Below, in pieces: positions 1-64,000 of a stretch of 64,000 nt of DNA; within the stretch, counting starts at the first letter, position 1; each line of letters begins with the position of its first letter. Both the position numbers and the translations under genes were made by a program. Below the pieces are notes generated by a model. The model did not search any database. It had not been told where the DNA came from and saw only the letters and a list, made by a program, of their open reading frames with translations. This DNA comes from Candidatus Manganitrophus morganii (GTDB lineage: Bacteria > Nitrospirota > Nitrospiria > SBBL01 > Manganitrophaceae): contig JAJHOH010000001.1 in NCBI GenBank assembly GCA_021651055.1, positions 1,550,001 through 1,614,000 of the forward strand. The letters run 5' to 3'.

Positions 1-32
1 TGGGTCGGTGCGCCCTTCGCCGTAAATGGGGC

Positions 33-1898
33 TTAACTCGGCGGACGGATATGTAGGATCAACACGGGTCGGTCGACCTGGGAGAGGACCTGGCTGGTGA
101 CGCTGTTGGTCAGGAAGGCCTCTCGGAGATTCCCGATTCGGGTGCCGAGGACCAACAGATCGTAGCTTCCCTCATAGGCCTCTTTCAAGATCGAGCTGAC
201 GATCTCCCCCTCCCCGACCTTTGTCTCCACCCGCAGGCCGAGGCTCTCCAAAACCCGAAGAACCCCCTGAAGGTAGAAGGCCCCGCCGTTTTCCTCCCCC
301 TCCGGCGTCACGTGGAAAAGGGTGACGCTGGCGCCGGTGCTCCGGGCAATCCGCCCCACGAAACGAATATCCGACTTTCGGACCTTCTCGCTCGAGATGC
401 AGACGAGGATCTTCTTGAAATCCTGGAAGGGGGTCGGGGTGAGCAGCGTCGGCACCGGCGCGTTCACCGACACGCGGGCGGCAGTCGATCCGAGAAAGCG
501 GCCCGGGGCGTGGCGGCCGCGGGTGCCGAGGACGACCAGGTCATACCGGTTCTGCTCCGTCTCGTTGAGGATTTCCTCGGCGGGATGTCCCCGCCGATAC
601 GCCGTCTCCACCTCCTGAAGCTCCTGCTGGGCCGCCTGGCTCGCCTGGGTCAGTCCCTCGCGCGCCTTGGCCTCTTCCAGATAGCGCTCGGCCACCCCCA
701 GAATCGTCAGCCGTCCCTGGGTCTTCTGCGCCAAATAAGAAGCAAAGTGAAGCGCATGCTCCCCATGCTCCGACCCGTCGATCCCTACAAGGATATGCAG
801 TCCCTGATACGGAAGGATATGAAAGGAGGTCACCCCGACGGCAACCTTCTGCCCCGATCCGATCGGGAAGCTCGTTTGCGCCAATCCCATCTGTACCGAA
901 AGAACCGTCGGGTCGGTATCCCCGAAGCCTGCGGTCAGGGAGCGGACGACTCCGGAAACCTGCACCGTCATCCGGTGGAATCCCCCGACAAAGAGAAAAT
1001 CCCGAATCTCCCCTTCCCCGATAAAGGTGCCGTGAAGCGCCTCCCGGCTCGGCGCAATTTCGATCTGCTCCGGCCGGATCAACACCTGCACCCGCTCTCC
1101 TTTTTCCGGCGCCGCGGTCCCCTCCGGAAGAGGGAGGAAAGCCGAGCCGATCTGAATATGCCGTTCCTGCATCACCCCCGTGAAGAAGTTCGCAGAGCCG
1201 AGGAATTGCGCCACATACTCCGACTTGGGCCGCTTGTAGATATCGGCCGGAGCGCCGGTGGCAAGGAGCTTTCCCCGATCCATGATCCCGATCCGGTCGC
1301 CCAGCTCGAAAGCGTCGGCCTGATCGTGGGTCACCATCACCGTGGTGACCCCCAGCTGCCGGTGGATCTGCTTGAGGCTTTGCCGGAGCTGCGTGCGGGT
1401 CTTCAAATCGAGCGCGCCGAACGGCTCGTCGAGCAGAAGCACGCTCGGCTCATAAGCAAGCGCCCGCGCCACCGCGACCCGCTGCTGCTGGCCGCCGGAG
1501 AGCTGAGAGGGATAACGATGGCCGAAGCCGGGAAGCCCGATCAGCTCCAGAAGATGATGGATCTTCTTATCCCGCTCCTCGCGGGGAACCCGCCGGAGCT
1601 GAAGTCCGAATCCGATGTTCTCGGCGACCGTCATGTGACGGAAGAGGGAGTAGTTCTGGAAGACGAAGCCGACGTTTCTCTCCTGGGGGGTCAGATCGTT
1701 CACCACCTTCCCCTGCAGCAGGATCTCCCCCTGATCGGGCGTGACCAGCCCGGCGATCATCCGGAGGATCGTCGTCTTGCCGCTGCCGCTCGCTCCGAGT
1801 AAAACAAAGAGCTCTCCTGGGAAGATCTCCAGGGTGGCGTTCTCCACCACCGCCTGCTCGCCGTATAATTTCGAGATATTTTTGAGTGAAATGGACAT
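33..1898 (-). CDS. Sulfate-type ABC importer ATPase fused to two universal-stress (UspA) domains
   Basis: The N-terminal 235 or so residues are an ABC ATPase of the CysA/ModC type: Walker A GASGSGKT at 35-42, signature LSGGQ at 133-137, Walker B LLLDEP at 154-159, switch His191. A TOBE-like regulatory segment follows (about 270-362). Residues 367-490 form a first UspA domain (HILVGIDGS start, GTRGR nucleotide-loop motif near 458) and 495-618 a second one whose nucleotide loop is degenerate (GTRIG, TN where GS is expected). CysA-type ATPases normally end near 350 residues, so the roughly 260-residue tail is an addition. It is the last gene of a binding protein-permease-ATPase operon; the permease stop lies 41 bp upstream. 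The ATPase should energise oxyanion import. A sensory role for the Usp tail is inferred. Confidence 0.9.
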   Translation of the reverse strand: MSISLKNISKLYGEQAVVENATLEIFPGELFVLLGASGSGKTTILRMIAGLVTPDQGEILLQGKVVNDLTPQERNVGFVFQNYSLFRHMTVAENIGFGLQLRRVPREERDKKIHHLLELIGLPGFGHRYPSQLSGGQQQRVAVARALAYEPSVLLLDEPFGALDLKTRTQLRQSLKQIHRQLGVTTVMVTHDQADAFELGDRIGIMDRGKLLATGAPADIYKRPKSEYVAQFLGSANFFTGVMQERHIQIGSAFLPLPEGTAAPEKGERVQVLIRPEQIEIAPSREALHGTFIGEGEIRDFLFVGGFHRMTVQVSGVVRSLTAGFGDTDPTVLSVQMGLAQTSFPIGSGQKVAVGVTSFHILPYQGLHILVGIDGSEHGEHALHFASYLAQKTQGRLTILGVAERYLEEAKAREGLTQASQAAQQELQEVETAYRRGHPAEEILNETEQNRYDLVVLGTRGRHAPGRFLGSTAARVSVNAPVPTLLTPTPFQDFKKILVCISSEKVRKSDIRFVGRIARSTGASVTLFHVTPEGEENGGAFYLQGVLRVLESLGLRVETKVGEGEIVSSILKEAYEGSYDLLVLGTRIGNLREAFLTNSVTSQVLSQVDRPVLILHIRPPS

Positions 1899-1939
1899 CG
1901 TTTAATGTTCCTCTCGGCGAATGAGACTTTTCCCTCTGA

Positions 1940-2773
1940 TCAGGCCTCCGCCGGCTCTTCTCTCTCTGTCACACGAAGAAGGATAAAGAAGATAACAAAC
2001 GAAAGCATCGCGAGGACTGCGGCCACGGCATTGGCCGCTTCAATGTTTCCCGCTTCGAATTGGGAGAAAATGTAAAGCGGCGCCGTCTGGGTCCGTAGCC
2101 GCAAATTCCCCGAGACCATCACCGTTGCCCCGAATTCCCCGAGGGAATGGGCGAAGGTCAGCAACGTACCGGTAAAGAGCGCCCCGCGGAGCGAAGGGAG
2201 AATGACATACCAGAAGGTCTTCAATCGCCCCGCCCCCATTGTGTAGGCGGCCTCTTCATAGGTCACCTCCAGCTCATCCAGCACCGGCTTTACCGCGCCG
2301 AGCATATAGGGGAAGGTCACGAAGACATGCGCCAGAAGAATGCCGCCGATTGCGAACATCGGCCGGAAGCCGAGCGGGTCGAGATAACGGCCGACCAGAC
2401 CGATCGGTCCCCAGAGGAGCAGGAGGGAAGTTCCGACGACGACGGTCGGAATCGCAACCGGCAGGTTGATCAAGATGCCGAGCGGCCGCTTCGCCGGGAA
2501 GCGATAGTTTGCGAAAATATAGGCGGTGAGGGTCCCTAAAACCGAGTTCAAGAGACTGGTAATCAGCGCCACGAAGAGGCTTAAGCGAAGGGCAAACTGC
2601 GCCCCCTCCCCGGTCAGCGCGGTGATGAACCGGGAGAGTCCGTCGCGGGTGGCGAAAACGAAGATCGCGCCGATCGGCATGATCAGCAGGGGAAACAACA
2701 CCATGAAGACCATCGCGATCAGAAGCCCCCGCCATGGGAGCCGAACACGCGCAGCTTGCAGCGGATTGATCAT
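1940..2773 (-). CDS. Sulfate/molybdate-type ABC transporter permease (CysW/CysT family)
   Basis: This 277-residue inner-membrane protein has six predicted membrane segments and the cytoplasmic EAA loop typical of binding-protein-dependent permeases (EEAAYTMGAGRLKTFW near 172-187), which docks on the ATPase. The start ATG overlaps the stop of the binding-protein gene as ATGA (2770-2773), so the two are translationally coupled. CysTWA sulfate systems have two different permeases; only one gene is present here, so the channel is probably a homodimer, as in ModB, WtpB or TupB systems. The substrate (sulfate, thiosulfate, molybdate or tungstate) cannot be fixed from sequence alone, although the binding protein resembles the sulfate group. 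Confidence 0.88.
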   Translation of the reverse strand: MINPLQAARVRLPWRGLLIAMVFMVLFPLLIMPIGAIFVFATRDGLSRFITALTGEGAQFALRLSLFVALITSLLNSVLGTLTAYIFANYRFPAKRPLGILINLPVAIPTVVVGTSLLLLWGPIGLVGRYLDPLGFRPMFAIGGILLAHVFVTFPYMLGAVKPVLDELEVTYEEAAYTMGAGRLKTFWYVILPSLRGALFTGTLLTFAHSLGEFGATVMVSGNLRLRTQTAPLYIFSQFEAGNIEAANAVAAVLAMLSFVIFFILLRVTEREEPAEA

Positions 2774-3786
2774 GGGCGCACCTCCTCCAGAATGCGTTTT
2801 CTCCAGAAGCCCTCAACAATCTCGGCATAGGCCTGCGGCCACCCCCCCAGATCGTCCACGGTGAAGGTGTGGGGGATTTTCGAGAAAGAGGGGTTCTCGG
2901 CATCCAGACGGGGATCGGTGATCGACCGGAAGCCATATTCGACAAAGATCCGCTGCGCCTCTTCCGTCCAGAGAAAGTCAAGAAAAGCCTCCACCAGCGG
3001 CCGCTCCTCGGGAGAGATGTTCCGATCGATCGCGATGGCGGGATGCTCGGTGTAGATCGTCCACTCCGGAACCACCATCTCATGATTGAATTTTCCGCGG
3101 GCGAGGTCCTTCACCGCCTCCTGCTCGTAAGTGATCAGGACGTCGCCGAACCCCATCTCAAACTGGGTGCGGGCGGCGCGCGCCGACGATCCGAGGATGA
3201 TTACGTTTCTCCAAAGATCGATCATCCCCGCATGAGCGGCGCCGGGGCTTCCCCCCTCCGGGAGGGCAAAGGCGCCATACTCGGCCAGGAGAGCCCAGAG
3301 CGCTCCACCCGACGTCTGAGGATCGGGATGAACGATCCCCACCCCCGGTTGTCCGAGCGCCTCAAAACTGGAGAGCCCTTTCGGATTCCCCTGCCGGACG
3401 ATGAGGATCATGGGGGTGCGGTTGATGATCCCCTGATAGGGAGAGCCGGTCCAATCGTGCTGAATCAATCCCGCCTCCTTGAGCCGATGCGCATCGAGCG
3501 TGTGAGAAAAGAGGGCGACATCGGCCGGCGCGCCGAACCGGATCTGATTGGTCACCGTCCCCGAGCCGGCAAAAGAGGTGTAAAAACGGACCTCCTCTCC
3601 GGTCTGCTCCCGCCAGCGTTTCTGAAAAACGGGGAGAATTCCGGAGGAGATCACCTCTTCCAAAATACTGAAGCCATAGATGACAAGGGTCGGTGACGAC
3701 CTCCCCGTCCCATGTGAAAAAATCGGCCAGGTATAGGCGACCAGAAGAAGGAGGCAAGCAGTCACAACCATCTTAGAAAATGTCAC
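2770..3786 (-). CDS. Periplasmic sulfate-type ABC substrate-binding protein
   Basis: First gene of the oxyanion import operon, 338 residues. The N-terminus is an uncleaved or Sec-type signal (hydrophobic run at about 7-24). The body matches the CysP/Sbp group: the SFAGSGTVT segment, the PADVALF segment and the HPDPQTSGGALW segment correspond to the conserved anion-binding and hinge regions of that family (typically NPKTSGGARW in CysP). The mature protein should collect sulfate or a related tetrahedral oxyanion in the periplasm and deliver it to the single permease encoded just downstream. There is no lipobox, so a soluble periplasmic or signal-anchored protein is expected. Confidence 0.85.
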   Translation of the reverse strand: MTFSKMVVTACLLLLVAYTWPIFSHGTGRSSPTLVIYGFSILEEVISSGILPVFQKRWREQTGEEVRFYTSFAGSGTVTNQIRFGAPADVALFSHTLDAHRLKEAGLIQHDWTGSPYQGIINRTPMILIVRQGNPKGLSSFEALGQPGVGIVHPDPQTSGGALWALLAEYGAFALPEGGSPGAAHAGMIDLWRNVIILGSSARAARTQFEMGFGDVLITYEQEAVKDLARGKFNHEMVVPEWTIYTEHPAIAIDRNISPEERPLVEAFLDFLWTEEAQRIFVEYGFRSITDPRLDAENPSFSKIPHTFTVDDLGGWPQAYAEIVEGFWRKRILEEVRP

Positions 3787-4115
3787 GGGATGCGATCCTT
3801 ATCTTTAATATGTATATGCTGAGTTGCCCGAAGAAGCAGGCGCTGGATGAGGGGACGGACGTCGCTCAATTTTCGCGGGGGCATCGATTATGCGACCATC
3901 TTAAGGTTGTGAAACCCTGTGTTCAATTATACAGATTTCGTCAAGAGCGCTTCAAGTCAGGCGAAATAAGGGTGTGGCTCTCTCTACAAAGGGGCTGAGA
4001 ATGAGCTGTCTTCAATGGTAAATCGCTCCATGACTGTTGTATTTGTTCGAATATGTTATGATCAGACGTCATTGAATCCATCATTGCCGTGCGGTTCACA
4101 GGAGGAGGTCTATCG
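3787..4115. other. Divergent intergenic region between the oxyanion operon and msrA
   Basis: About 330 bp with no convincing gene. A TATGAT hexamer at 4057-4062 with a weak CTGTTG 17 bp upstream could be the msrA promoter. I see no hairpin or riboswitch. The 72-codon open frame at the left edge of the region lacks a ribosome binding site and protein-like composition. Confidence 0.4.
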
Positions 4116-4667
4116 ATGAGCAGTGAAACCGAAACAAAAGAAGTCGCCACCTTCGGCGGCGGCTGTTTCTGGTGTTTGGATGCGGTCTTCGCCGATCTAA
4201 AGGGGGTCGAGAGCGCCGTCTCCGGCTATGCGGGGGGGACGGTCGACAATCCGACCTACCGCCAGGTCTGCAGCGGAACGACCGGCCATGCCGAGGTATC
4301 GCAGGTGACCTTCGATCCGAAGGTCATCACCTTTCGCGAGCTGCTGGAGGTCTTCTTTACGATCCACGATCCAACGACGTTGAATCGCCAAGGGGCCGAT
4401 GAGGGAACCCAATACCGCTCGGCCGTCTACTATCACACGCCGGAGCAGAAGGCAATCGCCGAACAGGTGATCAATGAGCTCACGGCGAAGGGTGTCTGGG
4501 ACACGCCGATCGTAACGGAGGTGACCCCTTTTGAAAAATTCTATCGGGCGGAAGATGAACATCAGGACTACTATAAAAATAACCCCGGCCAGGGATATTG
4601 TCGGGTGGTGATCGCCCCCAAAGTCGCAAAAGCGCGGAAGCAGTTTCTGGAGAAGTTGAAGCGGTAG
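4116..4667 (+). CDS. msrA: Peptide methionine sulfoxide reductase A
   Basis: MsrA reduces methionine-S-sulfoxide in oxidised proteins using thioredoxin. The 183-residue product has the family signature GCFWC at 16-20 (nucleophile Cys17), the GYAGG segment, the EVFFTIHDPTTLNRQG segment, the DEGTQYRS segment and a C-terminal GYC that can supply a resolving cysteine. I chose ATG 4116 rather than the in-frame GTG at 4089 because a strong GGAGGAG (4101-4107) sits eight bases upstream and because the family begins just before the GGGCFWC motif. It is monocistronic and converges with the DUF4340 gene with only three bases between the two stops. Confidence 0.97.
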   Translation: MSSETETKEVATFGGGCFWCLDAVFADLKGVESAVSGYAGGTVDNPTYRQVCSGTTGHAEVSQVTFDPKVITFRELLEVFFTIHDPTTLNRQGADEGTQYRSAVYYHTPEQKAIAEQVINELTAKGVWDTPIVTEVTPFEKFYRAEDEHQDYYKNNPGQGYCRVVIAPKVAKARKQFLEKLKR

Positions 4668-4670
4668 GAA

Positions 4671-6137
4671 CTACCCCTTCTTCGGTTCGGTCGAACCGGC
4701 CGGCGATGCGGGTGGGGCCGGAGGTGTAACAGGGGCTTCGGAAGGTTTGATCTCATCCCTCGCCTTTTGAGCCCGATCGACCTCTTCTTTCTTCAACAGA
4801 ACGGGGCCCGGTTGGTTGCTGCTTTGGACGTAGGCGAGGTCTCCTTCGATTCGGCCGAACGAGACCTGGCCAAGCGACTTTCCCTCTTTTCCTTTGAGCT
4901 GAACGGACCAATCGGGATTCGAAAGACCGGCCTTCGCCGGCGGGGGCGCCGGCTCCGGAAATCGGTCGACGCGCAGCTCATTCAGCTCAAAGAGCAGACC
5001 GTTGATGCCGGTGGAATCGACCTTCTTCGGGGTCTCTCCCTTTTTCATCCACCACTCCCCTTCTTTTCTCTCAAGAAATATCGACTCTCCCCCTTTCTTG
5101 ATTGAAATCTGTTCAATCAGAAAGGGATCGACCAGATCGACCACCCGCCTGTCCCGATAAGACGACGCCGGCTCTTCCAGAATCTTAAACTCCCGCTCGG
5201 AGAGTTTATAAATCGGCGCCGCCGGTGTGGTGACCGCGTAAACCGCATCCGGTTCGAAGGGGGCTTTGTAAAAAACGGCCGGGTGCTCCAGAGCGCCGAC
5301 AAGGAGAGTGAGCTTCAGGACCGGCTCACCGAGCCCTTTGAGCCAATCCGCTTTCCGCGTGTCGATGAAATCGTCCCCCCGAAGGCTCGAAAGACTGCCG
5401 AGCAGATTCGAGATTTCATTGGGGTCCCCCTTGGCCTGAATCTGTTTCTGGTGGCCGCTCCGTTCACGAGGCCATCTGATCTGCCAACCCTCTTCTTCGC
5501 GGGTGATCTCTATCTGCTGGCGGGGCGACTCGATTTGAACCCGTTTGACATCGGTGGAAGCAAACCGAAAGAGCTCCTGTCGTCGCCAATCCTTCAGCTC
5601 TTTATTCAACGTCTGCTTGATTGAAACCGGGGCGAGATAGACCGGCGTCCCCGCCCCCTTCCGGACATAGACTTCACTGCCGGTCAGGTTTTCACTCCCG
5701 ACTTCCAAAATCTCGGTATCGACTCGGTTGAGAGTGACGATGACGGTGTAGACCGGCGGATCAAGGCCGAATTCCTTCAGATCTTCCGCCTTCTCCTCGA
5801 TCATCCGGCTCGCTTGAAGCCGTTCCACTTGGGAGGCAAGAGAAGAAGCGGCGGCCTCATTGGCGATCGCCTCGACCGGGTGGGTGATCCGCCAGGGGTT
5901 GTCGGGATCGGCCGGCTCGTGAAGAAAGTCGATCGACTCGCCGTTTCGGGTTTGGATGCTTAGGTTGGTAACGGCGGTTTGAGAAAAACCGTAAAGGCGC
6001 TTTTCTTCGATTTCCGCCTCTTGTTTTTTCTTTTCTCCGGGGATTTCGACGAAGTAGAGATACCCACCCAAGGCGATGAGAACGAGCGAGAGGAGAATCG
6101 TTGCCTTAAACCTCACAGCCGACGCCTCCTTCGCCAC
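4671..6137 (-). CDS. DUF4340 domain protein, partner of Gld-type ABC transporter
   Basis: A 488-residue protein with one N-terminal membrane helix (about 11-29) followed by repeated beta-rich DUF4340 modules facing the periplasm, and a Pro/Ala-rich tail. DUF4340 proteins recur beside ABC-2 transporters that carry a GldG-like subunit, and that is the setting here: the start codon lies within the last 25 bp of the GldG-like gene. Its biochemical role is unknown; a periplasmic accessory of the transporter is the natural inference. It is the last gene of the four-gene operon running from 9456 down to 4671. Confidence 0.8.
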   Translation of the reverse strand: MAKEASAVRFKATILLSLVLIALGGYLYFVEIPGEKKKQEAEIEEKRLYGFSQTAVTNLSIQTRNGESIDFLHEPADPDNPWRITHPVEAIANEAAASSLASQVERLQASRMIEEKAEDLKEFGLDPPVYTVIVTLNRVDTEILEVGSENLTGSEVYVRKGAGTPVYLAPVSIKQTLNKELKDWRRQELFRFASTDVKRVQIESPRQQIEITREEEGWQIRWPRERSGHQKQIQAKGDPNEISNLLGSLSSLRGDDFIDTRKADWLKGLGEPVLKLTLLVGALEHPAVFYKAPFEPDAVYAVTTPAAPIYKLSEREFKILEEPASSYRDRRVVDLVDPFLIEQISIKKGGESIFLERKEGEWWMKKGETPKKVDSTGINGLLFELNELRVDRFPEPAPPPAKAGLSNPDWSVQLKGKEGKSLGQVSFGRIEGDLAYVQSSNQPGPVLLKKEEVDRAQKARDEIKPSEAPVTPPAPPASPAGSTEPKKG

Positions 6138-7666
6138 ACTGTGAGACCGACCGTTAAGATAGCAAGCGGTAAAATAATCACCGAGCTGTAGAAGTTAAAC
6201 CGGTGCTGCGCACTGCTCAACAGCAGGGTGCTCGTCTTCGCTTCCTGCGAGCGGATCGAGATGAGATCCTCCTCTTCCGCCAGCCAGCTGACCACGTTCT
6301 GGAAGAGGTCGCCGTTGCCGGCAGATCGGACGGCGCTGTTAGTGGCGAAATCGGCATCGCCGATGACGACCAGCCGCATTTTTTTCGACGCATCGATCGC
6401 TTTTCCCCCGTCGCCGGTTTCCATCGGGGGAGGCTCCTCCTTGTAGCGGACCACCCCGCCGAAGGTGATCGGGCCGAGCTTGTCGCGGCTCGGATCGATC
6501 GCCAGATCCCCCTCCACTTGGGTTGTGAGCCAGGTCCCTTGTCCCGATTTTAGAATCGGCTCGAAGAGGAGTGTTCCTTCCCTGGCGGGATCAAAGTTTA
6601 CCGACCTTGTCACCGGGTAGAAGGTTCCCAGGTTGAACCGGTCGGTGATCTGGTGCGGCGGGTAAGTGCCGGGGTTGACGATCGGGACCACCCCGCCGAG
6701 GCTGGAGGCGGGGTCGAGAATGATATCGTTCGCAAGCAGAACCCCCCACTTCGCAAGGACCGGCTCCAGATCGGTCTTCACCAACGGGTCCACCAGGGCG
6801 AAGAGCCGCCCCCCCCGCGAAAGATAGGCGTCGAGCGCCGCCCCTTCCTCCTCCGTATAGGGGCGCTGCGGACCGCCGATGATCACCACCGCCGCATCGT
6901 CCGGGACTTTTTTCTCCGAAAGAAGCAACAGCTTTTTGACGGAAAATCCCTGCTTCTCCAGGGACTCTTTTAGAATAGAGAAGCCGTTGCGCTCCGGATC
7001 ATCGACGGAGTGCTCGCCATGCCCTTCGACGAAGTAGAAGGTCTTCTTCGACTCCCGGCTGATCCGGATGAGCGCTCCCGTGATCTCCTCCTCCGAAATC
7101 GTTCGAAGGGTCGCCTTCTGCCCCCCCGACTCGATGACGACCGTATCGTATTCGGTAATCCCGTACTGCTTCGCCAGGGTCGGCTTTTTGTCGGGATCGA
7201 CCATCTCATATTGGATTTTGTCGGTCTCATACCGGTAGTTCTCGAGAATATCCTTCGCCAGCCGCTTGGCGTTGCTCTGCTCCCCGAAGAAGCCGATCAC
7301 CTTCACTTCGTTTTTGAGATTTTGAAGGACGCTCACCGTCTGGGGGGAGATCGAGAAGGCGCCGGTTCCGGAGAGGTCGAAGCGAACCTCATGCCGGGCG
7401 AGGATGAAGTTGAGGATCACGACGATGGCGATGAAGATCCCCGCCATCAAGAAGCTGTTTACCCCGAACTTCGTCGACCGCCGGGTGGAAAAATCTTTCA
7501 CCAATTCAAAATGGGTGAAGAGAAAAAAGGAGAGGAAGATCACCGCCGCGCTCTCCAGCACGGTGACCACCCAGACCGGTGTCCCCCAGATCAAGAAATG
7601 AAAAAGACCGGCGAAAGCGCAGATGGCCCCCAAAACTCCGGAAACAATGCTTAACGTTCGTCTCAT
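6113..7666 (-). CDS. GldG-like ABC-2 transporter auxiliary protein
   Basis: A 517-residue membrane protein. Two to three helices lie in the first 60 residues and another near 75-95, followed by a large extracytoplasmic domain starting at the FDLSGTGAFSISPQT segment, which is characteristic of the GldG/ABC-type uncharacterised transport family, and a closing membrane helix with an Arg-rich tail. In Bacteroidetes GldG works with GldA and GldF in gliding motility; in other phyla the same trio is present without gliding, and the cargo is not known. It follows the permease gene by 27 bp and overlaps the DUF4340 gene by 25 bp. Confidence 0.85.
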   Translation of the reverse strand: MRRTLSIVSGVLGAICAFAGLFHFLIWGTPVWVVTVLESAAVIFLSFFLFTHFELVKDFSTRRSTKFGVNSFLMAGIFIAIVVILNFILARHEVRFDLSGTGAFSISPQTVSVLQNLKNEVKVIGFFGEQSNAKRLAKDILENYRYETDKIQYEMVDPDKKPTLAKQYGITEYDTVVIESGGQKATLRTISEEEITGALIRISRESKKTFYFVEGHGEHSVDDPERNGFSILKESLEKQGFSVKKLLLLSEKKVPDDAAVVIIGGPQRPYTEEEGAALDAYLSRGGRLFALVDPLVKTDLEPVLAKWGVLLANDIILDPASSLGGVVPIVNPGTYPPHQITDRFNLGTFYPVTRSVNFDPAREGTLLFEPILKSGQGTWLTTQVEGDLAIDPSRDKLGPITFGGVVRYKEEPPPMETGDGGKAIDASKKMRLVVIGDADFATNSAVRSAGNGDLFQNVVSWLAEEEDLISIRSQEAKTSTLLLSSAQHRFNFYSSVIILPLAILTVGLTVWRRRRRL

Positions 7667-7693
7667 GTTAAAACCTCAAAACAGATCATCTCA

Positions 7694-8464
7694 TCATTTC
7701 CATCTCTGCGACTCAACCACGCGGTGGGTTAGAAAAAGCCCCAAGATCGTCAGTGAAATAAAATAGGTCAGGTCGCGCGTATTGATCAACCCCCTCACGA
7801 AGTGATCGAGGTGTTCGAGCAGGGAGAGATAGCTGAACAGCTCCCCTGCGGCAGAATCGGACATTGTCTGCGCGGTCAGCCCGATCAGCCAGAAGCCGAT
7901 CAAGATCCCGAAGGAGATCACCGCGGCGACGATCTGATTTTCCGTCAGCGAAGAGGCGAAGAGCCCCATCGAGAGAAAAACCCCTCCCAGCAATAACAGC
8001 CCCAGGTAGCTGGCGACCAGCGGCTTCCAGGCGACATCCGTAAAGGTCGACAACATCACCGGCAGATGGAGGGTGAGTCCCAAAAGAAGGGCATAGATCA
8101 CCCAGGCGGCCAAAAACTTCCCGAGGACAATTTCGGTGATCGTCAACGGAGAGGTCATTAGGAGCTCCGTCGTCCTCCCTTTTTTCTCCTCGGCAAAGAG
8201 GCGCATCGTCAAGAGCGGCATGATCAGAAGGAGGATGATCGCCATGTTTAAAAAGGTCGGCCGGAAGAGAATTTCATGCAGATTGAGCTGCGGAAGGTTT
8301 CCCTGAAACTGCATCGCCTGAGACGACAGCCTCGAATAGAAAAAAACCTGGCTGTGGAAGAGGTAGTTCGATACCATTAAAAAGACCATCGCCAAGACAT
8401 AAGCGATCGGGGAGATGAAATAGAGCTTTAATTCCTTTCCGGCCAGGGTCAGAATATTTTTCAT
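7694..8464 (-). CDS. ABC-2 type permease (GldF-like)
   Basis: A 256-residue integral membrane protein with about six helices and the ABC-2 exporter layout. The central EEKKGRTTELLMTSPLT segment is the conserved cytoplasmic coupling element of GldF/NosY-type permeases. Its ATG overlaps the ATPase stop by four bases, so it is translationally coupled to its ATPase. With the two downstream genes it makes a complete Gld-type transporter complex. Substrate unknown. Confidence 0.88.
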   Translation of the reverse strand: MKNILTLAGKELKLYFISPIAYVLAMVFLMVSNYLFHSQVFFYSRLSSQAMQFQGNLPQLNLHEILFRPTFLNMAIILLLIMPLLTMRLFAEEKKGRTTELLMTSPLTITEIVLGKFLAAWVIYALLLGLTLHLPVMLSTFTDVAWKPLVASYLGLLLLGGVFLSMGLFASSLTENQIVAAVISFGILIGFWLIGLTAQTMSDSAAGELFSYLSLLEHLDHFVRGLINTRDLTYFISLTILGLFLTHRVVESQRWK

Positions 8465-9456
8465 GCGGGCACCCCTCCCGGGGCGACCGGCGCGGCGGCC
8501 GCTTCCTCTACCCCCTTCTCCTCCGTGGTGAGCTGGAGGAAGACCTCTTCCAGGCTGACCGCCAACGGTTTCATCTCAAGAAGACCCCACCCGCACTCGA
8601 CCACCCGCTTCGACAACTCTTCACGGATATCGCGGCCGAGCTCCGATTCGACGATGAAAACCCCCTCCCCATTCATCGACGGTTGCGCCGGTTGCGGGAG
8701 GACCTGTTGCACCCCCTCGATCGAGACGATCTTTTCCGGATCAACCGCCTCTCCCCGCCGGACCCGCACCGAGATCTTCTCCGATTTCCGGACCTGCGCC
8801 GAGAGCCGTTCTTGCGAGTCAACCGCGACGATCCTGCCGCGGTTGATGATGACGACCTTCTGAGAAACGGCGGTCGCTTCGGGCAAGATGTGGGTCGATA
8901 ACACGATGGTGTGTTCTCCGCCGAGCCCCTTGATCAACTCCCGGATCTCGATGATCTGCTTGGGATCGAGCCCCACCGTCGGCTCATCAAGAATCAGAAC
9001 GTCGGGATTGTGAATCATCGCCTGCGCCAATCCGACCCGCTGCCGATACCCGCGGGAGAGATTGCCGATCAGGCGGCGGGCCACGTCGCCGAGATTGCAC
9101 TTTTCCAAAGCGGAAGCAAGGGCCGCTTTGATCCTTTGATTCGCGACCCCTTTGATTTTGGCGACGAACTGAAGGTACTCCGAGACGGTCATCTCGGGAT
9201 AGAGCGGCGGGTTGTCGGGAAGATAGCCGATCCGGCGCTTCACCTCCATCGGCGATTCGAAGATGTCGAACCCAGCCACTTTCGCGGTGCCGCTGGTGGC
9301 CGGCATGAAGCAGGTGAGAATCCGCATCGTCGTCGTCTTCCCCGCCCCGTTCGGCCCCAAAAAAGCGAGGATCTCCCCTTTGGCGACCGAAAAGTTCACA
9401 TCATCGATCGCCACGATTTCTCCATAGCGTTTTCCTAAATGCACCACCTCAATCAT
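8461..9456 (-). CDS. ABC-2 transporter ATPase (GldA-like)
   Basis: Cytoplasmic ATPase of 331 residues: Walker A GPNGAGKT near 34-41, signature LSRGYRQR near 133-140 in place of the usual LSGGQ, and Walker B VLILDEPTVGLD near 153-164, all normal for ABC-2 exporters. The roughly 100-residue C-terminal extension (regulatory beta domain) also matches the GldA/CcmA group. It is the first gene of the operon with the permease, GldG-like and DUF4340 genes. A promoter-like pair of consensus hexamers lies about 40-70 bp upstream. Confidence 0.9.
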   Translation of the reverse strand: MIEVVHLGKRYGEIVAIDDVNFSVAKGEILAFLGPNGAGKTTTMRILTCFMPATSGTAKVAGFDIFESPMEVKRRIGYLPDNPPLYPEMTVSEYLQFVAKIKGVANQRIKAALASALEKCNLGDVARRLIGNLSRGYRQRVGLAQAMIHNPDVLILDEPTVGLDPKQIIEIRELIKGLGGEHTIVLSTHILPEATAVSQKVVIINRGRIVAVDSQERLSAQVRKSEKISVRVRRGEAVDPEKIVSIEGVQQVLPQPAQPSMNGEGVFIVESELGRDIREELSKRVVECGWGLLEMKPLAVSLEEVFLQLTTEEKGVEEAAAAPVAPGGVPA

Positions 9457-9495
9457 ATCTCTTAAGACTCCCTACGATGCTTTGCAATCGTGTAA

Positions 9496-9522
9496 ATTAT
9501 ACAATTCATATTTCAGTGTCAA
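9496..9522 (-). promoter_or_regulatory. Promoter for the Gld-type ABC operon
   Basis: On the minus strand a perfect TTGACA (9522-9517) and a perfect TATAAT (9501-9496) are separated by 15 bp, shorter than the optimal 17. Located 40 bp upstream of the ATPase start at 9456. Confidence 0.5.
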
Positions 9523-9563
9523 GGGGCCGGTCCCGGATCGCATATCGCTGGCGTGAGGAGAAA

Positions 9564-9956
9564 TTACGGGGTGGAGAGAGAGGAATGTTGGTTATTGAAA
9601 TATCCTTTGATCTTCGCGATCAGATCGGGGGGTCTGATCGGCTTGGTCAAAAGCGCCTCCGCGCCGACGTTCAGGCCCTGCTCCTGCAAGGCGGGATCGA
9701 TACCGGCGCTGATGATCAGAATCGGGATGGAGCGCAATGAAGGATCGCTTTTGATCGTGCGGCAGACTTCAAAGCCGTTGATTCCGGGCAACATCACATC
9801 GAGCAGGATCAGGTCCGGCCGGGACTGCGCGACCCGCTGTAATCCCTCCGCGCCATCTTTCGCAAGCGTCACCGCATAACCCTCTTTCGTCAGAAGGCGT
9901 GTGAAGACCTGGCAGGAATCTTCGTTATCGTCTACAATCAGGATCTGCTTCGGCAT
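9564..9956 (-). CDS. Single-domain response regulator (CheY-like receiver)
   Basis: A 130-residue stand-alone receiver domain: acidic pair Asp9/Asp10, phosphoacceptor Asp53 in LLDVMLPG, and Lys105 in TKP; Ser83 occupies the Thr/Ser position. It has no output domain, so it must signal by protein contact or phosphotransfer. A ribosome binding site (AGAAGGAAAG) precedes the ATG and a good promoter lies 40-68 bp upstream. No kinase gene is adjacent; the nearest histidine kinase in the window is 24 kb away and has its own regulator. Confidence 0.92.
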   Translation of the reverse strand: MPKQILIVDDNEDSCQVFTRLLTKEGYAVTLAKDGAEGLQRVAQSRPDLILLDVMLPGINGFEVCRTIKSDPSLRSIPILIISAGIDPALQEQGLNVGAEALLTKPIRPPDLIAKIKGYFNNQHSSLSTP

Positions 9957-9995
9957 GCGTCTTTCCTTCTAAATCTCCGGATGAAGAATGTGGAA

Positions 9996-10024
9996 ATAGT
10001 ACTACATTGACACGCCTAATACAA
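9996..10024 (-). promoter_or_regulatory. Promoter of the lone receiver gene
   Basis: TTGTAT (10024-10019), 17-bp spacer, TACTAT (10001-9996) on the minus strand, 40 bp upstream of the ATG at 9956. Confidence 0.5.
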
Positions 10025-10141
10025 GCCAACATTAAGGCGTAAGCCCTTACGAGAAAAACAGGGTCCGCACCGGCCGCAGCCAAAAAAATTCGGAGGAAGA
10101 GACGGAGGGGATATTGCCCGGGAACAGCGCCTTTGATTTGC

Positions 10142-10216
10142 TGGAGCCGGCGGTCAGGATTGAACTGACGACCTGCTGATTACGAATCAGCTGCTCTACC
10201 ACTGAGCTACGCCGGC
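10142..10216 (-). tRNA. tRNA-Thr (anticodon CGT)
   Basis: The minus strand folds into a complete cloverleaf: acceptor GCCGGCG pairs with CGCCGGC, D-arm GCTC/GAGC, anticodon stem GCTGA/TCAGC around loop TTCGTAA (anticodon CGT, reading ACG), T-arm GTCAG/CTGAC with TTCAATC loop. The discriminator is T and the CCA end is encoded. Confidence 0.96.
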
Positions 10217-10271
10217 GTCGCCCTTCTTAATACACGGAGAAATCGGGAAAATCAAGTCCTTTGTGCGCGCT

Positions 10272-11129
10272 TTACCGCTGCGCCACAATTTCCCTTCTCA
10301 CCACCTTTCCGCTCGGACCAAGAGAGCCAAGCTCTCGCCCATCGAGAAAGAGACGGACACCCCCGGCGTTTCCGACCGTAAGCGCGAATTTCTCTTTGGC
10401 TTCCCATCGAACGCTCTCACCCGCCTGGAGAAGGGCCTCTTTAATCTCGGTCCCATCGAGGGTGGCATGGATCCATGACGGCTCCACCGCCTCAATCAGA
10501 AGAACCAACGGGATAAAGGACTCCTGCGTGGGTGGCGAGGGATCGGCGGCCGAAGAAGGGGTTGGAGCGGGGGAAGGAGACGAAGGGGGCTCAGAGGAGG
10601 CCCCTCCACCCTCCGGGGGGGGAGGAATCGGCGACGGCTCCGGGGGAACCGGCTCGTCGGAGAGGATCTCTTCAGGCGGCGGAGGGGGTGCGACCTCTTT
10701 GTTCTTCGGCATTAAAAAAGCGAGCACAAGAAAGAGAACGATCACGCAGACCACCGCAAGGGCGGCCCAAAGCGGAAAGGGAAGGCGATCGGGTTGCTTC
10801 CTCTGAATGTAGGAAGGGACTTTCTCCTCGGTGCCGCTTGCGGCCGAGGTCTCCGGCGACTGAACGGTCTGCGAAAACCGGTTCAGAATGGGCGCTTCCT
10901 CAAGACCGAGGCAGCGGGCGTAACTTCTTAAGAACCCCTTGGCCGAGACCGGGTTGGGAAGCTGGTCGAATTGGTTCTCTTCGATCAGCTTGATGAACCG
11001 GACCCCGATGCGTGTCCGGGTCGCCAACTCCTCTATTGAAATGTTTTTACCTTCCCTTTGTTGCCGAAGGAACTCGCCTAAATTTTCCATCCAGTAAACC
11101 TGATCCTCTTCGAAACGCTCTCCACTCAC
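10272..11129 (-). CDS. RodZ-like cytoskeletal/cell-shape protein
   Basis: A 285-residue protein with the RodZ layout: an N-terminal Xre-type helix-turn-helix (about 10-75, with the LGEFLRQQREGKNISIEEL start), a basic linker, one membrane helix (about 121-143), a long Pro/Ser/Glu-rich periplasmic linker and a C-terminal DUF4115 beta domain. RodZ links MreB filaments to the wall synthesis machinery. The upstream PilF-like TPR lipoprotein gene is a neighbour seen in many genomes; the two are separated by about 135 bp containing an 8-bp inverted repeat (11146-11153 with 11181-11188). Confidence 0.88.
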   Translation of the reverse strand: MSGERFEEDQVYWMENLGEFLRQQREGKNISIEELATRTRIGVRFIKLIEENQFDQLPNPVSAKGFLRSYARCLGLEEAPILNRFSQTVQSPETSAASGTEEKVPSYIQRKQPDRLPFPLWAALAVVCVIVLFLVLAFLMPKNKEVAPPPPPEEILSDEPVPPEPSPIPPPPEGGGASSEPPSSPSPAPTPSSAADPSPPTQESFIPLVLLIEAVEPSWIHATLDGTEIKEALLQAGESVRWEAKEKFALTVGNAGGVRLFLDGRELGSLGPSGKVVRREIVAQR

Positions 11130-11263
11130 CTGCTTTATTGAACCGGGCGCCGCCGAATGTTTTTTGCATCGAATCGATCCGCGGCGCCGAAAGATTGAAT
11201 CGGGACGTCACAGGAAAAATCCCCATTCAAGACGCACGACGACCGGCCGGCGGGCGAAGCGGT

Positions 11264-12031
11264 TTAGCGAAGCGCATCCAAAAATTTTTGCGCTTCTTTC
11301 GCTTGTGAACTTTTGGGAGAGAGCTCAACGACTTTTTTAAACGAACCCGCTGCAAGCCCTTTCGAGCCCTCTCTCAAATACGCAGAGGCGAGATTGAGAT
11401 GGGCATCGACGAAATCGGGCGCAAGACGGATGGCCTCCTGATAAGAGGCGATGGACTCTTTGAGCTTTCCCATCTGAAAATAGGCTCTTCCAAGCCCATT
11501 CTGGGTCAGCGCGATAAACTCGGGACGGGGATTGATCCTCAGAACACTTTCAAAGGAGCGGATCGCTTCATCATATTTCTCTTGCTTCAGGTAGACCAGC
11601 CCGAGGTTCAGATAGGGTTTTTCAGGGGTCGCGTATTGTAGATTTTTGAGAGCTGCCTGATACTCCGAGATCGCCTGATCGAATTTGCCCTGCGCCTCAT
11701 ACACCTTTCCGAGATAATTATGAGCATCGGAGAATTCCGGATCGGCTGAAAGCGATTTCTGCAGGGAGATGACCGCTTCCTTGTGGTTTTCCTGCATAAA
11801 ATGAACATGCCCCAAGGCATAGTGCGCGTCGCGATAACGCGGATCGAGCTCGATCGCCTTCTGAAATTCGATAAACGCCCTTTGGAGGGAATTGTCGTTG
11901 ATATACGAGATGCCGAGCTTGTAATGGGCCGATGCCTCCCTTTCTCTCTTGAGTTGCGCCTCGCCCATCCCGCAGGCGGTGCAAAGCGGAATGAGAATCC
12001 AAATCATCGCCCTTTTCCAACGCATCCACAT
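11264..12031 (-). CDS. TPR-repeat outer-membrane lipoprotein, PilF/PilW-like
   Basis: A 255-residue protein with a lipoprotein signal peptide ending LCTAC (lipidated Cys20) followed by about six tandem tetratricopeptide repeats filling residues 30-250. This is the layout of PilF/PilW, the pilotin for type IV pilus secretin assembly, and of related TPR lipoproteins such as NlpI. No pilus genes are in the window, so the pilotin role is only likely. It is transcribed in the same direction as rodZ, and the PfkB kinase gene ends 30 bp upstream. Confidence 0.8.
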   Translation of the reverse strand: MWMRWKRAMIWILIPLCTACGMGEAQLKREREASAHYKLGISYINDNSLQRAFIEFQKAIELDPRYRDAHYALGHVHFMQENHKEAVISLQKSLSADPEFSDAHNYLGKVYEAQGKFDQAISEYQAALKNLQYATPEKPYLNLGLVYLKQEKYDEAIRSFESVLRINPRPEFIALTQNGLGRAYFQMGKLKESIASYQEAIRLAPDFVDAHLNLASAYLREGSKGLAAGSFKKVVELSPKSSQAKEAQKFLDALR

Positions 12032-12061
12032 TCCTCCGTCGTTTAAATCGGGGAGCCCGTT

Positions 12062-12970
12062 CTAGGCACTTTCAAAGAAGGTCAACGACTGAAACTCTTT
12101 ATACCGCGCGTTGATCTCTTCCCGGGTGAGGGTCCGCATCCGATCGAGGCTGAAGGCCTCGACATTGAAAGAGGCCATGACGCTCCCGTAAATGACCGCC
12201 TGCCGGAGGGCCGCTTCGTTCATCGTTCCGTTCTGCGAGAGGTATCCCATAAATCCCCCCGCAAACGAATCGCCGGCGCCGGTCGGATCAAACACATTCT
12301 CCAACGGCAGCGCAGGCGCGGCGAAGGTGGTCTGCCCGTTGAACATCAATGCCCCATATTCGCCGCGCTTGATAATGAGGATCTTCGGACCGAACGAGAG
12401 GATCTTCTTCGCCACCTTCACCAGGTTGAACTCGCCGGCCAGTTCGCGCGCTTCGCCGTCGTTGATGATCAAGATATCGACTTCTCCGAGGGTTTTAATG
12501 AGCGCGTCGCGTTTTCCCCCGATCCAGAAATTCATTGTATCACACGCAACGAGTTTTGGCTGCTTCACCTGCTTGAGAACATCAAGCTGTAACTCCGGGT
12601 CGATGTTCGCCAAAAAAACGACGGAGGCGTCGCGGTACGATGAAGGAAGTTTCGGCCGGAACGACTCGAAGACATTCAGCTGCGTATCGAGGGTCTTCGC
12701 CTCGTTGAGCTGATAGCCATACTCCCCGCGCCATCGGAAAGTCCGGCCCGGCCGGCGCTCCAGCCCTTCGAAATCGACCCCCTTCTCTTTTAAAAACGCC
12801 AGGTGGGACTCCGGAAAATCTTCGCCGACCACCGCCACCAGCTTCACCTCGGTAAAATAGCTCGCCGCCGTGGAGAAGTAGGTCGCCGATCCTCCCAATA
12901 CTTCTTTCGCCTCACCGAACGGGGTCTTGACCGAATCAAACGCCACCGAACCAACCACCAATAAACTCAT
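12062..12970 (-). CDS. PfkB-family sugar/nucleoside kinase
   Basis: A 302-residue ribokinase-like enzyme. The N-terminal GSVAFDSV and GGSATYFSTAASYF segments form the first PfkB signature and DPTGAGDSFAGGFMG near 232-246 the second, containing the catalytic Asp and the anion hole. The acceptor (fructose phosphate, ribose, adenosine or another sugar) cannot be deduced. Similar kinases of this length often sit near nucleoside salvage genes; mtnP, which releases 5-methylthioribose-1-phosphate, is one gene away. A strong AAGGAGG precedes the ATG. A short hairpin repeat lies just upstream (12997-13057). Confidence 0.87.
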   Translation of the reverse strand: MSLLVVGSVAFDSVKTPFGEAKEVLGGSATYFSTAASYFTEVKLVAVVGEDFPESHLAFLKEKGVDFEGLERRPGRTFRWRGEYGYQLNEAKTLDTQLNVFESFRPKLPSSYRDASVVFLANIDPELQLDVLKQVKQPKLVACDTMNFWIGGKRDALIKTLGEVDILIINDGEARELAGEFNLVKVAKKILSFGPKILIIKRGEYGALMFNGQTTFAAPALPLENVFDPTGAGDSFAGGFMGYLSQNGTMNEAALRQAVIYGSVMASFNVEAFSLDRMRTLTREEINARYKEFQSLTFFESA

Positions 12971-12996
12971 ACCGCCTCCTTAACTCAATTAAATAC

Positions 12997-13057
12997 TAGG
13001 AATGACGAATTAAGAATTGAAACCGGGCTTTTTGCATTTTGATTCCTCATTCCTAAT
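12997..13057. repeat. Short imperfect inverted repeat, GGAATGANGAATT type
   Basis: The arms TAGGAATGACGAATT (12997-13011) and AATTCCTCATTCCTAATT-like sequence (13041-13057) are imperfect reverse complements separated by about 30 bp. The AT-rich composition stands out from the flanking genes. Similar GGAAT-rich arms occur at 26982-27062 and, in a related form, at 32461-32534. Confidence 0.5.
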
Positions 13058-13078
13058 TGAACGATTCCCAATCGTCTT

Positions 13079-13822
13079 TTACGGGCATTCCTCTGCGGGG
13101 GCCTTCGTCGTTTTAATCGACTTCGTCAGGGAAGCGATCAGGTTTCTCCCCGCGGCCATGAAGATGTCTTCCACGCGGGTCTGCTCATGCCCCACCGTTT
13201 CCACCACCTCCGCCCCCCCTCTTCCCATCCAGACCATCCGCCCGCACCGGCTGTCCCAGATTTCGCCGCGCAGCCGCACCTGTTTGCTCACCTCTTCCGG
13301 AATCATATTCGGCCCCGAGGCAAAAACGGAGATCTTTCCCGCGACCAGATTCTCCCCGCCTCGCATCATCCGCGCCTCGGTATGTTTATTCACCACGCCG
13401 AGCTCTCCGATGAAAAGATAACGGACCTCCTCCAACTCGCCCCACTTTTTGAGCGCGTCTAGGTCGATGATTCTTTTCTCTTCATATTCCTTCACAAAAG
13501 CCTCGTAAGCCGGAAACTCATCGGACGAGGCGATCTTTTTGACGGCATCCGACCGCGGGATGATATGGACATCGCGAAACGAGGAGCGCAACCCCTGGAA
13601 GATTTCATAGGCGGCGTTCTGCTCCATTCCTTCCGGATCGTTCGGAGAGAAGACCGCCAGAATCGCCAATTTCCCCGACGCCAGCCCCTCCTTGGTCAGA
13701 TGGGGAGAGACAAACTCGGTTTCAGAATAGTCCTGAACGGGGGAACGGGCGACGGGCGGAGACAAAAGGGCCGCACAGCCGAATGAAAAGAGGACAAAAG
13801 AAAAAAGCAGGGTGTGCTTCAT
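13079..13822 (-). CDS. Uncharacterised lipoprotein, possibly CsgG/LpoB-like fold
   Basis: A 247-residue protein with a short lipoprotein signal (lipobox FSFGC, Cys16). The open frame runs further upstream through mtnP, but that part has no protein-like sequence; the signal peptide fixes the start at ATG 13822. The mature part contains a KLAILAVFSP strand, a conserved-looking YLFIGELG segment and a closing LRGEIWDSRCGRMVWMGRG segment, an alternation reminiscent of the alpha/beta fold of CsgG- and LpoB-type periplasmic lipoproteins. I cannot name a function. It follows mtnP at about 107 bp on the same strand. Confidence 0.7.
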   Translation of the reverse strand: MKHTLLFSFVLFSFGCAALLSPPVARSPVQDYSETEFVSPHLTKEGLASGKLAILAVFSPNDPEGMEQNAAYEIFQGLRSSFRDVHIIPRSDAVKKIASSDEFPAYEAFVKEYEEKRIIDLDALKKWGELEEVRYLFIGELGVVNKHTEARMMRGGENLVAGKISVFASGPNMIPEEVSKQVRLRGEIWDSRCGRMVWMGRGGAEVVETVGHEQTRVEDIFMAAGRNLIASLTKSIKTTKAPAEECP

Positions 13823-13929
13823 GCGCCGATCCCCCAGATGCGGCCCCGTCGATCCGATGCCGATGCCGGGCTCACGGGAGAGGCTCGAAATCTCCCCCCT
13901 TCGAAGCCCTCGATCGAACCGCGGGCGCC

Positions 13930-14850
13930 TCAAATATACTTTCCGATGATTGGCTTTAAATCGGCTTTGGTCTTTTGAGGAACGGCAGAGGAGGGGGTCA
14001 CGATGGCGTGCTTCAGCGCTTCGGCGCAAGCGCACCGCCTCCCCTCTCCCATCCGAACCACCGCCGCCTGAATGATCTTCTTTGAGAGAGCGACATTTTC
14101 CAGAAGAGTCTTGATGACCATCTCGACCGTCACCGGCTCCTCGGAGACGTGCCAGCAATCGTAATCGGTCGCCAGCGCAATCGTCGTATAGCAGATCTCG
14201 GCCTCTCGCGCCAGCTTGGCCTCGGTGACGTTCGTCATCCCGATGACATCGACCCCCCAACTGCGGTGGACCTCCGATTCGGCGCGGGAGGAGAATTGCG
14301 GCCCCTCCATGCAGAGATAGGTCCCCCCGCGATGAATCGTCGCCCCAACCGCTTCACTTGCCTCCGCGACGATGCCGGCCAGCTCGGAGCAGATCGGGTC
14401 GGCCAGGCTGACGTGCGCCACGATCCCCTGTCCGAAAAAAGTGCTCTTTCTTCCTTTTGTCAGATCATAAAACTGGCTCGGGATCGCGATATGGCCCGGG
14501 GCGATCGCTTCTTTCATACTGCCGACCGCGCTGACGGAAAGAATCCGTTCCACCCCCAGCTTCTTCATGGCAAAGAGATTGGCCCGATAGTTGATCTCCG
14601 AGGGGAGAAGCGTATGGCCCTGGCCGTGCCGCGCCAAGAAAGCGATCGGAACCCCCTCCAGGGTTCCGAGGATGAACTTCCCGGAGGGCTTTCCGAAAGG
14701 GGTCGAAATCGCCACCTCCCGGACCTCTTTCAGCGATTCCATCTGGTATAGACCGCTTCCGCCGATTACGCCGATCCGCGCCTGCGGCAATTTGGATCGA
14801 CGCACTGAGCGCTTCTTCGAACCTCGCTTCTCCGCCATCTTTTTCCCCAC
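13930..14850 (-). CDS. mtnP: S-methyl-5'-thioadenosine phosphorylase
   Basis: Cleaves methylthioadenosine (from polyamine or autoinducer synthesis) to adenine and methylthioribose-1-phosphate. Motifs: phosphate loop IGGSGLY near 30-36, RHGQGH near 74-79, EGPQFSSRAES, GMTNVTEAKLAREAEICY and the TDYDCWH segment whose paired aspartates recognise the adenine N7/amino group and distinguish this group from guanosine/inosine phosphorylases. At 306 residues it is slightly longer than usual because of a basic N-terminal extension; an internal ATG (fifth residue) is also possible. Located between miaA and the lipoprotein gene, all on the minus strand. Confidence 0.95.
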   Translation of the reverse strand: MGKKMAEKRGSKKRSVRRSKLPQARIGVIGGSGLYQMESLKEVREVAISTPFGKPSGKFILGTLEGVPIAFLARHGQGHTLLPSEINYRANLFAMKKLGVERILSVSAVGSMKEAIAPGHIAIPSQFYDLTKGRKSTFFGQGIVAHVSLADPICSELAGIVAEASEAVGATIHRGGTYLCMEGPQFSSRAESEVHRSWGVDVIGMTNVTEAKLAREAEICYTTIALATDYDCWHVSEEPVTVEMVIKTLLENVALSKKIIQAAVVRMGEGRRCACAEALKHAIVTPSSAVPQKTKADLKPIIGKYI

Positions 14851-14882
14851 AACTGATCTGCTACGGCCAAAATTGAACAGGA

Positions 14883-15887
14883 TTATAGCATACTCTTCAA
14901 ATACTTCAAGCGCAGAATCCGGTCGGCAACCTCTTCCGGCGCTTCATCCGGACGAAGATCGATCCACTCGATCTTTGGGTCGGCCCGAAACCAGGTCATC
15001 TGCCGTTTCGCGTAGTGACGGGTATCACGTTTCAGCGTCGCGATCGCCTCTTCCCGCGTCTGCTCGCCCCGAATGTACCGGGTCATCTGCTTGTATCCCA
15101 ATCCCCGCATGGAAGGAAGCTCCGGTGAAAAACCGGCCGAGAGAAGACCCGCCGTCTCTTCGATCAGCCCCTTTGCGATCTGCGCTTCAACCCGTTGCTC
15201 GATCCGTTGATAAAGGTCTTCACGGTCGCGCCGCAATCCGATCAGACAGTAGGTCCCCTTCGGGGGCTCGGCGAACCGGTGGGCCGCATGAACTTCGGAG
15301 ATGGGGCGGCCGGTCTGATGATAAACCTCCAGCGCCCGAACCAGCTTCGGGAGATCGCGCGGATGGATCCGCTCCGCCGCCGCGGGATCGACCTCGGCCA
15401 GCCGCCGGTGAAGGATCCCTTCTCCTTTCTCGCTCTCTTCTTGAAGCAGCCGCCGCCGGAGATCCCAATCGGCCGGCGGCCCCTCCCACAATCCGTACAA
15501 GAGGGTTTTGATATAAAGGCCGGTCCCCCCTTCGATAAAGATCGGCTTTCCCTCCCGGGAAAGCGCGGCGATCTTCTCCTCGGCCAGCATCTTGAACTTC
15601 CCGGCCGAAAAGGAACCGTCGGGAGGGACAAGATCGATCAAGTGACGCGGCACCCGGGCCCGCGATTCGGGCGACGGTTTATCGGTCCCGATATCCATCC
15701 CCTGGTAGATCTGGCGGGAGTCGGCCACCAGGATGTCGGTCCCCAGCGCCAGCGCCAGCCGCTCGGCAACGGCGCTCTTGCCGACGGCGGTCGGGCCGAC
15801 GAGAATCAACCAAAGATCTTTCTTTTCCTCACCTGAAGCTGAAATCGATCTCCCTCCTTGACACAGCTTGGACGCAAAGCCTACCAT
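14883..15887 (-). CDS. miaA: tRNA dimethylallyltransferase
   Basis: MiaA adds a dimethylallyl group to A37 of tRNAs that read UNN codons. The 334-residue protein has the P-loop GPTAVGKS near 31-38, the DSRQIYQGMDIGTDKP segment that binds the tRNA substrate, the GGTGLYIK segment and the late GLGYKQ motif. The first 20 or so residues precede the usual family start, so translation could begin further in, but no clearly better start with a ribosome binding site is visible. The gene is followed by mtnP after 32 bp. Confidence 0.96.
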   Translation of the reverse strand: MVGFASKLCQGGRSISASGEEKKDLWLILVGPTAVGKSAVAERLALALGTDILVADSRQIYQGMDIGTDKPSPESRARVPRHLIDLVPPDGSFSAGKFKMLAEEKIAALSREGKPIFIEGGTGLYIKTLLYGLWEGPPADWDLRRRLLQEESEKGEGILHRRLAEVDPAAAERIHPRDLPKLVRALEVYHQTGRPISEVHAAHRFAEPPKGTYCLIGLRRDREDLYQRIEQRVEAQIAKGLIEETAGLLSAGFSPELPSMRGLGYKQMTRYIRGEQTREEAIATLKRDTRHYAKRQMTWFRADPKIEWIDLRPDEAPEEVADRILRLKYLKSML

Positions 15888-16334
15888 AGTGATAAACGAT
15901 TGTATCGCGTGCAGAGGGCGGCGATGCGGCGAACGGACCGAAGTGTCGGCCGGCGTCGCCCCTTATATACCATCTTCGCTCTATGGAGGCCAGCCTCTTT
16001 CCCGTAAACCATCTGTAGAAAGGATGTTATGGTCCATTTCCCTCTTATCTTCCCGGCCTCTCCCGTTTGTATACCGATCTGCGCCACCCCCGCCACCGGC
16101 CCCTCCGGCCGAAATCATACCAATGAAGAGGTCCTCTTGTGATGCAGATCACCTGACCCCTTGCAGACCATCGTTCACCCCCGAGTCCCGTTTACCGATG
16201 ATCCAACATCATCGGCACGATGACTTCCGCATCGAGCGATGCGTCATCACTTCAACCGGTGGCGGCGGAGTGTACGCCTACATGTTGAGCCTAAATGCAG
16301 AACCGAAGCTGAATAGAGAGAAGGGAAGCAGAAG
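15888..16334. promoter_or_regulatory. Leader region of the glycan cassette with three palindromes
   Basis: About 450 bp with no convincing gene. It holds three dyads ahead of the start codon at 16335: a CRP/FNR-family-like TGTGA-N6-TCACC at 16138-16153, a perfect 8-bp inverted repeat CCGATGAT/ATCATCGG with a 5-nt spacer at 16195-16215, and a nested hairpin GATGAC...GCATC/GATGC...GTCATC at 16219-16248. A GAAGGGAAG ribosome binding site precedes the start. I do not see a clear sigma-70 promoter. Confidence 0.5.
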
Positions 16335-18923
16335 ATGATGCCTGAGATCAAAACCTTTCACCCCCCGAAAACCAGTGCCCAGATCGCTCACCGGATCGTT
16401 CCGGCCGATTCCCAGTTTCAGCGGCCGACGATCAAAGGAAAATTCCTTTATGTCGGAGACGAAAAGTGGTCTCTGCGCGGCGTGACCTACGGCACTTTCC
16501 GCCCGCAGGGGCCGCGGCAAGAGGAGTACTCTCCCGATCGGGCCGAGGCCGATTTCGCCCTCATGGCTGCGAACGGGATCAATGCGGTCCGGACCTATAC
16601 GGTTCCTCCCCGCTGGCTTCTCGATTCGGCGCTGCAGCATGGCCTGCGGGTGATGGTCGGCCTCCCCTGGGAACAACATGTCGCCTTCCTCGATGAGTTC
16701 GACCGGTCCGCGCAGATCGAAAAACGTCTCCGTTCCGGTGTGGCCAGCTGCGCAGGGCATCCGGCGCTCCTTTGTTATTCCATCGGCAATGAGATCCCGG
16801 CGCCGATCGTCCGCTGGCATGAGCCCGCCCGGGTGGAGCGTTATTTGGAGCGTCTTTACCTCGCGGCCAAGGAGGAAGATCCGGGGGCGCTGGTCACCTA
16901 TGTCAACTATCCCACGACCGAATATCTTCAGCTCCCGTTTCTCGATCTGGTCTGCTTCAATGTCTACCTCGAATCACAGACCTCTCTCGATGCCTATCTG
17001 GCCCGCCTCCAGAATATCGCGGGGGAGCGGCCGCTGATGATGGCCGAGATCGGCCTCGACAGTCGCCGCAATGGGGAGGAAAATCAGGCGCGAACCCTCG
17101 ACTGGCAGATCCGGACCACCTTTGCCGCCGGCTGCGCCGGCGCCTTCATCTTCTCCTGGACCGATGAGTGGCACCGCGGCGGATATGAAATCGAAGATTG
17201 GGATTTCGGCCTGACCACCCGGGAGAGAAAGCCGAAGCAAGCTTTGGCCGCCGTCGGAAAGGCTTTCGCGGAGATCCCCTTCCCGCCCGATCTCCCCTGG
17301 CCGATGATCTCCGTCGTCGTCTGCAGCTATAATGGCGCCGGAACGATTCGCGATTGCTTCGAAGGGCTCCTACGCCTCGACTATCCGAACTTCGAAGTGA
17401 TCGTCGTCGATGACGGCTCCACCGACGAAACGGCCGCCATCGCAAAAGAGTTCGGCTTTCAGTTGATCCGGACGGAGAACCGCGGCCTGGCAAGCGCCCG
17501 GAACACCGGCCTCGCGGCGGCACAGGGGGAGATCGTCGCCTATATCGATGACGACGCCTACCCCGATCCCCATTGGCTCACCTACCTCGCCTCTACCTTT
17601 ATGCGGACGACCCATGTCGGGGTGGGGGGACCGAATCTCCCCCCGCCGGGGGATGGACCGATCGCCGAATGCGTCGCCAATGCACCGGGCGGCCCGGTGC
17701 ATGTCCTTCTCTCCGATCAGGAGGCGGAGCACATTCCGGGGTGCAACATGGCGTTTCGGAAATCGGCGCTGCTGGAAGTCGGCGGCTGCGATCCGCAATT
17801 TCGCGCCGCGGGAGATGACGTCGATCTCTGCTGGCGGCTGCAGCAGCGGGGGGGGACCCTCGGCTTCAGCCCCGCGGCGATGGTCTGGCACCATCGTCGC
17901 AACTCCGTGGTCCGGTATTGGAAACAGCAACAGGGGTACGGCAAGGCGGAGGCGCTCCTTGCGCGAAAGTGGCCGGAAAAATATAACGCCGCCGGCCATC
18001 TGACCTGGGCCGGACGACTCTACGGAAGGGGCTGGACCGCGCCGCTCGGCCGATGGCGCACCCGGATCTACCACGGCACCTGGGGAAGCGCCCCGTTCCA
18101 ATCGCTTTATGAGCCTCACCCCACCACCCTGGCGTCGCTTCCGCTGATGCCGGAATGGTTCCTTCTGATCTTTTTCCTGGGCGGGCTCTCTCTGCTCAGC
18201 CCCCTCTGGAGCCCGCTTCTGGCGGCCCTTCCCCTCTTTCTTCTGGCGGCCGGCATCCCGCTCCTCCAGGCCTGGTTCAGTTCCGGGCGTGCCCTCTTTC
18301 ATAGCGCCCCCTGCGGAGCGGCCCGGTTCAAGCTGCGGACAATCACCGCCTTGCTTCACCTGGTGCAACCGCTGGCGCGTCTGATCGGCCGGCTGCGCCA
18401 CGGCCTCTCCCCCTGGCGGCGTCCGGATGGGGATAGCCAAGACGGGAAAGAGAGAAAAGGTCGAGAAGGATGGCTCTTCCCTTTTCGCCGGAAGGTGGTC
18501 TCCTGGAGTGAAACCTGGAAATCGGCCGAATCGCGACTCGGCGCCCTGGAGGCGGCCTTGAAAGAAAGCGGCGCAACACCCCATCTTCGATGCGGCGGGG
18601 ACTTTGATTCGTGGGACCTGGAGCTGCGGGGGGGGCTTCTGGGGACCGCCCGGCTGCAAATGGTGATCGAAGAACATGGCGGGGGAAGACAGCTCGTTCG
18701 TTACCGTCTCCAACCCGGAATCCGATCGGAAGGGGGAATTCTCATGATCCTGGCGCTCCTCCTCGCCGCCGCCGCCGCGGGAGACGGGGCCTGGATCCCC
18801 GCGGGCCTCTTCGGCGCAGCGACCCTTTTCCTCTTCTGGCGGACGATCCGGGAAGGGGGCCGGGGGCTCTCGGCCTTTCTCGCCGCCATCGAGCGAACCG
18901 AGGAGGAGCGCTGTAGCAGATGA
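16335..18923 (+). CDS. Glycoside hydrolase - GT2 glycosyltransferase fusion, membrane-anchored
   Basis: An 862-residue bifunctional protein. Residues about 30-315 form a TIM-barrel glycosidase of the clan that includes GH2 and GH5: acid/base Glu153 in SIGNEIP and candidate nucleophile Glu238 in MAEIGLDS. Residues 325-560 are a family 2 glycosyltransferase: VVDDGSTDE at 357-365, the metal-binding DDD at 405-407, and GDDVDLCWR at 493-501 where ED is more usual. The C-terminal third has a membrane hairpin (about 606-650) and another near 755-795 flanking a soluble segment. Its TGA overlaps the ATG of the ABC exporter. It probably builds and trims a surface glycan at the inner membrane; the sugar is unknown. 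Confidence 0.88.
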   Translation: MMPEIKTFHPPKTSAQIAHRIVPADSQFQRPTIKGKFLYVGDEKWSLRGVTYGTFRPQGPRQEEYSPDRAEADFALMAANGINAVRTYTVPPRWLLDSALQHGLRVMVGLPWEQHVAFLDEFDRSAQIEKRLRSGVASCAGHPALLCYSIGNEIPAPIVRWHEPARVERYLERLYLAAKEEDPGALVTYVNYPTTEYLQLPFLDLVCFNVYLESQTSLDAYLARLQNIAGERPLMMAEIGLDSRRNGEENQARTLDWQIRTTFAAGCAGAFIFSWTDEWHRGGYEIEDWDFGLTTRERKPKQALAAVGKAFAEIPFPPDLPWPMISVVVCSYNGAGTIRDCFEGLLRLDYPNFEVIVVDDGSTDETAAIAKEFGFQLIRTENRGLASARNTGLAAAQGEIVAYIDDDAYPDPHWLTYLASTFMRTTHVGVGGPNLPPPGDGPIAECVANAPGGPVHVLLSDQEAEHIPGCNMAFRKSALLEVGGCDPQFRAAGDDVDLCWRLQQRGGTLGFSPAAMVWHHRRNSVVRYWKQQQGYGKAEALLARKWPEKYNAAGHLTWAGRLYGRGWTAPLGRWRTRIYHGTWGSAPFQSLYEPHPTTLASLPLMPEWFLLIFFLGGLSLLSPLWSPLLAALPLFLLAAGIPLLQAWFSSGRALFHSAPCGAARFKLRTITALLHLVQPLARLIGRLRHGLSPWRRPDGDSQDGKERKGREGWLFPFRRKVVSWSETWKSAESRLGALEAALKESGATPHLRCGGDFDSWDLELRGGLLGTARLQMVIEEHGGGRQLVRYRLQPGIRSEGGILMILALLLAAAAAGDGAWIPAGLFGAATLFLFWRTIREGGRGLSAFLAAIERTEEERCSR

Positions 18924-20725
18924 GACGGCTCCGATCGACTGATCTGAAGCTTTATGGAAGAATTCTCGGTCAGGCCCGCCCGGCTTGGCCCCTTCTCGTC
19001 TTGATTCTCATCGTCGACCTCCTCGCCTCTCCCCTGTTTCTTCTGACCCCCTTGCCGCTGAAGATCGCCGTCGACAATGTCATCGGCGCTGCCCCGCTCC
19101 CCCGGTTTATCGACCTCCTTCTCCCCGATTGGGCCGCCGCGACGCCGCTGCGCCTTCTCGGGACCGTCGCCGTCCTGCAAATCGTCATTGTCCTCCTCGG
19201 CCAAGCACAGGAGCTGGCGACCTATTTTTTAAAAACCTATACCGGCGAGGCGCTCACCCTCCGCCTCCGATCGGCCCTCTTTCGCCATGCCCAGCGCCTC
19301 TCGCTCGCCTTCCATGATGCGAAGGGAACCGCCGACTCGATCTACCGGATCCAATACGATGCCCCCTCGATCCAGTGGGTCACGATTCACGGCGCCATCC
19401 CGCTCGTCACCTCGATCGTCACCCTGATTTCGATGATCCTCATCACCGCCCAGATCGACCGATCGCTGGCGCTCATCGCCCTGGCCGTCTCCCCCTTTCT
19501 CTTTCTCCTCTCCCTGGAATACAACCGCCGAATGCGCGCCGACTATCACGCGGTCCGAGGGCTGGAGAGCAACGCTTTGAAGGTGGTTCAAGAGGTCCTC
19601 ACCGCTGTCCGGGTGGTGAAGGCCTTCGGGCAGGAAGCGCGGGAAGAGGGACGCTTCTCCAAAGAATCGGGGGCCGGAATGCGGGCGCGGCTTCGGCTCA
19701 CCTTGGCGGAAGGGCTCTTCGGACTGGTGATCAACTTGGTCATCGCGGCGGGAACCGCGGCGGTCCTCTTTATCGGCGCCCGGCACGTGTTGTCGGGGCG
19801 GCTGACGCTGGGGGAGCTGTTGATCGTGATCACCTATCTGACGCAACTTTATGGCCCGCTGCGGTCGATCATCCGGCAGGCGGCGACGGTCCAATCGTCG
19901 CTCGCCGGCGCGCAGCGCGCCTTTGAATTAATCGATGAGCTTCCCGAGGTGACCGAGCGCCCCGACGCCCGCCCCCTCCGGCGGGCCGGCGGGGGGGTGA
20001 TCTTTCGCGAGGTCTCCTTTGGGTACGATCGGGACCATCCGATCCTGCAAAAGATCTCCTTTGTCATCGAGCCGGGGATGCGGGTCGGGGTGGTCGGCAA
20101 AACCGGCGCCGGCAAGACGACCTTGATCAGCCTGCTGATGCGATTCTACGACCCGACCGAGGGTGAAATCGCGCTCGACGGCGTCGATCTGCGCGACTAT
20201 CGATTGGCCGACCTGCGCAGCCAGTTCGCGATCGTGCTGCAGGAGCCGGTCCTCTTCTCGACCCGGATCGCGGAGAACATCGCGTATGCCCGTCCCGACG
20301 CCGGCCGGGAAGAGATCATCGCCGCCGCCCAAGCGGCCCATGCCGACGACTTCATCACCCGCCTTCCCGAGGGGTACAACACCCTGGTCGGCGAGCGGGG
20401 GATGCGTCTTTCGGGAGGGGAGCGGCAGCGGATCTCGCTCGCCCGCGCTTTTCTGAAAAACGCGCCGCTGCTGATCTTGGATGAGCCGACCAGCTCCGTC
20501 GACACTGAGACCGAGGCCGAGATCATGGAGGCGATGGGGCGCCTGATGCAGGGGCGGACCACTTTCTTGATTTCGCACCGGCCGAGCACCCTGCGGCATT
20601 GCGATCTGCTCCTCGTGATCGAACGGGGACGGTTGGTTTATCTCCATTCCGATCCCGCCGAGTATGTCGCCGCGGCGTCGCGTTTCGGCGAGCCGAAGAT
20701 CCCCCTGAAAGAGGAAATGCCGTGA
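18920..20725 (+). CDS. ABC exporter, fused permease-ATPase (MsbA/ABCB type)
   Basis: A 601-residue half-transporter: six membrane helices over residues 20-310, then an ATPase with Walker A GKTGAGKT near 390-397, signature LSGGERQR near 496-503, Walker B LLILDEPTSSVD near 516-527 and a switch His in ISHRPSTL. It forms a homodimer that exports lipids, lipid-linked glycans, peptides or drugs. ATGA overlap with the upstream fusion gene and GTGA overlap with the downstream glycosyltransferase gene place it in the middle of a tightly coupled cassette, which points to export of a glycan or glycolipid made by its neighbours. Confidence 0.93.
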   Translation: MRRLRSTDLKLYGRILGQARPAWPLLVLILIVDLLASPLFLLTPLPLKIAVDNVIGAAPLPRFIDLLLPDWAAATPLRLLGTVAVLQIVIVLLGQAQELATYFLKTYTGEALTLRLRSALFRHAQRLSLAFHDAKGTADSIYRIQYDAPSIQWVTIHGAIPLVTSIVTLISMILITAQIDRSLALIALAVSPFLFLLSLEYNRRMRADYHAVRGLESNALKVVQEVLTAVRVVKAFGQEAREEGRFSKESGAGMRARLRLTLAEGLFGLVINLVIAAGTAAVLFIGARHVLSGRLTLGELLIVITYLTQLYGPLRSIIRQAATVQSSLAGAQRAFELIDELPEVTERPDARPLRRAGGGVIFREVSFGYDRDHPILQKISFVIEPGMRVGVVGKTGAGKTTLISLLMRFYDPTEGEIALDGVDLRDYRLADLRSQFAIVLQEPVLFSTRIAENIAYARPDAGREEIIAAAQAAHADDFITRLPEGYNTLVGERGMRLSGGERQRISLARAFLKNAPLLILDEPTSSVDTETEAEIMEAMGRLMQGRTTFLISHRPSTLRHCDLLLVIERGRLVYLHSDPAEYVAAASRFGEPKIPLKEEMP

Positions 20726-21882
20726 GGAAACAGCGTCTCATCGTGGTCGGAACGCTGGCCAACAATCCCTATGCCGGCATGGCCTGGATGCACATGCAGA
20801 TCGCGGTCGGCCTGCGCCGCCTGGGCCACGAGGTTTACTATTTCGAGACGACCTCGCAGTGGCCGTATGATCCGCTCCGTCAAATGCACGTGAACGATTC
20901 CGACTACGCGGCCCCGTACCTGGCGAGGGTAGCGGAGGCGTTTGGGATGAAGGGGCGGTGGGCCTATCGCCGCAGCTACTCGGACAAAGGGTGGCTCGGG
21001 ATGGCGCGGGCCGAGGCGGAGACCCTGTTGGCCGAAGCCGACGCCGTGCTGAATGTGGCGGGGGCGACGAAGTTCGCGGAAGAGGGGCTGAAGGTCGGCC
21101 GGCTCATCTATTTCGGGACCGATCCGGTCGGCGATGAAATTGCGGTCTCTCATGGAGAGAGAAAATGGCTTTTGGAAGAACACGACGACTTCGTCACCTA
21201 CGGCGAGAAGATCGGAGATCCCGACTGCCCGATCCCGCCCCTCCCCCGGCTTCGCGCCCGGACCCGCCAGCCGGTCCTCCTCGACCTCTGGGAAGGGGCC
21301 CCTCCCCCCGGCGAGGTGTATACCACGGTGGCGAACTGGCGGCAGCGGGGGGAAATCGAATTTGGCGGCGAGGTCTATTATTGGAGCAAAGATCGCGAAT
21401 TCCTGAAGTTCATCGACCTTCCCCGCCGGATCGCCCCGCCGGTCGAAATTGCTCTCGGCCTCGCCGGTCTCGACGCCGAGAGCCGCTCGCTCCTTGAAAC
21501 AAAAGGATGGCGGATGGCCGACGCGCACGCGTTCACTCTCGATCCCTGGCGCTATCGGGACTACCTCTGGGCTTCCCGGGGAGAGTTTACCGTCGCCAAG
21601 GACCAGAACGTCCGGCTTCGGAGCGGCTGGTTCAGCGAGCGGAGCGCCTGTTATCTCGCCGCCGGCCGTCCGGTGATCACGCAAGACACCGGCTTCGGAG
21701 ACCGCCTCCCCACCGGGGAGGGACTCTTCGCCTTCAACACCCTCGAGGAGATCGTCGCCGCGGTGGAGGCGATTGAATCGGACTATCCCCGGCACGCCCG
21801 CGCGGCGCGAAAGATCGCGAAAGAGTATTTCAGCGCGGAGCGCGTTTTGGAAGCGCTTCTTCGGACATTGGGGCTGTCATGA
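20722..21882 (+). CDS. Glycosyltransferase (GT-B fold, GT4-like)
   Basis: A 386-residue protein starting at GTG 20722, which overlaps the exporter stop as GTGA; the longer open frame upstream only shadows the exporter gene. The N-terminus (LIVVGTLANNPYAGMAWMHMQIAVGLRRLGHEVYYFE, read in two halves) is the nucleotide-free acceptor-side Rossmann start of GT-B enzymes, and the C-terminal half contains the SERSACYLAAGRPVI and TGFGD segments typical of the donor-binding domain in GT4-like proteins. Donor and acceptor are unknown. It is the last gene of the cassette and converges with mutL 36 bp away. Confidence 0.82.
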   Translation: MRKQRLIVVGTLANNPYAGMAWMHMQIAVGLRRLGHEVYYFETTSQWPYDPLRQMHVNDSDYAAPYLARVAEAFGMKGRWAYRRSYSDKGWLGMARAEAETLLAEADAVLNVAGATKFAEEGLKVGRLIYFGTDPVGDEIAVSHGERKWLLEEHDDFVTYGEKIGDPDCPIPPLPRLRARTRQPVLLDLWEGAPPPGEVYTTVANWRQRGEIEFGGEVYYWSKDREFLKFIDLPRRIAPPVEIALGLAGLDAESRSLLETKGWRMADAHAFTLDPWRYRDYLWASRGEFTVAKDQNVRLRSGWFSERSACYLAAGRPVITQDTGFGDRLPTGEGLFAFNTLEEIVAAVEAIESDYPRHARAARKIAKEYFSAERVLEALLRTLGLS

Positions 21883-21918
21883 GGGATGATTTCCATCCCC
21901 GGTAGACACCGAGGCAGG

Positions 21919-23793
21919 TTATTTTCTTCGGAAGAGTTTTTCCAGTTCTAACAGGGGATATCGGAGGAGAATCGGCCGGCCGTGCGGACAGGTCGGCGGG
22001 GTCTTCATCTCGAAATAATCTTTCAGGAGCGCCTCGATCTCCGGCGGGGTCAGCGGCTGGTTCGCCCGGATCGCACCGTGGCAGGCCATCGAAGCGATGA
22101 CGTTCAGGATCGGCTGCTCCGCCTTCGAAGAGACCTCCGTCTGCGCCAGATCGTCCGTCAAATCGTGGAGGAACGATTCGAGACGGATCTTGGAGATCAA
22201 TGCCGGCACCTCGCGGACCAGGAAGGTCGTTTCCCCGAAATGTTCGATCCCCCACCCGAAAAGGGCCAGATCTTTCAGATAATCCCTCAAGAGACCCGCC
22301 TTCGTGACGGGGAGATCGATCTGCTGCGGAACGAGCAGCGGCTGCACGGCGCTGAACGGGCCGGCATCGCCTTTTCCTTCAATCGGAGGATGCTGCAGCG
22401 CGCGCCATCGCTCGAGGAAACGCTCGTAGAGAATCCGCTCGTGCGCCGTGTGCTGATCGATCAGGGCAAACTCCCCCTCGATCTCCGCCAGGAGAAAGGT
22501 TCCATAGATCTGCCCTAAGGGGCGAATGAGGGGGGATGCGGAATGAGCAGCGGAGAATGCAGGGTGAAAACCAATCTGTTCCTGATTCCGTACCTGTTCC
22601 GTCCGGAGGATTCCCTTTTCAGCCGACCAGTACGCGGCACCGGCCTCTGCGGCCCGCTCAGGCCATCCGATCCATCGCGATGGTGGCGGCTGGTTACGGT
22701 CCGCCCGATTCGGCTGGATCGGGATCAGCCGCTCGAGCGGCACCGCCACCGGCAGTTCATCCATCCCGGCGAAGGAAAGGGTCGTTCGGATGACGCGGCG
22801 AACCGCCTCATGGACCGGATCGGACTGCTGGAAGCGGACCTCCCGCTTCATCGGGTGGACATTGACATCGACCGCCGCCGGATCGATCGAGAGAAAGAGG
22901 ATGAAGAACGGATGCTCTCCCTTCATCAAATAGCTTCCATAGGCGTCATAAACGGCGTGGGAGAGAAGGGGGCTTCGGACCGGACGTTGATTGACGAAGA
23001 GATATTGGTCCTTTCGGTGGTTCCCCCGAAGCGGCGGGCGGGAGAAAAAAGTATCGACGTAGAGTCCCTTCTCCTCCCCCTCCTCAAGAGACTTTCCGGT
23101 GGAGAGGTGGCCCTCCCCTTGGGCCTCCATCAGCCGCACGAAAACGTCTTCTCCGAAGAGCTGGAGGATTCGGTCTTTCAGATCGGATACGGCGGGCGCG
23201 TCTAGAAGGACCTTCTTCCCGTGGGTGAGTCGAAAATGGATCATCGGGTGAGAAAGCGCCAGGTGGAAGAGCACATCGCTGGCATGGCTCAGCTCGGTCT
23301 GCGCCGACTTCAGAAACTTCTTTCGCGCGGGGGTGTTGTAGAAGAGATCGCTCACCTCGAAGAGCGATCCCTTCGGGGCGCCGACCGCTTTGACCCCCAA
23401 CACCTGCCCCCCTTCCAGAAGGACTTCGGTCCCTTCGGTCTCCGCTGCGGCTTGGGTGACCAGCCGGATTTTCGCAACCGACGCGATGCTCGGAAGGGCC
23501 TCCCCCCGAAATCCGAGGGTCGCGATGGTGGAAAGATCGGCCTCTTCCGCCACCTTGCTCGTCGCGTGCCGCTGAAAGGCGAGGAGCGCATCCTCGCGTG
23601 TCATCCCCTCGCCGTCGTCTTGCACCGCAATCCGGCGGATCCCCCCCTCTAATAGGGAGACGAAGATCCGGCGGCTCCCGGCGTCGACGGCATTCTCAAC
23701 CAGCTCCTTGACGACGGACGCGGGCCGCTCGACGACTTCGCCGGCGGCGATCTTGTTGGCTAAGCCTTCTGGAAGGATATTAATCTTCGGCAC
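21919..23793 (-). CDS. mutL: DNA mismatch repair protein MutL
   Basis: MutL couples mismatch recognition by MutS to downstream repair. The GHKL ATPase domain shows the family hallmarks ANKIAAGEVVERPASVVKELVENAVDAG (in two adjoining motifs), the DDGEGM and GFRGEAL loops; the C-terminal dimerisation domain ends with ACHGAIRANQPLTP and CPHGRP. The C-terminal CPHGRP together with the QHTAHERILYER segment resembles the endonuclease-type MutL core, although the canonical DQHA(X)2E motif reads DQHTAHE here. I prefer GTG 23793, which gives the typical short PKI start and has AGG upstream; ATG 23814 and GTG 23829 are alternatives. It is preceded by a hairpin repeat and the cpoB gene. Confidence 0.95.
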   Translation of the reverse strand: MPKINILPEGLANKIAAGEVVERPASVVKELVENAVDAGSRRIFVSLLEGGIRRIAVQDDGEGMTREDALLAFQRHATSKVAEEADLSTIATLGFRGEALPSIASVAKIRLVTQAAAETEGTEVLLEGGQVLGVKAVGAPKGSLFEVSDLFYNTPARKKFLKSAQTELSHASDVLFHLALSHPMIHFRLTHGKKVLLDAPAVSDLKDRILQLFGEDVFVRLMEAQGEGHLSTGKSLEEGEEKGLYVDTFFSRPPLRGNHRKDQYLFVNQRPVRSPLLSHAVYDAYGSYLMKGEHPFFILFLSIDPAAVDVNVHPMKREVRFQQSDPVHEAVRRVIRTTLSFAGMDELPVAVPLERLIPIQPNRADRNQPPPSRWIGWPERAAEAGAAYWSAEKGILRTEQVRNQEQIGFHPAFSAAHSASPLIRPLGQIYGTFLLAEIEGEFALIDQHTAHERILYERFLERWRALQHPPIEGKGDAGPFSAVQPLLVPQQIDLPVTKAGLLRDYLKDLALFGWGIEHFGETTFLVREVPALISKIRLESFLHDLTDDLAQTEVSSKAEQPILNVIASMACHGAIRANQPLTPPEIEALLKDYFEMKTPPTCPHGRPILLRYPLLELEKLFRRK

Positions 23794-23816
23794 GGGATAC
23801 CTAATATCTATCATGG

Positions 23817-23845
23817 CAGGGGCGCACACGCAGGTGTGCCCCTAC
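23817..23845. repeat. REP-like hairpin between cpoB and mutL
   Basis: GGGGCGCAC (23819-23827) and GTGTGCCCC (23834-23842) form a 9-bp stem with one G-T pair around the loop ACGCAG, flanked by GCAG and TAC. The shape and the GTAGGGGC edge are those of widespread extragenic palindromic elements. Confidence 0.55.
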
Positions 23846-23857
23846 AGTCCGTGGGTA

Positions 23858-24724
23858 TTATCGAAGGCCGGCGAGCTTGTCCTTGGCGAGGTTCGATTCG
23901 TTGGAATTGGGAAAATTCTCGATGACCTTTTTCAGGAAGAGCCTCCCTTTGATCCGGTCGCCCATTTCCAGGTAAGCAAACCCTTCCTTCAAGAGAGCGT
24001 TCGGGGCTTTTTCACTCTTCGGATATTGCTGAAGAACCTGCTCGAACTGCTCGATCGCCTTGTTGTACGATCGCTTATTATAGTAGCTCTCGCCGGTCCA
24101 ATAAATCGCCTGCGGAATCAGCCCAGAGTCGGGATATTGCTGGACGAAAGTCTGGAACCCGCTGATAGCGAGGTCGTAATTCCCCCTGAGATAGTCGTTA
24201 TAGGCGAGATTATATGCCTCGGTCGGCGTCAGAGAGGCCCCTCTCGATTTCGGATCGATCGTCCTTCCCGGCAGAATCGTTTTTCCCTCGTTGGGATCGG
24301 GGGCCTTGACCGGGGCCCCCTTCTCCAACGCCTGAACCCGCGCCTCCAAGGCATCGAGCCGGCTCAACAATTCTTCCGTTCGGAACGATTGGTCCTCCAT
24401 CCGCTTCGCCAGGGAGGAGAGGAGATGATTTCCCTCGTCTACCCGGCCGGTCAGCATCTGCAGGTCGGTCCCCAAACCGTCCATCCGGACGACCATATCC
24501 GCCGGGAGCTTCGAACCGGAGGCGGGGGCGCCGGGGGTCAGCGCCCCCTTTTCAAGCCGCTCGAGGCGGCCTTGAAGCTCTCGATTATGCCTCCGCATCG
24601 TATCGACGTCACTTTCCATCTCGACCATGCTCGACTGAAGCGCGCACCCCGTCAGAGAGATGAATAAAACCATCCCCCCCCAAAAACCGTTTCGAAGAGA
24701 ATCCAAGCGTCTCCTCCGTGACAT
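23858..24724 (-). CDS. cpoB: Tol-Pal system protein CpoB (YbgF)
   Basis: Periplasmic coordinator of peptidoglycan synthesis and outer-membrane constriction. The 288-residue protein has an N-terminal signal with a cysteine at the end of the hydrophobic run (LTGC), a coiled coil (about 30-140) and a C-terminal block of three TPR-type repeats starting at EAYNLAYNDYLRGNYDLAI. This coiled-coil plus TPR layout and the position one base after pal define CpoB. The lipobox-like LTGCA suggests this version may be lipidated, unlike soluble E. coli CpoB. Confidence 0.92.
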   Translation of the reverse strand: MSRRRRLDSLRNGFWGGMVLFISLTGCALQSSMVEMESDVDTMRRHNRELQGRLERLEKGALTPGAPASGSKLPADMVVRMDGLGTDLQMLTGRVDEGNHLLSSLAKRMEDQSFRTEELLSRLDALEARVQALEKGAPVKAPDPNEGKTILPGRTIDPKSRGASLTPTEAYNLAYNDYLRGNYDLAISGFQTFVQQYPDSGLIPQAIYWTGESYYNKRSYNKAIEQFEQVLQQYPKSEKAPNALLKEGFAYLEMGDRIKGRLFLKKVIENFPNSNESNLAKDKLAGLR

Positions 24725-24725
24725 G

Positions 24726-25301
24726 TTATGGCGTCAACACAAAATGGGCCCGGCGATTCTCTTTGTAGCAGTTCTCGCTCGGCTCTTTGCAGAATGGCCG
24801 CTCTTCGCCGAAGCTGATCGTGTTGATCCGGTTCTTATCGACGCCGAGCGCAGTCAAGAAGCGCTTCACCGCTTGGGCCCGCCGCTCACCGAGCGCCAGG
24901 TTGTACTCTTCGGTCCCCCGCTCATCGGCGTGTCCCTCGATCCGAATCTTCACCCTTTCGGTCATCAAACGCTGGGCGTTCTTCTGAAGATTCATCTTCG
25001 ACTCTTCCTTCAAGATCGCCTGGTCGAATTCAAAAAAGATATCGAGCAGCTCGCCGGCCTCTTCATTCGCGGACGGGGCCGTCGGATCACCCGCGCCATC
25101 CTGCATCGCCATGGAATCGCTCTGAACCCGCTCTTCCCGAATTCCTTCTTCCGTCACCCCTCCCGAAGGAAGACTTCCAGAGGCGCTCTCCTCGCTCAAC
25201 GCCGCCGTGCCCGACACGGGGGTGACTTTTTTCCCGCATCCCGTTTGCACCAACAGCAGACCGACTCCGACCAACACCCAAAAACCTGATCTCATTTTCA
25301 T
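24726..25301 (-). CDS. pal: Peptidoglycan-associated lipoprotein Pal
   Basis: Outer-membrane lipoprotein that binds peptidoglycan and TolB. The 191-residue protein has a lipoprotein signal (LLVQTGC) and an OmpA-like C-terminal domain: FFEFDQAIL, the GHADERGTEEYNLALGERRA motif (Asp and Arg contact meso-diaminopimelate) and the FGEERPFC end. GGAGGG precedes the ATG. A second Pal-like gene lies 1.7 kb upstream in the same operon; this copy is immediately followed by cpoB, the usual order. Confidence 0.93.
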   Translation of the reverse strand: MKMRSGFWVLVGVGLLLVQTGCGKKVTPVSGTAALSEESASGSLPSGGVTEEGIREERVQSDSMAMQDGAGDPTAPSANEEAGELLDIFFEFDQAILKEESKMNLQKNAQRLMTERVKIRIEGHADERGTEEYNLALGERRAQAVKRFLTALGVDKNRINTISFGEERPFCKEPSENCYKENRRAHFVLTP

Positions 25302-25470
25302 TAAAGACCCTCCCTATGACAAACTGATGACCGATTGTATCGCCACCCGATTTTTTTTGTCTCTTGTTACCCCGACGGGCTCGAGCGAACGCGCATCTTT
25401 TTCGATCGCCCCGCCGTCCAGCGGCCGTCCCGAGGAACAGGATCAGCCGAAAACGACCGATTAAAACGAT

Positions 25471-26319
25471 TTACTCATGCCAAGCGGTGTTGACCGTTTC
25501 ACCGGCTTCTGCCGGGCTCGCCCCGCTCGGGGTCTCCTCCTGAACCGAGGATTGCTTTCCCTTCGGGGCCAGCTTCGATTCCAGCGCCTGGAGCCGTTTG
25601 GTCGTTTTGTTCAACAGTTTTTCCTGTTCATCGACCTTCGCCGTGATTTTCTCGCCGAGAAGGTTGAGCGCGCCCGAAAGATCTGCCAGGCTTTTCCCCA
25701 GCTGCTCGACCTCTCCATTCTGGCTCACCCGCTGCATTTGCCTCCCCAACTCGTCGAGCTGCGCCGCCTGGGCGGTGAGGGAGGAGGGGATCTCCTGCGT
25801 CAGCTGTCCGATCTGTCCGGTCATCTCCTTGAGCCGTCCCTCCTGCTCTTCGGAATGTTTCTGAAGAACGGCATTGACCTTCTTCAGCTCTTCGATCTGC
25901 GCCTGGAGGTTTTTTTGAAAACCCTCCCACTTTTTTTCCTGCTCGTTTAGGCGGAAGGCGGCGTTGTCGACCTGCTGGAGGAGGTCGGCGCGCCGGCGCT
26001 CCTCCCGCTCCAGCCGTCCCTGAACCATTCGAAGCTGGACGTCGCTCTCATCGAAACGGACGTCCATGTCGGCCCTTCGTTTCTGAATGTCGGCGACGGC
26101 CTTTCGGCTCTCTTCCCGGGTCTGCTTTAACTCGGACTGAAGCTTCGTCACCTGCGCTTGCATCTCCTTCATTTGACCGTCGAGTTGGAAAACCATCGCT
26201 TCCGTCTCTCTCTTGTTGCGAAGCTCGCGATTCTCCTCGGCGACATCGACCATTCGGAGAGAATATCCGCATCCCTGAAGCAAGATCATCCCCGCCAGCA
26301 AAAATACGGAATAACGCAT
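25471..26319 (-). CDS. Coiled-coil outer-membrane lipoprotein in the tol-pal operon
   Basis: A 282-residue protein with a clear lipoprotein signal (lipobox LLQGC) followed by almost continuous heptad-type coiled coil (about 25-250) and a Ser/Glu/Ala-rich tail. I chose ATG 26319, which has GGAGGAGG a few bases upstream, over an earlier in-frame start. It resembles the coiled-coil N-terminal part of CpoB without the TPR domain, so it may be a divergent YbgF-type partner or a structural spacer lipoprotein. It lies between the two pal genes and is not part of the textbook tol-pal operon. Confidence 0.78.
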   Translation of the reverse strand: MRYSVFLLAGMILLQGCGYSLRMVDVAEENRELRNKRETEAMVFQLDGQMKEMQAQVTKLQSELKQTREESRKAVADIQKRRADMDVRFDESDVQLRMVQGRLEREERRRADLLQQVDNAAFRLNEQEKKWEGFQKNLQAQIEELKKVNAVLQKHSEEQEGRLKEMTGQIGQLTQEIPSSLTAQAAQLDELGRQMQRVSQNGEVEQLGKSLADLSGALNLLGEKITAKVDEQEKLLNKTTKRLQALESKLAPKGKQSSVQEETPSGASPAEAGETVNTAWHE

Positions 26320-26363
26320 CACATTCCTCCTCCCGTTCACGACGGCTCCATAGATCAATCGAT

Positions 26364-26966
26364 CTATCGCGGGGCAATCAAAAAATGGGCCCGGCGGTTC
26401 TTCTCATAGCAGCTCTCCGACGGGTCGCTGCAGAAGGGCTTTTCCTCACCGTAGCTGATGGAAGAGAGCCGGGAGGGGCTGACCCCCAGATTGACCAGAA
26501 AATTCATCACCGACTTGGCCCGCCGCTCACCGAGCGCCAGGTTGTACTCTTCGGTCCCCCGTTCATCGGCATGCCCTTCGATCTGAATCTTCGCCTCCGG
26601 ATGGGCTGCAAGCCATTCGGCATCGGCCTCCAAAAGCTTCCGCGATTCCGGCCGGATCAGCCACTGATCAAATTCGAAGAAGACATCCTGAAGCGAAGTG
26701 CCCCGCTCTCCGCCTTCGGCCCCGCCGGACGGCACTCCATCGGGCATCGGCGCCTCTTTTGCCATCGGGTCAAGCCGCTCTTCCGTCGGAGGGGGAGGAA
26801 GGGACCGGCCGTCCGATCCAGGCTCCCCCTGATTTTCCGTTCCTGACCGCTCTCTCGAGAGCCCGGCCGACCCTTCGGTCGAGGGGACTTTTTTAGGACA
26901 CCCCATTAACACGACCGATGAGAATAAGATAACCAGCGCTGCAAAGGTTGAGAGACTTCTTCTCAT
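26364..26966 (-). CDS. Second Pal-like OmpA-domain lipoprotein
   Basis: A 200-residue paralogue of the Pal encoded at 24726-25301. It has a lipoprotein signal (VVLMGC), a Ser/Pro/Glu-rich linker of about 70 residues and an OmpA-like domain with FFEFDQWLI, the same GHADERGTEEYNLALGERRA-type motif and the YGEEKPFC end. The peptidoglycan-binding residues are kept, so it should bind the wall. GGAGG precedes the ATG. It is directly downstream of tolB, where pal is normally found, so either copy could be the principal TolB partner. Confidence 0.9.
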   Translation of the reverse strand: MRRSLSTFAALVILFSSVVLMGCPKKVPSTEGSAGLSRERSGTENQGEPGSDGRSLPPPPTEERLDPMAKEAPMPDGVPSGGAEGGERGTSLQDVFFEFDQWLIRPESRKLLEADAEWLAAHPEAKIQIEGHADERGTEEYNLALGERRAKSVMNFLVNLGVSPSRLSSISYGEEKPFCSDPSESCYEKNRRAHFLIAPR

Positions 26967-26981
26967 TTATTTTCCTCCGTG

Positions 26982-27062
26982 AACGATTTCGAATGCGGCG
27001 TTCGGTGCAGAGCATGCGGGGTCGAAATATTCTACATTCCGCATTCCTCGTTCCGAACGTTT
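26982..27062. repeat. Imperfect inverted repeat between tolB and the second pal
   Basis: AACGATTTCGAATGCGG-type sequence (26982-26998) is mirrored by CATTCCGCATTCCTCG and TTCCGAACGTT (27035-27062). The arms are rich in the GAATGCGGAAT motif found at other intergenic sites in the window. Confidence 0.45.
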
Positions 27063-27069
27063 CTTTACC

Positions 27070-28374
27070 TTACTTGGGCGACCAAGCCGGGGCGGTGTTG
27101 CTGGCCCCGTTCGAGGTCAGGCGGATCAATCCGGTTCCATCTGCATGGATCGTGTAGATCTGATTTTTCCCGGTCCGATTCGATGTAAAGGTCAAATCCC
27201 TCCCATTGAGGGCCCAGGAGGGAGATTCATCATCCCATGCTCCGCTTTCGGTCAGCCGCATGGATTGTTGACCATCGACGCTGTCGATACAAATCTTCAG
27301 CCATCTCTCTTCGTTCCGACAGGCGTAAGCGATCCAATCCCCTTTCGGAGACCATGACGCAGAAGTATTGTAGTTCCCGTTGAACGTCAACCGGCGGGCG
27401 TTCGATCCGTCGGCATCCATCACATAAATTTGAGGGGTTCCCCCCCGATCGGAGGTAAAAGCGATCTGCCTTCCGGTTGGAGACCAGGAGGGAGAGAGGT
27501 CATCCGCCGTATTGAAGGTGATCCGCTTTAATTCGGTGCCGTCCGGCCGCATCGTATAAATTTCCGCATTGCCGTCCTTCGTCGTCGCGAAGGCGACCCG
27601 GTCCCCCTTCGGCGACCAGGCGGCCGAGATATTGAGCCCCGGGAAGGAAACCATCCGCTGACGGCGCCCGGTTCCAAGATCCAGAAAATAAATATCGGGA
27701 TTCCCCTCACGGTAAGAAGTATAGGCGATCTGCCCGGCATCAGACGACCAGCGGGGAGAGATGACGATATTTCGATCGGCGGTGACCCGCATTTCATTGG
27801 CGCCGTCGTAATCCATCAAATAGACCTCTTTCTTGCCGGTGATATCCGAAACATAGGCGATTTTTGTCTGAGCGATCCCCGGCTCCCCCGTGAAATGAGA
27901 GACAAGTTTATCCGCGAAGCGATGCGCCATCATCCGGACCGATTTCCGATCGCCGATCATCCGCACCGCGACCACCTGCTCCCCCTTGGCGGTCTCATAG
28001 GCGTAACTCTCCAGGGCCCAATCGTCCCCTTTGGGGATCAATTTGGCCCAGGCCAAGACCTGAACACCTGCTTTCCCGGCATCCGCGATGAGGGCCGCCT
28101 CCGGCGCGCTGGTCTTTCCGGTGGCGGAGGCCACCTTGCTTCGCTCGACAATGGTAAAGAATTGCGATCGCTCCAGATCAGCGCGCAGGACCGTTTCGGC
28201 GAGCAAGACCTGCTCGGCGCTCGAACCCTCCCCCTGAAAGGGAACGATCATTAAAGGAATTTTCTCGTAGCCTGAGCGGGTCGTCCCGATGAAGACATCG
28301 GCCGCATCGCTTCCCCCCGCCGCCGCAAAAAACCCTAAAAGAAGTAAAACGAAAATCCTGACCCGCACGCTCAC
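27070..28374 (-). CDS. tolB: Tol-Pal system protein TolB
   Basis: Periplasmic beta-propeller that connects Pal and TolA. The 434-residue protein has a Sec signal peptide, an N-terminal alpha/beta domain (FQGEGSSAEQ to about residue 165) and a six-bladed propeller with repeating SWSPTGRQIAF / IYVMDADGSN blades. The start is GTG 28374, overlapping the tolA stop as GTGA. Length and blade number match the family. Confidence 0.96.
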   Translation of the reverse strand: MSVRVRIFVLLLLGFFAAAGGSDAADVFIGTTRSGYEKIPLMIVPFQGEGSSAEQVLLAETVLRADLERSQFFTIVERSKVASATGKTSAPEAALIADAGKAGVQVLAWAKLIPKGDDWALESYAYETAKGEQVVAVRMIGDRKSVRMMAHRFADKLVSHFTGEPGIAQTKIAYVSDITGKKEVYLMDYDGANEMRVTADRNIVISPRWSSDAGQIAYTSYREGNPDIYFLDLGTGRRQRMVSFPGLNISAAWSPKGDRVAFATTKDGNAEIYTMRPDGTELKRITFNTADDLSPSWSPTGRQIAFTSDRGGTPQIYVMDADGSNARRLTFNGNYNTSASWSPKGDWIAYACRNEERWLKICIDSVDGQQSMRLTESGAWDDESPSWALNGRDLTFTSNRTGKNQIYTIHADGTGLIRLTSNGASNTAPAWSPK

Positions 28375-29312
28375 GATCCCTTCTGAAGGGTGAAACTGAA
28401 ATGGACCTTCAACGGATCCTCCGAAAGCCCCTCTGGAAGCGGAGGGAGCGGATTCGCGTTATAGACTGCCCTCAAAGCGGCCTGGTCGAACTGACTGTTG
28501 CCGGAGCTCTTTTCGATTTCAACCGATTCGATCGAGCCTCTCCGGGTGACGTTGAACTGGACAACCGCCCCGACAATCTGTTCATCGAGGAGGACCGGCG
28601 GGGGGGACCATTGCCCGCTGATTTTATTCTCGAGACTCTTGAGGTAATAAGGATATTTAAATAAGGATGTATTAAGCGAAGCGCTTCCGGTCGCAACGAG
28701 CGACGGATTGCTCGCCTCCTGGCTCGGCGCGGCACTCGGGGCCGAGGTGGATGGCACGACGGGTTGCGGCGGCGCGGCGGTTTCTCCTTGGGATGCCGTC
28801 GGGTTTGTTTCCACGGGAGCGGGGGTGGCCATGGGTCGTTTCACCGTTTGTGTCGGCGCCGGAGGGGCCGGATCGTTTTTCGGTTTTTGAACCGTTGGTA
28901 TTTTAATTGATCCTGCTTTTTTTTTCCACCAGTCTTGCAATCGCTCCGGATCTTCTTTGACCGGGGGAACCCCTTTTGAAGAAAGGGGCTTTGACGCTTC
29001 CGCCGGCGGAGCAACGGGCGGAGAAGGAGGCCGGGAAACAGGGGCTGCCGGCGCCGGCGCGCGCGGCGCGGGAGCGATCGAGGGCATCGGCGGCGCGGAC
29101 GACGGGGGAACCAACGTCACCTGATAGCTCTGGAATGCCGAGGGAGAGAATCCCAAAAAAGACCGCCCATACAATGCAAAGGAAAAAAATGCGACATGAA
29201 GGACCAAAGAGAGGACCATCATTTTGGAAAGACCCTCCGCACGGCGGAGGATCGCCCCACTCCCGGAGACCCAATCCGAATTCCAACGGACGGCTGACAT
29301 CGATCCACCCAT
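28371..29312 (-). CDS. tolA: TolA/TonB-type energy-transducing protein
   Basis: A 313-residue protein with one N-terminal membrane helix (about 33-51), a Pro/Ala-rich periplasmic linker (60-200) and a C-terminal TonB_C domain (about 215-311, YPYYLKSLENKISGQWSPP to VHFSFTLQKG). It should transmit proton-motive energy from TolQ/TolR to TolB/Pal. The C-terminal domain is of the TonB type rather than E. coli TolA domain III, which is common outside Proteobacteria. The AGGGG before the ATG supports the start. Confidence 0.86.
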   Translation of the reverse strand: MGGSMSAVRWNSDWVSGSGAILRRAEGLSKMMVLSLVLHVAFFSFALYGRSFLGFSPSAFQSYQVTLVPPSSAPPMPSIAPAPRAPAPAAPVSRPPSPPVAPPAEASKPLSSKGVPPVKEDPERLQDWWKKKAGSIKIPTVQKPKNDPAPPAPTQTVKRPMATPAPVETNPTASQGETAAPPQPVVPSTSAPSAAPSQEASNPSLVATGSASLNTSLFKYPYYLKSLENKISGQWSPPPVLLDEQIVGAVVQFNVTRRGSIESVEIEKSSGNSQFDQAALRAVYNANPLPPLPEGLSEDPLKVHFSFTLQKGS

Positions 29313-29588
29313 TCAATCCCCTAAAAACAGCCGATGCGGCCGCAGCGTCGGTCACTGGGAACTCCGAACCATCTCTGGACGGAACGCCTGTGGGACAATG
29401 ACGCTGCTTCAACTGATCGTGAACGGCGAACCGGGGAATGCGCCGCCGATTCCGCTCGTTCACCCCCTTAATAAGGAGGTGATCTTCGTTTCTGGCGGAG
29501 AAGGCCTTTGTCCTTGCGCGCCGGGCGCTATTATCATACTGGCGCGTTGGCGCAACGGATAAAGCGCGCGCTGGGGCCTCACATGAGT
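29313..29588. other. Tol operon spacer with tRNA-like 5' fragment
   Basis: A 276-bp gap between tolR and tolA, long for this operon, with no gene on either strand that I can support. At 29541-29565 the plus strand reads like the first 25 nt of a tRNA-Arg: 7-nt acceptor strand, T8, G9, GCGC D-stem, AACGGATAAA D-loop, GCGC; no matching anticodon or T arm follows. A near-perfect palindrome lies at 29461-29481. Confidence 0.35.
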
Positions 29589-30014
29589 CTAACGGGAAGG
29601 AGAATCTTGCTGAAGCGGTTCCGTCACAATGCCGAGCTTGTCGATTCCGGCGCGTTTGATCAAATCCATCACTTGGACAACTGTACCATAGGGAACCTCC
29701 CGATCGGCACGAAGATAGATCGACACCTCCGGAGAGCTCCCTTTCAGCGCCTGGAGCCTTCCCTCCAAACGGGCCAATCCGACTTCTTCCTTATCTAAAT
29801 AAATGGCTTGGTTCTTTTCGATGGTCAGTACTTTTCGCTCTTCCGGCTTGATGGTATTCGTCGCCGCCTGCGGCAGCTTGATGTCCATCCCCCGGTAAAG
29901 GAGCGGGGCGGCCACCATAAAGATGATGAGCAAAACGAGAACGACATCGACCAGGGGAATAATATTGATCTCGGCCAACAATTTTCGCTGGCGGCCTGTC
30001 GACGACGACATCAT
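29589..30014 (-). CDS. tolR: Biopolymer transport protein TolR/ExbD
   Basis: A 141-residue single-pass protein: basic N-terminus, membrane helix with the essential Asp in INIIPLVDVVLVLLIIFMV, then a periplasmic ExbD domain (DIKLPQA to about residue 135). The Asp in LVDV is the proton-conducting residue of TolR and ExbD. I chose ATG 30014, which gives the normal family length; upstream residues would need a TTG start. It partners with the TolQ gene 134 bp upstream. Confidence 0.93.
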   Translation of the reverse strand: MMSSSTGRQRKLLAEINIIPLVDVVLVLLIIFMVAAPLLYRGMDIKLPQAATNTIKPEERKVLTIEKNQAIYLDKEEVGLARLEGRLQALKGSSPEVSIYLRADREVPYGTVVQVMDLIKRAGIDKLGIVTEPLQQDSPSR

Positions 30015-30148
30015 TTGTATTCTCTCTTGCGCATTCTTTATAGATCGAAGGGGCAACCCGGCTCAGCCGTTTGCCCTATTCGCTTCCCGTTGAAGAACTC
30101 TCTCCTTCACGGTTTCGCACGGTTGGCGATTCGGAGGCAAGAAAAAAA

Positions 30149-30877
30149 CTATCTCACCTTCCGGCTGCTCTGCAGGCTAAACAGCTTCTCCTCCACCAGA
30201 GAGGTGAGCTCCGCCGCGAAGACTTCCAACTGAACTTCCATTTTTTGGATTTTGTTTATAAAGATATTATATGCCATCACCGCCGGAATCGCCACAAAAA
30301 GGCCGGCCGCCGTGGCGACGAGTGCCTCGGAAATACCCGGGGCGACCGACGCAATGTTGGCGTTCCCCTGCCGGCCGATCTCCTGAAAGGCATTAATGAT
30401 CCCCCAGACGGTTCCGAACAGTCCGACGAAGGGGGCGGTGTTCCCGACGGTCGCGAGAAAATGAAGGTAGCGTTCTTGATGGGCCATTTCGTCTTGCACA
30501 CCGCTCCTTAGGGTGCGCTGAAGGCTGGTCAAGAGCATCGGGCGGTTTCCATCGATGGCGGGGGGAGCATTTTCCCCGTCCTTCTCAAGGTAGGGGCGCA
30601 TTTTATCGATCGCCGCCTGATAGACCATCACCATCGGACCCTCATTCCGTTGGAGGGCCTTCTGTTGGATCTCAAGCAGGTCGTCGATTTTCGAGAAGAG
30701 GACTAAAAATCGCCGGTTCTCGGCCTCGGCCTTTCGAAGGGTCATCCACTTGTACAGGATAATCGCCCAGGTTACGATCGAAGCGAGAAGGAGGAGAAGA
30801 AGGACAATCTTTGCGACAATACCTGCGGAAAGAACCAGATCAAAAATAGAAACTTGTGAACCTGCGCTCAGAGGCAA
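30149..30877 (-). CDS. tolQ: Tol-Pal proton channel subunit TolQ/ExbB
   Basis: A 242-residue protein with the three-helix MotA/TolQ/ExbB layout: helix 1 at about 18-42, a long cytoplasmic loop, helices 2 and 3 from TVGNTAPFVGLFGTVWGI and ATAAGLFVAIPAVMAYN. These two helices line the proton pathway with the TolR Asp. TTG 30877 is the only start that keeps the first helix and has GGGAG upstream. It is the first gene of the tol-pal operon, which continues through cpoB at 23858. Confidence 0.94.
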   Translation of the reverse strand: MPLSAGSQVSIFDLVLSAGIVAKIVLLLLLLASIVTWAIILYKWMTLRKAEAENRRFLVLFSKIDDLLEIQQKALQRNEGPMVMVYQAAIDKMRPYLEKDGENAPPAIDGNRPMLLTSLQRTLRSGVQDEMAHQERYLHFLATVGNTAPFVGLFGTVWGIINAFQEIGRQGNANIASVAPGISEALVATAAGLFVAIPAVMAYNIFINKIQKMEVQLEVFAAELTSLVEEKLFSLQSSRKVR

Positions 30878-30978
30878 AACAGTGGGTTCTCCCTTCGATA
30901 AGCGCGCCCACCTTCGGGATGGGCGGAAAGAATTTCAATCATGATAGGGATGGCCTGCCGCTTTCGATAACAGCGAGG

Positions 30979-31055
30979 TGGCGGGGCCGACGAGGATCGA
31001 ACTCGCGACTTCCGGCGTGACAGGCCGGCGTTCTAACCAGCTGAACTACGGCCCC
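30979..31055 (-). tRNA. tRNA-Asp (anticodon GTC)
   Basis: Minus-strand cloverleaf: acceptor GGGGCCG with CGGCCCC, discriminator G and encoded CCA; anticodon stem CCGGC/GCCGG around loop CTGTCAC (anticodon GTC). The T loop reads TTCGATC. It lies 88 bp downstream of tRNA-Val and is probably cotranscribed with it. Confidence 0.97.
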
Positions 31056-31143
31056 CCAGGACCTTTCCAAATTTTGATATGCAACGTCTGAACCGGGTGC
31101 CTCACTGCGCCTCCGGTCCCGATCCCCGCCGCCGCTCCCGAAG

Positions 31144-31219
31144 TGGTAGGCGGAACAGGGATTGAACCTGTGACCTTCGGCTTGTAAGGCCGACGCTCTA
31201 CCAACTGAGCTATCCGCCC
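31144..31219 (-). tRNA. tRNA-Val (anticodon TAC)
   Basis: Minus-strand cloverleaf: acceptor GGGCGGA with TCCGCCT (first pair G-T), discriminator A, encoded CCA; anticodon stem TCGGC/GCCGA around CTTACAA (anticodon TAC). A consensus promoter lies about 57-85 bp upstream on the same strand. Confidence 0.96.
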
Positions 31220-31251
31220 GACGTTCGCCCGGAAAAACAAGCGCAACGTGC

Positions 31252-31280
31252 TTGTTATTCGAGCAATGTTTTTGTAGAAT
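31252..31280 (+). promoter_or_regulatory. Promoter of the propeller lipoprotein gene
   Basis: TTGTTA (31252-31257), 17-bp spacer, TAGAAT (31275-31280), 53 bp upstream of the ATG at 31333. The -10 hexamer overlaps the divergent tRNA promoter by five bases. Confidence 0.6.
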
Positions 31281-31304
31281 ACTACCAACTTTTTTGTTTG
31301 TCAA
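31276..31304 (-). promoter_or_regulatory. Promoter for the tRNA-Val/tRNA-Asp transcript
   Basis: TTGACA (31304-31299), 17-bp spacer, TATTCT (31281-31276) on the minus strand. Predicted +1 is near 31269, about 50 nt before the tRNA-Val 5' end. Its -10 element overlaps that of a divergent plus-strand promoter. Confidence 0.7.
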
Positions 31305-31332
31305 CAAAAACGGAGCCGATGACGCATTGAAA

Positions 31333-32448
31333 ATGCGACTTTCTTTCATTTTCCTTACCCTTCTTCTCATGGCCTGTTCCCAGCCCGCCCCCGTCGCCCC
31401 CCCTGCTTCGACAGCCCCGCCGGCCCTCCCTCCCCGCTTCGTCAATTTTGAGACCGGCGCGAATGTGAAGAGCCTCGCATTCGAGGGGGATGATCTCTGG
31501 CTCGGTCTGGCAAGCGGTCTGATCCGATACGACACCCGCACCCCCGATCGCCACGAGATCTTCACCGTCCGATCGACGCAGGGTCTCCTCGCCAAAGGAA
31601 TCTATAAGGTCTCGGTCGATCCGCAAGGGAGAAAGTGGGTCGGCACCTACGGCGGCGGTCTCTCCCGGTTTGACGGGAGGGAGTGGGTCACCTACACACC
31701 GTACGGCGGCGGTCGAATTACTTATGATGCGGCCTGGACTATTTATCCCGCCGGGAACGGGTTGGGCGACCTGTGGGTTTACGACATCTATTTCGATCCG
31801 GACGGCACCGCCTGGATCGCCACCTGGGACGGGGTCAGCCGCTTCGACGGAAAAACCTTTAAAACGTATCACGAAGAAGATGGTCTCCTCGACAAGTGGG
31901 TCTATGCCATCGCGAAGGACCACGATGGAAATTTCTGGTTCGGAACCGAAGGGGGAATCAACCGCTTCGACGGAAAGAACTGGACCGGTTTCACCCATCG
32001 CGACGGGCTGGGGGCGGAGATCGGTCCTCCCGCCATCGCACGACCGAAGGATGAAGCGTACGAGGAAGGCCATCACGGCCGAGGAAACAAAGAGAACCAA
32101 ACCGCGAATCCCAATTTTGTCCTCGACATCGCCGTTGATCGGGAAAACCATATCTGGGTCGGCACGTGGGGGGCGGGGCTTTCCCGATTCGATGGAAGGC
32201 GATGGACGACCTACACCGCCGGCAGCGGGACGATCGGCGGAAATTTCGTTCACGCGCTGGAGATCGACTCCAAAGGAATTCTCTGGGCGGGGACCGACCG
32301 CGGCGTCTCCCGATTCGACGGTCAGTCATGGCGGACTTACACCACCGCCGACGGCCTCCAAGACAACAATGTCTTCTCGATTGCCTTCGACGCGCAGGGG
32401 AACAAATGGTTCGGCACCTGGACCGGCCTCAGCAAAATGACAGAGTAG
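31333..32448 (+). CDS. Beta-propeller lipoprotein with two-component-regulator propeller repeats
   Basis: A 371-residue protein. ATG 31333 starts a lipoprotein signal (LLLMAC); an earlier in-frame ATG at 31252 falls inside the promoter and is rejected. After a Pro-rich linker the protein consists of about seven repeats of the type VSRFDGKTFKTYHEEDGL... / WIATWDG, the Reg_prop blades best known from the sensor domains of hybrid two-component proteins in Bacteroidetes. Here the propeller is stand-alone and outer-membrane or periplasmic. Ligand and role are unknown; binding of a glycan or a protein partner is possible. Confidence 0.85.
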   Translation: MRLSFIFLTLLLMACSQPAPVAPPASTAPPALPPRFVNFETGANVKSLAFEGDDLWLGLASGLIRYDTRTPDRHEIFTVRSTQGLLAKGIYKVSVDPQGRKWVGTYGGGLSRFDGREWVTYTPYGGGRITYDAAWTIYPAGNGLGDLWVYDIYFDPDGTAWIATWDGVSRFDGKTFKTYHEEDGLLDKWVYAIAKDHDGNFWFGTEGGINRFDGKNWTGFTHRDGLGAEIGPPAIARPKDEAYEEGHHGRGNKENQTANPNFVLDIAVDRENHIWVGTWGAGLSRFDGRRWTTYTAGSGTIGGNFVHALEIDSKGILWAGTDRGVSRFDGQSWRTYTTADGLQDNNVFSIAFDAQGNKWFGTWTGLSKMTE

Positions 32449-32460
32449 AGGCATTGCGGA

Positions 32461-32534
32461 TTTCGGATTGGGGACTGCGGATTAAAAGAAAAAATCTTTT
32501 CGCTCTTCAATCCGAAATCCCCGATCGGCAATCG
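32461..32534. repeat. Imperfect palindromic repeat at the 5' end of a truncated lipoprotein frame
   Basis: GATTTCGGATTGGGG...GCGGATT on the left and AATCCGAAATCCCC...GGCAATC on the right are imperfect reverse complements of about 25 bp; an inner AAAAGA...TCTTTT extends the stem. The structure ends at the hydrophobic core of the small lipoprotein frame that follows. Confidence 0.55.
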
Positions 32535-32710
32535 CCCTCTTATTCCTCTCTTTTTTCTTAATGGCCGGCTGCCAGAAGGGGGTCGGCACGATCTACGCGA
32601 TTGCGATCCATCCGACCCGGCCCGAGGTCATTTACCTTTCCTCCGAAAAAGGGCTCTATAAAACCGTCGACGGCGGCAAGGGATGGACACGGTTAGAATC
32701 GCTTCGGTAA
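32486..32710 (+). pseudogene. Remnant of a small BNR/YCF48-like lipoprotein gene
   Basis: From 32525 the frame reads as a lipoprotein signal core (IALLFLSFFLMAGC) and then one BNR-like repeat (VIYLSSEKGLYKTVDGGKGW), ending at TAA 32710. No ATG, GTG or TTG exists in frame upstream of the hydrophobic core before a stop at 32483; the region that should hold the start is occupied by the palindromic repeat. Translation from the internal ATG 32561 would give 49 residues without a signal peptide. Proteins of this repeat type normally carry several blades, so the 3' part also looks cut short. Most likely a decayed gene; a non-standard start is the alternative. Confidence 0.5.
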
Positions 32711-32725
32711 TCGATTTTTTCTCTA

Positions 32726-33247
32726 TCAATCCCCAAGAAAAACAGAGAAACCGGCGGTGATCAACGTTGCTTCTTGATCCGCCAATCCCGGCTCGCCTGA
32801 ACGGGTGATCCGGCTTCCGGTAATCCGAAGCGCTGCAGAATCGCCGATGAAGATCTTAATCCCGACCCCGACCGACACCTCATCATCGAATACATCGCCC
32901 AAATCCCCGCCCAAGAAAAGGAACGAACCGGTGATAAACGGCGTCGCCGAAAGATCCGGTAGAAAATTGATCTCCGCGCGAGGTCCGAAACCATAACCGT
33001 CGAAAAAGGACCCATCATCCCCTTCAATACGGGCGTATGAATAAACCGGCCCGATCTCGAAGTAACCGCCGGCCAAGATAAACAAAACAGACCCATTCAC
33101 GGAGATGAACGTTCCGATATCCTCTTCATCCTGAAAGGTCAAATCGAGGGTCGCTTCGCCGCCGCGTTTTTCGAATCCCCCCGCAAAAGCGGGGGAGACC
33201 ATCCCCATCCAGACGAACAAGAACACGCTCAACAATAATCGACACAC
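32726..33247 (-). CDS. Small predicted outer-membrane beta-barrel protein
   Basis: A 173-residue protein with a Sec signal peptide (cleavage after PAFA, about residue 22) and alternating amphipathic strands (ISVNGSVLFILAGGYFEIGPVYSY is one example, given here as two adjacent strands) ending in the aromatic-hydrophobic FSVFLGD. Size and pattern suit an eight-stranded barrel of the OmpA/OmpW type or a related porin-like protein. No family can be named with certainty. It is transcribed away from the two-component operon. Confidence 0.65.
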   Translation of the reverse strand: MCRLLLSVFLFVWMGMVSPAFAGGFEKRGGEATLDLTFQDEEDIGTFISVNGSVLFILAGGYFEIGPVYSYARIEGDDGSFFDGYGFGPRAEINFLPDLSATPFITGSFLFLGGDLGDVFDDEVSVGVGIKIFIGDSAALRITGSRITRSGEPGLADQEATLITAGFSVFLGD

Positions 33248-33388
33248 CGCTTTCTCCTTTCATCGCGCCCAGGCGATCGACTCCGACAAACGGCCTCAAT
33301 ATAATGAACTCTTCGGCGGAATACAATCTCAAAATCTTGCGCAGTCATCTTCCGGAACCGGCCGACCGGGCGGCTCCTCGGCCCGCCG

Positions 33389-33417
33389 TTTCAACGCAAA
33401 ATAAGATGTGTTATACT
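33389..33417 (+). promoter_or_regulatory. Promoter of the two-component operon (leaderless)
   Basis: A weak TTTCAA (33389-33394), 17-bp spacer and TATACT (33412-33417). The start codon follows only eight bases after the -10, and no ribosome binding site precedes it, so +1 is predicted at or next to the ATG. Confidence 0.5.
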
Positions 33418-33424
33418 CGCCCCT

Positions 33425-34090
33425 ATGCGTTTTTTAGTCGTGGAGGATGAGGAGAAGGTCGCCCGATTCGTCCGGCGGGCGCTTGAGGAGGAAAGTTATG
33501 CCGTCGATGTGGTCGGGGACGGGGAAGCGGCCATCGATCAGATCGAGGTGGTTCCATACGATATGATCATCCTCGATCTGACCCTCCCGAAAAAAGGGGG
33601 GCTGGAGGTTCTGCAGTGGCTGCGGCAAAAGGGGCTCAAGGTTCCGGTTCTCATCCTCACCGCCCGGACGGCGATCGGCGACCGGGTGAAAGGACTCGAC
33701 CTCGGCGCCGATGATTACCTCGTCAAGCCGTTTGCGATTGAGGAGTTCCTCGCCCGCGTCCGCGCGCTGCTGCGACGGGGAGGGGTGACGGCGCCGCTGC
33801 TCCAGGCCGACGATCTCACCCTCGATCCGGTGACGCACGAGGTCCGCCGCGCGGGACAGAAGATCGAACTGACCACCAAGGAGTACGCCCTTCTCGAATA
33901 TTTCATGCGCAATCCGAACCGGGTCCTGACGCGATCGATGATCTCGGAGCATGTCTGGGACATCCATTTCGATACCTTCACCAACGTGATCGATGTTTAC
34001 GTCAATTACCTTCGGAACAAGGTGGACCGCGGCTTCAAGCGCCCCTTGATCCAGACCGTCCGGGGGGTCGGCTATGTCCTCAAAGCCTAA
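33425..34090 (+). CDS. OmpR-family response regulator
   Basis: A 221-residue regulator: receiver domain with phosphoacceptor Asp51 (ILDLTLPK), Lys near 101 (VKPF) and a C-terminal winged-helix DNA-binding domain (about 125-220, ending in IQTVRGVGYVLKA). It overlaps the kinase gene by 17 bp, so the pair is cotranscribed. With the HtrA protease gene just downstream, the system may sense envelope stress or metal, as CpxAR- and CusRS-type systems do; this is inference. Confidence 0.95.
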   Translation: MRFLVVEDEEKVARFVRRALEEESYAVDVVGDGEAAIDQIEVVPYDMIILDLTLPKKGGLEVLQWLRQKGLKVPVLILTARTAIGDRVKGLDLGADDYLVKPFAIEEFLARVRALLRRGGVTAPLLQADDLTLDPVTHEVRRAGQKIELTTKEYALLEYFMRNPNRVLTRSMISEHVWDIHFDTFTNVIDVYVNYLRNKVDRGFKRPLIQTVRGVGYVLKA

Positions 34091-35513
34091 TCTCAATCGA
34101 TGGGGCTGGCCCGCATCGATCCGGGGGCGGCTCGCCCTCTGGTACGGCACCATCCTGGGGGTGGCTTTCCTCTTCGTCGGACTGCTCCTCTTCGTTTATC
34201 TGTCGAGAAACCTTCATTCCGATTTCGACTTCTCGCTTCGCTCCACCGCGGAAGCCCTGGCGCGTGCTTCCCTCGACCGCAGCCCCCCCCTTCCGGAGCT
34301 CGACATCGAGGCCCTACTACAACAGCTCGACAACCCCGATCCCACCAGCAATTTCTTTCAGCTCTTCGATCCCCGCGGCCGCTTCGGCGCCCGATCACGC
34401 AATCTCTCCAAACGGACTTATCCCCTAACGGAAGTAGCCCTCAACAACGCCCTTCAGGGCAAATTTACCTATGAGACCTTTATCGATCCAGATCGGGGGA
34501 AGATTCGATGGGTCACCTACCCGGTGATCCAAAACGGGCGGCTGGTCAACATTCTCCAGGTCGGCGGCTCGCTCCGAAATTTGGAAAAAGTGCTGCAACG
34601 GCTTCGACTGATCCTTCTTTTTCTCTTCCCCGCCACCCTCCTCTTGGCGGTGGCCGGTGGATGGCTCCTCACCCTTCGGGCGCTCCAGCCGGTCGATGCC
34701 ATGGCGCAAGTCGCGCGTCGAATCACAGCGGGCGACCTCTCCCGCCGAATCCCGGTCCATGCCGGCCAAGACGAGCTCTCTCGGCTGGCCGAAACATTCA
34801 ACGCCATGATCGCGCAATTGGAAGAGTCGATTCAGCGCCTCCGCCAGTTCTCCGCCGACGCATCGCATGAGCTTCGAACCCCTTTGACGATCCTCAAGGG
34901 GGAGACCGAGCTGGCGCTGCGGCAGGCGCGGACGATGGAGGAGTATCAGGAAACCCTCGCCAGCTCGCTGGAGGAGATCGACCGGATTTCGCGGATCGTC
35001 GAGGAGCTCTTCCTTCTCTCAAAGGCCGATCTCGGCGAAGCCCGGCTGGAGAGAAAGCCGGTCACCCTCGCCCCCCTCTTTAAAGAAACCCTCACGCAAA
35101 TGGAGCTTCTCGCAAAGGAAAAAGCGATCTCGCTCCGTTTTGACTGCCGGGAAGAAACGACGATTACAGGCGATTCCGATCGGCTGCGGGAGCTCCTCCT
35201 CAACCTCGTCGAAAACGCCATTCGTTATACCCCGCCAGAAGGGAGAATCATCGTCACCCTCTCTCGGGAAGGAAGCCACGCGCGAGTCACCGTCTCCGAC
35301 ACCGGGATCGGCATTCCGAAAGAAGATCTTTCCAAGATCTTCGACCGCTTCTATCGCTCCGATTCCGCCCGTGAGATCCATCCGAAAGGGAGCGGTCTCG
35401 GGCTCTCGATCTGCCGATGGATCGTCCACGCACACAGCGGCACCATCCAGGTCGACAGCACCCCCGGTCTGGGAACCCTTTTTACCCTCCGTTTTCCCCT
35501 GCGCAACGATTAG
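34074..35513 (+). CDS. HAMP-domain sensor histidine kinase
   Basis: A 479-residue inner-membrane kinase: helix 1 at about 23-43, periplasmic sensor 44-176, helix 2 at about 177-200, HAMP to about 253, dimerisation domain with phospho-His265 in SADASHELRTP, and HATPase with NLVENAIRY, DTGIGI and GSGLGLS. The length and the layout match heavy-metal/Cus-type and other OmpR-partner kinases. The periplasmic domain has no recognisable ligand motif. It is the cognate partner of the overlapping regulator. Confidence 0.94.
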   Translation: MSSKPNLNRWGWPASIRGRLALWYGTILGVAFLFVGLLLFVYLSRNLHSDFDFSLRSTAEALARASLDRSPPLPELDIEALLQQLDNPDPTSNFFQLFDPRGRFGARSRNLSKRTYPLTEVALNNALQGKFTYETFIDPDRGKIRWVTYPVIQNGRLVNILQVGGSLRNLEKVLQRLRLILLFLFPATLLLAVAGGWLLTLRALQPVDAMAQVARRITAGDLSRRIPVHAGQDELSRLAETFNAMIAQLEESIQRLRQFSADASHELRTPLTILKGETELALRQARTMEEYQETLASSLEEIDRISRIVEELFLLSKADLGEARLERKPVTLAPLFKETLTQMELLAKEKAISLRFDCREETTITGDSDRLRELLLNLVENAIRYTPPEGRIIVTLSREGSHARVTVSDTGIGIPKEDLSKIFDRFYRSDSAREIHPKGSGLGLSICRWIVHAHSGTIQVDSTPGLGTLFTLRFPLRND

Positions 35514-35563
35514 AGTTTTTTAATCTTCAATTAATCCTCTCTTAACCTGAATGATTTACAGTC

Positions 35564-35580
35564 ATCATTACCATAATGAT
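35564..35580. promoter_or_regulatory. Perfect dyad upstream of htrA
   Basis: ATCATTA-CCA-TAATGAT is a 7-bp perfect inverted repeat 40 bp before the HtrA start. A candidate operator in the 106-bp gap between the kinase and protease genes. Confidence 0.4.
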
Positions 35581-35619
35581 ATTTCGATCATTCATTTTTA
35601 TCGGGAGGTTTCTTTTATT

Positions 35620-37095
<1,476 letters not shown>

Positions 37096-37112
37096 CATTA
37101 CAGGTTCCCGCC

Positions 37113-37174
37113 GACCGGCGAGGCGGCATGCGACGCACCCCCGTCGCTTTTCCTCCCCGTCCGCCTCGCCGGTC
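37113..37174. repeat. Perfect 14-bp stem downstream of htrA
   Basis: GACCGGCGAGGCGG (37113-37126) pairs perfectly with CCGCCTCGCCGGTC (37161-37174), with a smaller GCGACG/CGTCGC stem inside the loop. No T-run follows, so it may be a factor-dependent or mRNA-stabilising structure, or a repeat element. Confidence 0.5.
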
Positions 37175-37276
37175 AACCTCTTTCCCGCCGCTTCAGGGAG
37201 GAGGGGAATGGAAGGCCCGGTTCCGGTTTTTGCCGGGAAAATCGTTCCGGACAGGAACAGCCGATAAGGAGGAGAA

Positions 37277-37522
37277 ATGAAAGAGCCGATATGGATCCGT
37301 GAGAGAAGGCCCCCCGAACCCCCTTCCCTCTCTCTGCACCCGGTCCTCACGATTCGGAAGAGTGGGATAAAACAGATCAGGGATGTTGGCACGCTCATCG
37401 GTCGGCTGCCCCATCTTCTGGCACACGCCGGTGGGGAACGCAATCCCGCTTCGATCGAAATCATCTTGATGCGTTACCGCTTATTGATCCTTCTCTTTTC
37501 CGTCTCGATCCTCAAATCTTGA
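37277..37522 (+). CDS. Small hypothetical protein with strong ribosome binding site
   Basis: An 81-codon frame starting at ATG 37277, preceded by AAGGAGGAG at near-ideal spacing. The product is basic and Pro-rich at the N-terminus with a hydrophobic C-terminal stretch (RYRLLILLFSVSIL). I recognise no family. The initiation site is the main reason to report it; it lies 57 bp upstream of the CBS-domain gene and could be cotranscribed with it. Confidence 0.4.
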   Translation: MKEPIWIRERRPPEPPSLSLHPVLTIRKSGIKQIRDVGTLIGRLPHLLAHAGGERNPASIEIILMRYRLLILLFSVSILKS

Positions 37523-37579
37523 GCGTTTCGAGCAGATAAAGAGCGTCATCAAACGGAAAAAACAAAAGGAGGGAGAATC

Positions 37580-37987
37580 ATGAAGGTCAAATCCCAAGAG
37601 GTCGGTCAGATTCGTCTTGCGAAACCGCGCTTCGTCAAAGAGTACGAATCGGCCTTTGATATCGCCGCCGAGCTCCTCGACAGCGGCCACGCCGCGATCC
37701 CTGTCGTTACCCGGGAGGGGCGCGTCATCGGAATGGTGAACGACCAGGACCTCCTCCGCCTGCTTCCCGGTCCGCGCCGGCTGGAGGAGATTAAGGCGAA
37801 AGAAATCATGAGCCGGGTTCCGGCCGTGATTGATGAGGAGACATCCCTTGCCGAAGCGAGCAAGATCATGGAAAACCTCCAGCTCCAACGCCTGCCGGTC
37901 GTCCGGGAGGGGATCTTGATCGGGACGATTACTCGGCACGATCTCCTTCGCACGCGGCTCGGCTGGGGCACGGGGGAGTGGGAGTAG
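37580..37987 (+). CDS. Stand-alone CBS-domain protein
   Basis: A 135-residue protein made of two CBS motifs (about 10-65 and 72-130; GHAAIPVVTREGRVIGMVNDQDLL is split between the strand and helix of the first). Such Bateman modules bind adenosine nucleotides and regulate partner enzymes or channels, or act alone as energy sensors. AAAAGGAGGG precedes the ATG. Partner unknown. Confidence 0.92.
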   Translation: MKVKSQEVGQIRLAKPRFVKEYESAFDIAAELLDSGHAAIPVVTREGRVIGMVNDQDLLRLLPGPRRLEEIKAKEIMSRVPAVIDEETSLAEASKIMENLQLQRLPVVREGILIGTITRHDLLRTRLGWGTGEWE

Positions 37988-38009
37988 CCCGGTACTTTTC
38001 CGCGACGCG

Positions 38010-38043
38010 GCGGGAGGCCGGTCACTGCGGCCGTCCCTCCCGC
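38010..38043. terminator. Hairpin between convergent CBS and ferritin-like genes
   Basis: GCGGGAGG with CCGG on the left pairs with CCG and CCCTCCCGC on the right. No T-run follows on either strand, so a terminator role is uncertain. Confidence 0.35.
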
Positions 38044-38101
38044 CCGCTCCCTCCGATCTGTTTCCAACCTCTTTTTTCCCAAGCACGATTCCCGCCCCTC
38101 G

Positions 38102-38662
38102 TCAGGCCGCTTTCTCCTTGAAGCGTCCCTGATCAAGCGTCTCCAAAAGGGTGACCAGATCTTGCGCGTGCTCCTCTTCTTTCGCCAGGACCTCCTCCAT
38201 CACCCGCCGGCTCGTCGGATCTTTCTCGCCGAAGTAGCGGACCATCTCGGTGTAACTTTCAATGGCGATCCGCTCGGCGACCAGGTCTTCTTTAATCATG
38301 TCGATCAAGGAATCGGCCTCGATATATTCCGAGTGGCTCTTGGTTGCAAGCCCTTGAGGAGAAAAGTCAGGCTTGCCGTTTAATTGCGTGATCCGCTCCG
38401 CGATCTGATCGGCATGCATCTGCTCTTCATTGGCATGTTCCAGAAACTCTTGGGCCACCGATTGAGCATGGATGCCGCTCGCCATGTAGTAATGATTTTT
38501 ATACCGGAGCGTGCAGACGATTTCGGTTGCCAACGCCTCATTCAAAATACGGATCGCCGTCTGCACGTCCCCTTGGTAGACCGGCGTGATCGCCCCGTTC
38601 TCAATGTGCTGTCGGGCGCGCTCGCGAAGGGTTTTGATGTCGGTCAGAAATGGCTTGTCCAT
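38102..38662 (-). CDS. Ferritin-like/bacterioferritin-type protein
   Basis: A 186-residue four-helix-bundle protein. Diiron-type ligands are visible: Glu in ALATEIVCTLRY, the EEQMHADQ motif, Glu in EDLVAERIAIESY and the EEEHAQD motif, in the ferritin-like order E...ExxH...E...ExxH. ATG 38662 is favoured because AAGGAGG lies six bases upstream; the ATG at 38668 directly abuts the ribosome binding site. Iron storage or peroxide-consuming iron oxidation is likely. It is the last of three same-strand genes with the phosphatase-like and thioredoxin-like genes. Confidence 0.85.
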   Translation of the reverse strand: MDKPFLTDIKTLRERARQHIENGAITPVYQGDVQTAIRILNEALATEIVCTLRYKNHYYMASGIHAQSVAQEFLEHANEEQMHADQIAERITQLNGKPDFSPQGLATKSHSEYIEADSLIDMIKEDLVAERIAIESYTEMVRYFGEKDPTSRRVMEEVLAKEEEHAQDLVTLLETLDQGRFKEKAA

Positions 38663-38717
38663 GAACATCCTCCTTTTAAACTGATTTATTTAAAACGAAA
38701 TGGTTGTCCCTCACCGT

Positions 38718-39236
38718 TTACGCCCCGGGAGGACGATGAAAGTCACCCGGAAGAACCTCGTCGTCTTCTGGAAAAGGAAGCGCCTCGGGGAAGGGCGCTT
38801 TCGGCTGGATTTCATAGGCCGGGCTGTTCTTCCGGAGGTACTCCTTGGCGATCTCCGGAAGACTCAGGCCGAATTGGCCGGCGGTCGCTTCGGTTTCCTC
38901 TACCGTGCGGGCGCGCTGAACCGCATCCCAGACCAACGCCAAGACCCCCGCCCGTCTTCCCTGGGGAGAGCAGATCAACGCCGGTCGCGATTTTTGAGGG
39001 AAGAGAAGCTGCTCCAGCAGCAAAAAACTCTCTCGCGACCAGGCGTGAGGATTCACCGGAATCTCGACGTAACGGAGCCCCGCCTGCTTCGCCTTATGCC
39101 GCTCCCCTTCCTGGATTTCTTCCGGCAAAGCGGCTTCGGCCAACATCCGATATCCTTGCCGCGGCAGGATGCTCAATTCTTCCGCGGTCAGCCGGCCGCT
39201 AAAAGCCACCTCTTCATTTATTTTCCTGATTTCCAT
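38718..39236 (-). CDS. DUF442-like (beta-lactamase hydrolase-like) phosphatase-related protein
   Basis: A 172-residue protein whose first 60 residues (NEEVAFSGRLTAEELSILP, a Gly-Tyr turn, then a strand) resemble the DUF442 family, which adopts a dual-specificity phosphatase fold and is often involved in sulfide or persulfide metabolism. A Cys-X5-Arg motif, CSPQGRR near residue 89, fits the phosphatase loop position, but the usual preceding His is absent. A Pro-rich tail ends the protein. It starts 12 bp after the thioredoxin-like gene and is probably cotranscribed. The assignment is by similarity of pattern only. Confidence 0.6.
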   Translation of the reverse strand: MEIRKINEEVAFSGRLTAEELSILPRQGYRMLAEAALPEEIQEGERHKAKQAGLRYVEIPVNPHAWSRESFLLLEQLLFPQKSRPALICSPQGRRAGVLALVWDAVQRARTVEETEATAGQFGLSLPEIAKEYLRKNSPAYEIQPKAPFPEALPFPEDDEVLPGDFHRPPGA

Positions 39237-39248
39237 TTCAATTCCCTT

Positions 39249-39734
39249 CTACGCCGCAGGACGACCTCCGGCCGCTTGATGTTCTGCTTCGTTGAGGATC
39301 CGTTCGATCATCCGTTCGACCGGCTTCTCCGCCTGATAACCGGTGTGGCGATACCGGAGGAGCCGATCGCGGTCGTAAATGAAATAGGTCGGAACCGCAT
39401 CGACCTGGTAGGCCGATGCGGCCTCCCCCTCTTGATCGAGCGCGATCGGATGTCGAAGCGCTAGCGCCCGAACCATCCGTTCGACCATCACGTCATCCTG
39501 ATCGTCCCGCGTCAAAGGGGTATGGACGCCGATGACCCGGAGTCCCCTCGGGCCGAATTGCTCGATCCAACGCCGGACGCTCGGTATCTGCTCTTTGCAG
39601 AGCGGACAGCTCAGCCCCCAGAAATGAATCAAGGTGGCCGGCCCTTCGGAACGGGCCACATCGACCGGCCCGCTATTGAGCCAGCCGCGAACCGGCGCAA
39701 TCGGCCGAATCGGCGTACGTAATCTAAGTCCCAC
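39249..39734 (-). CDS. Thioredoxin-fold (TlpA/AhpC-like) protein
   Basis: A 161-residue thioredoxin-fold protein with the redox motif CPLC in IHFWGLSCPLCKEQIP and the cis-Pro motif AVPTYFIYD. The open frame continues far upstream but that part is not protein-like; GTG 39734 has GGGAG eight bases before it and gives a normal domain. No signal peptide is visible, so a cytoplasmic location is likely. CPLC is an unusual active-site dipeptide compared with CGPC of thioredoxin. Divergent from the MscS-TPS fusion gene. Confidence 0.78.
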   Translation of the reverse strand: MGLRLRTPIRPIAPVRGWLNSGPVDVARSEGPATLIHFWGLSCPLCKEQIPSVRRWIEQFGPRGLRVIGVHTPLTRDDQDDVMVERMVRALALRHPIALDQEGEAASAYQVDAVPTYFIYDRDRLLRYRHTGYQAEKPVERMIERILNEAEHQAAGGRPAA

Positions 39735-39864
39735 CGCTCTTACTCCCAATGTATCTAGTCTAACGACTTTGGACAGATCGAGGCAAGGGGAAGAAACCCG
39801 GTCACTCGGAATGCAATTGGTCCCTTCTCCTTCTTTCATCCCCCGTTTTGTGCCGAATCCTTTC

Positions 39865-39893
39865 TTGCTTTTTGAAGTTGAGACCATTAATAT
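39865..39893 (+). promoter_or_regulatory. Promoter of the MscS-TPS fusion gene
   Basis: TTGCTT (39865-39870), 17-bp spacer, TAATAT (39888-39893), 44 bp before ATG 39937. A GGGAGG ribosome binding site follows at about 39921-39926. Confidence 0.55.
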
Positions 39894-39936
39894 GGATGGA
39901 AGGCGCCGCTCTGTTTGAGCCGCCGGGAGGATCGCA

Positions 39937-42114
39937 ATGTCTAAACCGCTGGAAGCGTTTCCCTGGGAGTTGGCCTTTCTTTTCGGTTTGGCCGGCATCG
40001 TCATGATTGCGGCACATTTTCTCCGGAAGTTTCTCCTGCGGCAACTTACCGCTTCGGAAGATCTGGGGGATCTGGCCCGCCGGATGGGGCGGCTCTCCTA
40101 CTATTGGCCCGCGGTTCTCGGCGTTTATGTCTTGCTGACCCACCTCCCAGATCAGCCTCGGGCGTTGAAACATGCCGACAAACTTCTCGACCTCTATCTC
40201 TTTGCGACCGGCACCCTCATGGCGATCGAATTCTCGATTTGGGTGATCCGGCGCTTCTTAAGGGAAAAGGGGATCGCCGCGCCGATCAGCAAATCGGTCT
40301 TCAGCGGGGTCTACGCCCTCTTTGTTCTCCTCGGCGTGTTGCTCCTTTTCCTGAAAATCGATTTCCCGGTCTCCCCCATTCTCACCGTGATCGGGATCGG
40401 CGGCCTCGCCACCGTTCTCGCATTTCAGGACACCCTCTCCGACACGGCCGCCGGATACCACCTTCTTGCGGAAAGACGCCTTCGGGTCGGAGATCGGATC
40501 CGTCTCCACTCGGGCGAGGAAGGAACCGTCCTGGAGGTCTCCTGGCGGACGACGCGGATTCAATCCCCCTCCGGACAGACCTATCTCATCCCCAACCGCC
40601 GGATCGCGCATGGCGTGATCACCACCTCCTCTCGCGATGAGATCTGGGACAGCGCCAAAGTGCGGCAGGGGATCGAGGCGAACTTCTCCCATCGAATGCT
40701 GGTCTTGGTTTCAAACCGCGAGCCCTATGTCCATCGTTGGATGGACGAAGAGATCCGCTGCGACCGTCCCGCCGGCGGTTTGACGTCGGCCCTCGATCCG
40801 GTGATGCAGGCGGCGCGCGGCCTCTGGGTCGCCTGGGGAAGCGGCGACGCCGATCGCGATGCGGCCGATGCGGAAGGAAAGGTCGTCGTTCCCCCCCACC
40901 AGCCCGCCTACACGCTGAAGCGGATTTGGCTGACCGAGGAAGAGATCGACCACTACTACCACGGCTTCTCAAATCGTTTCTTCTGGCCCCTCTTCCACAA
41001 GGCGATGGACAAGGTTCAATTTATGGAGGAGGACTGGCGATATTATAAAGAGGTCAACCGGCGTTTCGCGGAAGCGGTCCTCGCCGAAACCAAAGGACGC
41101 GACCCGATCGTCTGGATTCAAGACTATCATCTGGCGCACGCCCCGCTGATTTTAAGAGAGCAGCGGCCGAACGCGACCCTCTCCCTTTTCTGGCACATCC
41201 CCTGGCCTTCGTACGACGTTTATCGGGTCGCCCCTTGCCGGAAGGAGCTGCTCGAATCGCTCCTCTGCTGCGACCTGCTCGGCTTTCAAACCCCATTCTA
41301 CCGCGACCAATTCCTCGAATGCGTCCGTCAAATCCTGAACCTTCCGGTCGACTCCGGACGGGGGTCGATCTCCTATCGCGGACGGACCGTCTGGGTGAAG
41401 GCCTTCCCGATCAGCATCGATGCGGAGGGATGGATCCGTCTCGCCACCATCCCGCAAGCCGAAGAGGAGATGAAAGCGCTCCGGAAACGGCTCGCCCTGG
41501 GAGCGGAGGGATCGATCGGAATCGGCGTCGATCGGCTTGAATATACCAAGGCCCTCGTCGAGCGCTTTAACGCGATCGACCTCTTCTTTACCCGCTATCC
41601 GCAGTTTAAGAAAAAATTCACCTTTATCCAGATCGCGTCGCCGAGCCGAACGGAGATGACCGATTATCGGACGTATGGGGAGACCCTTCTGAAAACCTCC
41701 CAGGAAATCAACGAGCGCCACGGCGTCGACGGATGGAAACCGCTTGATTACCGGCCGATCTACATTCCCCCTGAAACCTTGGCGATCTACTATCGCGCCG
41801 CCGATCTGGCGATCATCAGTTCTTTCGCAGACGGAATGAACTTGGTGGCAAAGGAATTCATCGCCTCCCAAACCGACGAGCGCGGGGTGCTTCTCGTCAG
41901 CGAGCTGGCCGGCGTCTCGGATGAGATGAAGGGGGCTTTCTTGATTAATCCATACGATGTGGAGGGTCTCGCGGAAGCGATCAAGACCTCGCTCGGGATG
42001 CCCCCCTCCATCAAAAAGGTCCTGATGGAGGAGATGCGGGAGCAGATCCGGGTCAACAACGTCTATCGATGGATGGGAAATATCTTCGAGGAAATCCGCC
42101 GGATCTCCGGATAA
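39937..42114 (+). CDS. Mechanosensitive channel (MscS) - trehalose-6-phosphate synthase fusion
   Basis: A 725-residue single frame. Residues 1-232 are MscS-like: about four helices (10-28, 53-71, 84-104, 122-140), a Gly/Ala-rich pore helix (147-168, VIGIGGLATVLAFQDTL) and the beta domain with LRVGDRIRL and IPNRRIAHG. In place of the MscS cytoplasmic vestibule, residues 253-725 form a GT20 trehalose-6-phosphate synthase: VSNREP 258-263, GG 280-281, WPLFH 350-354, DYH 396-398, HIPWPS 420-425, Arg533/Lys538 in VDRLEYTK and DGMNLVAKE 632-640. These match the OtsA residues that bind UDP-glucose and glucose-6-phosphate. No trehalose-phosphate phosphatase lies nearby. An osmotic sensor-effector is inferred. 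Confidence 0.9.
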   Translation: MSKPLEAFPWELAFLFGLAGIVMIAAHFLRKFLLRQLTASEDLGDLARRMGRLSYYWPAVLGVYVLLTHLPDQPRALKHADKLLDLYLFATGTLMAIEFSIWVIRRFLREKGIAAPISKSVFSGVYALFVLLGVLLLFLKIDFPVSPILTVIGIGGLATVLAFQDTLSDTAAGYHLLAERRLRVGDRIRLHSGEEGTVLEVSWRTTRIQSPSGQTYLIPNRRIAHGVITTSSRDEIWDSAKVRQGIEANFSHRMLVLVSNREPYVHRWMDEEIRCDRPAGGLTSALDPVMQAARGLWVAWGSGDADRDAADAEGKVVVPPHQPAYTLKRIWLTEEEIDHYYHGFSNRFFWPLFHKAMDKVQFMEEDWRYYKEVNRRFAEAVLAETKGRDPIVWIQDYHLAHAPLILREQRPNATLSLFWHIPWPSYDVYRVAPCRKELLESLLCCDLLGFQTPFYRDQFLECVRQILNLPVDSGRGSISYRGRTVWVKAFPISIDAEGWIRLATIPQAEEEMKALRKRLALGAEGSIGIGVDRLEYTKALVERFNAIDLFFTRYPQFKKKFTFIQIASPSRTEMTDYRTYGETLLKTSQEINERHGVDGWKPLDYRPIYIPPETLAIYYRAADLAIISSFADGMNLVAKEFIASQTDERGVLLVSELAGVSDEMKGAFLINPYDVEGLAEAIKTSLGMPPSIKKVLMEEMREQIRVNNVYRWMGNIFEEIRRISG

Positions 42115-42162
42115 AGGACACGGCGGTCTCTTCTTATCTTATCTCTGATAAACGCTTCTTCC

Positions 42163-43272
42163 TCAACTCCCCGAATGCCCGGAATGGTCGGCCTCTTTTT
42201 TGAGTTGGTCGACCTTCTCTTTCCGCTTTTCCGGCGGCATCTCCAGGAAATCCAGTTGTTCCTCGGTCGTCATCATCATCATCGCCATCGCCTCCTCCGG
42301 ATCCATCTGAAGCAACGTCTGTTGCTGCTCGATCGGGATCGGCGGCAGGGAGTGGAGCGGCATCGTCTCCAGATCTTTCCTCGGCGCCTGCATCAAATCG
42401 AGTTGACGATAGACGGCGTCCCGTTTGTTTCGGACGGCCGGACTCGTCAAAATGTCCATGTAGATGTCGTGGAAGCTGTGAAGATTGTCGAAGGTGGCGG
42501 CGATCTCCGGGAAACGCTTTGCGAAGGTGGGCGAGATCTCGTGCGCCATCGGCATATGCTTCGGAAGGCGCGAGGGATCGGAGAACATTTTTTTGAATTC
42601 ACCGACGGCGGTGTCGATCTTTCGTCGGCGGGCCTCCGGGTCGGGCTCCAGCAGCGCTTCGTTCGCTGCGAGCTGCAGCCAGTGATAGGCCCAGATCGCC
42701 CCGTTGAACCGGGGATATCTCTCCTTCCAGTAGCCGGAGAATGACTGTCCTTCCATCAACTGCATCGATTTGATCTTGAGCGGAAAGGTCCGCTCCCCCT
42801 CGGTGAGATAGTAGCCGAGCGCTTCGCGGATCGATTGATCCTTATCCGCCACCCGATTATCGGAGAGAATATCATACACCTGACGATGAAGGTAATGGGT
42901 CCAATCAAACGCCTTGTTCACCCGCCAGGCGAGCTTCACCGCTTCCGGCGCCACGGTCTCCTCGGACGGGGAAAAACGGGGACGGGGCTCTTTTCCGAGA
43001 AACATCCGGGCGACCCGATTGAAGAGATCTTTCTCGATCAACTCGATCGCCCTGGCTTCGTCTTTCGTGGTGATTAGGATCTCTGCAAGCACGCCATGGC
43101 CGATGTCGATGACATTGAGCATGGCATTCAATTCGGGATAGACCCGCTGCGTTGCAAAATTGTAGCGTCCCGGCAGGTAAAAGATCGACTCCCTTTTTTC
43201 AATCCGCGCCTCGACTGGAAGAACCGCACAAAATAAAAGTAAAGTGACGGTGAAGACCTTGAACATTTTCAT
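42163..43272 (-). CDS. Uncharacterised secreted protein with His-rich C-terminus
   Basis: A 369-residue protein with a Sec signal peptide (cleavage near VEA, about residue 20) and a mostly helical mature part (DWTHYLHRQVYDIL, HSFHDIYMDILTS), a Met-rich stretch (MAMMMMTTEE near 325) and a short tail HSGHSGS. I know no family. ATG 43272 has GGAGG immediately upstream; an ATG at 43284 shares a base with the stop of the beta-barrel gene (TGATG). The Met and His clusters hint at metal binding, which is speculation. It is coupled to the outer-membrane barrel gene upstream. Confidence 0.7.
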   Translation of the reverse strand: MKMFKVFTVTLLLFCAVLPVEARIEKRESIFYLPGRYNFATQRVYPELNAMLNVIDIGHGVLAEILITTKDEARAIELIEKDLFNRVARMFLGKEPRPRFSPSEETVAPEAVKLAWRVNKAFDWTHYLHRQVYDILSDNRVADKDQSIREALGYYLTEGERTFPLKIKSMQLMEGQSFSGYWKERYPRFNGAIWAYHWLQLAANEALLEPDPEARRRKIDTAVGEFKKMFSDPSRLPKHMPMAHEISPTFAKRFPEIAATFDNLHSFHDIYMDILTSPAVRNKRDAVYRQLDLMQAPRKDLETMPLHSLPPIPIEQQQTLLQMDPEEAMAMMMMTTEEQLDFLEMPPEKRKEKVDQLKKEADHSGHSGS

Positions 43273-43283
43273 CCTTCCTCCCA

Positions 43284-44072
43284 TCAGAGTCCTTTCGGGA
43301 AAATCGACCGCGGAGAAAAAACATACGAAAAACCGACGGTCACGCCGAAATCGAGATCTTCCGACCGGATTGCATGAAAGAAGCCGGCATCAAAGACCCA
43401 GGTCGGTGTCATCTGGATCCGGGTCCCGAGGTCATAGATGATCTCCCGCCGGCCCCCATCAATCGGAGCCGCCGCGTAGAGATCGAACAGCAGCACGAAG
43501 AACTCGATGGGAGCAGTCCGCTCATAGGCGATGCCATACAAATACCGGTTGACGAGATCCCCCCCCCTCCCCGAGATCTCCGTTGGGCCGATCGTATAGG
43601 AACCGTTAAGGTGAACCCGGTTGAATCCGAACGTTTTGCTGACAATCACTTTGAGGGCGCCGTGCGGATGGTCGGCTCCCAAATCGCCGGCGCCGAGGGT
43701 CAGCTCCGGGCGAAATGCGATCGCGGGAAGATCAAAATCCTCCTGATTGAGATTATAGAGAAAGTGAAACTCGGTCCCAGCCAACACGTCGGTTCGTTGC
43801 CCGTCATCCAGAACGGCGCGCTCTCCGCTCACCCCGACCTGCCAGTTTTTTGAGAACCCCCACTTTAGCTCCGGCTCAAAGGAAAGTTCATACCCTTCCT
43901 GATGCCGGCCATAACGGGAACCGAATGAAAATTCAAACGCCCGGAACTCGATCGGCTGGGCATCTTCAATCGTGATCGGCCGCCCCGGATCGAGATTACG
44001 ATAGTCGGCTTGTCCGAAAGCCGGCGCGGATAGGCTCGCCAGAAAAATAAAGGTCGATAAGAAATAGAACAT
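43284..44072 (-). CDS. Outer-membrane beta-barrel protein, phenol MetA-type transporter family
   Basis: A 262-residue protein with a signal peptide (cleavage after AFG, about residue 20) and repeated amphipathic strands ending with an aromatic-rich FSYVFSPRSIF. The sequence pattern (WQVGVSGERAVL, FRPELTLGAG, GTRIQMTPTWVFDAGFFHAI) fits the MetA_phenol/transporter barrel family, whose members are outer-membrane proteins with ill-defined substrates. GGAGGGG precedes the ATG. Its stop is coupled to the secreted protein gene, and the two may act as a pair. Confidence 0.72.
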   Translation of the reverse strand: MFYFLSTFIFLASLSAPAFGQADYRNLDPGRPITIEDAQPIEFRAFEFSFGSRYGRHQEGYELSFEPELKWGFSKNWQVGVSGERAVLDDGQRTDVLAGTEFHFLYNLNQEDFDLPAIAFRPELTLGAGDLGADHPHGALKVIVSKTFGFNRVHLNGSYTIGPTEISGRGGDLVNRYLYGIAYERTAPIEFFVLLFDLYAAAPIDGGRREIIYDLGTRIQMTPTWVFDAGFFHAIRSEDLDFGVTVGFSYVFSPRSIFPKGL

Positions 44073-44298
44073 TAGATCCCCTCCATCAGAATTGAATTTT
44101 CTTTTGTTGGAGGAAGATCAAATCCGATAGACGGAATAGAGTTGATCGTAACGGGTGAGTAATCGGGGTAAGAAAGCGGATTCAAAAAAGTAACGAGAAC
44201 CATTCAAAAGAGTGGATTAAGAGAGATGAATGCAGCGCGATGTGTACTCAAATTTGCTTTCCTTTTTTTTCAACTCTAGCCCAGGGGGAACCGCCTTG
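44073..44298. other. AT-rich gap upstream of the outer-membrane pair
   Basis: About 225 bp without a gene. It is AT-rich compared with neighbours and should hold the promoter of the barrel gene, but no hexamer pair is convincing. Confidence 0.3.
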
Positions 44299-44673
44299 TC
44301 AACCGACTCTTCCTAAGAGAATGCCGAGTCGAACCGCAATCAAACCGACGATCACGCTGAGCAACACATTGAACAACGCCAGTCCAAAGCTCCCCTCTTC
44401 CATCAACTGATGGGTTTCATACCCGAATGTCGAAAAAGTCGTATAGGCCCCCACAAAGCCGACGCCGATCAACAGGCGCCAGTGGGGGTGGACCATCCAC
44501 CGCTCGGTTATCGTGGCGGCAAAAAGGCCGAGGATAAAACTGCCGCTCACATTAATCGCCAAGGTCCCATAAGGAAAGAGCCCCCCCATCCTCCCGCCGA
44601 TCCAGCGATCGACCAGATAACGCGCAATCGCCCCGAAAAATCCTCCTATCCCGACCATTAAATAGGGAATCAA
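44299..44673 (-). CDS. crcB: Fluoride channel CrcB (Fluc)
   Basis: A 124-residue protein of four membrane helices that forms a dual-topology dimer exporting fluoride. Signatures: GGFFGAIARY near 11-20, the central Asn/Ser segment INVSGSFILG and GAYTTFSTFGYET near 75-87, where the Phe residues line the fluoride path. A single gene with a fluoride riboswitch directly upstream confirms the function. A four-helix homodimer is expected since no second copy is present. Confidence 0.97.
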   Translation of the reverse strand: MIPYLMVGIGGFFGAIARYLVDRWIGGRMGGLFPYGTLAINVSGSFILGLFAATITERWMVHPHWRLLIGVGFVGAYTTFSTFGYETHQLMEEGSFGLALFNVLLSVIVGLIAVRLGILLGRVG

Positions 44674-44714
44674 TGCGTCTCCTTATTTATCACGAAGCGA
44701 TCCTCATCGGATAT

Positions 44715-44800
44715 AAAAAAACTCCTACCCAAGTTGCACACTCAAGTAGGAGTCATCAGCCCGTTCGGTCAGGGCGGTTCCGGCGAACTCCATCGCCGTT
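44715..44800 (-). ncRNA. Fluoride riboswitch (crcB motif) with intrinsic terminator
   Basis: On the minus strand GGCGATGGAGTTCGCC starts at 44797 and is followed by an internal stem and the conserved ACTCCTAC segment after TGATG (44756-44746), the hallmark of the crcB motif. Immediately after, ACTCCTACTTGAG/CTTGGGTAGGAGT form a terminator stem ending in a T-run (44715-44721). The ACTCCTAC segment belongs to both aptamer and terminator, so fluoride binding should prevent termination. Confidence 0.93.
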
Positions 44801-44816
44801 TTTTGAAATGATCCAG

Positions 44817-44845
44817 ATTATATTCTGACCGCCTGGTCCTGTCAA
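44817..44845 (-). promoter_or_regulatory. Consensus promoter of the fluoride riboswitch-crcB transcript
   Basis: Perfect TTGACA (44845-44840), 17-bp spacer, perfect TATAAT (44822-44817) on the minus strand; +1 is expected about 10 nt before the aptamer. Confidence 0.85.
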
Positions 44846-45237
44846 CCGCCCAAGAGGGCAACAAGAGCCCCCCTCTTTCTTAGATCGTTCTTTCCTCGAC
44901 CGCATCAATAAGCCGGTCCTTCCGACGGAGTAAGGCCTTCCTTAAATGATTTTCCGGCACATTGACAAATTTGTAACCCTTCTCGGAATGTTTCTACATA
45001 GTGTTCGATTATTTGTCCTTTATTTTTAGAGATCATTTTCACTATACTATTGAAATAGCGGCATAAAATATTTGATCCCACATTGGCATTTGAATTGCTT
45101 CATGAAGGACCTGTTGTAGACAGTCATAGGCGCGTCCAAAAGAAGGTCGATTCAAAATGGAATTCGTCCCCTTTTTCTTTAAAAAAAACAAACCGAATTT
45201 CTGGAATAAACATCGCCGATCATTTAAAACTAAGCTG
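44846..45237. other. Intergenic region between crcB leader and the Fn3 gene
   Basis: About 390 bp with no supported gene. It contains a TTGACA at about 44962 without a suitably placed -10, and AT-rich sequence before 45157. An in-frame ATG at 45157 could extend the Fn3 protein by 27 residues but lacks a ribosome binding site. Confidence 0.35.
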
Positions 45238-45702
45238 ATGAAATTTTTAGTCGTGCTCATCATCTTGCTCGGTCCGGTTCCGCTTCTCTTTGCGGAGGAG
45301 GCCCTCCTCATCTGGGACCCGAGCCCGGATGCCGATGTCATCGGCTACGAGCTCTATTATGGAACGGGCCCCGGTCAATACGCCGACTCAATCGACGTCG
45401 GGAACGCGACCAGTTATACCCTGTCGGTGACCACACCGGGCACCCACTACTTCGCCGTCACCGCCTACAAACTCGGCCATCATGAAAGCGGTTTCTCCAA
45501 CGAGGTCTCCAAAGAGATGAGCGGTGCCGCATCCGCCTCACCCAGCGGAGACGGCGGCGGCGGCGGATGCACCCTTCGCCTTCCATTGCACGGAGAAAGA
45601 AGCCCCCTGGATGCCGCCGAGATGCTGGCGCTGATCGCGGTGATCTTTCTTCTGGCGGTCAAGAGGATCTTTCATCTCCCTTCCTCTCGGATTCAACCCT
45701 AG
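45238..45702 (+). CDS. Fibronectin type III protein with C-terminal GG-Cys sorting signal
   Basis: A 154-residue exported protein: signal peptide (about 1-20), one Fn3 domain (about 23-107; WDPSPDADVIGYELYYG and TSYTLSVTTPGTHYFAVTAY are its typical strands), then a Gly-rich run ending in Cys (GGGGGCTL), a membrane helix (about 126-143) and a basic end. The Gly-Cys, helix, basic tail order is that of C-terminal sorting tags such as JDVT-CTERM, where a dedicated intramembrane protease processes the tag near the Cys. No such protease is in the window. The start is uncertain. Confidence 0.75.
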   Translation: MKFLVVLIILLGPVPLLFAEEALLIWDPSPDADVIGYELYYGTGPGQYADSIDVGNATSYTLSVTTPGTHYFAVTAYKLGHHESGFSNEVSKEMSGAASASPSGDGGGGGCTLRLPLHGERSPLDAAEMLALIAVIFLLAVKRIFHLPSSRIQP

Positions 45703-45777
45703 CAAAGAAAAAGCCTTTTCTCTCGGTCCTGCCGGTAGGAGCCCTTCCCTTCGATCGGATTAATTTCTTCTTCGACC

Positions 45778-45807
45778 TTGACAGTCACTCAACCCATGGT
45801 GTATCTC
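45778..45807 (+). promoter_or_regulatory. Promoter of the luxE-luxC-aminotransferase operon
   Basis: TTGACA (45778-45783), 18-bp spacer, TATCTC (45802-45807). The proposed start codon at 45816 lies eight bases after the -10 with no ribosome binding site, so the message may be leaderless. Confidence 0.4.
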
Positions 45808-45815
45808 TCAATGCT

Positions 45816-46883
45816 ATGAGAGATAAAATCGTAGAACTGATTCGCGCCAGAAAAGAGGCGGTGCCGGAGAAGGACTTTAATGAGATCGCATTGCTTCTCT
45901 TCCGTTATCAATTCGACCGCAATCCCCGTTACCGTCAGTTCTGCCTTTCCATGGATAAAGACCCCGATGCTGTCCGAGTTTGGGAAGGGATCCCCCCCCT
46001 CCCGGTCATGGCCTTTAAGCTTACGGAGATCTCGTGCCGTCCCATGGAAAAAGCGGCCCGGGTGTTTCGATCGAGCGGAACGACCGGAAGGGAAAAAAGC
46101 CGGCATGCTCTTTTCGACCTCGACCTCGCCAGGGAAGCGATCCTCACCCACTTCGGACCGCACCTGGTTCCGGAGGGGAAGCGGATTCGGATGGCGATCC
46201 TGACCCCCTCTCCCGAAGAGGCCCCCGACGCTTCTTTGTCCCACATGATGGGAGTCGTTCGCGACGCCTTTGGAGCCGAGGGAAGCCGCTACTATATTGA
46301 AAAAAGCCGGCTCGATGCGGAGCGGCTGGCGGCCGATCTCTCCAACCTGCGGGAACCGATCGCCCTCTTGGGAACCTCGTTTTCATTCGTTCATTTTCTT
46401 GATTTCCTGCAGACGCGAACCGCGCCGCTCTCCCTTCCGGGGGGAAGCCGGTTGATGGACACCGGCGGCTTTAAAGGAAAATCGCGAGAGGTTCCACGCG
46501 AGGAGCTCTATCGGCTTTATGAGAAGTATCTCGGTCTTCCTGCGGAGAATTGCGTCAACGAATACGGCATGGCCGAGATGACCTCGCAGTTCTACGACGG
46601 CGTCGCCGGCCGGAAAGACCCGCGCGTCTATATTTCTCCGCCACAGGTGCGCAGCAGGCTACTTGATCCGGAGACGCTGCAGCCGGTCCGAAAGGGAGGG
46701 GTGGGACTGCTCGCCCATTATGATCTGGCGAACATCGATTCGGTGATGGCGATTCTCACCGAAGATCTCGGGCGAGAGGCGGCGGGGGGATTCGTCCTCC
46801 TCGGCCGGGTCACCGGGGCAACGCCCAAAGGGTGTTCGATCACCCTCGATGAGCTGCTTCAAGTGGAGGCAAGGAAGAAATGA
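45816..46883 (+). CDS. LuxE-type acyl-protein synthetase (fatty acid-activating enzyme)
   Basis: A 355-residue member of the LuxE family, which activates a carboxylic acid as acyl-AMP and transfers it to its own cysteine. It shows the phosphate loop SSGTTG at 86-91, LGTSFSFVHFLDFL, a GGFKGKSRE segment, the NEYGMAEMTSQFY segment and, 16 residues from the end, Cys340 in PKGCSITLDELLQ, matching the acyl-accepting C-terminal Cys of LuxE. It is coupled by ATGA overlap to a LuxC homologue. No luciferase gene is present, so a bioluminescence role is not supported. Confidence 0.88.
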   Translation: MRDKIVELIRARKEAVPEKDFNEIALLLFRYQFDRNPRYRQFCLSMDKDPDAVRVWEGIPPLPVMAFKLTEISCRPMEKAARVFRSSGTTGREKSRHALFDLDLAREAILTHFGPHLVPEGKRIRMAILTPSPEEAPDASLSHMMGVVRDAFGAEGSRYYIEKSRLDAERLAADLSNLREPIALLGTSFSFVHFLDFLQTRTAPLSLPGGSRLMDTGGFKGKSREVPREELYRLYEKYLGLPAENCVNEYGMAEMTSQFYDGVAGRKDPRVYISPPQVRSRLLDPETLQPVRKGGVGLLAHYDLANIDSVMAILTEDLGREAAGGFVLLGRVTGATPKGCSITLDELLQVEARKK

Positions 46884-48238
46884 AAGGATATTATCTTCCC
46901 GAATGCTCCGTCGCCGAAGAACAGAACGAAGCGCACGGCATCCCGCTGGCGATGCCGCTCGTTTCGGAATCGAATATCGTCGAGATCTCAGACCGCCTGA
47001 TCGAAGTCCAAAAAAGGCTGGCGGCGGAATCGATCTTCAAAATCGTCGACTGGATCGATGCCGCCGCCCGTTGCTGGGCCGATCCGTCCGATTCGATCCG
47101 CCAAGAAGCCGAATCAACCCTTCCGATCATCACCGGCGATTCTCCCGAGATGGTTCGATTCGCCCTGGATGATCTCTTCAAACACCTGACCCGTCCGGTC
47201 CTCCTCCAACTGTTGGAGGCGGAGGTCGGCGACCCGACCCTGCTCGATCAGTTTCGTCCGAAAACGAAGGGGGTCGGATTTACCCGGGCGTTCGGCCCGC
47301 GCCTCACCGCTCACATCCTTCCGGGGAATCTGGCCGGCACCGCGGTCTTCAGCTTGGTTTGCGGTCTGCTGGCAAAATCGGCCAACCTTGCGAAGGTAAG
47401 CCGGGACGCGTTTCTTTTGCCGGTTCTTTTCGCCCGGTCGCTGGAAAAAATACGTCCCGATCTGGCGCAGTGTCTGGCGGTGTTGACCTGGGAAAACAGC
47501 GCGCTGGATCTCACCCGGGCGGTCTTTCAAAAGGCAGACTTGGCGATCATCTACGGGGGCGACGAGACGATCGAGACCCTCCGAAAAGAAATTCCTCCAT
47601 CGACACGAACGATTTTTCACGGCCATCGGTTGAGCCTGGGGGTGATCGCGCGGGAATCGATCGACAAAGACCGCGCAGAGCAGGCGGCGACCGATATCGC
47701 CCTGTTCGATCAACGCGGCTGCCTCTCGCCGCATCTCTATTACGTGGAGGAAGGCGGCGCCGTCTCGCCGGTCGAATTCGCCCAATGGCTCGCCCAATCA
47801 CTCTATGTCGCCTCCTATCAACTGCCCAAAGGAGCGACCTCGTCCGAAGAAGCCGCGCAAATCCAGCAGCTCCGGGGGGCCATTCCGCTTAAGGGAGGGA
47901 AAGTTTTTCCGAGCCCCTCCGGCGTTGATTGGACCGTGCTCTACGATCCTGATCCTCACTTTTCCGTCTCACCCCTGGCGCGGACCATTTGGATTAAGCC
48001 GGTAAGGGATCTCTCGGAAATCGCGGGCCACCTCGAATTGATCCGGCCCTATCTTCAGGCGGTCGGCCTTGCCATCCCGCAGGAGCGTCAGACGGAGGTG
48101 CTCCTCTCACTGGCGAGAATGGGGGTCAATCGCATCTGCGCGATCGGAAAAATGCAGAAGCCGCCGCTCACCTGGCACCACGACGGCCGCTTCCGGCTGC
48201 TCGATCTCCTCCGTTTTGTCGACTGGGAGAATACGTGA
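46880..48238 (+). CDS. LuxC-type acyl-CoA/acyl-protein reductase
   Basis: A 452-residue member of the LuxC branch of the aldehyde dehydrogenase superfamily, which reduces an enzyme-bound acyl group to an aldehyde with NADPH. Catalytic Cys281 lies in FDQRGCLSPH; the GNLAGT and GGDETI segments belong to the cofactor-binding fold. It should receive the acyl group from the LuxE-like protein. The start overlaps that gene by four bases and the stop overlaps the aminotransferase GTG by four bases, so the three are translated as a unit. Confidence 0.9.
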   Translation: MKGYYLPECSVAEEQNEAHGIPLAMPLVSESNIVEISDRLIEVQKRLAAESIFKIVDWIDAAARCWADPSDSIRQEAESTLPIITGDSPEMVRFALDDLFKHLTRPVLLQLLEAEVGDPTLLDQFRPKTKGVGFTRAFGPRLTAHILPGNLAGTAVFSLVCGLLAKSANLAKVSRDAFLLPVLFARSLEKIRPDLAQCLAVLTWENSALDLTRAVFQKADLAIIYGGDETIETLRKEIPPSTRTIFHGHRLSLGVIARESIDKDRAEQAATDIALFDQRGCLSPHLYYVEEGGAVSPVEFAQWLAQSLYVASYQLPKGATSSEEAAQIQQLRGAIPLKGGKVFPSPSGVDWTVLYDPDPHFSVSPLARTIWIKPVRDLSEIAGHLELIRPYLQAVGLAIPQERQTEVLLSLARMGVNRICAIGKMQKPPLTWHHDGRFRLLDLLRFVDWENT

Positions 48239-49431
48239 CCCCCCTCCGCCGCCGCTTTCGACGATACGTCTGTCAAACCTCCCCCCACCCGATCGGCCTG
48301 GAGATCGACCGCGCCTCCGGCTCTTATCTTTATACGACCGACGGCAAGGCCTATCTCGACTTCATTTCCGGGATCGGCGTCGCCAACATCGGCCATACGA
48401 ACCGGGCGGTGGTCAAGGCGATCAAGACACAGGCCGAAAAATACCTCCACGTCATGGTGTACGGAGAATACATCCAATCACCGCAGATCGAGATGGCGAC
48501 CCGATTGGCGCAACTTCTGCCGAGAAATCTCTCCCAAGTCTACTTCACCAACAGCGGGACCGAAGCAAACGAAGGGGCGTTGAAGCTTGCGAAAAAATGG
48601 ACCGGCCGAAAGCGGCTGATCAGCTTTGAGGGAAGTTTCCATGGGGATAGCCACGGCGCCTGCTCCGTGACCGGTCGGGAGATTTACCGAAAGCCGTTTG
48701 AACCGCTCCTTCCCGGCGTCGCCTTCCTCCCCTTTAATGATCTCGACGCGCTCAAGCAGATCGATGATTCGGTCGCCGCCGTCATCACCGAACCGATTCA
48801 AGGAGAAGGGGGGATGCGGATTCCCGACGATCGCTTCCTTCCCGCGCTCCGGGCCCGCTGCACCGAGGTCGGCGCGCTGCTGATCTTCGACGAGGTCCAG
48901 ACCGGCTTCGGCCGGACCGGGAGACTCTTCGCGATGGAGCACTGGGGGGTGGTTCCCGATATTCTCACCCTAGCGAAATCGATGGGGGGAGGCATGCCGC
49001 TCGGCGCTTTTATCTCCAGCCCCGCGATCATGAAGACCCTCTCGGTCGACCCGCCCCTCTCACACGTGACCACCTTCGGCGGCCACCCGGTCTGCTGCGC
49101 CGCGGGGCTGGCGAGCTTGAATTTTATCATCGAAAACGATCTCCCCGGACGGGCCGACAGGATGGGAGAGAAACTTCGGGCCGCCCTGCGGAAGCTCGGT
49201 CAAGAGATCGAAACCATCCGCGCCATCCGCGGCAAGGGTCTGATGATCGGCCTGGAACTTTCCAATCAGAAGGAAACCGCCCGGTTCGTCCAACGTTGCC
49301 TGAAGGCCGGATTGATCCTCGGCTGGACCCTCCACACGAATACCGTCGTCCGAATCGCCCCTCCGCTGACCCTCTCGGAGAAGGAGCTGCGGGAAGGACT
49401 TCGGATTATCGAAAAGGCCCTCAAAAGATAA
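48235..49431 (+). CDS. Class III PLP-dependent aminotransferase
   Basis: A 398-residue enzyme of the ornithine/4-aminobutyrate aminotransferase class: GTEANEGALKLAKKW, EPIQGEGGM, the FDEVQTGFGRTG segment with Asp219 and the PLP Lys248 in LAKSMGGGMPLGA. The GTG start overlaps the LuxC stop. Class III enzymes commonly act on terminal amines or aldehydes, so the natural prediction is amination of the LuxC aldehyde to a primary amine. The alternative is an ordinary amino-acid role (argD- or gabT-like), but the tight coupling argues against that. Confidence 0.9.
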   Translation: MTPLRRRFRRYVCQTSPHPIGLEIDRASGSYLYTTDGKAYLDFISGIGVANIGHTNRAVVKAIKTQAEKYLHVMVYGEYIQSPQIEMATRLAQLLPRNLSQVYFTNSGTEANEGALKLAKKWTGRKRLISFEGSFHGDSHGACSVTGREIYRKPFEPLLPGVAFLPFNDLDALKQIDDSVAAVITEPIQGEGGMRIPDDRFLPALRARCTEVGALLIFDEVQTGFGRTGRLFAMEHWGVVPDILTLAKSMGGGMPLGAFISSPAIMKTLSVDPPLSHVTTFGGHPVCCAAGLASLNFIIENDLPGRADRMGEKLRAALRKLGQEIETIRAIRGKGLMIGLELSNQKETARFVQRCLKAGLILGWTLHTNTVVRIAPPLTLSEKELREGLRIIEKALKR

Positions 49432-49558
49432 TCGGGACTACAAACCAGGGGTTTGCGCCCGGCTTCATTCCATTCCGAAAACCGAATTCCTCATTCAAAA
49501 CCCTCTATTTCATAAAGAGTCTGCTACAATAATAAAATCCCAATAGGAGATATACCGA

Positions 49559-51319
49559 ATGCAATTGGATCTCCAGATGAATCTCCTGACCAGTATCGCC
49601 GTCAGCATCATTTTTGCCACGCTCGCGGCCCTGGTCGCGCGGGAGTTTCGGCAGCCGTTGATCCTCGGCTATATTTTCGGCGGGATCCTCCTGGGCCGGG
49701 AAATGGGGTTTGGGATCATCTCCGACGAGGCGAGCATCGATCTTATTTCCGAGATCGGCCTGATCCTTCTCCTCTTCATGATCGGCCTGGAGATCAATCT
49801 TTCCAAACTCCTCGACGCGGGGAGGCGGGTCGCCTTGAGCGGCACGGCCCAATTCTTCGGAGCGGTCTTTCTCGGTTTCCTCTTTCTTCGGCTTTTTCCG
49901 CTCGTCTCCAACGAAAACCCGTTCGATCCGTTTTACCTGGCCCTTGGCCTCGCGTCGAGTTCGACGATGATCGTCGTGAAGCTCCTCCACGACAAATACG
50001 AGCTCGACAGCTTTGCCGGCCGGATCACGCTCGCCATTCTCATCCTGCAGGACATTTGGTCGATCGTCTTTCTTGCAATCCAGCCGAATCTGCTCCAACC
50101 GAGCTTCATTCCGGTCCTTTCCTCGTTCCTGACGGGAGCGGGACTTCTTTCGCTGGCCTTCCTCATCAGCAAGTTTCTCCTCCCTAGGCTCTTTCTCTCA
50201 GTCGCCAAAGCGCCCGAACTGATGCTGATTACCTCGATCTCGTGGTGTTTTCTGGTATCCGGCACGGCCAATGCGATCGGGCTTTCAAAGGAGATGGGGG
50301 CGCTGGTCGCGGGTCTCTCGATTGCAGCCTTCCCCTATAGTCTGGATGTGGTCGCCAAAATCACCGGCATCCGGGATTTCTTTATCACCCTCTTTTTCGT
50401 CTCGCTCGGCCTGAAGGCGCCGGCCGTGACACTTCCGCTGATGGGAATCGTCTTGGCGGCCACCGGCTTCGTGGTGATCAGCCGGTTCATCACAGTGCTT
50501 CCCCTTTTCCATTCCAATGTCGGCCTGCGAGCCAGTTTGATCACGGCGCTCAACCTTTCCCAGGTGAGCGAATTTTCACTCGTGATCGTCTCGCTCGGCT
50601 TGACGTACGGCCATATCGGAGAAGAGGTCGTCTCGATTGTCACCCTCTCTCTCATTGTCGGATCGATTCTTTCCACTTATCTCATCCTCTACAGCGAGCA
50701 AATCGTCTCGTCGATCATCCGATGGACCAGAGGGCAGGAGACGCGGACGGTGGCGCCGGCCGACGCAACACCGCCGGGCATCCAGAAGGAAATCGTCCTC
50801 CTCGGCTTTTTCAAAGAGGCCAGCTCGTTTCTTTTTAAGATCAATCATGAGATGCCCTCCCTGAAAGAGCGGATCTTTGTGATTGATTTTAATCCGCAGA
50901 CGTTGGAGATCTTAAAGAAGAACGGCATTGCTTGTGTTTATGGAGATATCGCGCATCCGGAAACCCTGCGGCATGCCGGGATCGGCGGGGCAAAGATCGT
51001 CCTCTCCACCATCCCCGATACCTTCCTGAAGGGAACCACGAATTCCCGTTTGTTGAAACAGATCCGAACACTCTGTCCGCAAAGCGCCGTGATCGTCACC
51101 TCCGAAACCATTCGCGAGACGCGGCGCTTCTATGAAGAGGGAGCCGATTATGTTCTTCTTCCCCGCCTCCTTTATGCCAGACATCTCTTCGATGTCGTCC
51201 AGACCCAAATACTTGAAGGCCTCGACGGCCTCCGTGAGCAACAGATCAATGACCTTGCCGAACGGCCGGCCGAAAACCTGATTAAAAACCCTCCCAAAAT
51301 CTCTGATCCGTCACTTTGA
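49559..51319 (+). CDS. CPA2-family cation/proton antiporter with TrkA-N domain
   Basis: A 586-residue membrane protein with about 12 helices (residues 5-385) of the KefB/CPA2 type, including LSTSTM-like ALGLASSSTMIVVKLL and the GLSKEMGALVAGL segment, followed by a cytoplasmic TrkA-N domain (about 403-530, VLLGFFKEASSFLF then VYGDIAHPETLRHAGI). This organisation exchanges K+ or Na+ for protons under nucleotide control. The dinucleotide-binding glycine motif GxGxxG is altered to GFFKEA, so NAD binding may be weak. AGGAGAT precedes the ATG. Confidence 0.92.
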   Translation: MQLDLQMNLLTSIAVSIIFATLAALVAREFRQPLILGYIFGGILLGREMGFGIISDEASIDLISEIGLILLLFMIGLEINLSKLLDAGRRVALSGTAQFFGAVFLGFLFLRLFPLVSNENPFDPFYLALGLASSSTMIVVKLLHDKYELDSFAGRITLAILILQDIWSIVFLAIQPNLLQPSFIPVLSSFLTGAGLLSLAFLISKFLLPRLFLSVAKAPELMLITSISWCFLVSGTANAIGLSKEMGALVAGLSIAAFPYSLDVVAKITGIRDFFITLFFVSLGLKAPAVTLPLMGIVLAATGFVVISRFITVLPLFHSNVGLRASLITALNLSQVSEFSLVIVSLGLTYGHIGEEVVSIVTLSLIVGSILSTYLILYSEQIVSSIIRWTRGQETRTVAPADATPPGIQKEIVLLGFFKEASSFLFKINHEMPSLKERIFVIDFNPQTLEILKKNGIACVYGDIAHPETLRHAGIGGAKIVLSTIPDTFLKGTTNSRLLKQIRTLCPQSAVIVTSETIRETRRFYEEGADYVLLPRLLYARHLFDVVQTQILEGLDGLREQQINDLAERPAENLIKNPPKISDPSL

Positions 51320-51383
51320 CGCCTGCCTTCCTGAACGGTTCCAAGTCTATTCCCTCTTCTGAGGAAGCAGAAAAAAGTCGGAC

Positions 51384-51412
51384 TTGAGATCGATGCCACG
51401 GATGGATATAAT
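51384..51412 (+). promoter_or_regulatory. Promoter of the AIM24-M48 gene pair
   Basis: TTGAGA (51384-51389), 17-bp spacer, TATAAT (51407-51412), 68 bp before the ATG at 51480, which has AAGGAG upstream. Confidence 0.7.
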
Positions 51413-51479
51413 GCTACCTACGCGTCCTCTCCCGGGGTTCGGGAAAGGCAAATTCAAAAAACGTCGATAAGGAGTCACA

Positions 51480-52277
51480 ATGGCACGGATGGATGTGGTC
51501 GATTACCAAATTTTCGGCTCTGAGATGCAGTATGTCGAAATCGAACTCGACCCCGCCGAGGCGGCGGTCGCCGAAGCGGGCGGGATGATGTTCATGGAGA
51601 ACGGCATCGAGATGGAGACGGTCTTCGGGGACGGCTCCCAGCAGCAAAAGTCCGGGTTTATGGGCGCCCTCCTCGGCGCGGGAAAGCGCCTCCTGACCGG
51701 CGAGTCGCTTTTTATGACGATCTTCATCAATCGGGGAAGCGGGAAGAAAAAGGTCGCCTTCGCCTCTCCTTATCCGGGAAAGATCATTGCCATGGATCTC
51801 AGAGAATTGGGAGGCCAGATCGTCTGCCAGAAAGACTCTTTTCTCTGCGCCGCGAAGGGGGTCTCCGTCGGGATCGCCTTTCAGAGGAAGCTCGGGGTCG
51901 GTCTCTTCGGCGGGGAAGGCTTCATCATGCAGAAGCTCGAAGGGGACGGCTTGGCGTTCGTGCACGCGGGGGGAACGTTGAGCGAGCGGAACCTTGCTCC
52001 GGGCGAGATGCTTCGGGTCGACACCGGCTGCATCGTCGCCATGCAGCCTTCGGTCACGTATGACATCGAATATGTCGGCAAGATCAAATCGGCCCTCTTC
52101 TCAGGGGAGGGATTTTTCTACGCCACGCTTCAGGGACCGGGGAAGATCTGGCTGCAATCGCTTCCGCTCAGCCGACTGGCCAGCCGGCTCTATTCGGCGA
52201 TGCCGGGGGCCGGCCGCGGGCGCGAGGAGGGCTCGCTGCTCGGAGGATTGGGCGGTCTGCTCGATGGGAACAACTGA
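51480..52277 (+). CDS. AIM24/TIGR00266 family protein
   Basis: A 265-residue beta-sandwich protein of the AIM24 group: VEIELDPAEAAVAEAGGMMFME at the N-terminus (given as two adjacent strands), AGKRLLTGESLFMTIF and YDIEYVGKIKSALFSGEGFF. Bacterial members have no established activity; the mitochondrial namesake affects inner-membrane organisation. The M48 protease gene starts six bases downstream and shares its promoter, which suggests a joint envelope quality-control role. The C-terminus is Gly-rich. Confidence 0.9.
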   Translation: MARMDVVDYQIFGSEMQYVEIELDPAEAAVAEAGGMMFMENGIEMETVFGDGSQQQKSGFMGALLGAGKRLLTGESLFMTIFINRGSGKKKVAFASPYPGKIIAMDLRELGGQIVCQKDSFLCAAKGVSVGIAFQRKLGVGLFGGEGFIMQKLEGDGLAFVHAGGTLSERNLAPGEMLRVDTGCIVAMQPSVTYDIEYVGKIKSALFSGEGFFYATLQGPGKIWLQSLPLSRLASRLYSAMPGAGRGREEGSLLGGLGGLLDGNN

Positions 52278-52283
52278 CCGGTC

Positions 52284-53405
52284 GTGTCTTCATCCACCTC
52301 TCAAACGGAATTATTCGAGGTTCTCTGCTTCGGGCCGGGAATCCCCCCCCAGGGGGAGCGGATTTCCATTCGGATCACCTCGGAAGGGGTGATTCTACGT
52401 CCCGGCGGGCCGGATGAGGAGACCCTTCTCTTCGAGAGCCTCCGGATTACGGCCGGCGGATTCGATCACAACCAGATCACGCTGACCTGGATGAAGAGGG
52501 AGGAGAGCGGGTCGCTGATCCTCTCCGATCCCCGCGCCAAAACGGCCTTCCTCGCCGCCGCTCCCTCTTTTCTTGCACCGCAGCTGAGACAATGGCAAAA
52601 GCAGACTTCCCGCGTCGGACGGGGAATGCGGTTCGGTTGGTTTCTCCTCGGACTTTTGATCCTCTCTCCCCTCCTTCTCGGCCTGGCGCTTTGGTGGAAG
52701 TCGGATGCGATCGCCGAATGGGCCGTTCATCGCATTTCCCACACTTCGGAGGTGAAGTTCGGAGATCTGATCTACGCGCAGACCCGGCCCGGCCTGACCC
52801 TTCTTCCGGAAGGGGAAACAACGAAGATGATCGAGGAGATCGGGAGTCGATTGACGCAGGCGTCCCCCTATCCCTTTCAATGGCATGTCGCCGACGATCC
52901 GACGATCAACGCCTTTGCCATCCCGGGAGGGCATGTCGTCGTCTTTACCGGACTGATTGAAGCGGCCGAGTCGCCCGAGGAGGTCGCCGGCATCCTTGCC
53001 CACGAAGCCGAACATGTTCTTCAACGGCACAGCTTAAAGGGGATGGTTCACCAGCTCGGATGGCGTGTCGTTCTCGCCCTCCTCCTCGGTGATATCGGAG
53101 GAGGCCGGTTCGGCCAGGCGGCCGCCCAGATGCAAATATTAAGTTTCGGGCGCGATCAAGAATCCGAGGCCGACCTCAAGGGTCTCGCCCTTCTAAAAGA
53201 GGCAAAGATCGACCCGAAGGGAATGATCACCTTCTTTGACCGGCTCTCAAAAAAAGAGGGAGCATCGATCGCTCTCCTCTCCACCCACCCCGCCAGCGCC
53301 AACCGCGCCGAGGCAATCCGGACCGAAATCGACCGGATCGCCCCCTGGAAAAGCGAGCCGCTTCCGTATGACTGGGATGCGATTAAGAACGGCTTGAAGA
53401 AGTAG
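52284..53405 (+). CDS. M48-family membrane zinc metalloprotease
   Basis: A 373-residue protein with a cytoplasmic N-terminal beta domain (about 8-105), a membrane helix (116-137) and an M48 peptidase domain: zinc-binding HEAEH at 240-244 and the third-ligand motif ESEAD at 293-297. Architecture resembles Oma1/YcaL/LoiP-type proteases that handle envelope proteins. Start GTG 52284 lies six bases after the AIM24 stop. The N-terminal domain is unusual for the family and may be a substrate adapter or interact with AIM24. Confidence 0.92.
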   Translation: MSSSTSQTELFEVLCFGPGIPPQGERISIRITSEGVILRPGGPDEETLLFESLRITAGGFDHNQITLTWMKREESGSLILSDPRAKTAFLAAAPSFLAPQLRQWQKQTSRVGRGMRFGWFLLGLLILSPLLLGLALWWKSDAIAEWAVHRISHTSEVKFGDLIYAQTRPGLTLLPEGETTKMIEEIGSRLTQASPYPFQWHVADDPTINAFAIPGGHVVVFTGLIEAAESPEEVAGILAHEAEHVLQRHSLKGMVHQLGWRVVLALLLGDIGGGRFGQAAAQMQILSFGRDQESEADLKGLALLKEAKIDPKGMITFFDRLSKKEGASIALLSTHPASANRAEAIRTEIDRIAPWKSEPLPYDWDAIKNGLKK

Positions 53406-53407
53406 CG

Positions 53408-53851
53408 CTATCCCGCCTCCACCGCCGTCTGACACTTCGAACAAAACCCATAAAACGTCACCGACAGATTCGCCTTCTGAAAGTCGTGAATTTCCTTCAA
53501 CGCCTTCTCGACCTTTTCGAAGAGATCTCGATTCCCCTTGACCACCTTCCCGCACGCCTTGCAGATAATGAAATGGTGTACCTGCTGCTCGAAGATGAAT
53601 TGATACCGCTTTCCCTGCCCGGGGACGGTCAGCTCTTGGATCACGCTGAGCTGCTTTAACATCTCCAGGTTTCGATAGACGCTTGATCGATTGATGCCGG
53701 GGAGCTTGTCCTGAAGATGCGCCTGGATCTCCGGGAGGGAGAACTGCCTTGTGGAATGATCGATGAAATATTGAAGCAAAAACCGTCGGGCGGGGGTAAT
53801 CCGCTGCTGATTGTGACGAAGCACTGCAATTAAATCTTTATGTTTTTTCAT
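53408..53851 (-). CDS. Fur-family metal-responsive repressor
   Basis: A 147-residue regulator with an N-terminal winged helix (about 1-80, ITPARRFLLQYFIDHS and SVYRNLEML) and a C-terminal dimerisation domain with HHFIICKACGK and a closing CSKC, the two CXXC pairs that hold the structural zinc. The set of regulatory-site residues does not let me separate Fur, PerR and Zur. Its promoter (53908-53936) is overlapped by a palindrome, consistent with autoregulation, and is divergent from the SulP gene. Confidence 0.92.
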   Translation of the reverse strand: MKKHKDLIAVLRHNQQRITPARRFLLQYFIDHSTRQFSLPEIQAHLQDKLPGINRSSVYRNLEMLKQLSVIQELTVPGQGKRYQFIFEQQVHHFIICKACGKVVKGNRDLFEKVEKALKEIHDFQKANLSVTFYGFCSKCQTAVEAG

Positions 53852-53907
53852 TGCCTCTTCTCCCGCGCCGATTCATGGCCGCTTACCCTTGACGATGCGC
53901 TTTTCAG

Positions 53908-53936
53908 ATGCTACATGACTCGCAATGCAAATGCAA
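53908..53936 (-). promoter_or_regulatory. Promoter of the Fur-family gene
   Basis: TTGCAT (53936-53931), 17-bp spacer, TAGCAT (53913-53908) on the minus strand, 57 bp before the start at 53851. Its -35 lies in the left arm of the 53930-53964 palindrome. Confidence 0.55.
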
Positions 53937-53964
53937 CATTTATTTAATTGCGACATGTTGCATT
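53930..53964. promoter_or_regulatory. Candidate Fur-family operator, 10-bp perfect inverted repeat
   Basis: AATGCAACAT (53930-53939) and ATGTTGCATT (53955-53964) are exact reverse complements with a 15-bp spacer. The inner TGCGACATGTTGCA is itself a near-perfect dyad, and AATGCAA is repeated just to the left. The site covers the -35 boxes of both divergent promoters. Confidence 0.6.
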
Positions 53965-53976
53965 AAATGGTATCTT
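53948..53976 (+). promoter_or_regulatory. Promoter of the SulP transporter gene
   Basis: TTGCGA (53948-53953), 17-bp spacer, TATCTT (53971-53976), 61 bp before ATG 54037. Confidence 0.5.
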
Positions 53977-54036
53977 ATACGGTGGGCGGGAGGGGACCCT
54001 CCGCCCGTTTTATTCTCCGTTACGATAAGGACCTGG

Positions 54037-55776
54037 ATGAAGACTCACTTCTTTACACCGCCGGCTATCCCCACCGATCGATTCTGGACCTTTTTGAAAT
54101 CGAATTACCTCGTCGATGTCTCCGGCGACTTCTGGGGAGGGGTCACCTCCGCAGTCGTTGCCCTTCCGTTGGCGCTTGCCTTCGCCCTCGCTTCCGGCGT
54201 CGATGCCAAATACGGCCTCTACACCGCCATCGTCGCTGCCGTGGTGGCGTCGGTTTTCGGGGGATCGAAGGTCCAGATTACCGGCCCGACCGGAGCGATG
54301 GCGGTCATCCTTGCGGGAATCGTCGCGCAATATGGAATCGAGAAGCTCTGGGTCGCCGCCGTCTTGGCCGGGATCATCCAGATCGCCCTCGGCCTCTCCC
54401 GGATGGGACGGTTCGCTCTCTACATTCCCCATCCCCTGATCGCCGGCTTCACCAATGGGATCGCCGTCATCATCTTTGCCGGCCAGTTGAACAACGCTTT
54501 CGGCTTTCAGATTCCTGCCGCGGGCGGGGCAACCTTCTTTGAAGGCCTTTATACGACACTGACACACCTCCCCGGCCTGAATCTTTCAGCCCTTCTCCTC
54601 ACCGCCACGGTCGTCCTCATCATGCTCTTCATGCCGGTCTCCATCACCCGCCGCGTGCCGGCCTCCCTTATCGGTCTGACCGCCGCCACGGCCGCCGCGG
54701 CCCTCTTTCAACTGAATGTGCCGACGATCGGCGCCATTCCGCATGTTCTTCCGATGCCCCATCTTCCCGCCGGCGCTTGGGGAGACCTTCACACACTCCT
54801 CCGTCCGGCGTTGGCGCTGGCCGCCCTTGGCTCCATCGAGTCGCTCCTCTCGGCGGTGGTGGCTGATAGCATGATGGCCTCCGAACGGCACGACAGCAAC
54901 AAAGAGCTGTTCGGACAGGGGCTGGCCAACATCGTCACCGCTTTTTTTCAGGGAATCCCGGCGACCGGGGCGATCGCCCGGACGGCGGTGAACGTGAGGA
55001 GCGGCGCCAAGTCGCGCCTCTCCAGCATCTTCCATAGTCTGGCGCTGGTTCTGATCATGTTTTTTTTCGCCGAATTCGCATCGCATATCCCCCTTGCGGC
55101 GCTGGCGGGGATCTTGATGGTCACCTCTATTCGGATGGTCGAATGGGAAAACACCCGGGCGATATTCCGCGCCCCGGAGGCGGATCGGATCGTTCTGCTG
55201 ATTACGTTTGCAGTAACCGTCGCCTTCGATCTGATTCTGGCCGTCGAGATCGGACTCATCTCCGCGGGGCTTCTCTTTATCCGCCGGATGAGCGAGCTCG
55301 GCATCATGAACCAATCGGTGGATGAGATCGTCCAATCGCCTGAGAAGGCCGCCCCGATTCAGGTCTGCCCCTATGTGGTCGTCGTCCGGATCGCCGGGCC
55401 CCTCTTTTTCGGCGCCGCGGAAAAGTTCATGAATGAGATCAAGAAGCGAATCGACATGAAAGTATTGATCCTGCGCCTGGGGCAGGTCAATATGATCGAT
55501 GCCACCGGGGCGATGGCCTTTCGGGCCATCATTGATCATACGGAGCGGATCGGCGCAAAACTCTACATCAGCAGCCTTCAGCCCCAAGTCCGGTTCGTTT
55601 TGACGCAGATGGGATTGATGGAAATGATCCCGGAAGGTCGGGTCTTCGATCACGCCGACCAGGCGATCCGGGCGGCCTCAGAACAGATGGAGAAAGAGGT
55701 CTGCACCGGCTGCCGTCATTACGTGAGCGAGCAATGTGATCTCTTCGAAAAACCGCCGGACGCCGGCGGCGTGTAG
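54037..55776 (+). CDS. SulP-family anion transporter with STAS domain
   Basis: A 579-residue transporter: about 12-14 helices over residues 25-425 with the SulP segments GLYTAIVAAVVASVFGGS and GPTGAMAVIL, and a C-terminal STAS domain (about 450-555, ILRLGQVNMIDATGAMAF). The family carries sulfate, bicarbonate or related anions. A Cys-rich end (CTGCRHYVSEQC) is an uncommon addition that could bind metal or respond to redox. ATG 54037 has AAGGA upstream; the earlier in-frame ATG at 53908 overlaps the operator and is rejected. Divergent from a Fur-family regulator, so metal-dependent expression is likely. Confidence 0.92.
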   Translation: MKTHFFTPPAIPTDRFWTFLKSNYLVDVSGDFWGGVTSAVVALPLALAFALASGVDAKYGLYTAIVAAVVASVFGGSKVQITGPTGAMAVILAGIVAQYGIEKLWVAAVLAGIIQIALGLSRMGRFALYIPHPLIAGFTNGIAVIIFAGQLNNAFGFQIPAAGGATFFEGLYTTLTHLPGLNLSALLLTATVVLIMLFMPVSITRRVPASLIGLTAATAAAALFQLNVPTIGAIPHVLPMPHLPAGAWGDLHTLLRPALALAALGSIESLLSAVVADSMMASERHDSNKELFGQGLANIVTAFFQGIPATGAIARTAVNVRSGAKSRLSSIFHSLALVLIMFFFAEFASHIPLAALAGILMVTSIRMVEWENTRAIFRAPEADRIVLLITFAVTVAFDLILAVEIGLISAGLLFIRRMSELGIMNQSVDEIVQSPEKAAPIQVCPYVVVVRIAGPLFFGAAEKFMNEIKKRIDMKVLILRLGQVNMIDATGAMAFRAIIDHTERIGAKLYISSLQPQVRFVLTQMGLMEMIPEGRVFDHADQAIRAASEQMEKEVCTGCRHYVSEQCDLFEKPPDAGGV

Positions 55777-55788
55777 TTCGATTCCCCC

Positions 55789-55817
55789 TTGCCAATGAAG
55801 TGTCCCCGGCATACAAT
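55789..55817 (+). promoter_or_regulatory. Promoter of the NYN-domain gene (leaderless)
   Basis: TTGCCA (55789-55794), 17-bp spacer, TACAAT (55812-55817). The ATG at 55824 lies seven bases after the -10, so +1 should coincide with the start codon. Confidence 0.6.
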
Positions 55818-55823
55818 CATCTC

Positions 55824-56321
55824 ATGCATCTTATCATCGACGGTTACAACTTCATCGGGAGGCAGAAGGGGCTTCGGGGGGATCTGGAGGGAAAACGCGC
55901 CCGCCTCATCGAACAGCTCACAGCATATCGCCGAATCAAAGAACTCCCTGTTACGGTCGTCTTCGACGGAAGCGGGAAAGGAGCGGCCGAACGAACCGGA
56001 GGGATTGAGGTGATCTTCTCGGGGTACGGAGAATCGGCCGACGACGTGATTGTCCGGATGGCCGAAGATTTCCGGGAAGGCTGCACCGTCGTCTCTTCAG
56101 ATCGGGCGGTGCGGGATCAAGTCCAACGGAGCGGCGCCGTCGCGCTCTACTCGGGAGAATTCGAGGCCCGCCTTCACGCCGCCCTTCACCAGGAGGGAAC
56201 CCCGCCGATAGAAAAAGCGCTTGATGAGACGGAACCCGCCCGGCCGGCCGAAAAGAAGGGGAATCCGCGCAAACTTTCCAAAACAGAACGACGTCGTCAA
56301 GGACGTTTGAAGCGACTCTGA
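55824..56321 (+). CDS. YacP-like NYN-domain RNase-related protein
   Basis: A 165-residue protein starting MHLIIDGYN, the typical opening of the YacP/Rae1 NYN family (PIN-like fold). Conserved acidic residues appear in IIDGYNFIG, VVFDGSG, GESADDVI and VSSDRAVRD, which fit the metal-binding site of PIN-type nucleases. B. subtilis Rae1 cleaves mRNA at the ribosome; whether this protein does so is not known. The C-terminal tail (about 130-165) is rich in Lys and Arg. The start is supported by family N-termini and by the promoter immediately upstream. Confidence 0.85.
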   Translation: MHLIIDGYNFIGRQKGLRGDLEGKRARLIEQLTAYRRIKELPVTVVFDGSGKGAAERTGGIEVIFSGYGESADDVIVRMAEDFREGCTVVSSDRAVRDQVQRSGAVALYSGEFEARLHAALHQEGTPPIEKALDETEPARPAEKKGNPRKLSKTERRRQGRLKRL

Positions 56322-56369
56322 TCTTCTTCCAACAAATTCCCAATCTGTTCGCAAAGTCGCGGAGAAAAG

Positions 56370-56552
56370 CTAAAAGTATTTCGCTTTATCTTTGAAAACT
56401 TTCATGATGGCGATCGTCAACCAGATCGTTCCCCCGCCCCAAATCAGGGTCCAGATCAGAAGCTTCAACCACTCTTTCATAGAGCGACCCGGCCGACCCT
56501 CTCCCTCCTCGGCTTCTTCATCCTCCGGCTCAAGAAGTCTAAACCGCCTCAT
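56370..56552 (-). CDS. Small single-pass membrane protein
   Basis: A 60-residue protein with an acidic N-terminal half (EPEDEEAEEGEG) and one membrane helix (WLKLLIWTLIWGGGTIW region, about 28-50) followed by a basic end. AGAGG lies seven bases before the ATG. I do not recognise a family. Orientation opposite to the NYN gene; 48 bp separate the stops. Confidence 0.5.
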   Translation of the reverse strand: MRRFRLLEPEDEEAEEGEGRPGRSMKEWLKLLIWTLIWGGGTIWLTIAIMKVFKDKAKYF

Positions 56553-56865
56553 TTTTCATCCTCTGGTTTGGCATTTGGATCTTTACGATCGCCCAATGTC
56601 GATCGGAGACACAGGACTGTTTCTATATACCCTATCTTGAATCGCTTCGCAATCCATTTTCATCCGCCGGAACTCTCGTATCTGAAAAACAGAGGATATT
56701 AAGGAGGACCGGAAAAATGACTGACGTTTTTGTCATCCTGAGCGACGCGAAGGATCTCTGTTTTTGTCCCATGACAAGGAGATGCTTCGCCCTTCGGCTC
56801 AGTATGACAAACCGCCGGTCAGACTTTTCAGGTGATTTATGTCGGCAAAAATGAGAAGGGTGGAA
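56553..56865. other. Intergenic region containing a hairpin repeat
   Basis: About 310 bp. Apart from the palindromic element at 56731-56809 I see no gene or RNA structure. Confidence 0.4.
56731..56809. repeat. TGTCATCCTGAGC-type palindromic repeat
   Basis: TGTCATCCTGAGC...GCGAAGGATCTC (56731-56758) and GAGATGCTTCGCCC...GCTCAGTATGACA (56779-56809) are imperfect reverse complements around a 20-bp loop. This sequence type is scattered through the genomes of many environmental bacteria as a small extragenic palindromic element; no open frame is present. Confidence 0.75.
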
Positions 56866-57210
56866 TCAGGCGAGGAGATCGATCACACCCTTTTGCATTT
56901 CATCGGTGGTTTTGAACGCGGCAAGGCTCATACTGAAAGTATATTTTGCGAGGATCTGCTCGACGGCCTCTTCGGCCAGATCGACATTGGAAGCTTCGAT
57001 CACTTCACCCTGGGGGGATCGATAGGAGGGTCCTGACTCCGTGCTCTTTCCGATCTCAACGACAACGCCGCCGGTGACCCCTTCGCTTAAAAGGACCTGA
57101 TCTTTCTTGAAGCCGTCGGTGCTGAGATTGGCGACATTATTTGCCGATGCTTCGAGTTTTTCCAGACCGGCACGGAGACCTGAAAGAGAAGCTCCTAATG
57201 GTGAAAGCAT
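56866..57210 (-). CDS. Orphan flagellar-rod-like protein (FlgC/FlgB type)
   Basis: A 114-residue protein with both end signatures of axial flagellar proteins: N-terminal Flg_bb_rod (LEASANNVANLSTDGFKK near 18-35) and C-terminal SNVDLAEEAVEQI followed by AFKTTDEMQKGVIDLL. The central segment is very short, as in rod proteins. No other flagellar gene is in the window. TAAGGAGG precedes the ATG. It may belong to a dispersed flagellar set or have been recruited for another axial or envelope structure. Confidence 0.8.
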   Translation of the reverse strand: MLSPLGASLSGLRAGLEKLEASANNVANLSTDGFKKDQVLLSEGVTGGVVVEIGKSTESGPSYRSPQGEVIEASNVDLAEEAVEQILAKYTFSMSLAAFKTTDEMQKGVIDLLA

Positions 57211-57329
57211 CTTTTCCTCCTTACCTCACTTATCGGCAGGCCTTGAGAAAAACTTGAGGAGGAAAAGAGATTTTTTCTGATGTCCCCGAAATAGCTTATA
57301 AGAAATTGAATTTGCTGAAATATAAAAGT

Positions 57330-59018
57330 CTAAGTCAGGGTATATTGGGGGCCGCTTCCCCCCTCCGGCGGGGTTAAACGGCCTCCCTTGGCTCCGATGG
57401 CGCCGCATTGGACACAGTTGGTCGGGTTCATCCGGACGACCTTTTTCCCCTCGATATCGGTTCCCCACTCATAGACGTTGGCGGGGCACATATGAATCCA
57501 GGCCTCCCCGACCTCCTCCGGAACACGCACCTCCAGACGGAGGTGGTTCGGCTGGTTGTCGCGGCTGCTGTTTCCGCTGGCATGGACGCTGGTCAGCTTG
57601 TCGAAGATGTACTTTCCATCGGGCTTGGGGTACTCCCTCTTTTCGATAAAAAGCGGCTCGTCGGCATCCCGCCGCGTCTGAAAGCGCCACCCCGGAAAAG
57701 CCCCGCCGGTGACCGTCATCAGCCCCGCGAGCAACACCCCCGGCACAAACCCGTGGTCGAACGCCTGGCGCATGTTCCGGACACGATGGAGGTCTCGAAG
57801 AATGAAGCTCTTCCGAACGGCGGCATCGTATCCCGAAAGCGCGTCAGGCTGACCGAGATCCTTTCCCGATTTCAACGCCTCGAAGATCGCCTCGGCGGCG
57901 AGCATCCCGGAAGCCATCGCATAGTGAATCCCCTTCAGCGCCGGAACATTGAGAAACCCCGCCGAATCGCCGACGAGCAATCCCCCCGGGAGGTGAAGAC
58001 GATCGGGAACCGAATAATAGCCTCCTTCCGGGATCGTCTTTGCTCCCCATCCGTTCTCAAGCCGCCGGCCCCCTTCCAAGATCTTCCGGAAGAAGGGATG
58101 GGTCTTCATCAACTGAAGGAGATCGTGGACCGACGCGCAGGCGTTGCGGTATCCGAGGCCGACGACAAGGCCAAGCGAAACCAGATTTCCCCCCATCGGA
58201 TAGAGGAAACTTCCCCCGAACTCGTTATATTTCTTTTCACCCCGGAGCGGCCACCCCATCGTGTGGATGACCTCTTCAGGAGGATGGGGAACCTCCCAGA
58301 TCTCCTTTACCCCGAGCGAGTAGGTCTGTGGATTTGAGCGGGTGATCCCGAAGTGGGCAATCGCCGTTTGTGTGAGGTGCCCCTGCGCCCCCTCTCCGAG
58401 AACCGTCGCCTTGGCAAGGATCTCGGCCCCCTCCTGAAAATTCTCCATCGGCGCGCCGGTCCGATCGCGTCCCTTGTCGCCGCTCTTCACCCCGCGGATC
58501 GCGCCGTTTTCAACCAGGAGTTTCGCGCCGGCAGTTTCGCTGAAGATCGAAACGCCGAGCGCCTCGGCCTGCTCCGCGAGCCACTTCCCGAACCGGCTGA
58601 CCGAGATGACGTAATTCCCATGATTGCGCATCGTCGGAGGAAGGGGGACCTTGTATCCCTTCTCCGAGGAGAGAAGATAAAGCGCCTCTTTTTGGACGGG
58701 GACTTCGAGCGGGAACTCCCCTTCTTTCAAATCCGGGAAAAGTCTTTTCAGCGAGACCGGATTGAGGATCGCTCCGGCCAGGAGATGCGCCCCCGGATAT
58801 TTCCCCTTTTCGACGATCGCAATCGGGAACTCGCCAAGGGCCGCTTTCACCTCGGGGGCCTGCTCCAGCAATTGCGCCAGACGGATCGCCCCGGCGAGGT
58901 TCGCCGGACCGGCCCCAACGAAAAGAATGCCGACCTCGATCCGGTTCTCCGGGCCCGACGTGACCGGCGAGATGAACTCCCCCGGCTGCACGGGCGGAGG
59001 AAATCGGGACGGTTCCAT
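57330..59018 (-). CDS. Electron transfer flavoprotein-ubiquinone oxidoreductase
   Basis: Membrane-associated FAD/Fe-S enzyme passing electrons from ETF to quinone. The 562-residue protein has the FAD motif GAGPANLAGA near 36-45, the LGEGAQGHL segment, GDSAGFLNVPALKGIHYAM near 382-400 and a C-terminal ferredoxin-like domain with CPANVYEW and NCVQCGAI. The usual cluster motif here is C-x2-C-x2-C; the last Cys is replaced by Ile, leaving three cluster cysteines. The start ATG has AGGAGGG upstream. No etfA or etfB is adjacent. Confidence 0.92.
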   Translation of the reverse strand: MEPSRFPPPVQPGEFISPVTSGPENRIEVGILFVGAGPANLAGAIRLAQLLEQAPEVKAALGEFPIAIVEKGKYPGAHLLAGAILNPVSLKRLFPDLKEGEFPLEVPVQKEALYLLSSEKGYKVPLPPTMRNHGNYVISVSRFGKWLAEQAEALGVSIFSETAGAKLLVENGAIRGVKSGDKGRDRTGAPMENFQEGAEILAKATVLGEGAQGHLTQTAIAHFGITRSNPQTYSLGVKEIWEVPHPPEEVIHTMGWPLRGEKKYNEFGGSFLYPMGGNLVSLGLVVGLGYRNACASVHDLLQLMKTHPFFRKILEGGRRLENGWGAKTIPEGGYYSVPDRLHLPGGLLVGDSAGFLNVPALKGIHYAMASGMLAAEAIFEALKSGKDLGQPDALSGYDAAVRKSFILRDLHRVRNMRQAFDHGFVPGVLLAGLMTVTGGAFPGWRFQTRRDADEPLFIEKREYPKPDGKYIFDKLTSVHASGNSSRDNQPNHLRLEVRVPEEVGEAWIHMCPANVYEWGTDIEGKKVVRMNPTNCVQCGAIGAKGGRLTPPEGGSGPQYTLT

Positions 59019-59049
59019 TCACCCTCCTCAATTAGGTTAAACATCTCCT

Positions 59050-59078
59050 ATCATACCCGGCGTTGCGCATCGACGCAA
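59050..59078 (-). promoter_or_regulatory. Promoter of the ETF-QO gene with overlapping dyad
   Basis: TTGCGT (59078-59073), 17-bp spacer, TATGAT (59055-59050) on the minus strand, 32 bp before the start. The -35 is part of TTGCG-N6-CGCAA (59063-59078), a possible operator. Confidence 0.55.
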
Positions 59079-59355
59079 GTCGATCGATCTGTTTCGATGT
59101 GGGGGAACACCCGATGCATCCATCTAATCTCCCCCGCAGTGTGCAAACCAGTTCTACTCCCCTATGCAAAAGAGAACCGACAGTGATCAATCTATGCAAG
59201 CAGGTTCATCACATTGTAGTGATATCGATGTTTTCCTTTCCTAGATGGAAGAGGCGATCTCAAAAAGATGGTACAGAAATTGCCCTGATCTTGGATAAAT
59301 GAATCCGGGTCCAATCATGCAGAATCGATTCACTCTATCATCCATGTGGCGCTCG
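59079..59355. other. Leader region of the Big_5 lipoprotein gene
   Basis: About 280 bp without a supported gene. ATCAC-N6-GTGAT at 59208-59223 is a small dyad that could be an operator. Further ATG codons at 59299 and 59317 are in frame with the lipoprotein but precede its signal peptide. Confidence 0.35.
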
Positions 59356-60753
59356 ATGCTCATAAAAAAACGCTCTCCTCTCCCCCTTTTTCTTTTCCTT
59401 TTCCTCGCCCTGACTGCGTGCGGAGGGGGGGATGAGACGGAGGATCTCAACGGGCCCCAGGTGATGGAGACCAATCCCGCTCCCGAAGCGACCGGTGTTC
59501 CGCTTTCGGGGCAGATCGAGGCAACCCTCTCGAAAGGGATCGACCCGGCCACGATCAACACCGATACCTTTATCCTCACCGGCGTTTCGGGAGAGGTGAC
59601 CTATCAAAACGGCAAGGCCGTCTTTACCCCCTCCATTCCGCTCGCCGACGGAACCACCTACCATGCGGTCTTGACGACGGGGATCAGAGATCTCGACGGC
59701 GTTCCGCTTCCGGAGAACTTTATCTGGTCTTTCACCACGGGAGCCACCGGCGGCGGGGGACCGGATCAGACCCCGCCCGAAATCGTCTCAGCAACTCCCA
59801 GAGAAGGGGCGACGAACATCCCGATCAATGCGCCGGTCCGGGTGGTTTTCTCCGAACCGATCCGTCCCGAGACCCTTCGGACCGATACCTTTTTCATCCG
59901 GGGGATTCCCGGCGAGATCCGATACGACGAGTCGACGCGCACCGCCACGCTACAGCCGCTGGCGCCGCTCGCGCTCCAGTCCAAATACGAGGTGACGGTG
60001 ACCAACCAGATCACCGACCGGGCCGGCAATCCCCTGCCCGCCGCGCAATCATGGTCGTTCACCACCGCCTCCGTTATCGATCTGTCGCCGCCGGTGATCC
60101 TTTCAACCGTTCCGGGAGACGGAGAAACCGGCGTCGCGGTGAACAGCGCCATCCAAGCGGTCTTCAATAAAGAAATCGACGAACAAAGCCTCCCTTCCAA
60201 CTTTATTCTACAAGGCCCCGGCAGAGGAGAGATTGCTTCGTCGATCCGCTACGATTCCGGCGCGCGGACCGCGACCCTCACACCCAGCGCGGCGCTGCAA
60301 CCGGAGACAACCTATCAGGCGATCGTCCGGAGGGGAGTCTCCGATTTCAGCGGCAACGGGCTCGCAGCCGACGTTCGATGGTCGTTCACCACCGTGAGGA
60401 GCGACGACCAAACCCCACCGGGGGACGATCGTCCGGAGGTCATCGAGCGACAGCCGATCGGCATCGATATTCCCCTTGAGAGTTTCGTCACCGTCCGGTT
60501 CAGCAAGGCGATCCGGCCTGAGACACTGGCGGGCAATTTCATGATCACCACCCGGGGGGGAGCGATTTCCGCCGAGATCGGATATAACATCTCCTCGAAC
60601 ACGGCGACGATGATCCCCTCCCGGTTGAGACACGGCACCAATTACACCGTTGTCCTGACGCACGATATCAGAGACTTGGCCGGGAATCGCCTCGAACATA
60701 CCAGCTGGAGTTTTCGGACCGTGAATCGCCCCGACGATGATGATGACGATTGA
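59356..60753 (+). CDS. Lipoprotein with four Big_5 (SbsA Ig-like) domains
   Basis: A 465-residue surface lipoprotein. ATG 59356 gives a compact lipoprotein signal (lipobox LTAC); the frame could begin at 59299. Four Ig-like Big_5 repeats follow, each with the pattern Pro-Pro-x-Ile/Val...GAT/GETGV-P...F(S)K/E...I-P-TL...W-S-FTT; the junctions lie near residues 110, 215 and 320. The protein ends in six Asp residues. Big_5 domains are found in bacterial adhesins and cell-surface proteins; the ligand is unknown. Confidence 0.85.
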   Translation: MLIKKRSPLPLFLFLFLALTACGGGDETEDLNGPQVMETNPAPEATGVPLSGQIEATLSKGIDPATINTDTFILTGVSGEVTYQNGKAVFTPSIPLADGTTYHAVLTTGIRDLDGVPLPENFIWSFTTGATGGGGPDQTPPEIVSATPREGATNIPINAPVRVVFSEPIRPETLRTDTFFIRGIPGEIRYDESTRTATLQPLAPLALQSKYEVTVTNQITDRAGNPLPAAQSWSFTTASVIDLSPPVILSTVPGDGETGVAVNSAIQAVFNKEIDEQSLPSNFILQGPGRGEIASSIRYDSGARTATLTPSAALQPETTYQAIVRRGVSDFSGNGLAADVRWSFTTVRSDDQTPPGDDRPEVIERQPIGIDIPLESFVTVRFSKAIRPETLAGNFMITTRGGAISAEIGYNISSNTATMIPSRLRHGTNYTVVLTHDIRDLAGNRLEHTSWSFRTVNRPDDDDDD

Positions 60754-60776
60754 ACATGCCCGATGTTTGACGCCGC

Positions 60777-62000
60777 TTGGGAAGGATATCGCTCGCCATT
60801 AAAACCGCAGAAATCAAAAAAAAAGCGGAACCTGTTTCCTCCCGTTCCACACCGAAACCGCCGGTCTTTGCGCGCGTCGGTCCTCTCGGCGCCTTCCCCC
60901 TGAATCTGATCTCCGCGTTGGTCGTGATTTTCACGTTGCAGTGGGCGCGGGAGGTCCTCATTCCGCTGGTGATCGCCCTCTTTATCAGCTACTTTCTCGA
61001 TCCGATCGTCGCCCGAATGGAAAAACGGAAGATCTCCCGCGCGGTCGGGACCGCCTTTTTGCTGACGGCGATTGTCGCAGGGATCGGCTCCGCAATTTAC
61101 GGGTTGGGGGATCAGGCCGATGCGATTTTAGAACAACTCCCTGCGGCCTCGCAAAAGTTCAGGCAATCGCTCCGGGAAGGCCGCAACGACCGGGAAGGGA
61201 CGCTGAACAAAGTTCAGAAAGCGGCCACTGAGATCGAGAAGGCGGCGGCCGAAGCAGCCAACGCCGCTGCGCCCCAAGTGAAACCGGCGCAGGCCGCCCG
61301 GCCGGGATTGGATCTCCGCAACTATCTCTGGGTCGGAACGATCGGCCTCGTCGGGATGGCGCTGCAAGCGGTCATGATCCTCTTCTTGGTCTACTTTCTA
61401 TTGGTTTCAGGCGATACGTTCAGGCGGAGGCTGGTTAAAATCGCCGGCCCCTCTTTCAGCAGAAAAAGACGGACACTGGAAATCCTCGATGAAATCAACC
61501 TGCAGATGAAACGGTTTTTGTACGTGCAGGTGATCACGAGTTTGTGGATGGGGGTCGCCATCTGGCTGGCGTTTCGGTGGATCGGGCTGGAGAATGCCGG
61601 CATGTGGGGAATCGCCGCCGGCATTTTAAAATCGATCCCGTTCCTGGGGGGGACGGCGATCATCGGAGGGACCGCGCTGGTCGGATATCTTCAGTTCGAA
61701 ACCCTTTCGATGGCGCTGCTGATCGGCGGGGTGTCGATGGGGCTCAAAAGCCTGGAAGGACTTCTCGTGAGTCCCTTGATGACGAGCAAAGCGGGCCGGA
61801 TCCACACGGTTTGGATCTTTGTCGGCATCTTTTTCTGGGGCTGGATTTGGGGGGTCTGGGGACTGCTCCTCGGCATTCCGATCATCATGGTCGCCAAGGC
61901 CGTTTGTGATCGGATCGAGGGCCTCCAGCCGATCGGGGAATTATTAGGAGATGAACGCCGCGCGCATTCGTCAGGGGGCGAACGCAATGTCACCCCCTGA
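60777..62000 (+). CDS. AI-2E-family (YdiK/PerM-like) permease
   Basis: A 407-residue protein of the AI-2E transporter family: helices near 45-62, 66-82, 92-110, a large soluble insert (about 113-180), and clustered C-terminal helices including GILKSIPFLGG and the SMGLKSLEGLLVSPLM segment. Members have been tied to quorum-signal export, Na+/H+ exchange or remain undefined, so the substrate is left open. TTG 60777 is the only plausible start close to the family N-terminus. It follows the Big_5 gene by 23 bp. Confidence 0.85.
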   Translation: MGRISLAIKTAEIKKKAEPVSSRSTPKPPVFARVGPLGAFPLNLISALVVIFTLQWAREVLIPLVIALFISYFLDPIVARMEKRKISRAVGTAFLLTAIVAGIGSAIYGLGDQADAILEQLPAASQKFRQSLREGRNDREGTLNKVQKAATEIEKAAAEAANAAAPQVKPAQAARPGLDLRNYLWVGTIGLVGMALQAVMILFLVYFLLVSGDTFRRRLVKIAGPSFSRKRRTLEILDEINLQMKRFLYVQVITSLWMGVAIWLAFRWIGLENAGMWGIAAGILKSIPFLGGTAIIGGTALVGYLQFETLSMALLIGGVSMGLKSLEGLLVSPLMTSKAGRIHTVWIFVGIFFWGWIWGVWGLLLGIPIIMVAKAVCDRIEGLQPIGELLGDERRAHSSGGERNVTP

Positions 62001-62030
62001 CGTGTCGCTCACCGGCAAGTGTTTAGCAGC

Positions 62031-62477
62031 CTAGGCCGCTTCCGCCAGTTTTTTCTTCTGCGCTTCCATTCGCTTGCCGAGATCTTCCAGCTGCTCTTTG
62101 GAGAAGGCCTCCCGCGCGCTTTTGAACATCTCCCCTTCTTCTTCCTCGACATGGTGCTCCACGTTTTCCTGAAGCACGGAGAGTTTTGCCGTCCACTGCT
62201 CGCTGTCCCTCGACAAGGCATCCATCTCGTGCAGGAGTTGCTTGATCACCTTGTGTTCCTCAAACCCTTCCAGGGTCACTTCGCGTGTTTCATTCGCCTT
62301 CTTCAGCGCCGGATAAAAGATCTGCTCCTCGATCTGGGCGTGAATCTCCAATTCCGTCATCAACTTATTAAAAAGCGTCTCCCGTTTTTTGATCGCCTTC
62401 TCTGTCGTTGACTCCAGCTCTTCGAATAAATCGGCGACCTTCTCGTGATCCTCTTTCAACAGTTTAAATGGGTCCAT
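62031..62477 (-). CDS. Hemerythrin-domain protein
   Basis: A 148-residue four-helix-bundle protein with diiron-type His/Glu motifs: KEDHEKVADLF, EIHAQIEEQIF, EGFEEHKVIKQLLHEM and NVEHHVEEEE. Bacterial stand-alone hemerythrins bind O2 or act in iron-sulfur repair and redox sensing. ATG 62477 has AGGAGG at ideal spacing; the longer frame adds 11 residues without support. An upstream CRP-type consensus site (62589-62604) could link expression to a CRP/FNR regulator. Confidence 0.9.
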   Translation of the reverse strand: MDPFKLLKEDHEKVADLFEELESTTEKAIKKRETLFNKLMTELEIHAQIEEQIFYPALKKANETREVTLEGFEEHKVIKQLLHEMDALSRDSEQWTAKLSVLQENVEHHVEEEEGEMFKSAREAFSKEQLEDLGKRMEAQKKKLAEAA

Positions 62478-62588
62478 GTTTCCTCCTGATTCTTTTAAAC
62501 TCAAACTCAACTTTGACCGGACCCGAAGGTCCCGGCACTTTTGGTTAACGCAATTTCAGTGCCCGGCATTACAGTCGGTTATTTCTTT

Positions 62589-62604
62589 TGTGAGCGTCCT
62601 CACA
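62589..62604. promoter_or_regulatory. CRP-type consensus site TGTGA-N6-TCACA
   Basis: The 16-bp dyad matches the CRP half-site consensus exactly. It lies 112 bp upstream of the hemerythrin start and downstream of chrA. A TGTAAT -10-like element on the minus strand (62573-62568) places the site close to the -35 region. Confidence 0.45.
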
Positions 62605-62675
62605 TATCGCCGAACGGAATTTCTTCATCCTTTATTTGCAAACGTTTTTCTACGCCCTTTGGGTAGATTTAGATT

Positions 62676-63791
62676 TTACGCCATCCAACCGAGGATCGCT
62701 CCCCCCGCAATCAGCCAGGTCGAATTGACTCTATAGCGAACGAGCAACCCGAAAGAGATCAGGGCGATTAGAACCGTCAAGGGATCGGTGAATGAAACGC
62801 GCCCCAACTGCCAGGTCACCGCGGCCATAAGACCGAACGATGCGACATTGACGCCGTCCAACAGGCCGCTCGCCCAGGCCGAGTTGCGTATCCGAGGGAT
62901 CAACGGATTTGAAACGGCAACGAAAATGAAGGAGGGAAGAAAAATACCGAGCGTCGCCAAAAGGGCTCCCGGCAGATCGCCGAGGAGATAGCCGATGAAC
63001 GTCGCCGTGGTGAAGACGGGACCCGGGGTCACCTGCCCGATCGCGACGGCATCCAACAATTGCCGATCGGTGAGCCAGCCGAAGCGGACGACGAAATCGG
63101 CGCGCAAGAACGCGAGGAGAACATACCCGCTCCCATAGAGCACGGCGCCGATCTTGAGGAACGTCACGAACATCAAGGGGAGACTGAAAGGAACCGAAAC
63201 CTGCGACAACCCCGCCGCCGCGGCCGGAATCAGCAGGGCGCCCGATGACCGGCCGCGAAGCCGCCGAGCATTCTCCGCCAACATCACGACCCATCCGCCG
63301 GCAAAGAGCAACGCAATTTCATGGACGCCCGCAAAATAGAGGGCGAGAACGCTCACTCCCACAGCAAGGGTCAGCGGGCCTTTGACCGCTTTTTGTCCCA
63401 GGCTCCAAAGGGCTTGGATGATGATTGCAATCACGACCGGCTTAATGCCGTAGAGCAGCCCTTCGGCCTGAGGGGTGGCGCCGAACCGGACATACCCCCA
63501 CGCCAGCGCCAGGACGATGAGCATGGCGGGGACGATGAAGCAAACCCCGGCGACGATCAGCCCCGGCCATCCGGCCCGACGAAAGCCGAGGTGAATCGCC
63601 ATCTCGGTGGAGTTCGGGCCGGGGATCAGATTCGTCGCGCCGACCAGATCGAGAAATTCTTCCTCGCTGAGCCACTTGCGCCGCTTCACCGTTTCGTCGT
63701 GCATCAGGGCGATGTGGGCCGCGGGGCCGCCGAAGGCGGTTACGCCGAGCCTGAGAAACAACGCCGCCACTTCGGTCACTCTCTGCGACAA
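62676..63791 (-). CDS. chrA: Chromate transporter ChrA
   Basis: A 371-residue member of the long-chain CHR family that exports chromate. Two homologous halves are visible: FGGPAAHIALM near 20-30 with the NLIPGPNSTEMAIHLG segment, and YGSGYVLLAFL near 220-230 with GQVTPGPVFTTATFIGY. About ten membrane helices are predicted. The start is TTG 63791; a GTG four codons in is an alternative. Chromate enters through sulfate transporters, and this window has two of these (33-3786 and 54037-55776), so resistance makes physiological sense. Confidence 0.93.
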   Translation of the reverse strand: MSQRVTEVAALFLRLGVTAFGGPAAHIALMHDETVKRRKWLSEEEFLDLVGATNLIPGPNSTEMAIHLGFRRAGWPGLIVAGVCFIVPAMLIVLALAWGYVRFGATPQAEGLLYGIKPVVIAIIIQALWSLGQKAVKGPLTLAVGVSVLALYFAGVHEIALLFAGGWVVMLAENARRLRGRSSGALLIPAAAAGLSQVSVPFSLPLMFVTFLKIGAVLYGSGYVLLAFLRADFVVRFGWLTDRQLLDAVAIGQVTPGPVFTTATFIGYLLGDLPGALLATLGIFLPSFIFVAVSNPLIPRIRNSAWASGLLDGVNVASFGLMAAVTWQLGRVSFTDPLTVLIALISFGLLVRYRVNSTWLIAGGAILGWMA

Positions 63792-63897
63792 CGATCGGTT
63801 CCTCTGATAAAAGTTGCTGGACGAATCGGTTTAGAATGTGGCGGAGGCCGCTCCACGCCAGTATTCGGCCCGGAGAAAATAATGACGCATCGAAATC

Positions 63898-64000
63898 CTA
63901 TTTCTTACAAAGTGCCTTTTTGTAGAGGCCATGGACCGATTCGGGGGCGATGGCGGCCCACTTTGGGTTTTGGGGAGAGACGGAATCAAGCTGCTCTCCT
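63898..64000 (-). CDS. C-terminal end of an unidentified gene (partial)
   Basis: The last 33 codons of a minus-strand gene enter from the right edge and end at TAG 63898-63900. The visible segment includes NPKWAAIAPESVHGLYKKAL and has ordinary coding composition, but is too short to identify. It lies upstream of chrA on the same strand, 106 bp away. Confidence 0.5.
   Translation of the reverse strand, partial: GEQLDSVSPQNPKWAAIAPESVHGLYKKALCKK

Follow-up and report, generated by a model that had tools for sequence, protein, structure and literature searches.

Does the long minus-strand reading frame at the start of this stretch of Candidatus Manganitrophus morganii DNA encode a real fusion of an ABC importer ATPase to two universal-stress protein (Usp) domains, and if so, what could such a tail do for a transporter? 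A preliminary description, made from the letters alone, had taken the frame for an anion-importer ATPase with a TOBE region followed by two Usp modules, the first with a recognizable nucleotide loop and the second with a degenerate one, and had suggested that the tail could gate anion uptake by energy state. Here, the fusion is followed through its genus and into a second phylum, and the possible roles of the tail are weighed. The window is the whole stretch of DNA that was analyzed, 64,000 nucleotides in length, and coordinates without further label refer to it. The features discussed are as follows.

33–1898, minus strand: fused gene (ABC ATPase, OB/TOBE, Usp1, Usp2)
1194–1898, minus strand: nucleotide-binding domain, residues 1–235
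804–1193, minus strand: OB/TOBE-type (MalK/CysA-like) regulatory region, residues 236–365
426–803, minus strand: Usp1, residues 366–491
486–527, minus strand: Usp1 nucleotide loop, GTRG-(8x)-GS, residues 458–471
36–425, minus strand: Usp2, residues 492–621
1940–2773, minus strand: single CysT-like permease, 277 amino acids
2770–3786, minus strand: sulfate-type substrate-binding protein (SBP), 338 amino acids, first gene of the operon

Domain Organization of the Fused Protein

The frame opens with ATG and encodes 621 amino acids with no internal stop codon. Pfam places ABC_tran at residues 19–160 (E 3.8e-37), and the set of motifs of a MalK/CysA-type ATPase is complete: Walker A GASGSGKT (residues 35–42), the Q-loop (Q81), the LSGGQ signature (133–137), Walker B LLLDEP (154–159), and the H-loop (H191). 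Apart from small substitutions in Walker A, these motifs are invariant in all 11 aligned fused proteins, which come from two phyla. The ATPase scores below the CysA equivalog thresholds of NCBIfam (301.8 versus 502 for NF008105 and 303.7 versus 342.75 for TIGR00968), and in Pfam TOBE_2 (20.6, cut-off 21) and CysA_C_terminal (22.9, cut-off 29.7) both fall slightly under their cut-offs.

The predicted structure of residues 1–366 has pLDDT values mostly between 80 and 96. It aligns with CysA (Protein Data Bank code 1z47), which is also the closest solved sequence, over 340 residues with a Z score of 37.0, and its best fold matches are CysA, MalK, and FbpC at Z 36–38. Residues 236–365 of the model correspond to an OB-type C-terminal regulatory region, and the earlier boundary of the ATPase and TOBE part at residue 362 was right to within a few residues. 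The tail is poorly modeled, with 5 alignment rows over it and 10-residue pLDDT means mostly between 26 and 78; another prediction, from five close alignment rows, has a mean pLDDT of 39.8. Fold searches with the model returned matches to the ATPase part and none to the tail. The assignment of the tail as Usp therefore rests on sequence profiles and not on the model.

Those profiles find Usp in two stretches of the protein (E 5.5e-38, 131 bits, cut-off 24), the first at residues 368–487. When scored singly in a whole-genome scan against the same cut-off, Usp1 and Usp2 reach 85 and 47 bits. ATP-binding Usps of the UspFG type follow a sequence rule of an Asp after strand 1 and a loop G-2x-G-8/9x-G(S/T). 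Usp1 fits this rule with Asp374 and G458-TR-G461-8x-G470-S471, its loop reading GTRGRHAPGRFLGS (residues 458–471). Usp2 departs from it, lacking the Asp as well as the second and the last Gly; it carries GTRIGNLREAFLTNS where the loop is expected, and the form found in the genus is GTR[IV]GNLREAF[LM]TNS. The two loops are thus as the preliminary description had them. Pfam finds no CBS domain in the fused protein at E values up to 0.1. The idea that the tail arose by recent duplication of one Usp was ruled out, the distance between Usp1 and Usp2 on the tree being 4.4 changes per site.

The Fused Gene in the Genus Candidatus Manganitrophus

The fused gene is present, in one frame, in five of the six genomes of the genus, counting that of the window; the sixth is 72% complete. 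The set includes Candidatus Manganitrophus sp. GAC4 (G004, CP114561.1) and Candidatus Manganitrophaceae bacterium (G003, SCUR01000568.1). The other four copies are 100, 99, 87, and 78% identical to the window's protein. A local assembly artefact is excluded, as the fusion recurs in the genomes of the genus and in a second phylum; the single frame, the Pfam matches, and the five genomes together bear out a real ATPase-Usp-Usp fusion. Across the genus the Usp1 loop is invariant except at position 466, which is Gly or Ser, and the degenerate loop of Usp2 is itself conserved.

In the ATPase domain, dN/dS is 0.10 between the window's genome and G003 and 0.12 between it and a further genome of the genus, G005; the corresponding values are 0.084 and 0.093 in Usp1, and 0.083 and 0.182 in Usp2. 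Usp1 is thus constrained about as strictly as the ATPase domain. For the tail, the values are 0.08–0.23 between diverged genomes of the genus and 0.03–0.08 inside a Herpetosiphon-like group of the second phylum. The tail is under purifying selection and shows no decay.

A Probable Sulfate-type Importer Operon with One Permease

In Manganitrophus the operon runs from the SBP through one permease to the fused ATPase, and the permease gene overlaps the SBP gene by 4 bases. The best solved relatives of the SBP are SubI (6ddn, E 2.7e-35) and a sulfate-binding protein (1sbp, E 5.7e-35); at one aligned position it has a Tyr, as does SubI, where 1sbp has a Trp. Its NCBIfam score is 141.2 against a cut-off of 155.5. 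The permease matches BPD_transp_1 (E 5e-16) and reaches 234 bits for TIGR00969, the cut-off of which is 240. Members of Ca. Manganitrophaceae assimilate sulfate (PMC9040806). Judged from these sequences, the substrate is likely to be sulfate or a close oxyanion, which supports the anion importer named in the preliminary description, probably one of the sulfate type.

The single permease of the Manganitrophus operon stands against two in the Nitrospira-type and Chloroflexota relatives. Because the CysT-like permease is the only one kept, the membrane part is presumably a homodimer or takes its partner from elsewhere. A second operon of the window's genome, at 1.690–1.695 Mb, is canonical and is composed of an SBP, two permeases, and a 354-residue ATPase in which TOBE_3 and CysA_C_terminal score above cut-off; we read a further gene of this operon as an Rrf2-like regulator. 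In the GAC4 assembly, a frameshift splits the SBP gene of the fused operon (2797153–2798165), and the second sulfate operon (2652394–2655770) has in-frame TGA codons in its SBP and ATPase genes, perhaps sequencing errors.

Two neighbors of the fused operon were also recorded. A gene for methionine sulfoxide reductase A (4089–4667, plus strand) lies divergently beside it in the window's genome and in two others of the genus (G002 and G004), and in G005 another gene is situated between the two. Genes for a DacZ-type diadenylate cyclase and a DHH/DHHA1 protein are found at G000:C1:1542756–1543133 (L190:6706–9011) in the window's genome, with a like neighborhood in the four other genomes of the genus.

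Distribution and Origin of the Fusion

With the tail as query, 396 genomes of the phylum yielded no fusion beyond those of the genus. Related Nitrospira-type operons of this phylum have two permeases and an unfused ATPase of 365 residues that stops short of the tail. When genome contigs were scanned with the patterns V[GA]IDGSEH and VAER[YF]LEE, both parts were detected in one frame only in two Manganitrophus records. A fusion private to the genus was considered and dropped when the full-length architecture was found in Chloroflexota, where 7 of 151 genomes match the full-length profile from position 1 to 588–616 with E values of 1e-133 to 1e-149; the pattern scan had missed these members because the two patterns are not conserved there. 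One carrier (G1624) matches Herpetosiphon aurantiacus 114-95T, four more are close to it (91–97% per domain where computed), and G1664 and G1606 represent two further lineages. In the Chloroflexota operons the order is fused ATPase, SBP, permeases, with two permease matches each. The full-length profile gave no fused match in 198, 299, 299, 296, and 151 genomes from the phyla of five other loci, a result limited by the scoring of the best 4–8 ATPase candidates per genome, and a plasmid collection yielded no match covering 80% of the query. The preliminary description was right that such a tail is unusual on anion-transport ATPases, but other organisms have it too.

Phylogenetic trees bear on how the two phyla came to share it. 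When the tail columns are omitted, fused ATPases from the two phyla group in a single clade apart from 28 unfused ATPases (bootstrap 99, SH-aLRT 97), and in a tree of 155 Usp domains the fused Usp2 domains from the two phyla likewise group together (SH-aLRT 97). As the ATPase and Usp2 trees agree, the simplest reading is one fusion event, with gene transfer or numerous losses afterwards. In trees of the SBP and the permease, built by a quick method, the two fused systems stay apart, so these partners may have been exchanged or may now be too divergent for their history to show. On the Chloroflexota Usp1, for which three of four rows have 19–36% of columns filled, the Usp tree carries no information, and profile comparison was therefore used. 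This domain, which Pfam does not recognize, scores 97% against the generic Usp profile and 96% against the Usp1 of Manganitrophus. The Manganitrophus Usp1 is close to ordinary Usps (99.9% against the generic profile). The domain closest to the Chloroflexota Usp2 is the Manganitrophus Usp2 (hhalign 99.3–99.4%).

Elsewhere, the window's genome has a stand-alone tandem Usp (L045), a candidate source of the tail, as well as a Usp fusion of another kind at about 2663473–2665998 of G000:C1 (L046:1974–4499), where one frame of at least 842 amino acids contains two Usps, three PCP_red (protochlorophyllide-reductase-like) repeats, and a rubredoxin-like domain.

Conservation of the Tail and Its Nucleotide Loops

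The alignment of the 11 fused proteins reveals which parts of the tail are kept in both phyla. Usp1 retains Asp374 and scattered core residues, and Usp2 retains L498, C500, K508, D510, F513, R516, G522, A523, D580, G585, PVLI, and R618. The Usp1 loop lacks five columns in every one of the seven Chloroflexota members. The five Herpetosiphon-like proteins have a near-typical Usp2, with the Asp and G-APL-9x-GS; in G1664 and G1606 the Asp of Usp2 is replaced and the loop is shortened, and two of the seven Chloroflexota proteins have an intact loop in neither Usp. The fusion, the fold, and the Usp2 core are common to both lineages, and no nucleotide loop is. Since the Usp1 loop is deleted throughout the Chloroflexota members, nucleotide gating cannot be what the tail is conserved for, and may be peculiar to the Manganitrophus lineage.

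Proposed Role of the Tail

The balance of the evidence tips slightly toward a C-terminal regulatory or dimerization tail on a sulfate-type importer ATPase, fused once and common to both lineages; a general regulatory or dimer-forming module is more likely than an energy gauge. On this reading, the fused protein is the ATPase subunit of a CysA/MalK-like importer and gained its tandem Usp module a single time, and Ca. Manganitrophus and some Chloroflexota share the fused gene through transfer or through common descent with losses. Because a transporter has two ATPase subunits, two tandem-Usp tails would lie beneath the ATPase dimer. Each tail could pair with its partner, as tandem Usps form dimers of tandems (PMC3673472), and the paired tails might switch the ATPase dimer from a working to a locked state and back on a cytoplasmic signal. 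Importer ATPases are biased by C-terminal tails in MetN (C2), in ModC, and in proteins with CBS pairs (PMC10710835). Given the intact Usp1 loop, the signal in Manganitrophus is likely to be an adenine nucleotide; in most of the Chloroflexota members, where loops are lost, the tail would have to act by protein contact or through another ligand. That both lineages keep the fusion, the fold, and the Usp2 core and not the loop fits a tail that pairs or docks below the ATPase dimer. The same conservation would be expected if the Usps had an independent but localized function, which counts against this explanation. More tentatively, and with rather less than even confidence, we suggest that these proteins are an unnamed subfamily of ABC importer ATPases, present in at least two phyla, whose tandem Usp tail is a regulatory dimer clamp; the clamp would be conserved throughout, and nucleotide sensing would have been retained, transferred to the other Usp, or abandoned according to lineage.

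The energy gating proposed in the preliminary description, in which ATP or AMP bound to Usp1 would turn anion uptake on or off according to the energy state of the cell, is the strongest rival. Part of it stands: the Asp374 and GTRG-8x-GS loop is intact across the genus, with the 8-residue spacing of NE1028, which binds AMP (PMC3673472), and Usp1 is as constrained as the ATPase domain. The degenerate second loop does not speak against it, as the tandem protein TTHA0350, in which one loop is likewise intact and the other degenerate, has ATP bound at both (PMC3673472). It has been suggested that Usp domains attached to transporters report energy status, a general proposal for which no transporter was tested (PMC10710835). 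What does not stand is gating as a property of the family, given the Usp1 loop deletion in every Chloroflexota member and the two proteins left with no intact loop at all. As ATP is millimolar in cells, an energy-reporting site must also tell AMP or ADP from ATP, which sequence cannot show. We consider energy gating unlikely, though a candidate within Manganitrophus.

It is improbable that the tail keeps an ordinary Usp function and uses the ATPase only as a membrane anchor, with transport unregulated. The likeness of Usp1 to ordinary Usps and the fusing of Usp pairs elsewhere in the same genome (Usp-Usp-PCP_red-rubredoxin) would agree with such tethering, but the tail has been retained on an importer ATPase in two phyla, in one of which the Usp1 ligand site was lost. 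Expression of the Usp part as a separate product from an internal start, or a functionless passenger, is very improbable. A GTG near residue 354–356 does follow an AGAAGG-like stretch in some genomes, but its position shifts from genome to genome; the only start codon at a conserved position near the junction is Met337, present in all genomes of the genus and lacking a Shine-Dalgarno-like sequence. A separate, internally started product is therefore unsupported by the sequences, and dN/dS values of 0.03–0.23 over both Usps, together with the same fusion in a second phylum, argue against a passenger. Least probable, to the point of being barely credible, is the sensing of c-di-AMP in the manner of the Usp domain of KdpD. 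The DacZ-type cyclase gene, adjoining the DHH/DHHA1 gene, lies 7–10 kb from the fused gene in five genomes, but unrelated genes are situated between them, the KdpD-type motif (A/G/C)XSXSX2N(Y/F) is absent from both Usp1 and Usp2, and an intact ATP-type loop has been described as precluding c-di-AMP.

Comparison with Known Systems

Fusions of Usp domains to transporters are common, and according to a 2023 review none has been characterized as a regulator (PMC10710835); the partners named are MFS proteins, amino-acid permeases, and ion exchangers (PMC10710835, PMC12159084). Such fusions, and the suggestion that they report energy, are already published. For a Usp tail on an ABC importer ATPase, no paper was found in the literature searched, outside which most subscription journals lie. 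The fused ATPase is the soluble-side subunit of a well understood class of importer, so that regulation by its tail is directly testable; the loop-less Chloroflexota relatives can serve as a control supplied by nature, and one carrier, Herpetosiphon aurantiacus, is in culture.

Among membrane systems, the Usp fusions to MFS proteins, amino-acid permeases, Na+/H+ exchangers, and KdpD (PMC10710835, PMC12159084, PMC8214093) resemble the present one as transport-linked additions proposed to sense energy or second messengers; in those the partner is a membrane protein or a kinase, whereas here it is the ATPase of an ABC importer. TTHA0350 and other UspE-type tandem Usps (PMC3673472) likewise combine an intact first with a degenerate second nucleotide loop, but they stand alone, whereas here the pair is fused and the intact loop is absent from the Chloroflexota members. 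The tandem Usp Rv2623 has been proposed as a negative regulator of the ABC transporter Rv1747 (PMC5549992); in that case, however, the Usp is a separate protein, contact involves an FHA domain and a phosphothreonine, and the transporter is an exporter.

With the CysA/MalK-type ATPases (1z47 CysA, MalK, FbpC, and PotA), the fused protein shares the ATPase motifs, the OB-type C-terminal region, and an operon with SBP and permease. The known members stop after the OB region, whereas the fused protein adds 256 residues that form two Usps. OpuA/OpuCA with a CBS pair, MetN with C2, and ModC with its regulatory domain are alike in placing a small-molecule-binding C-terminal domain on each importer ATPase; the tail described here differs in having the Usp fold and no CBS domain, and its ligand is a predicted one. 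If the proposed role is true, Usp would join the short list of tails, with C2, CBS, and OB/TOBE, that control ABC importers.
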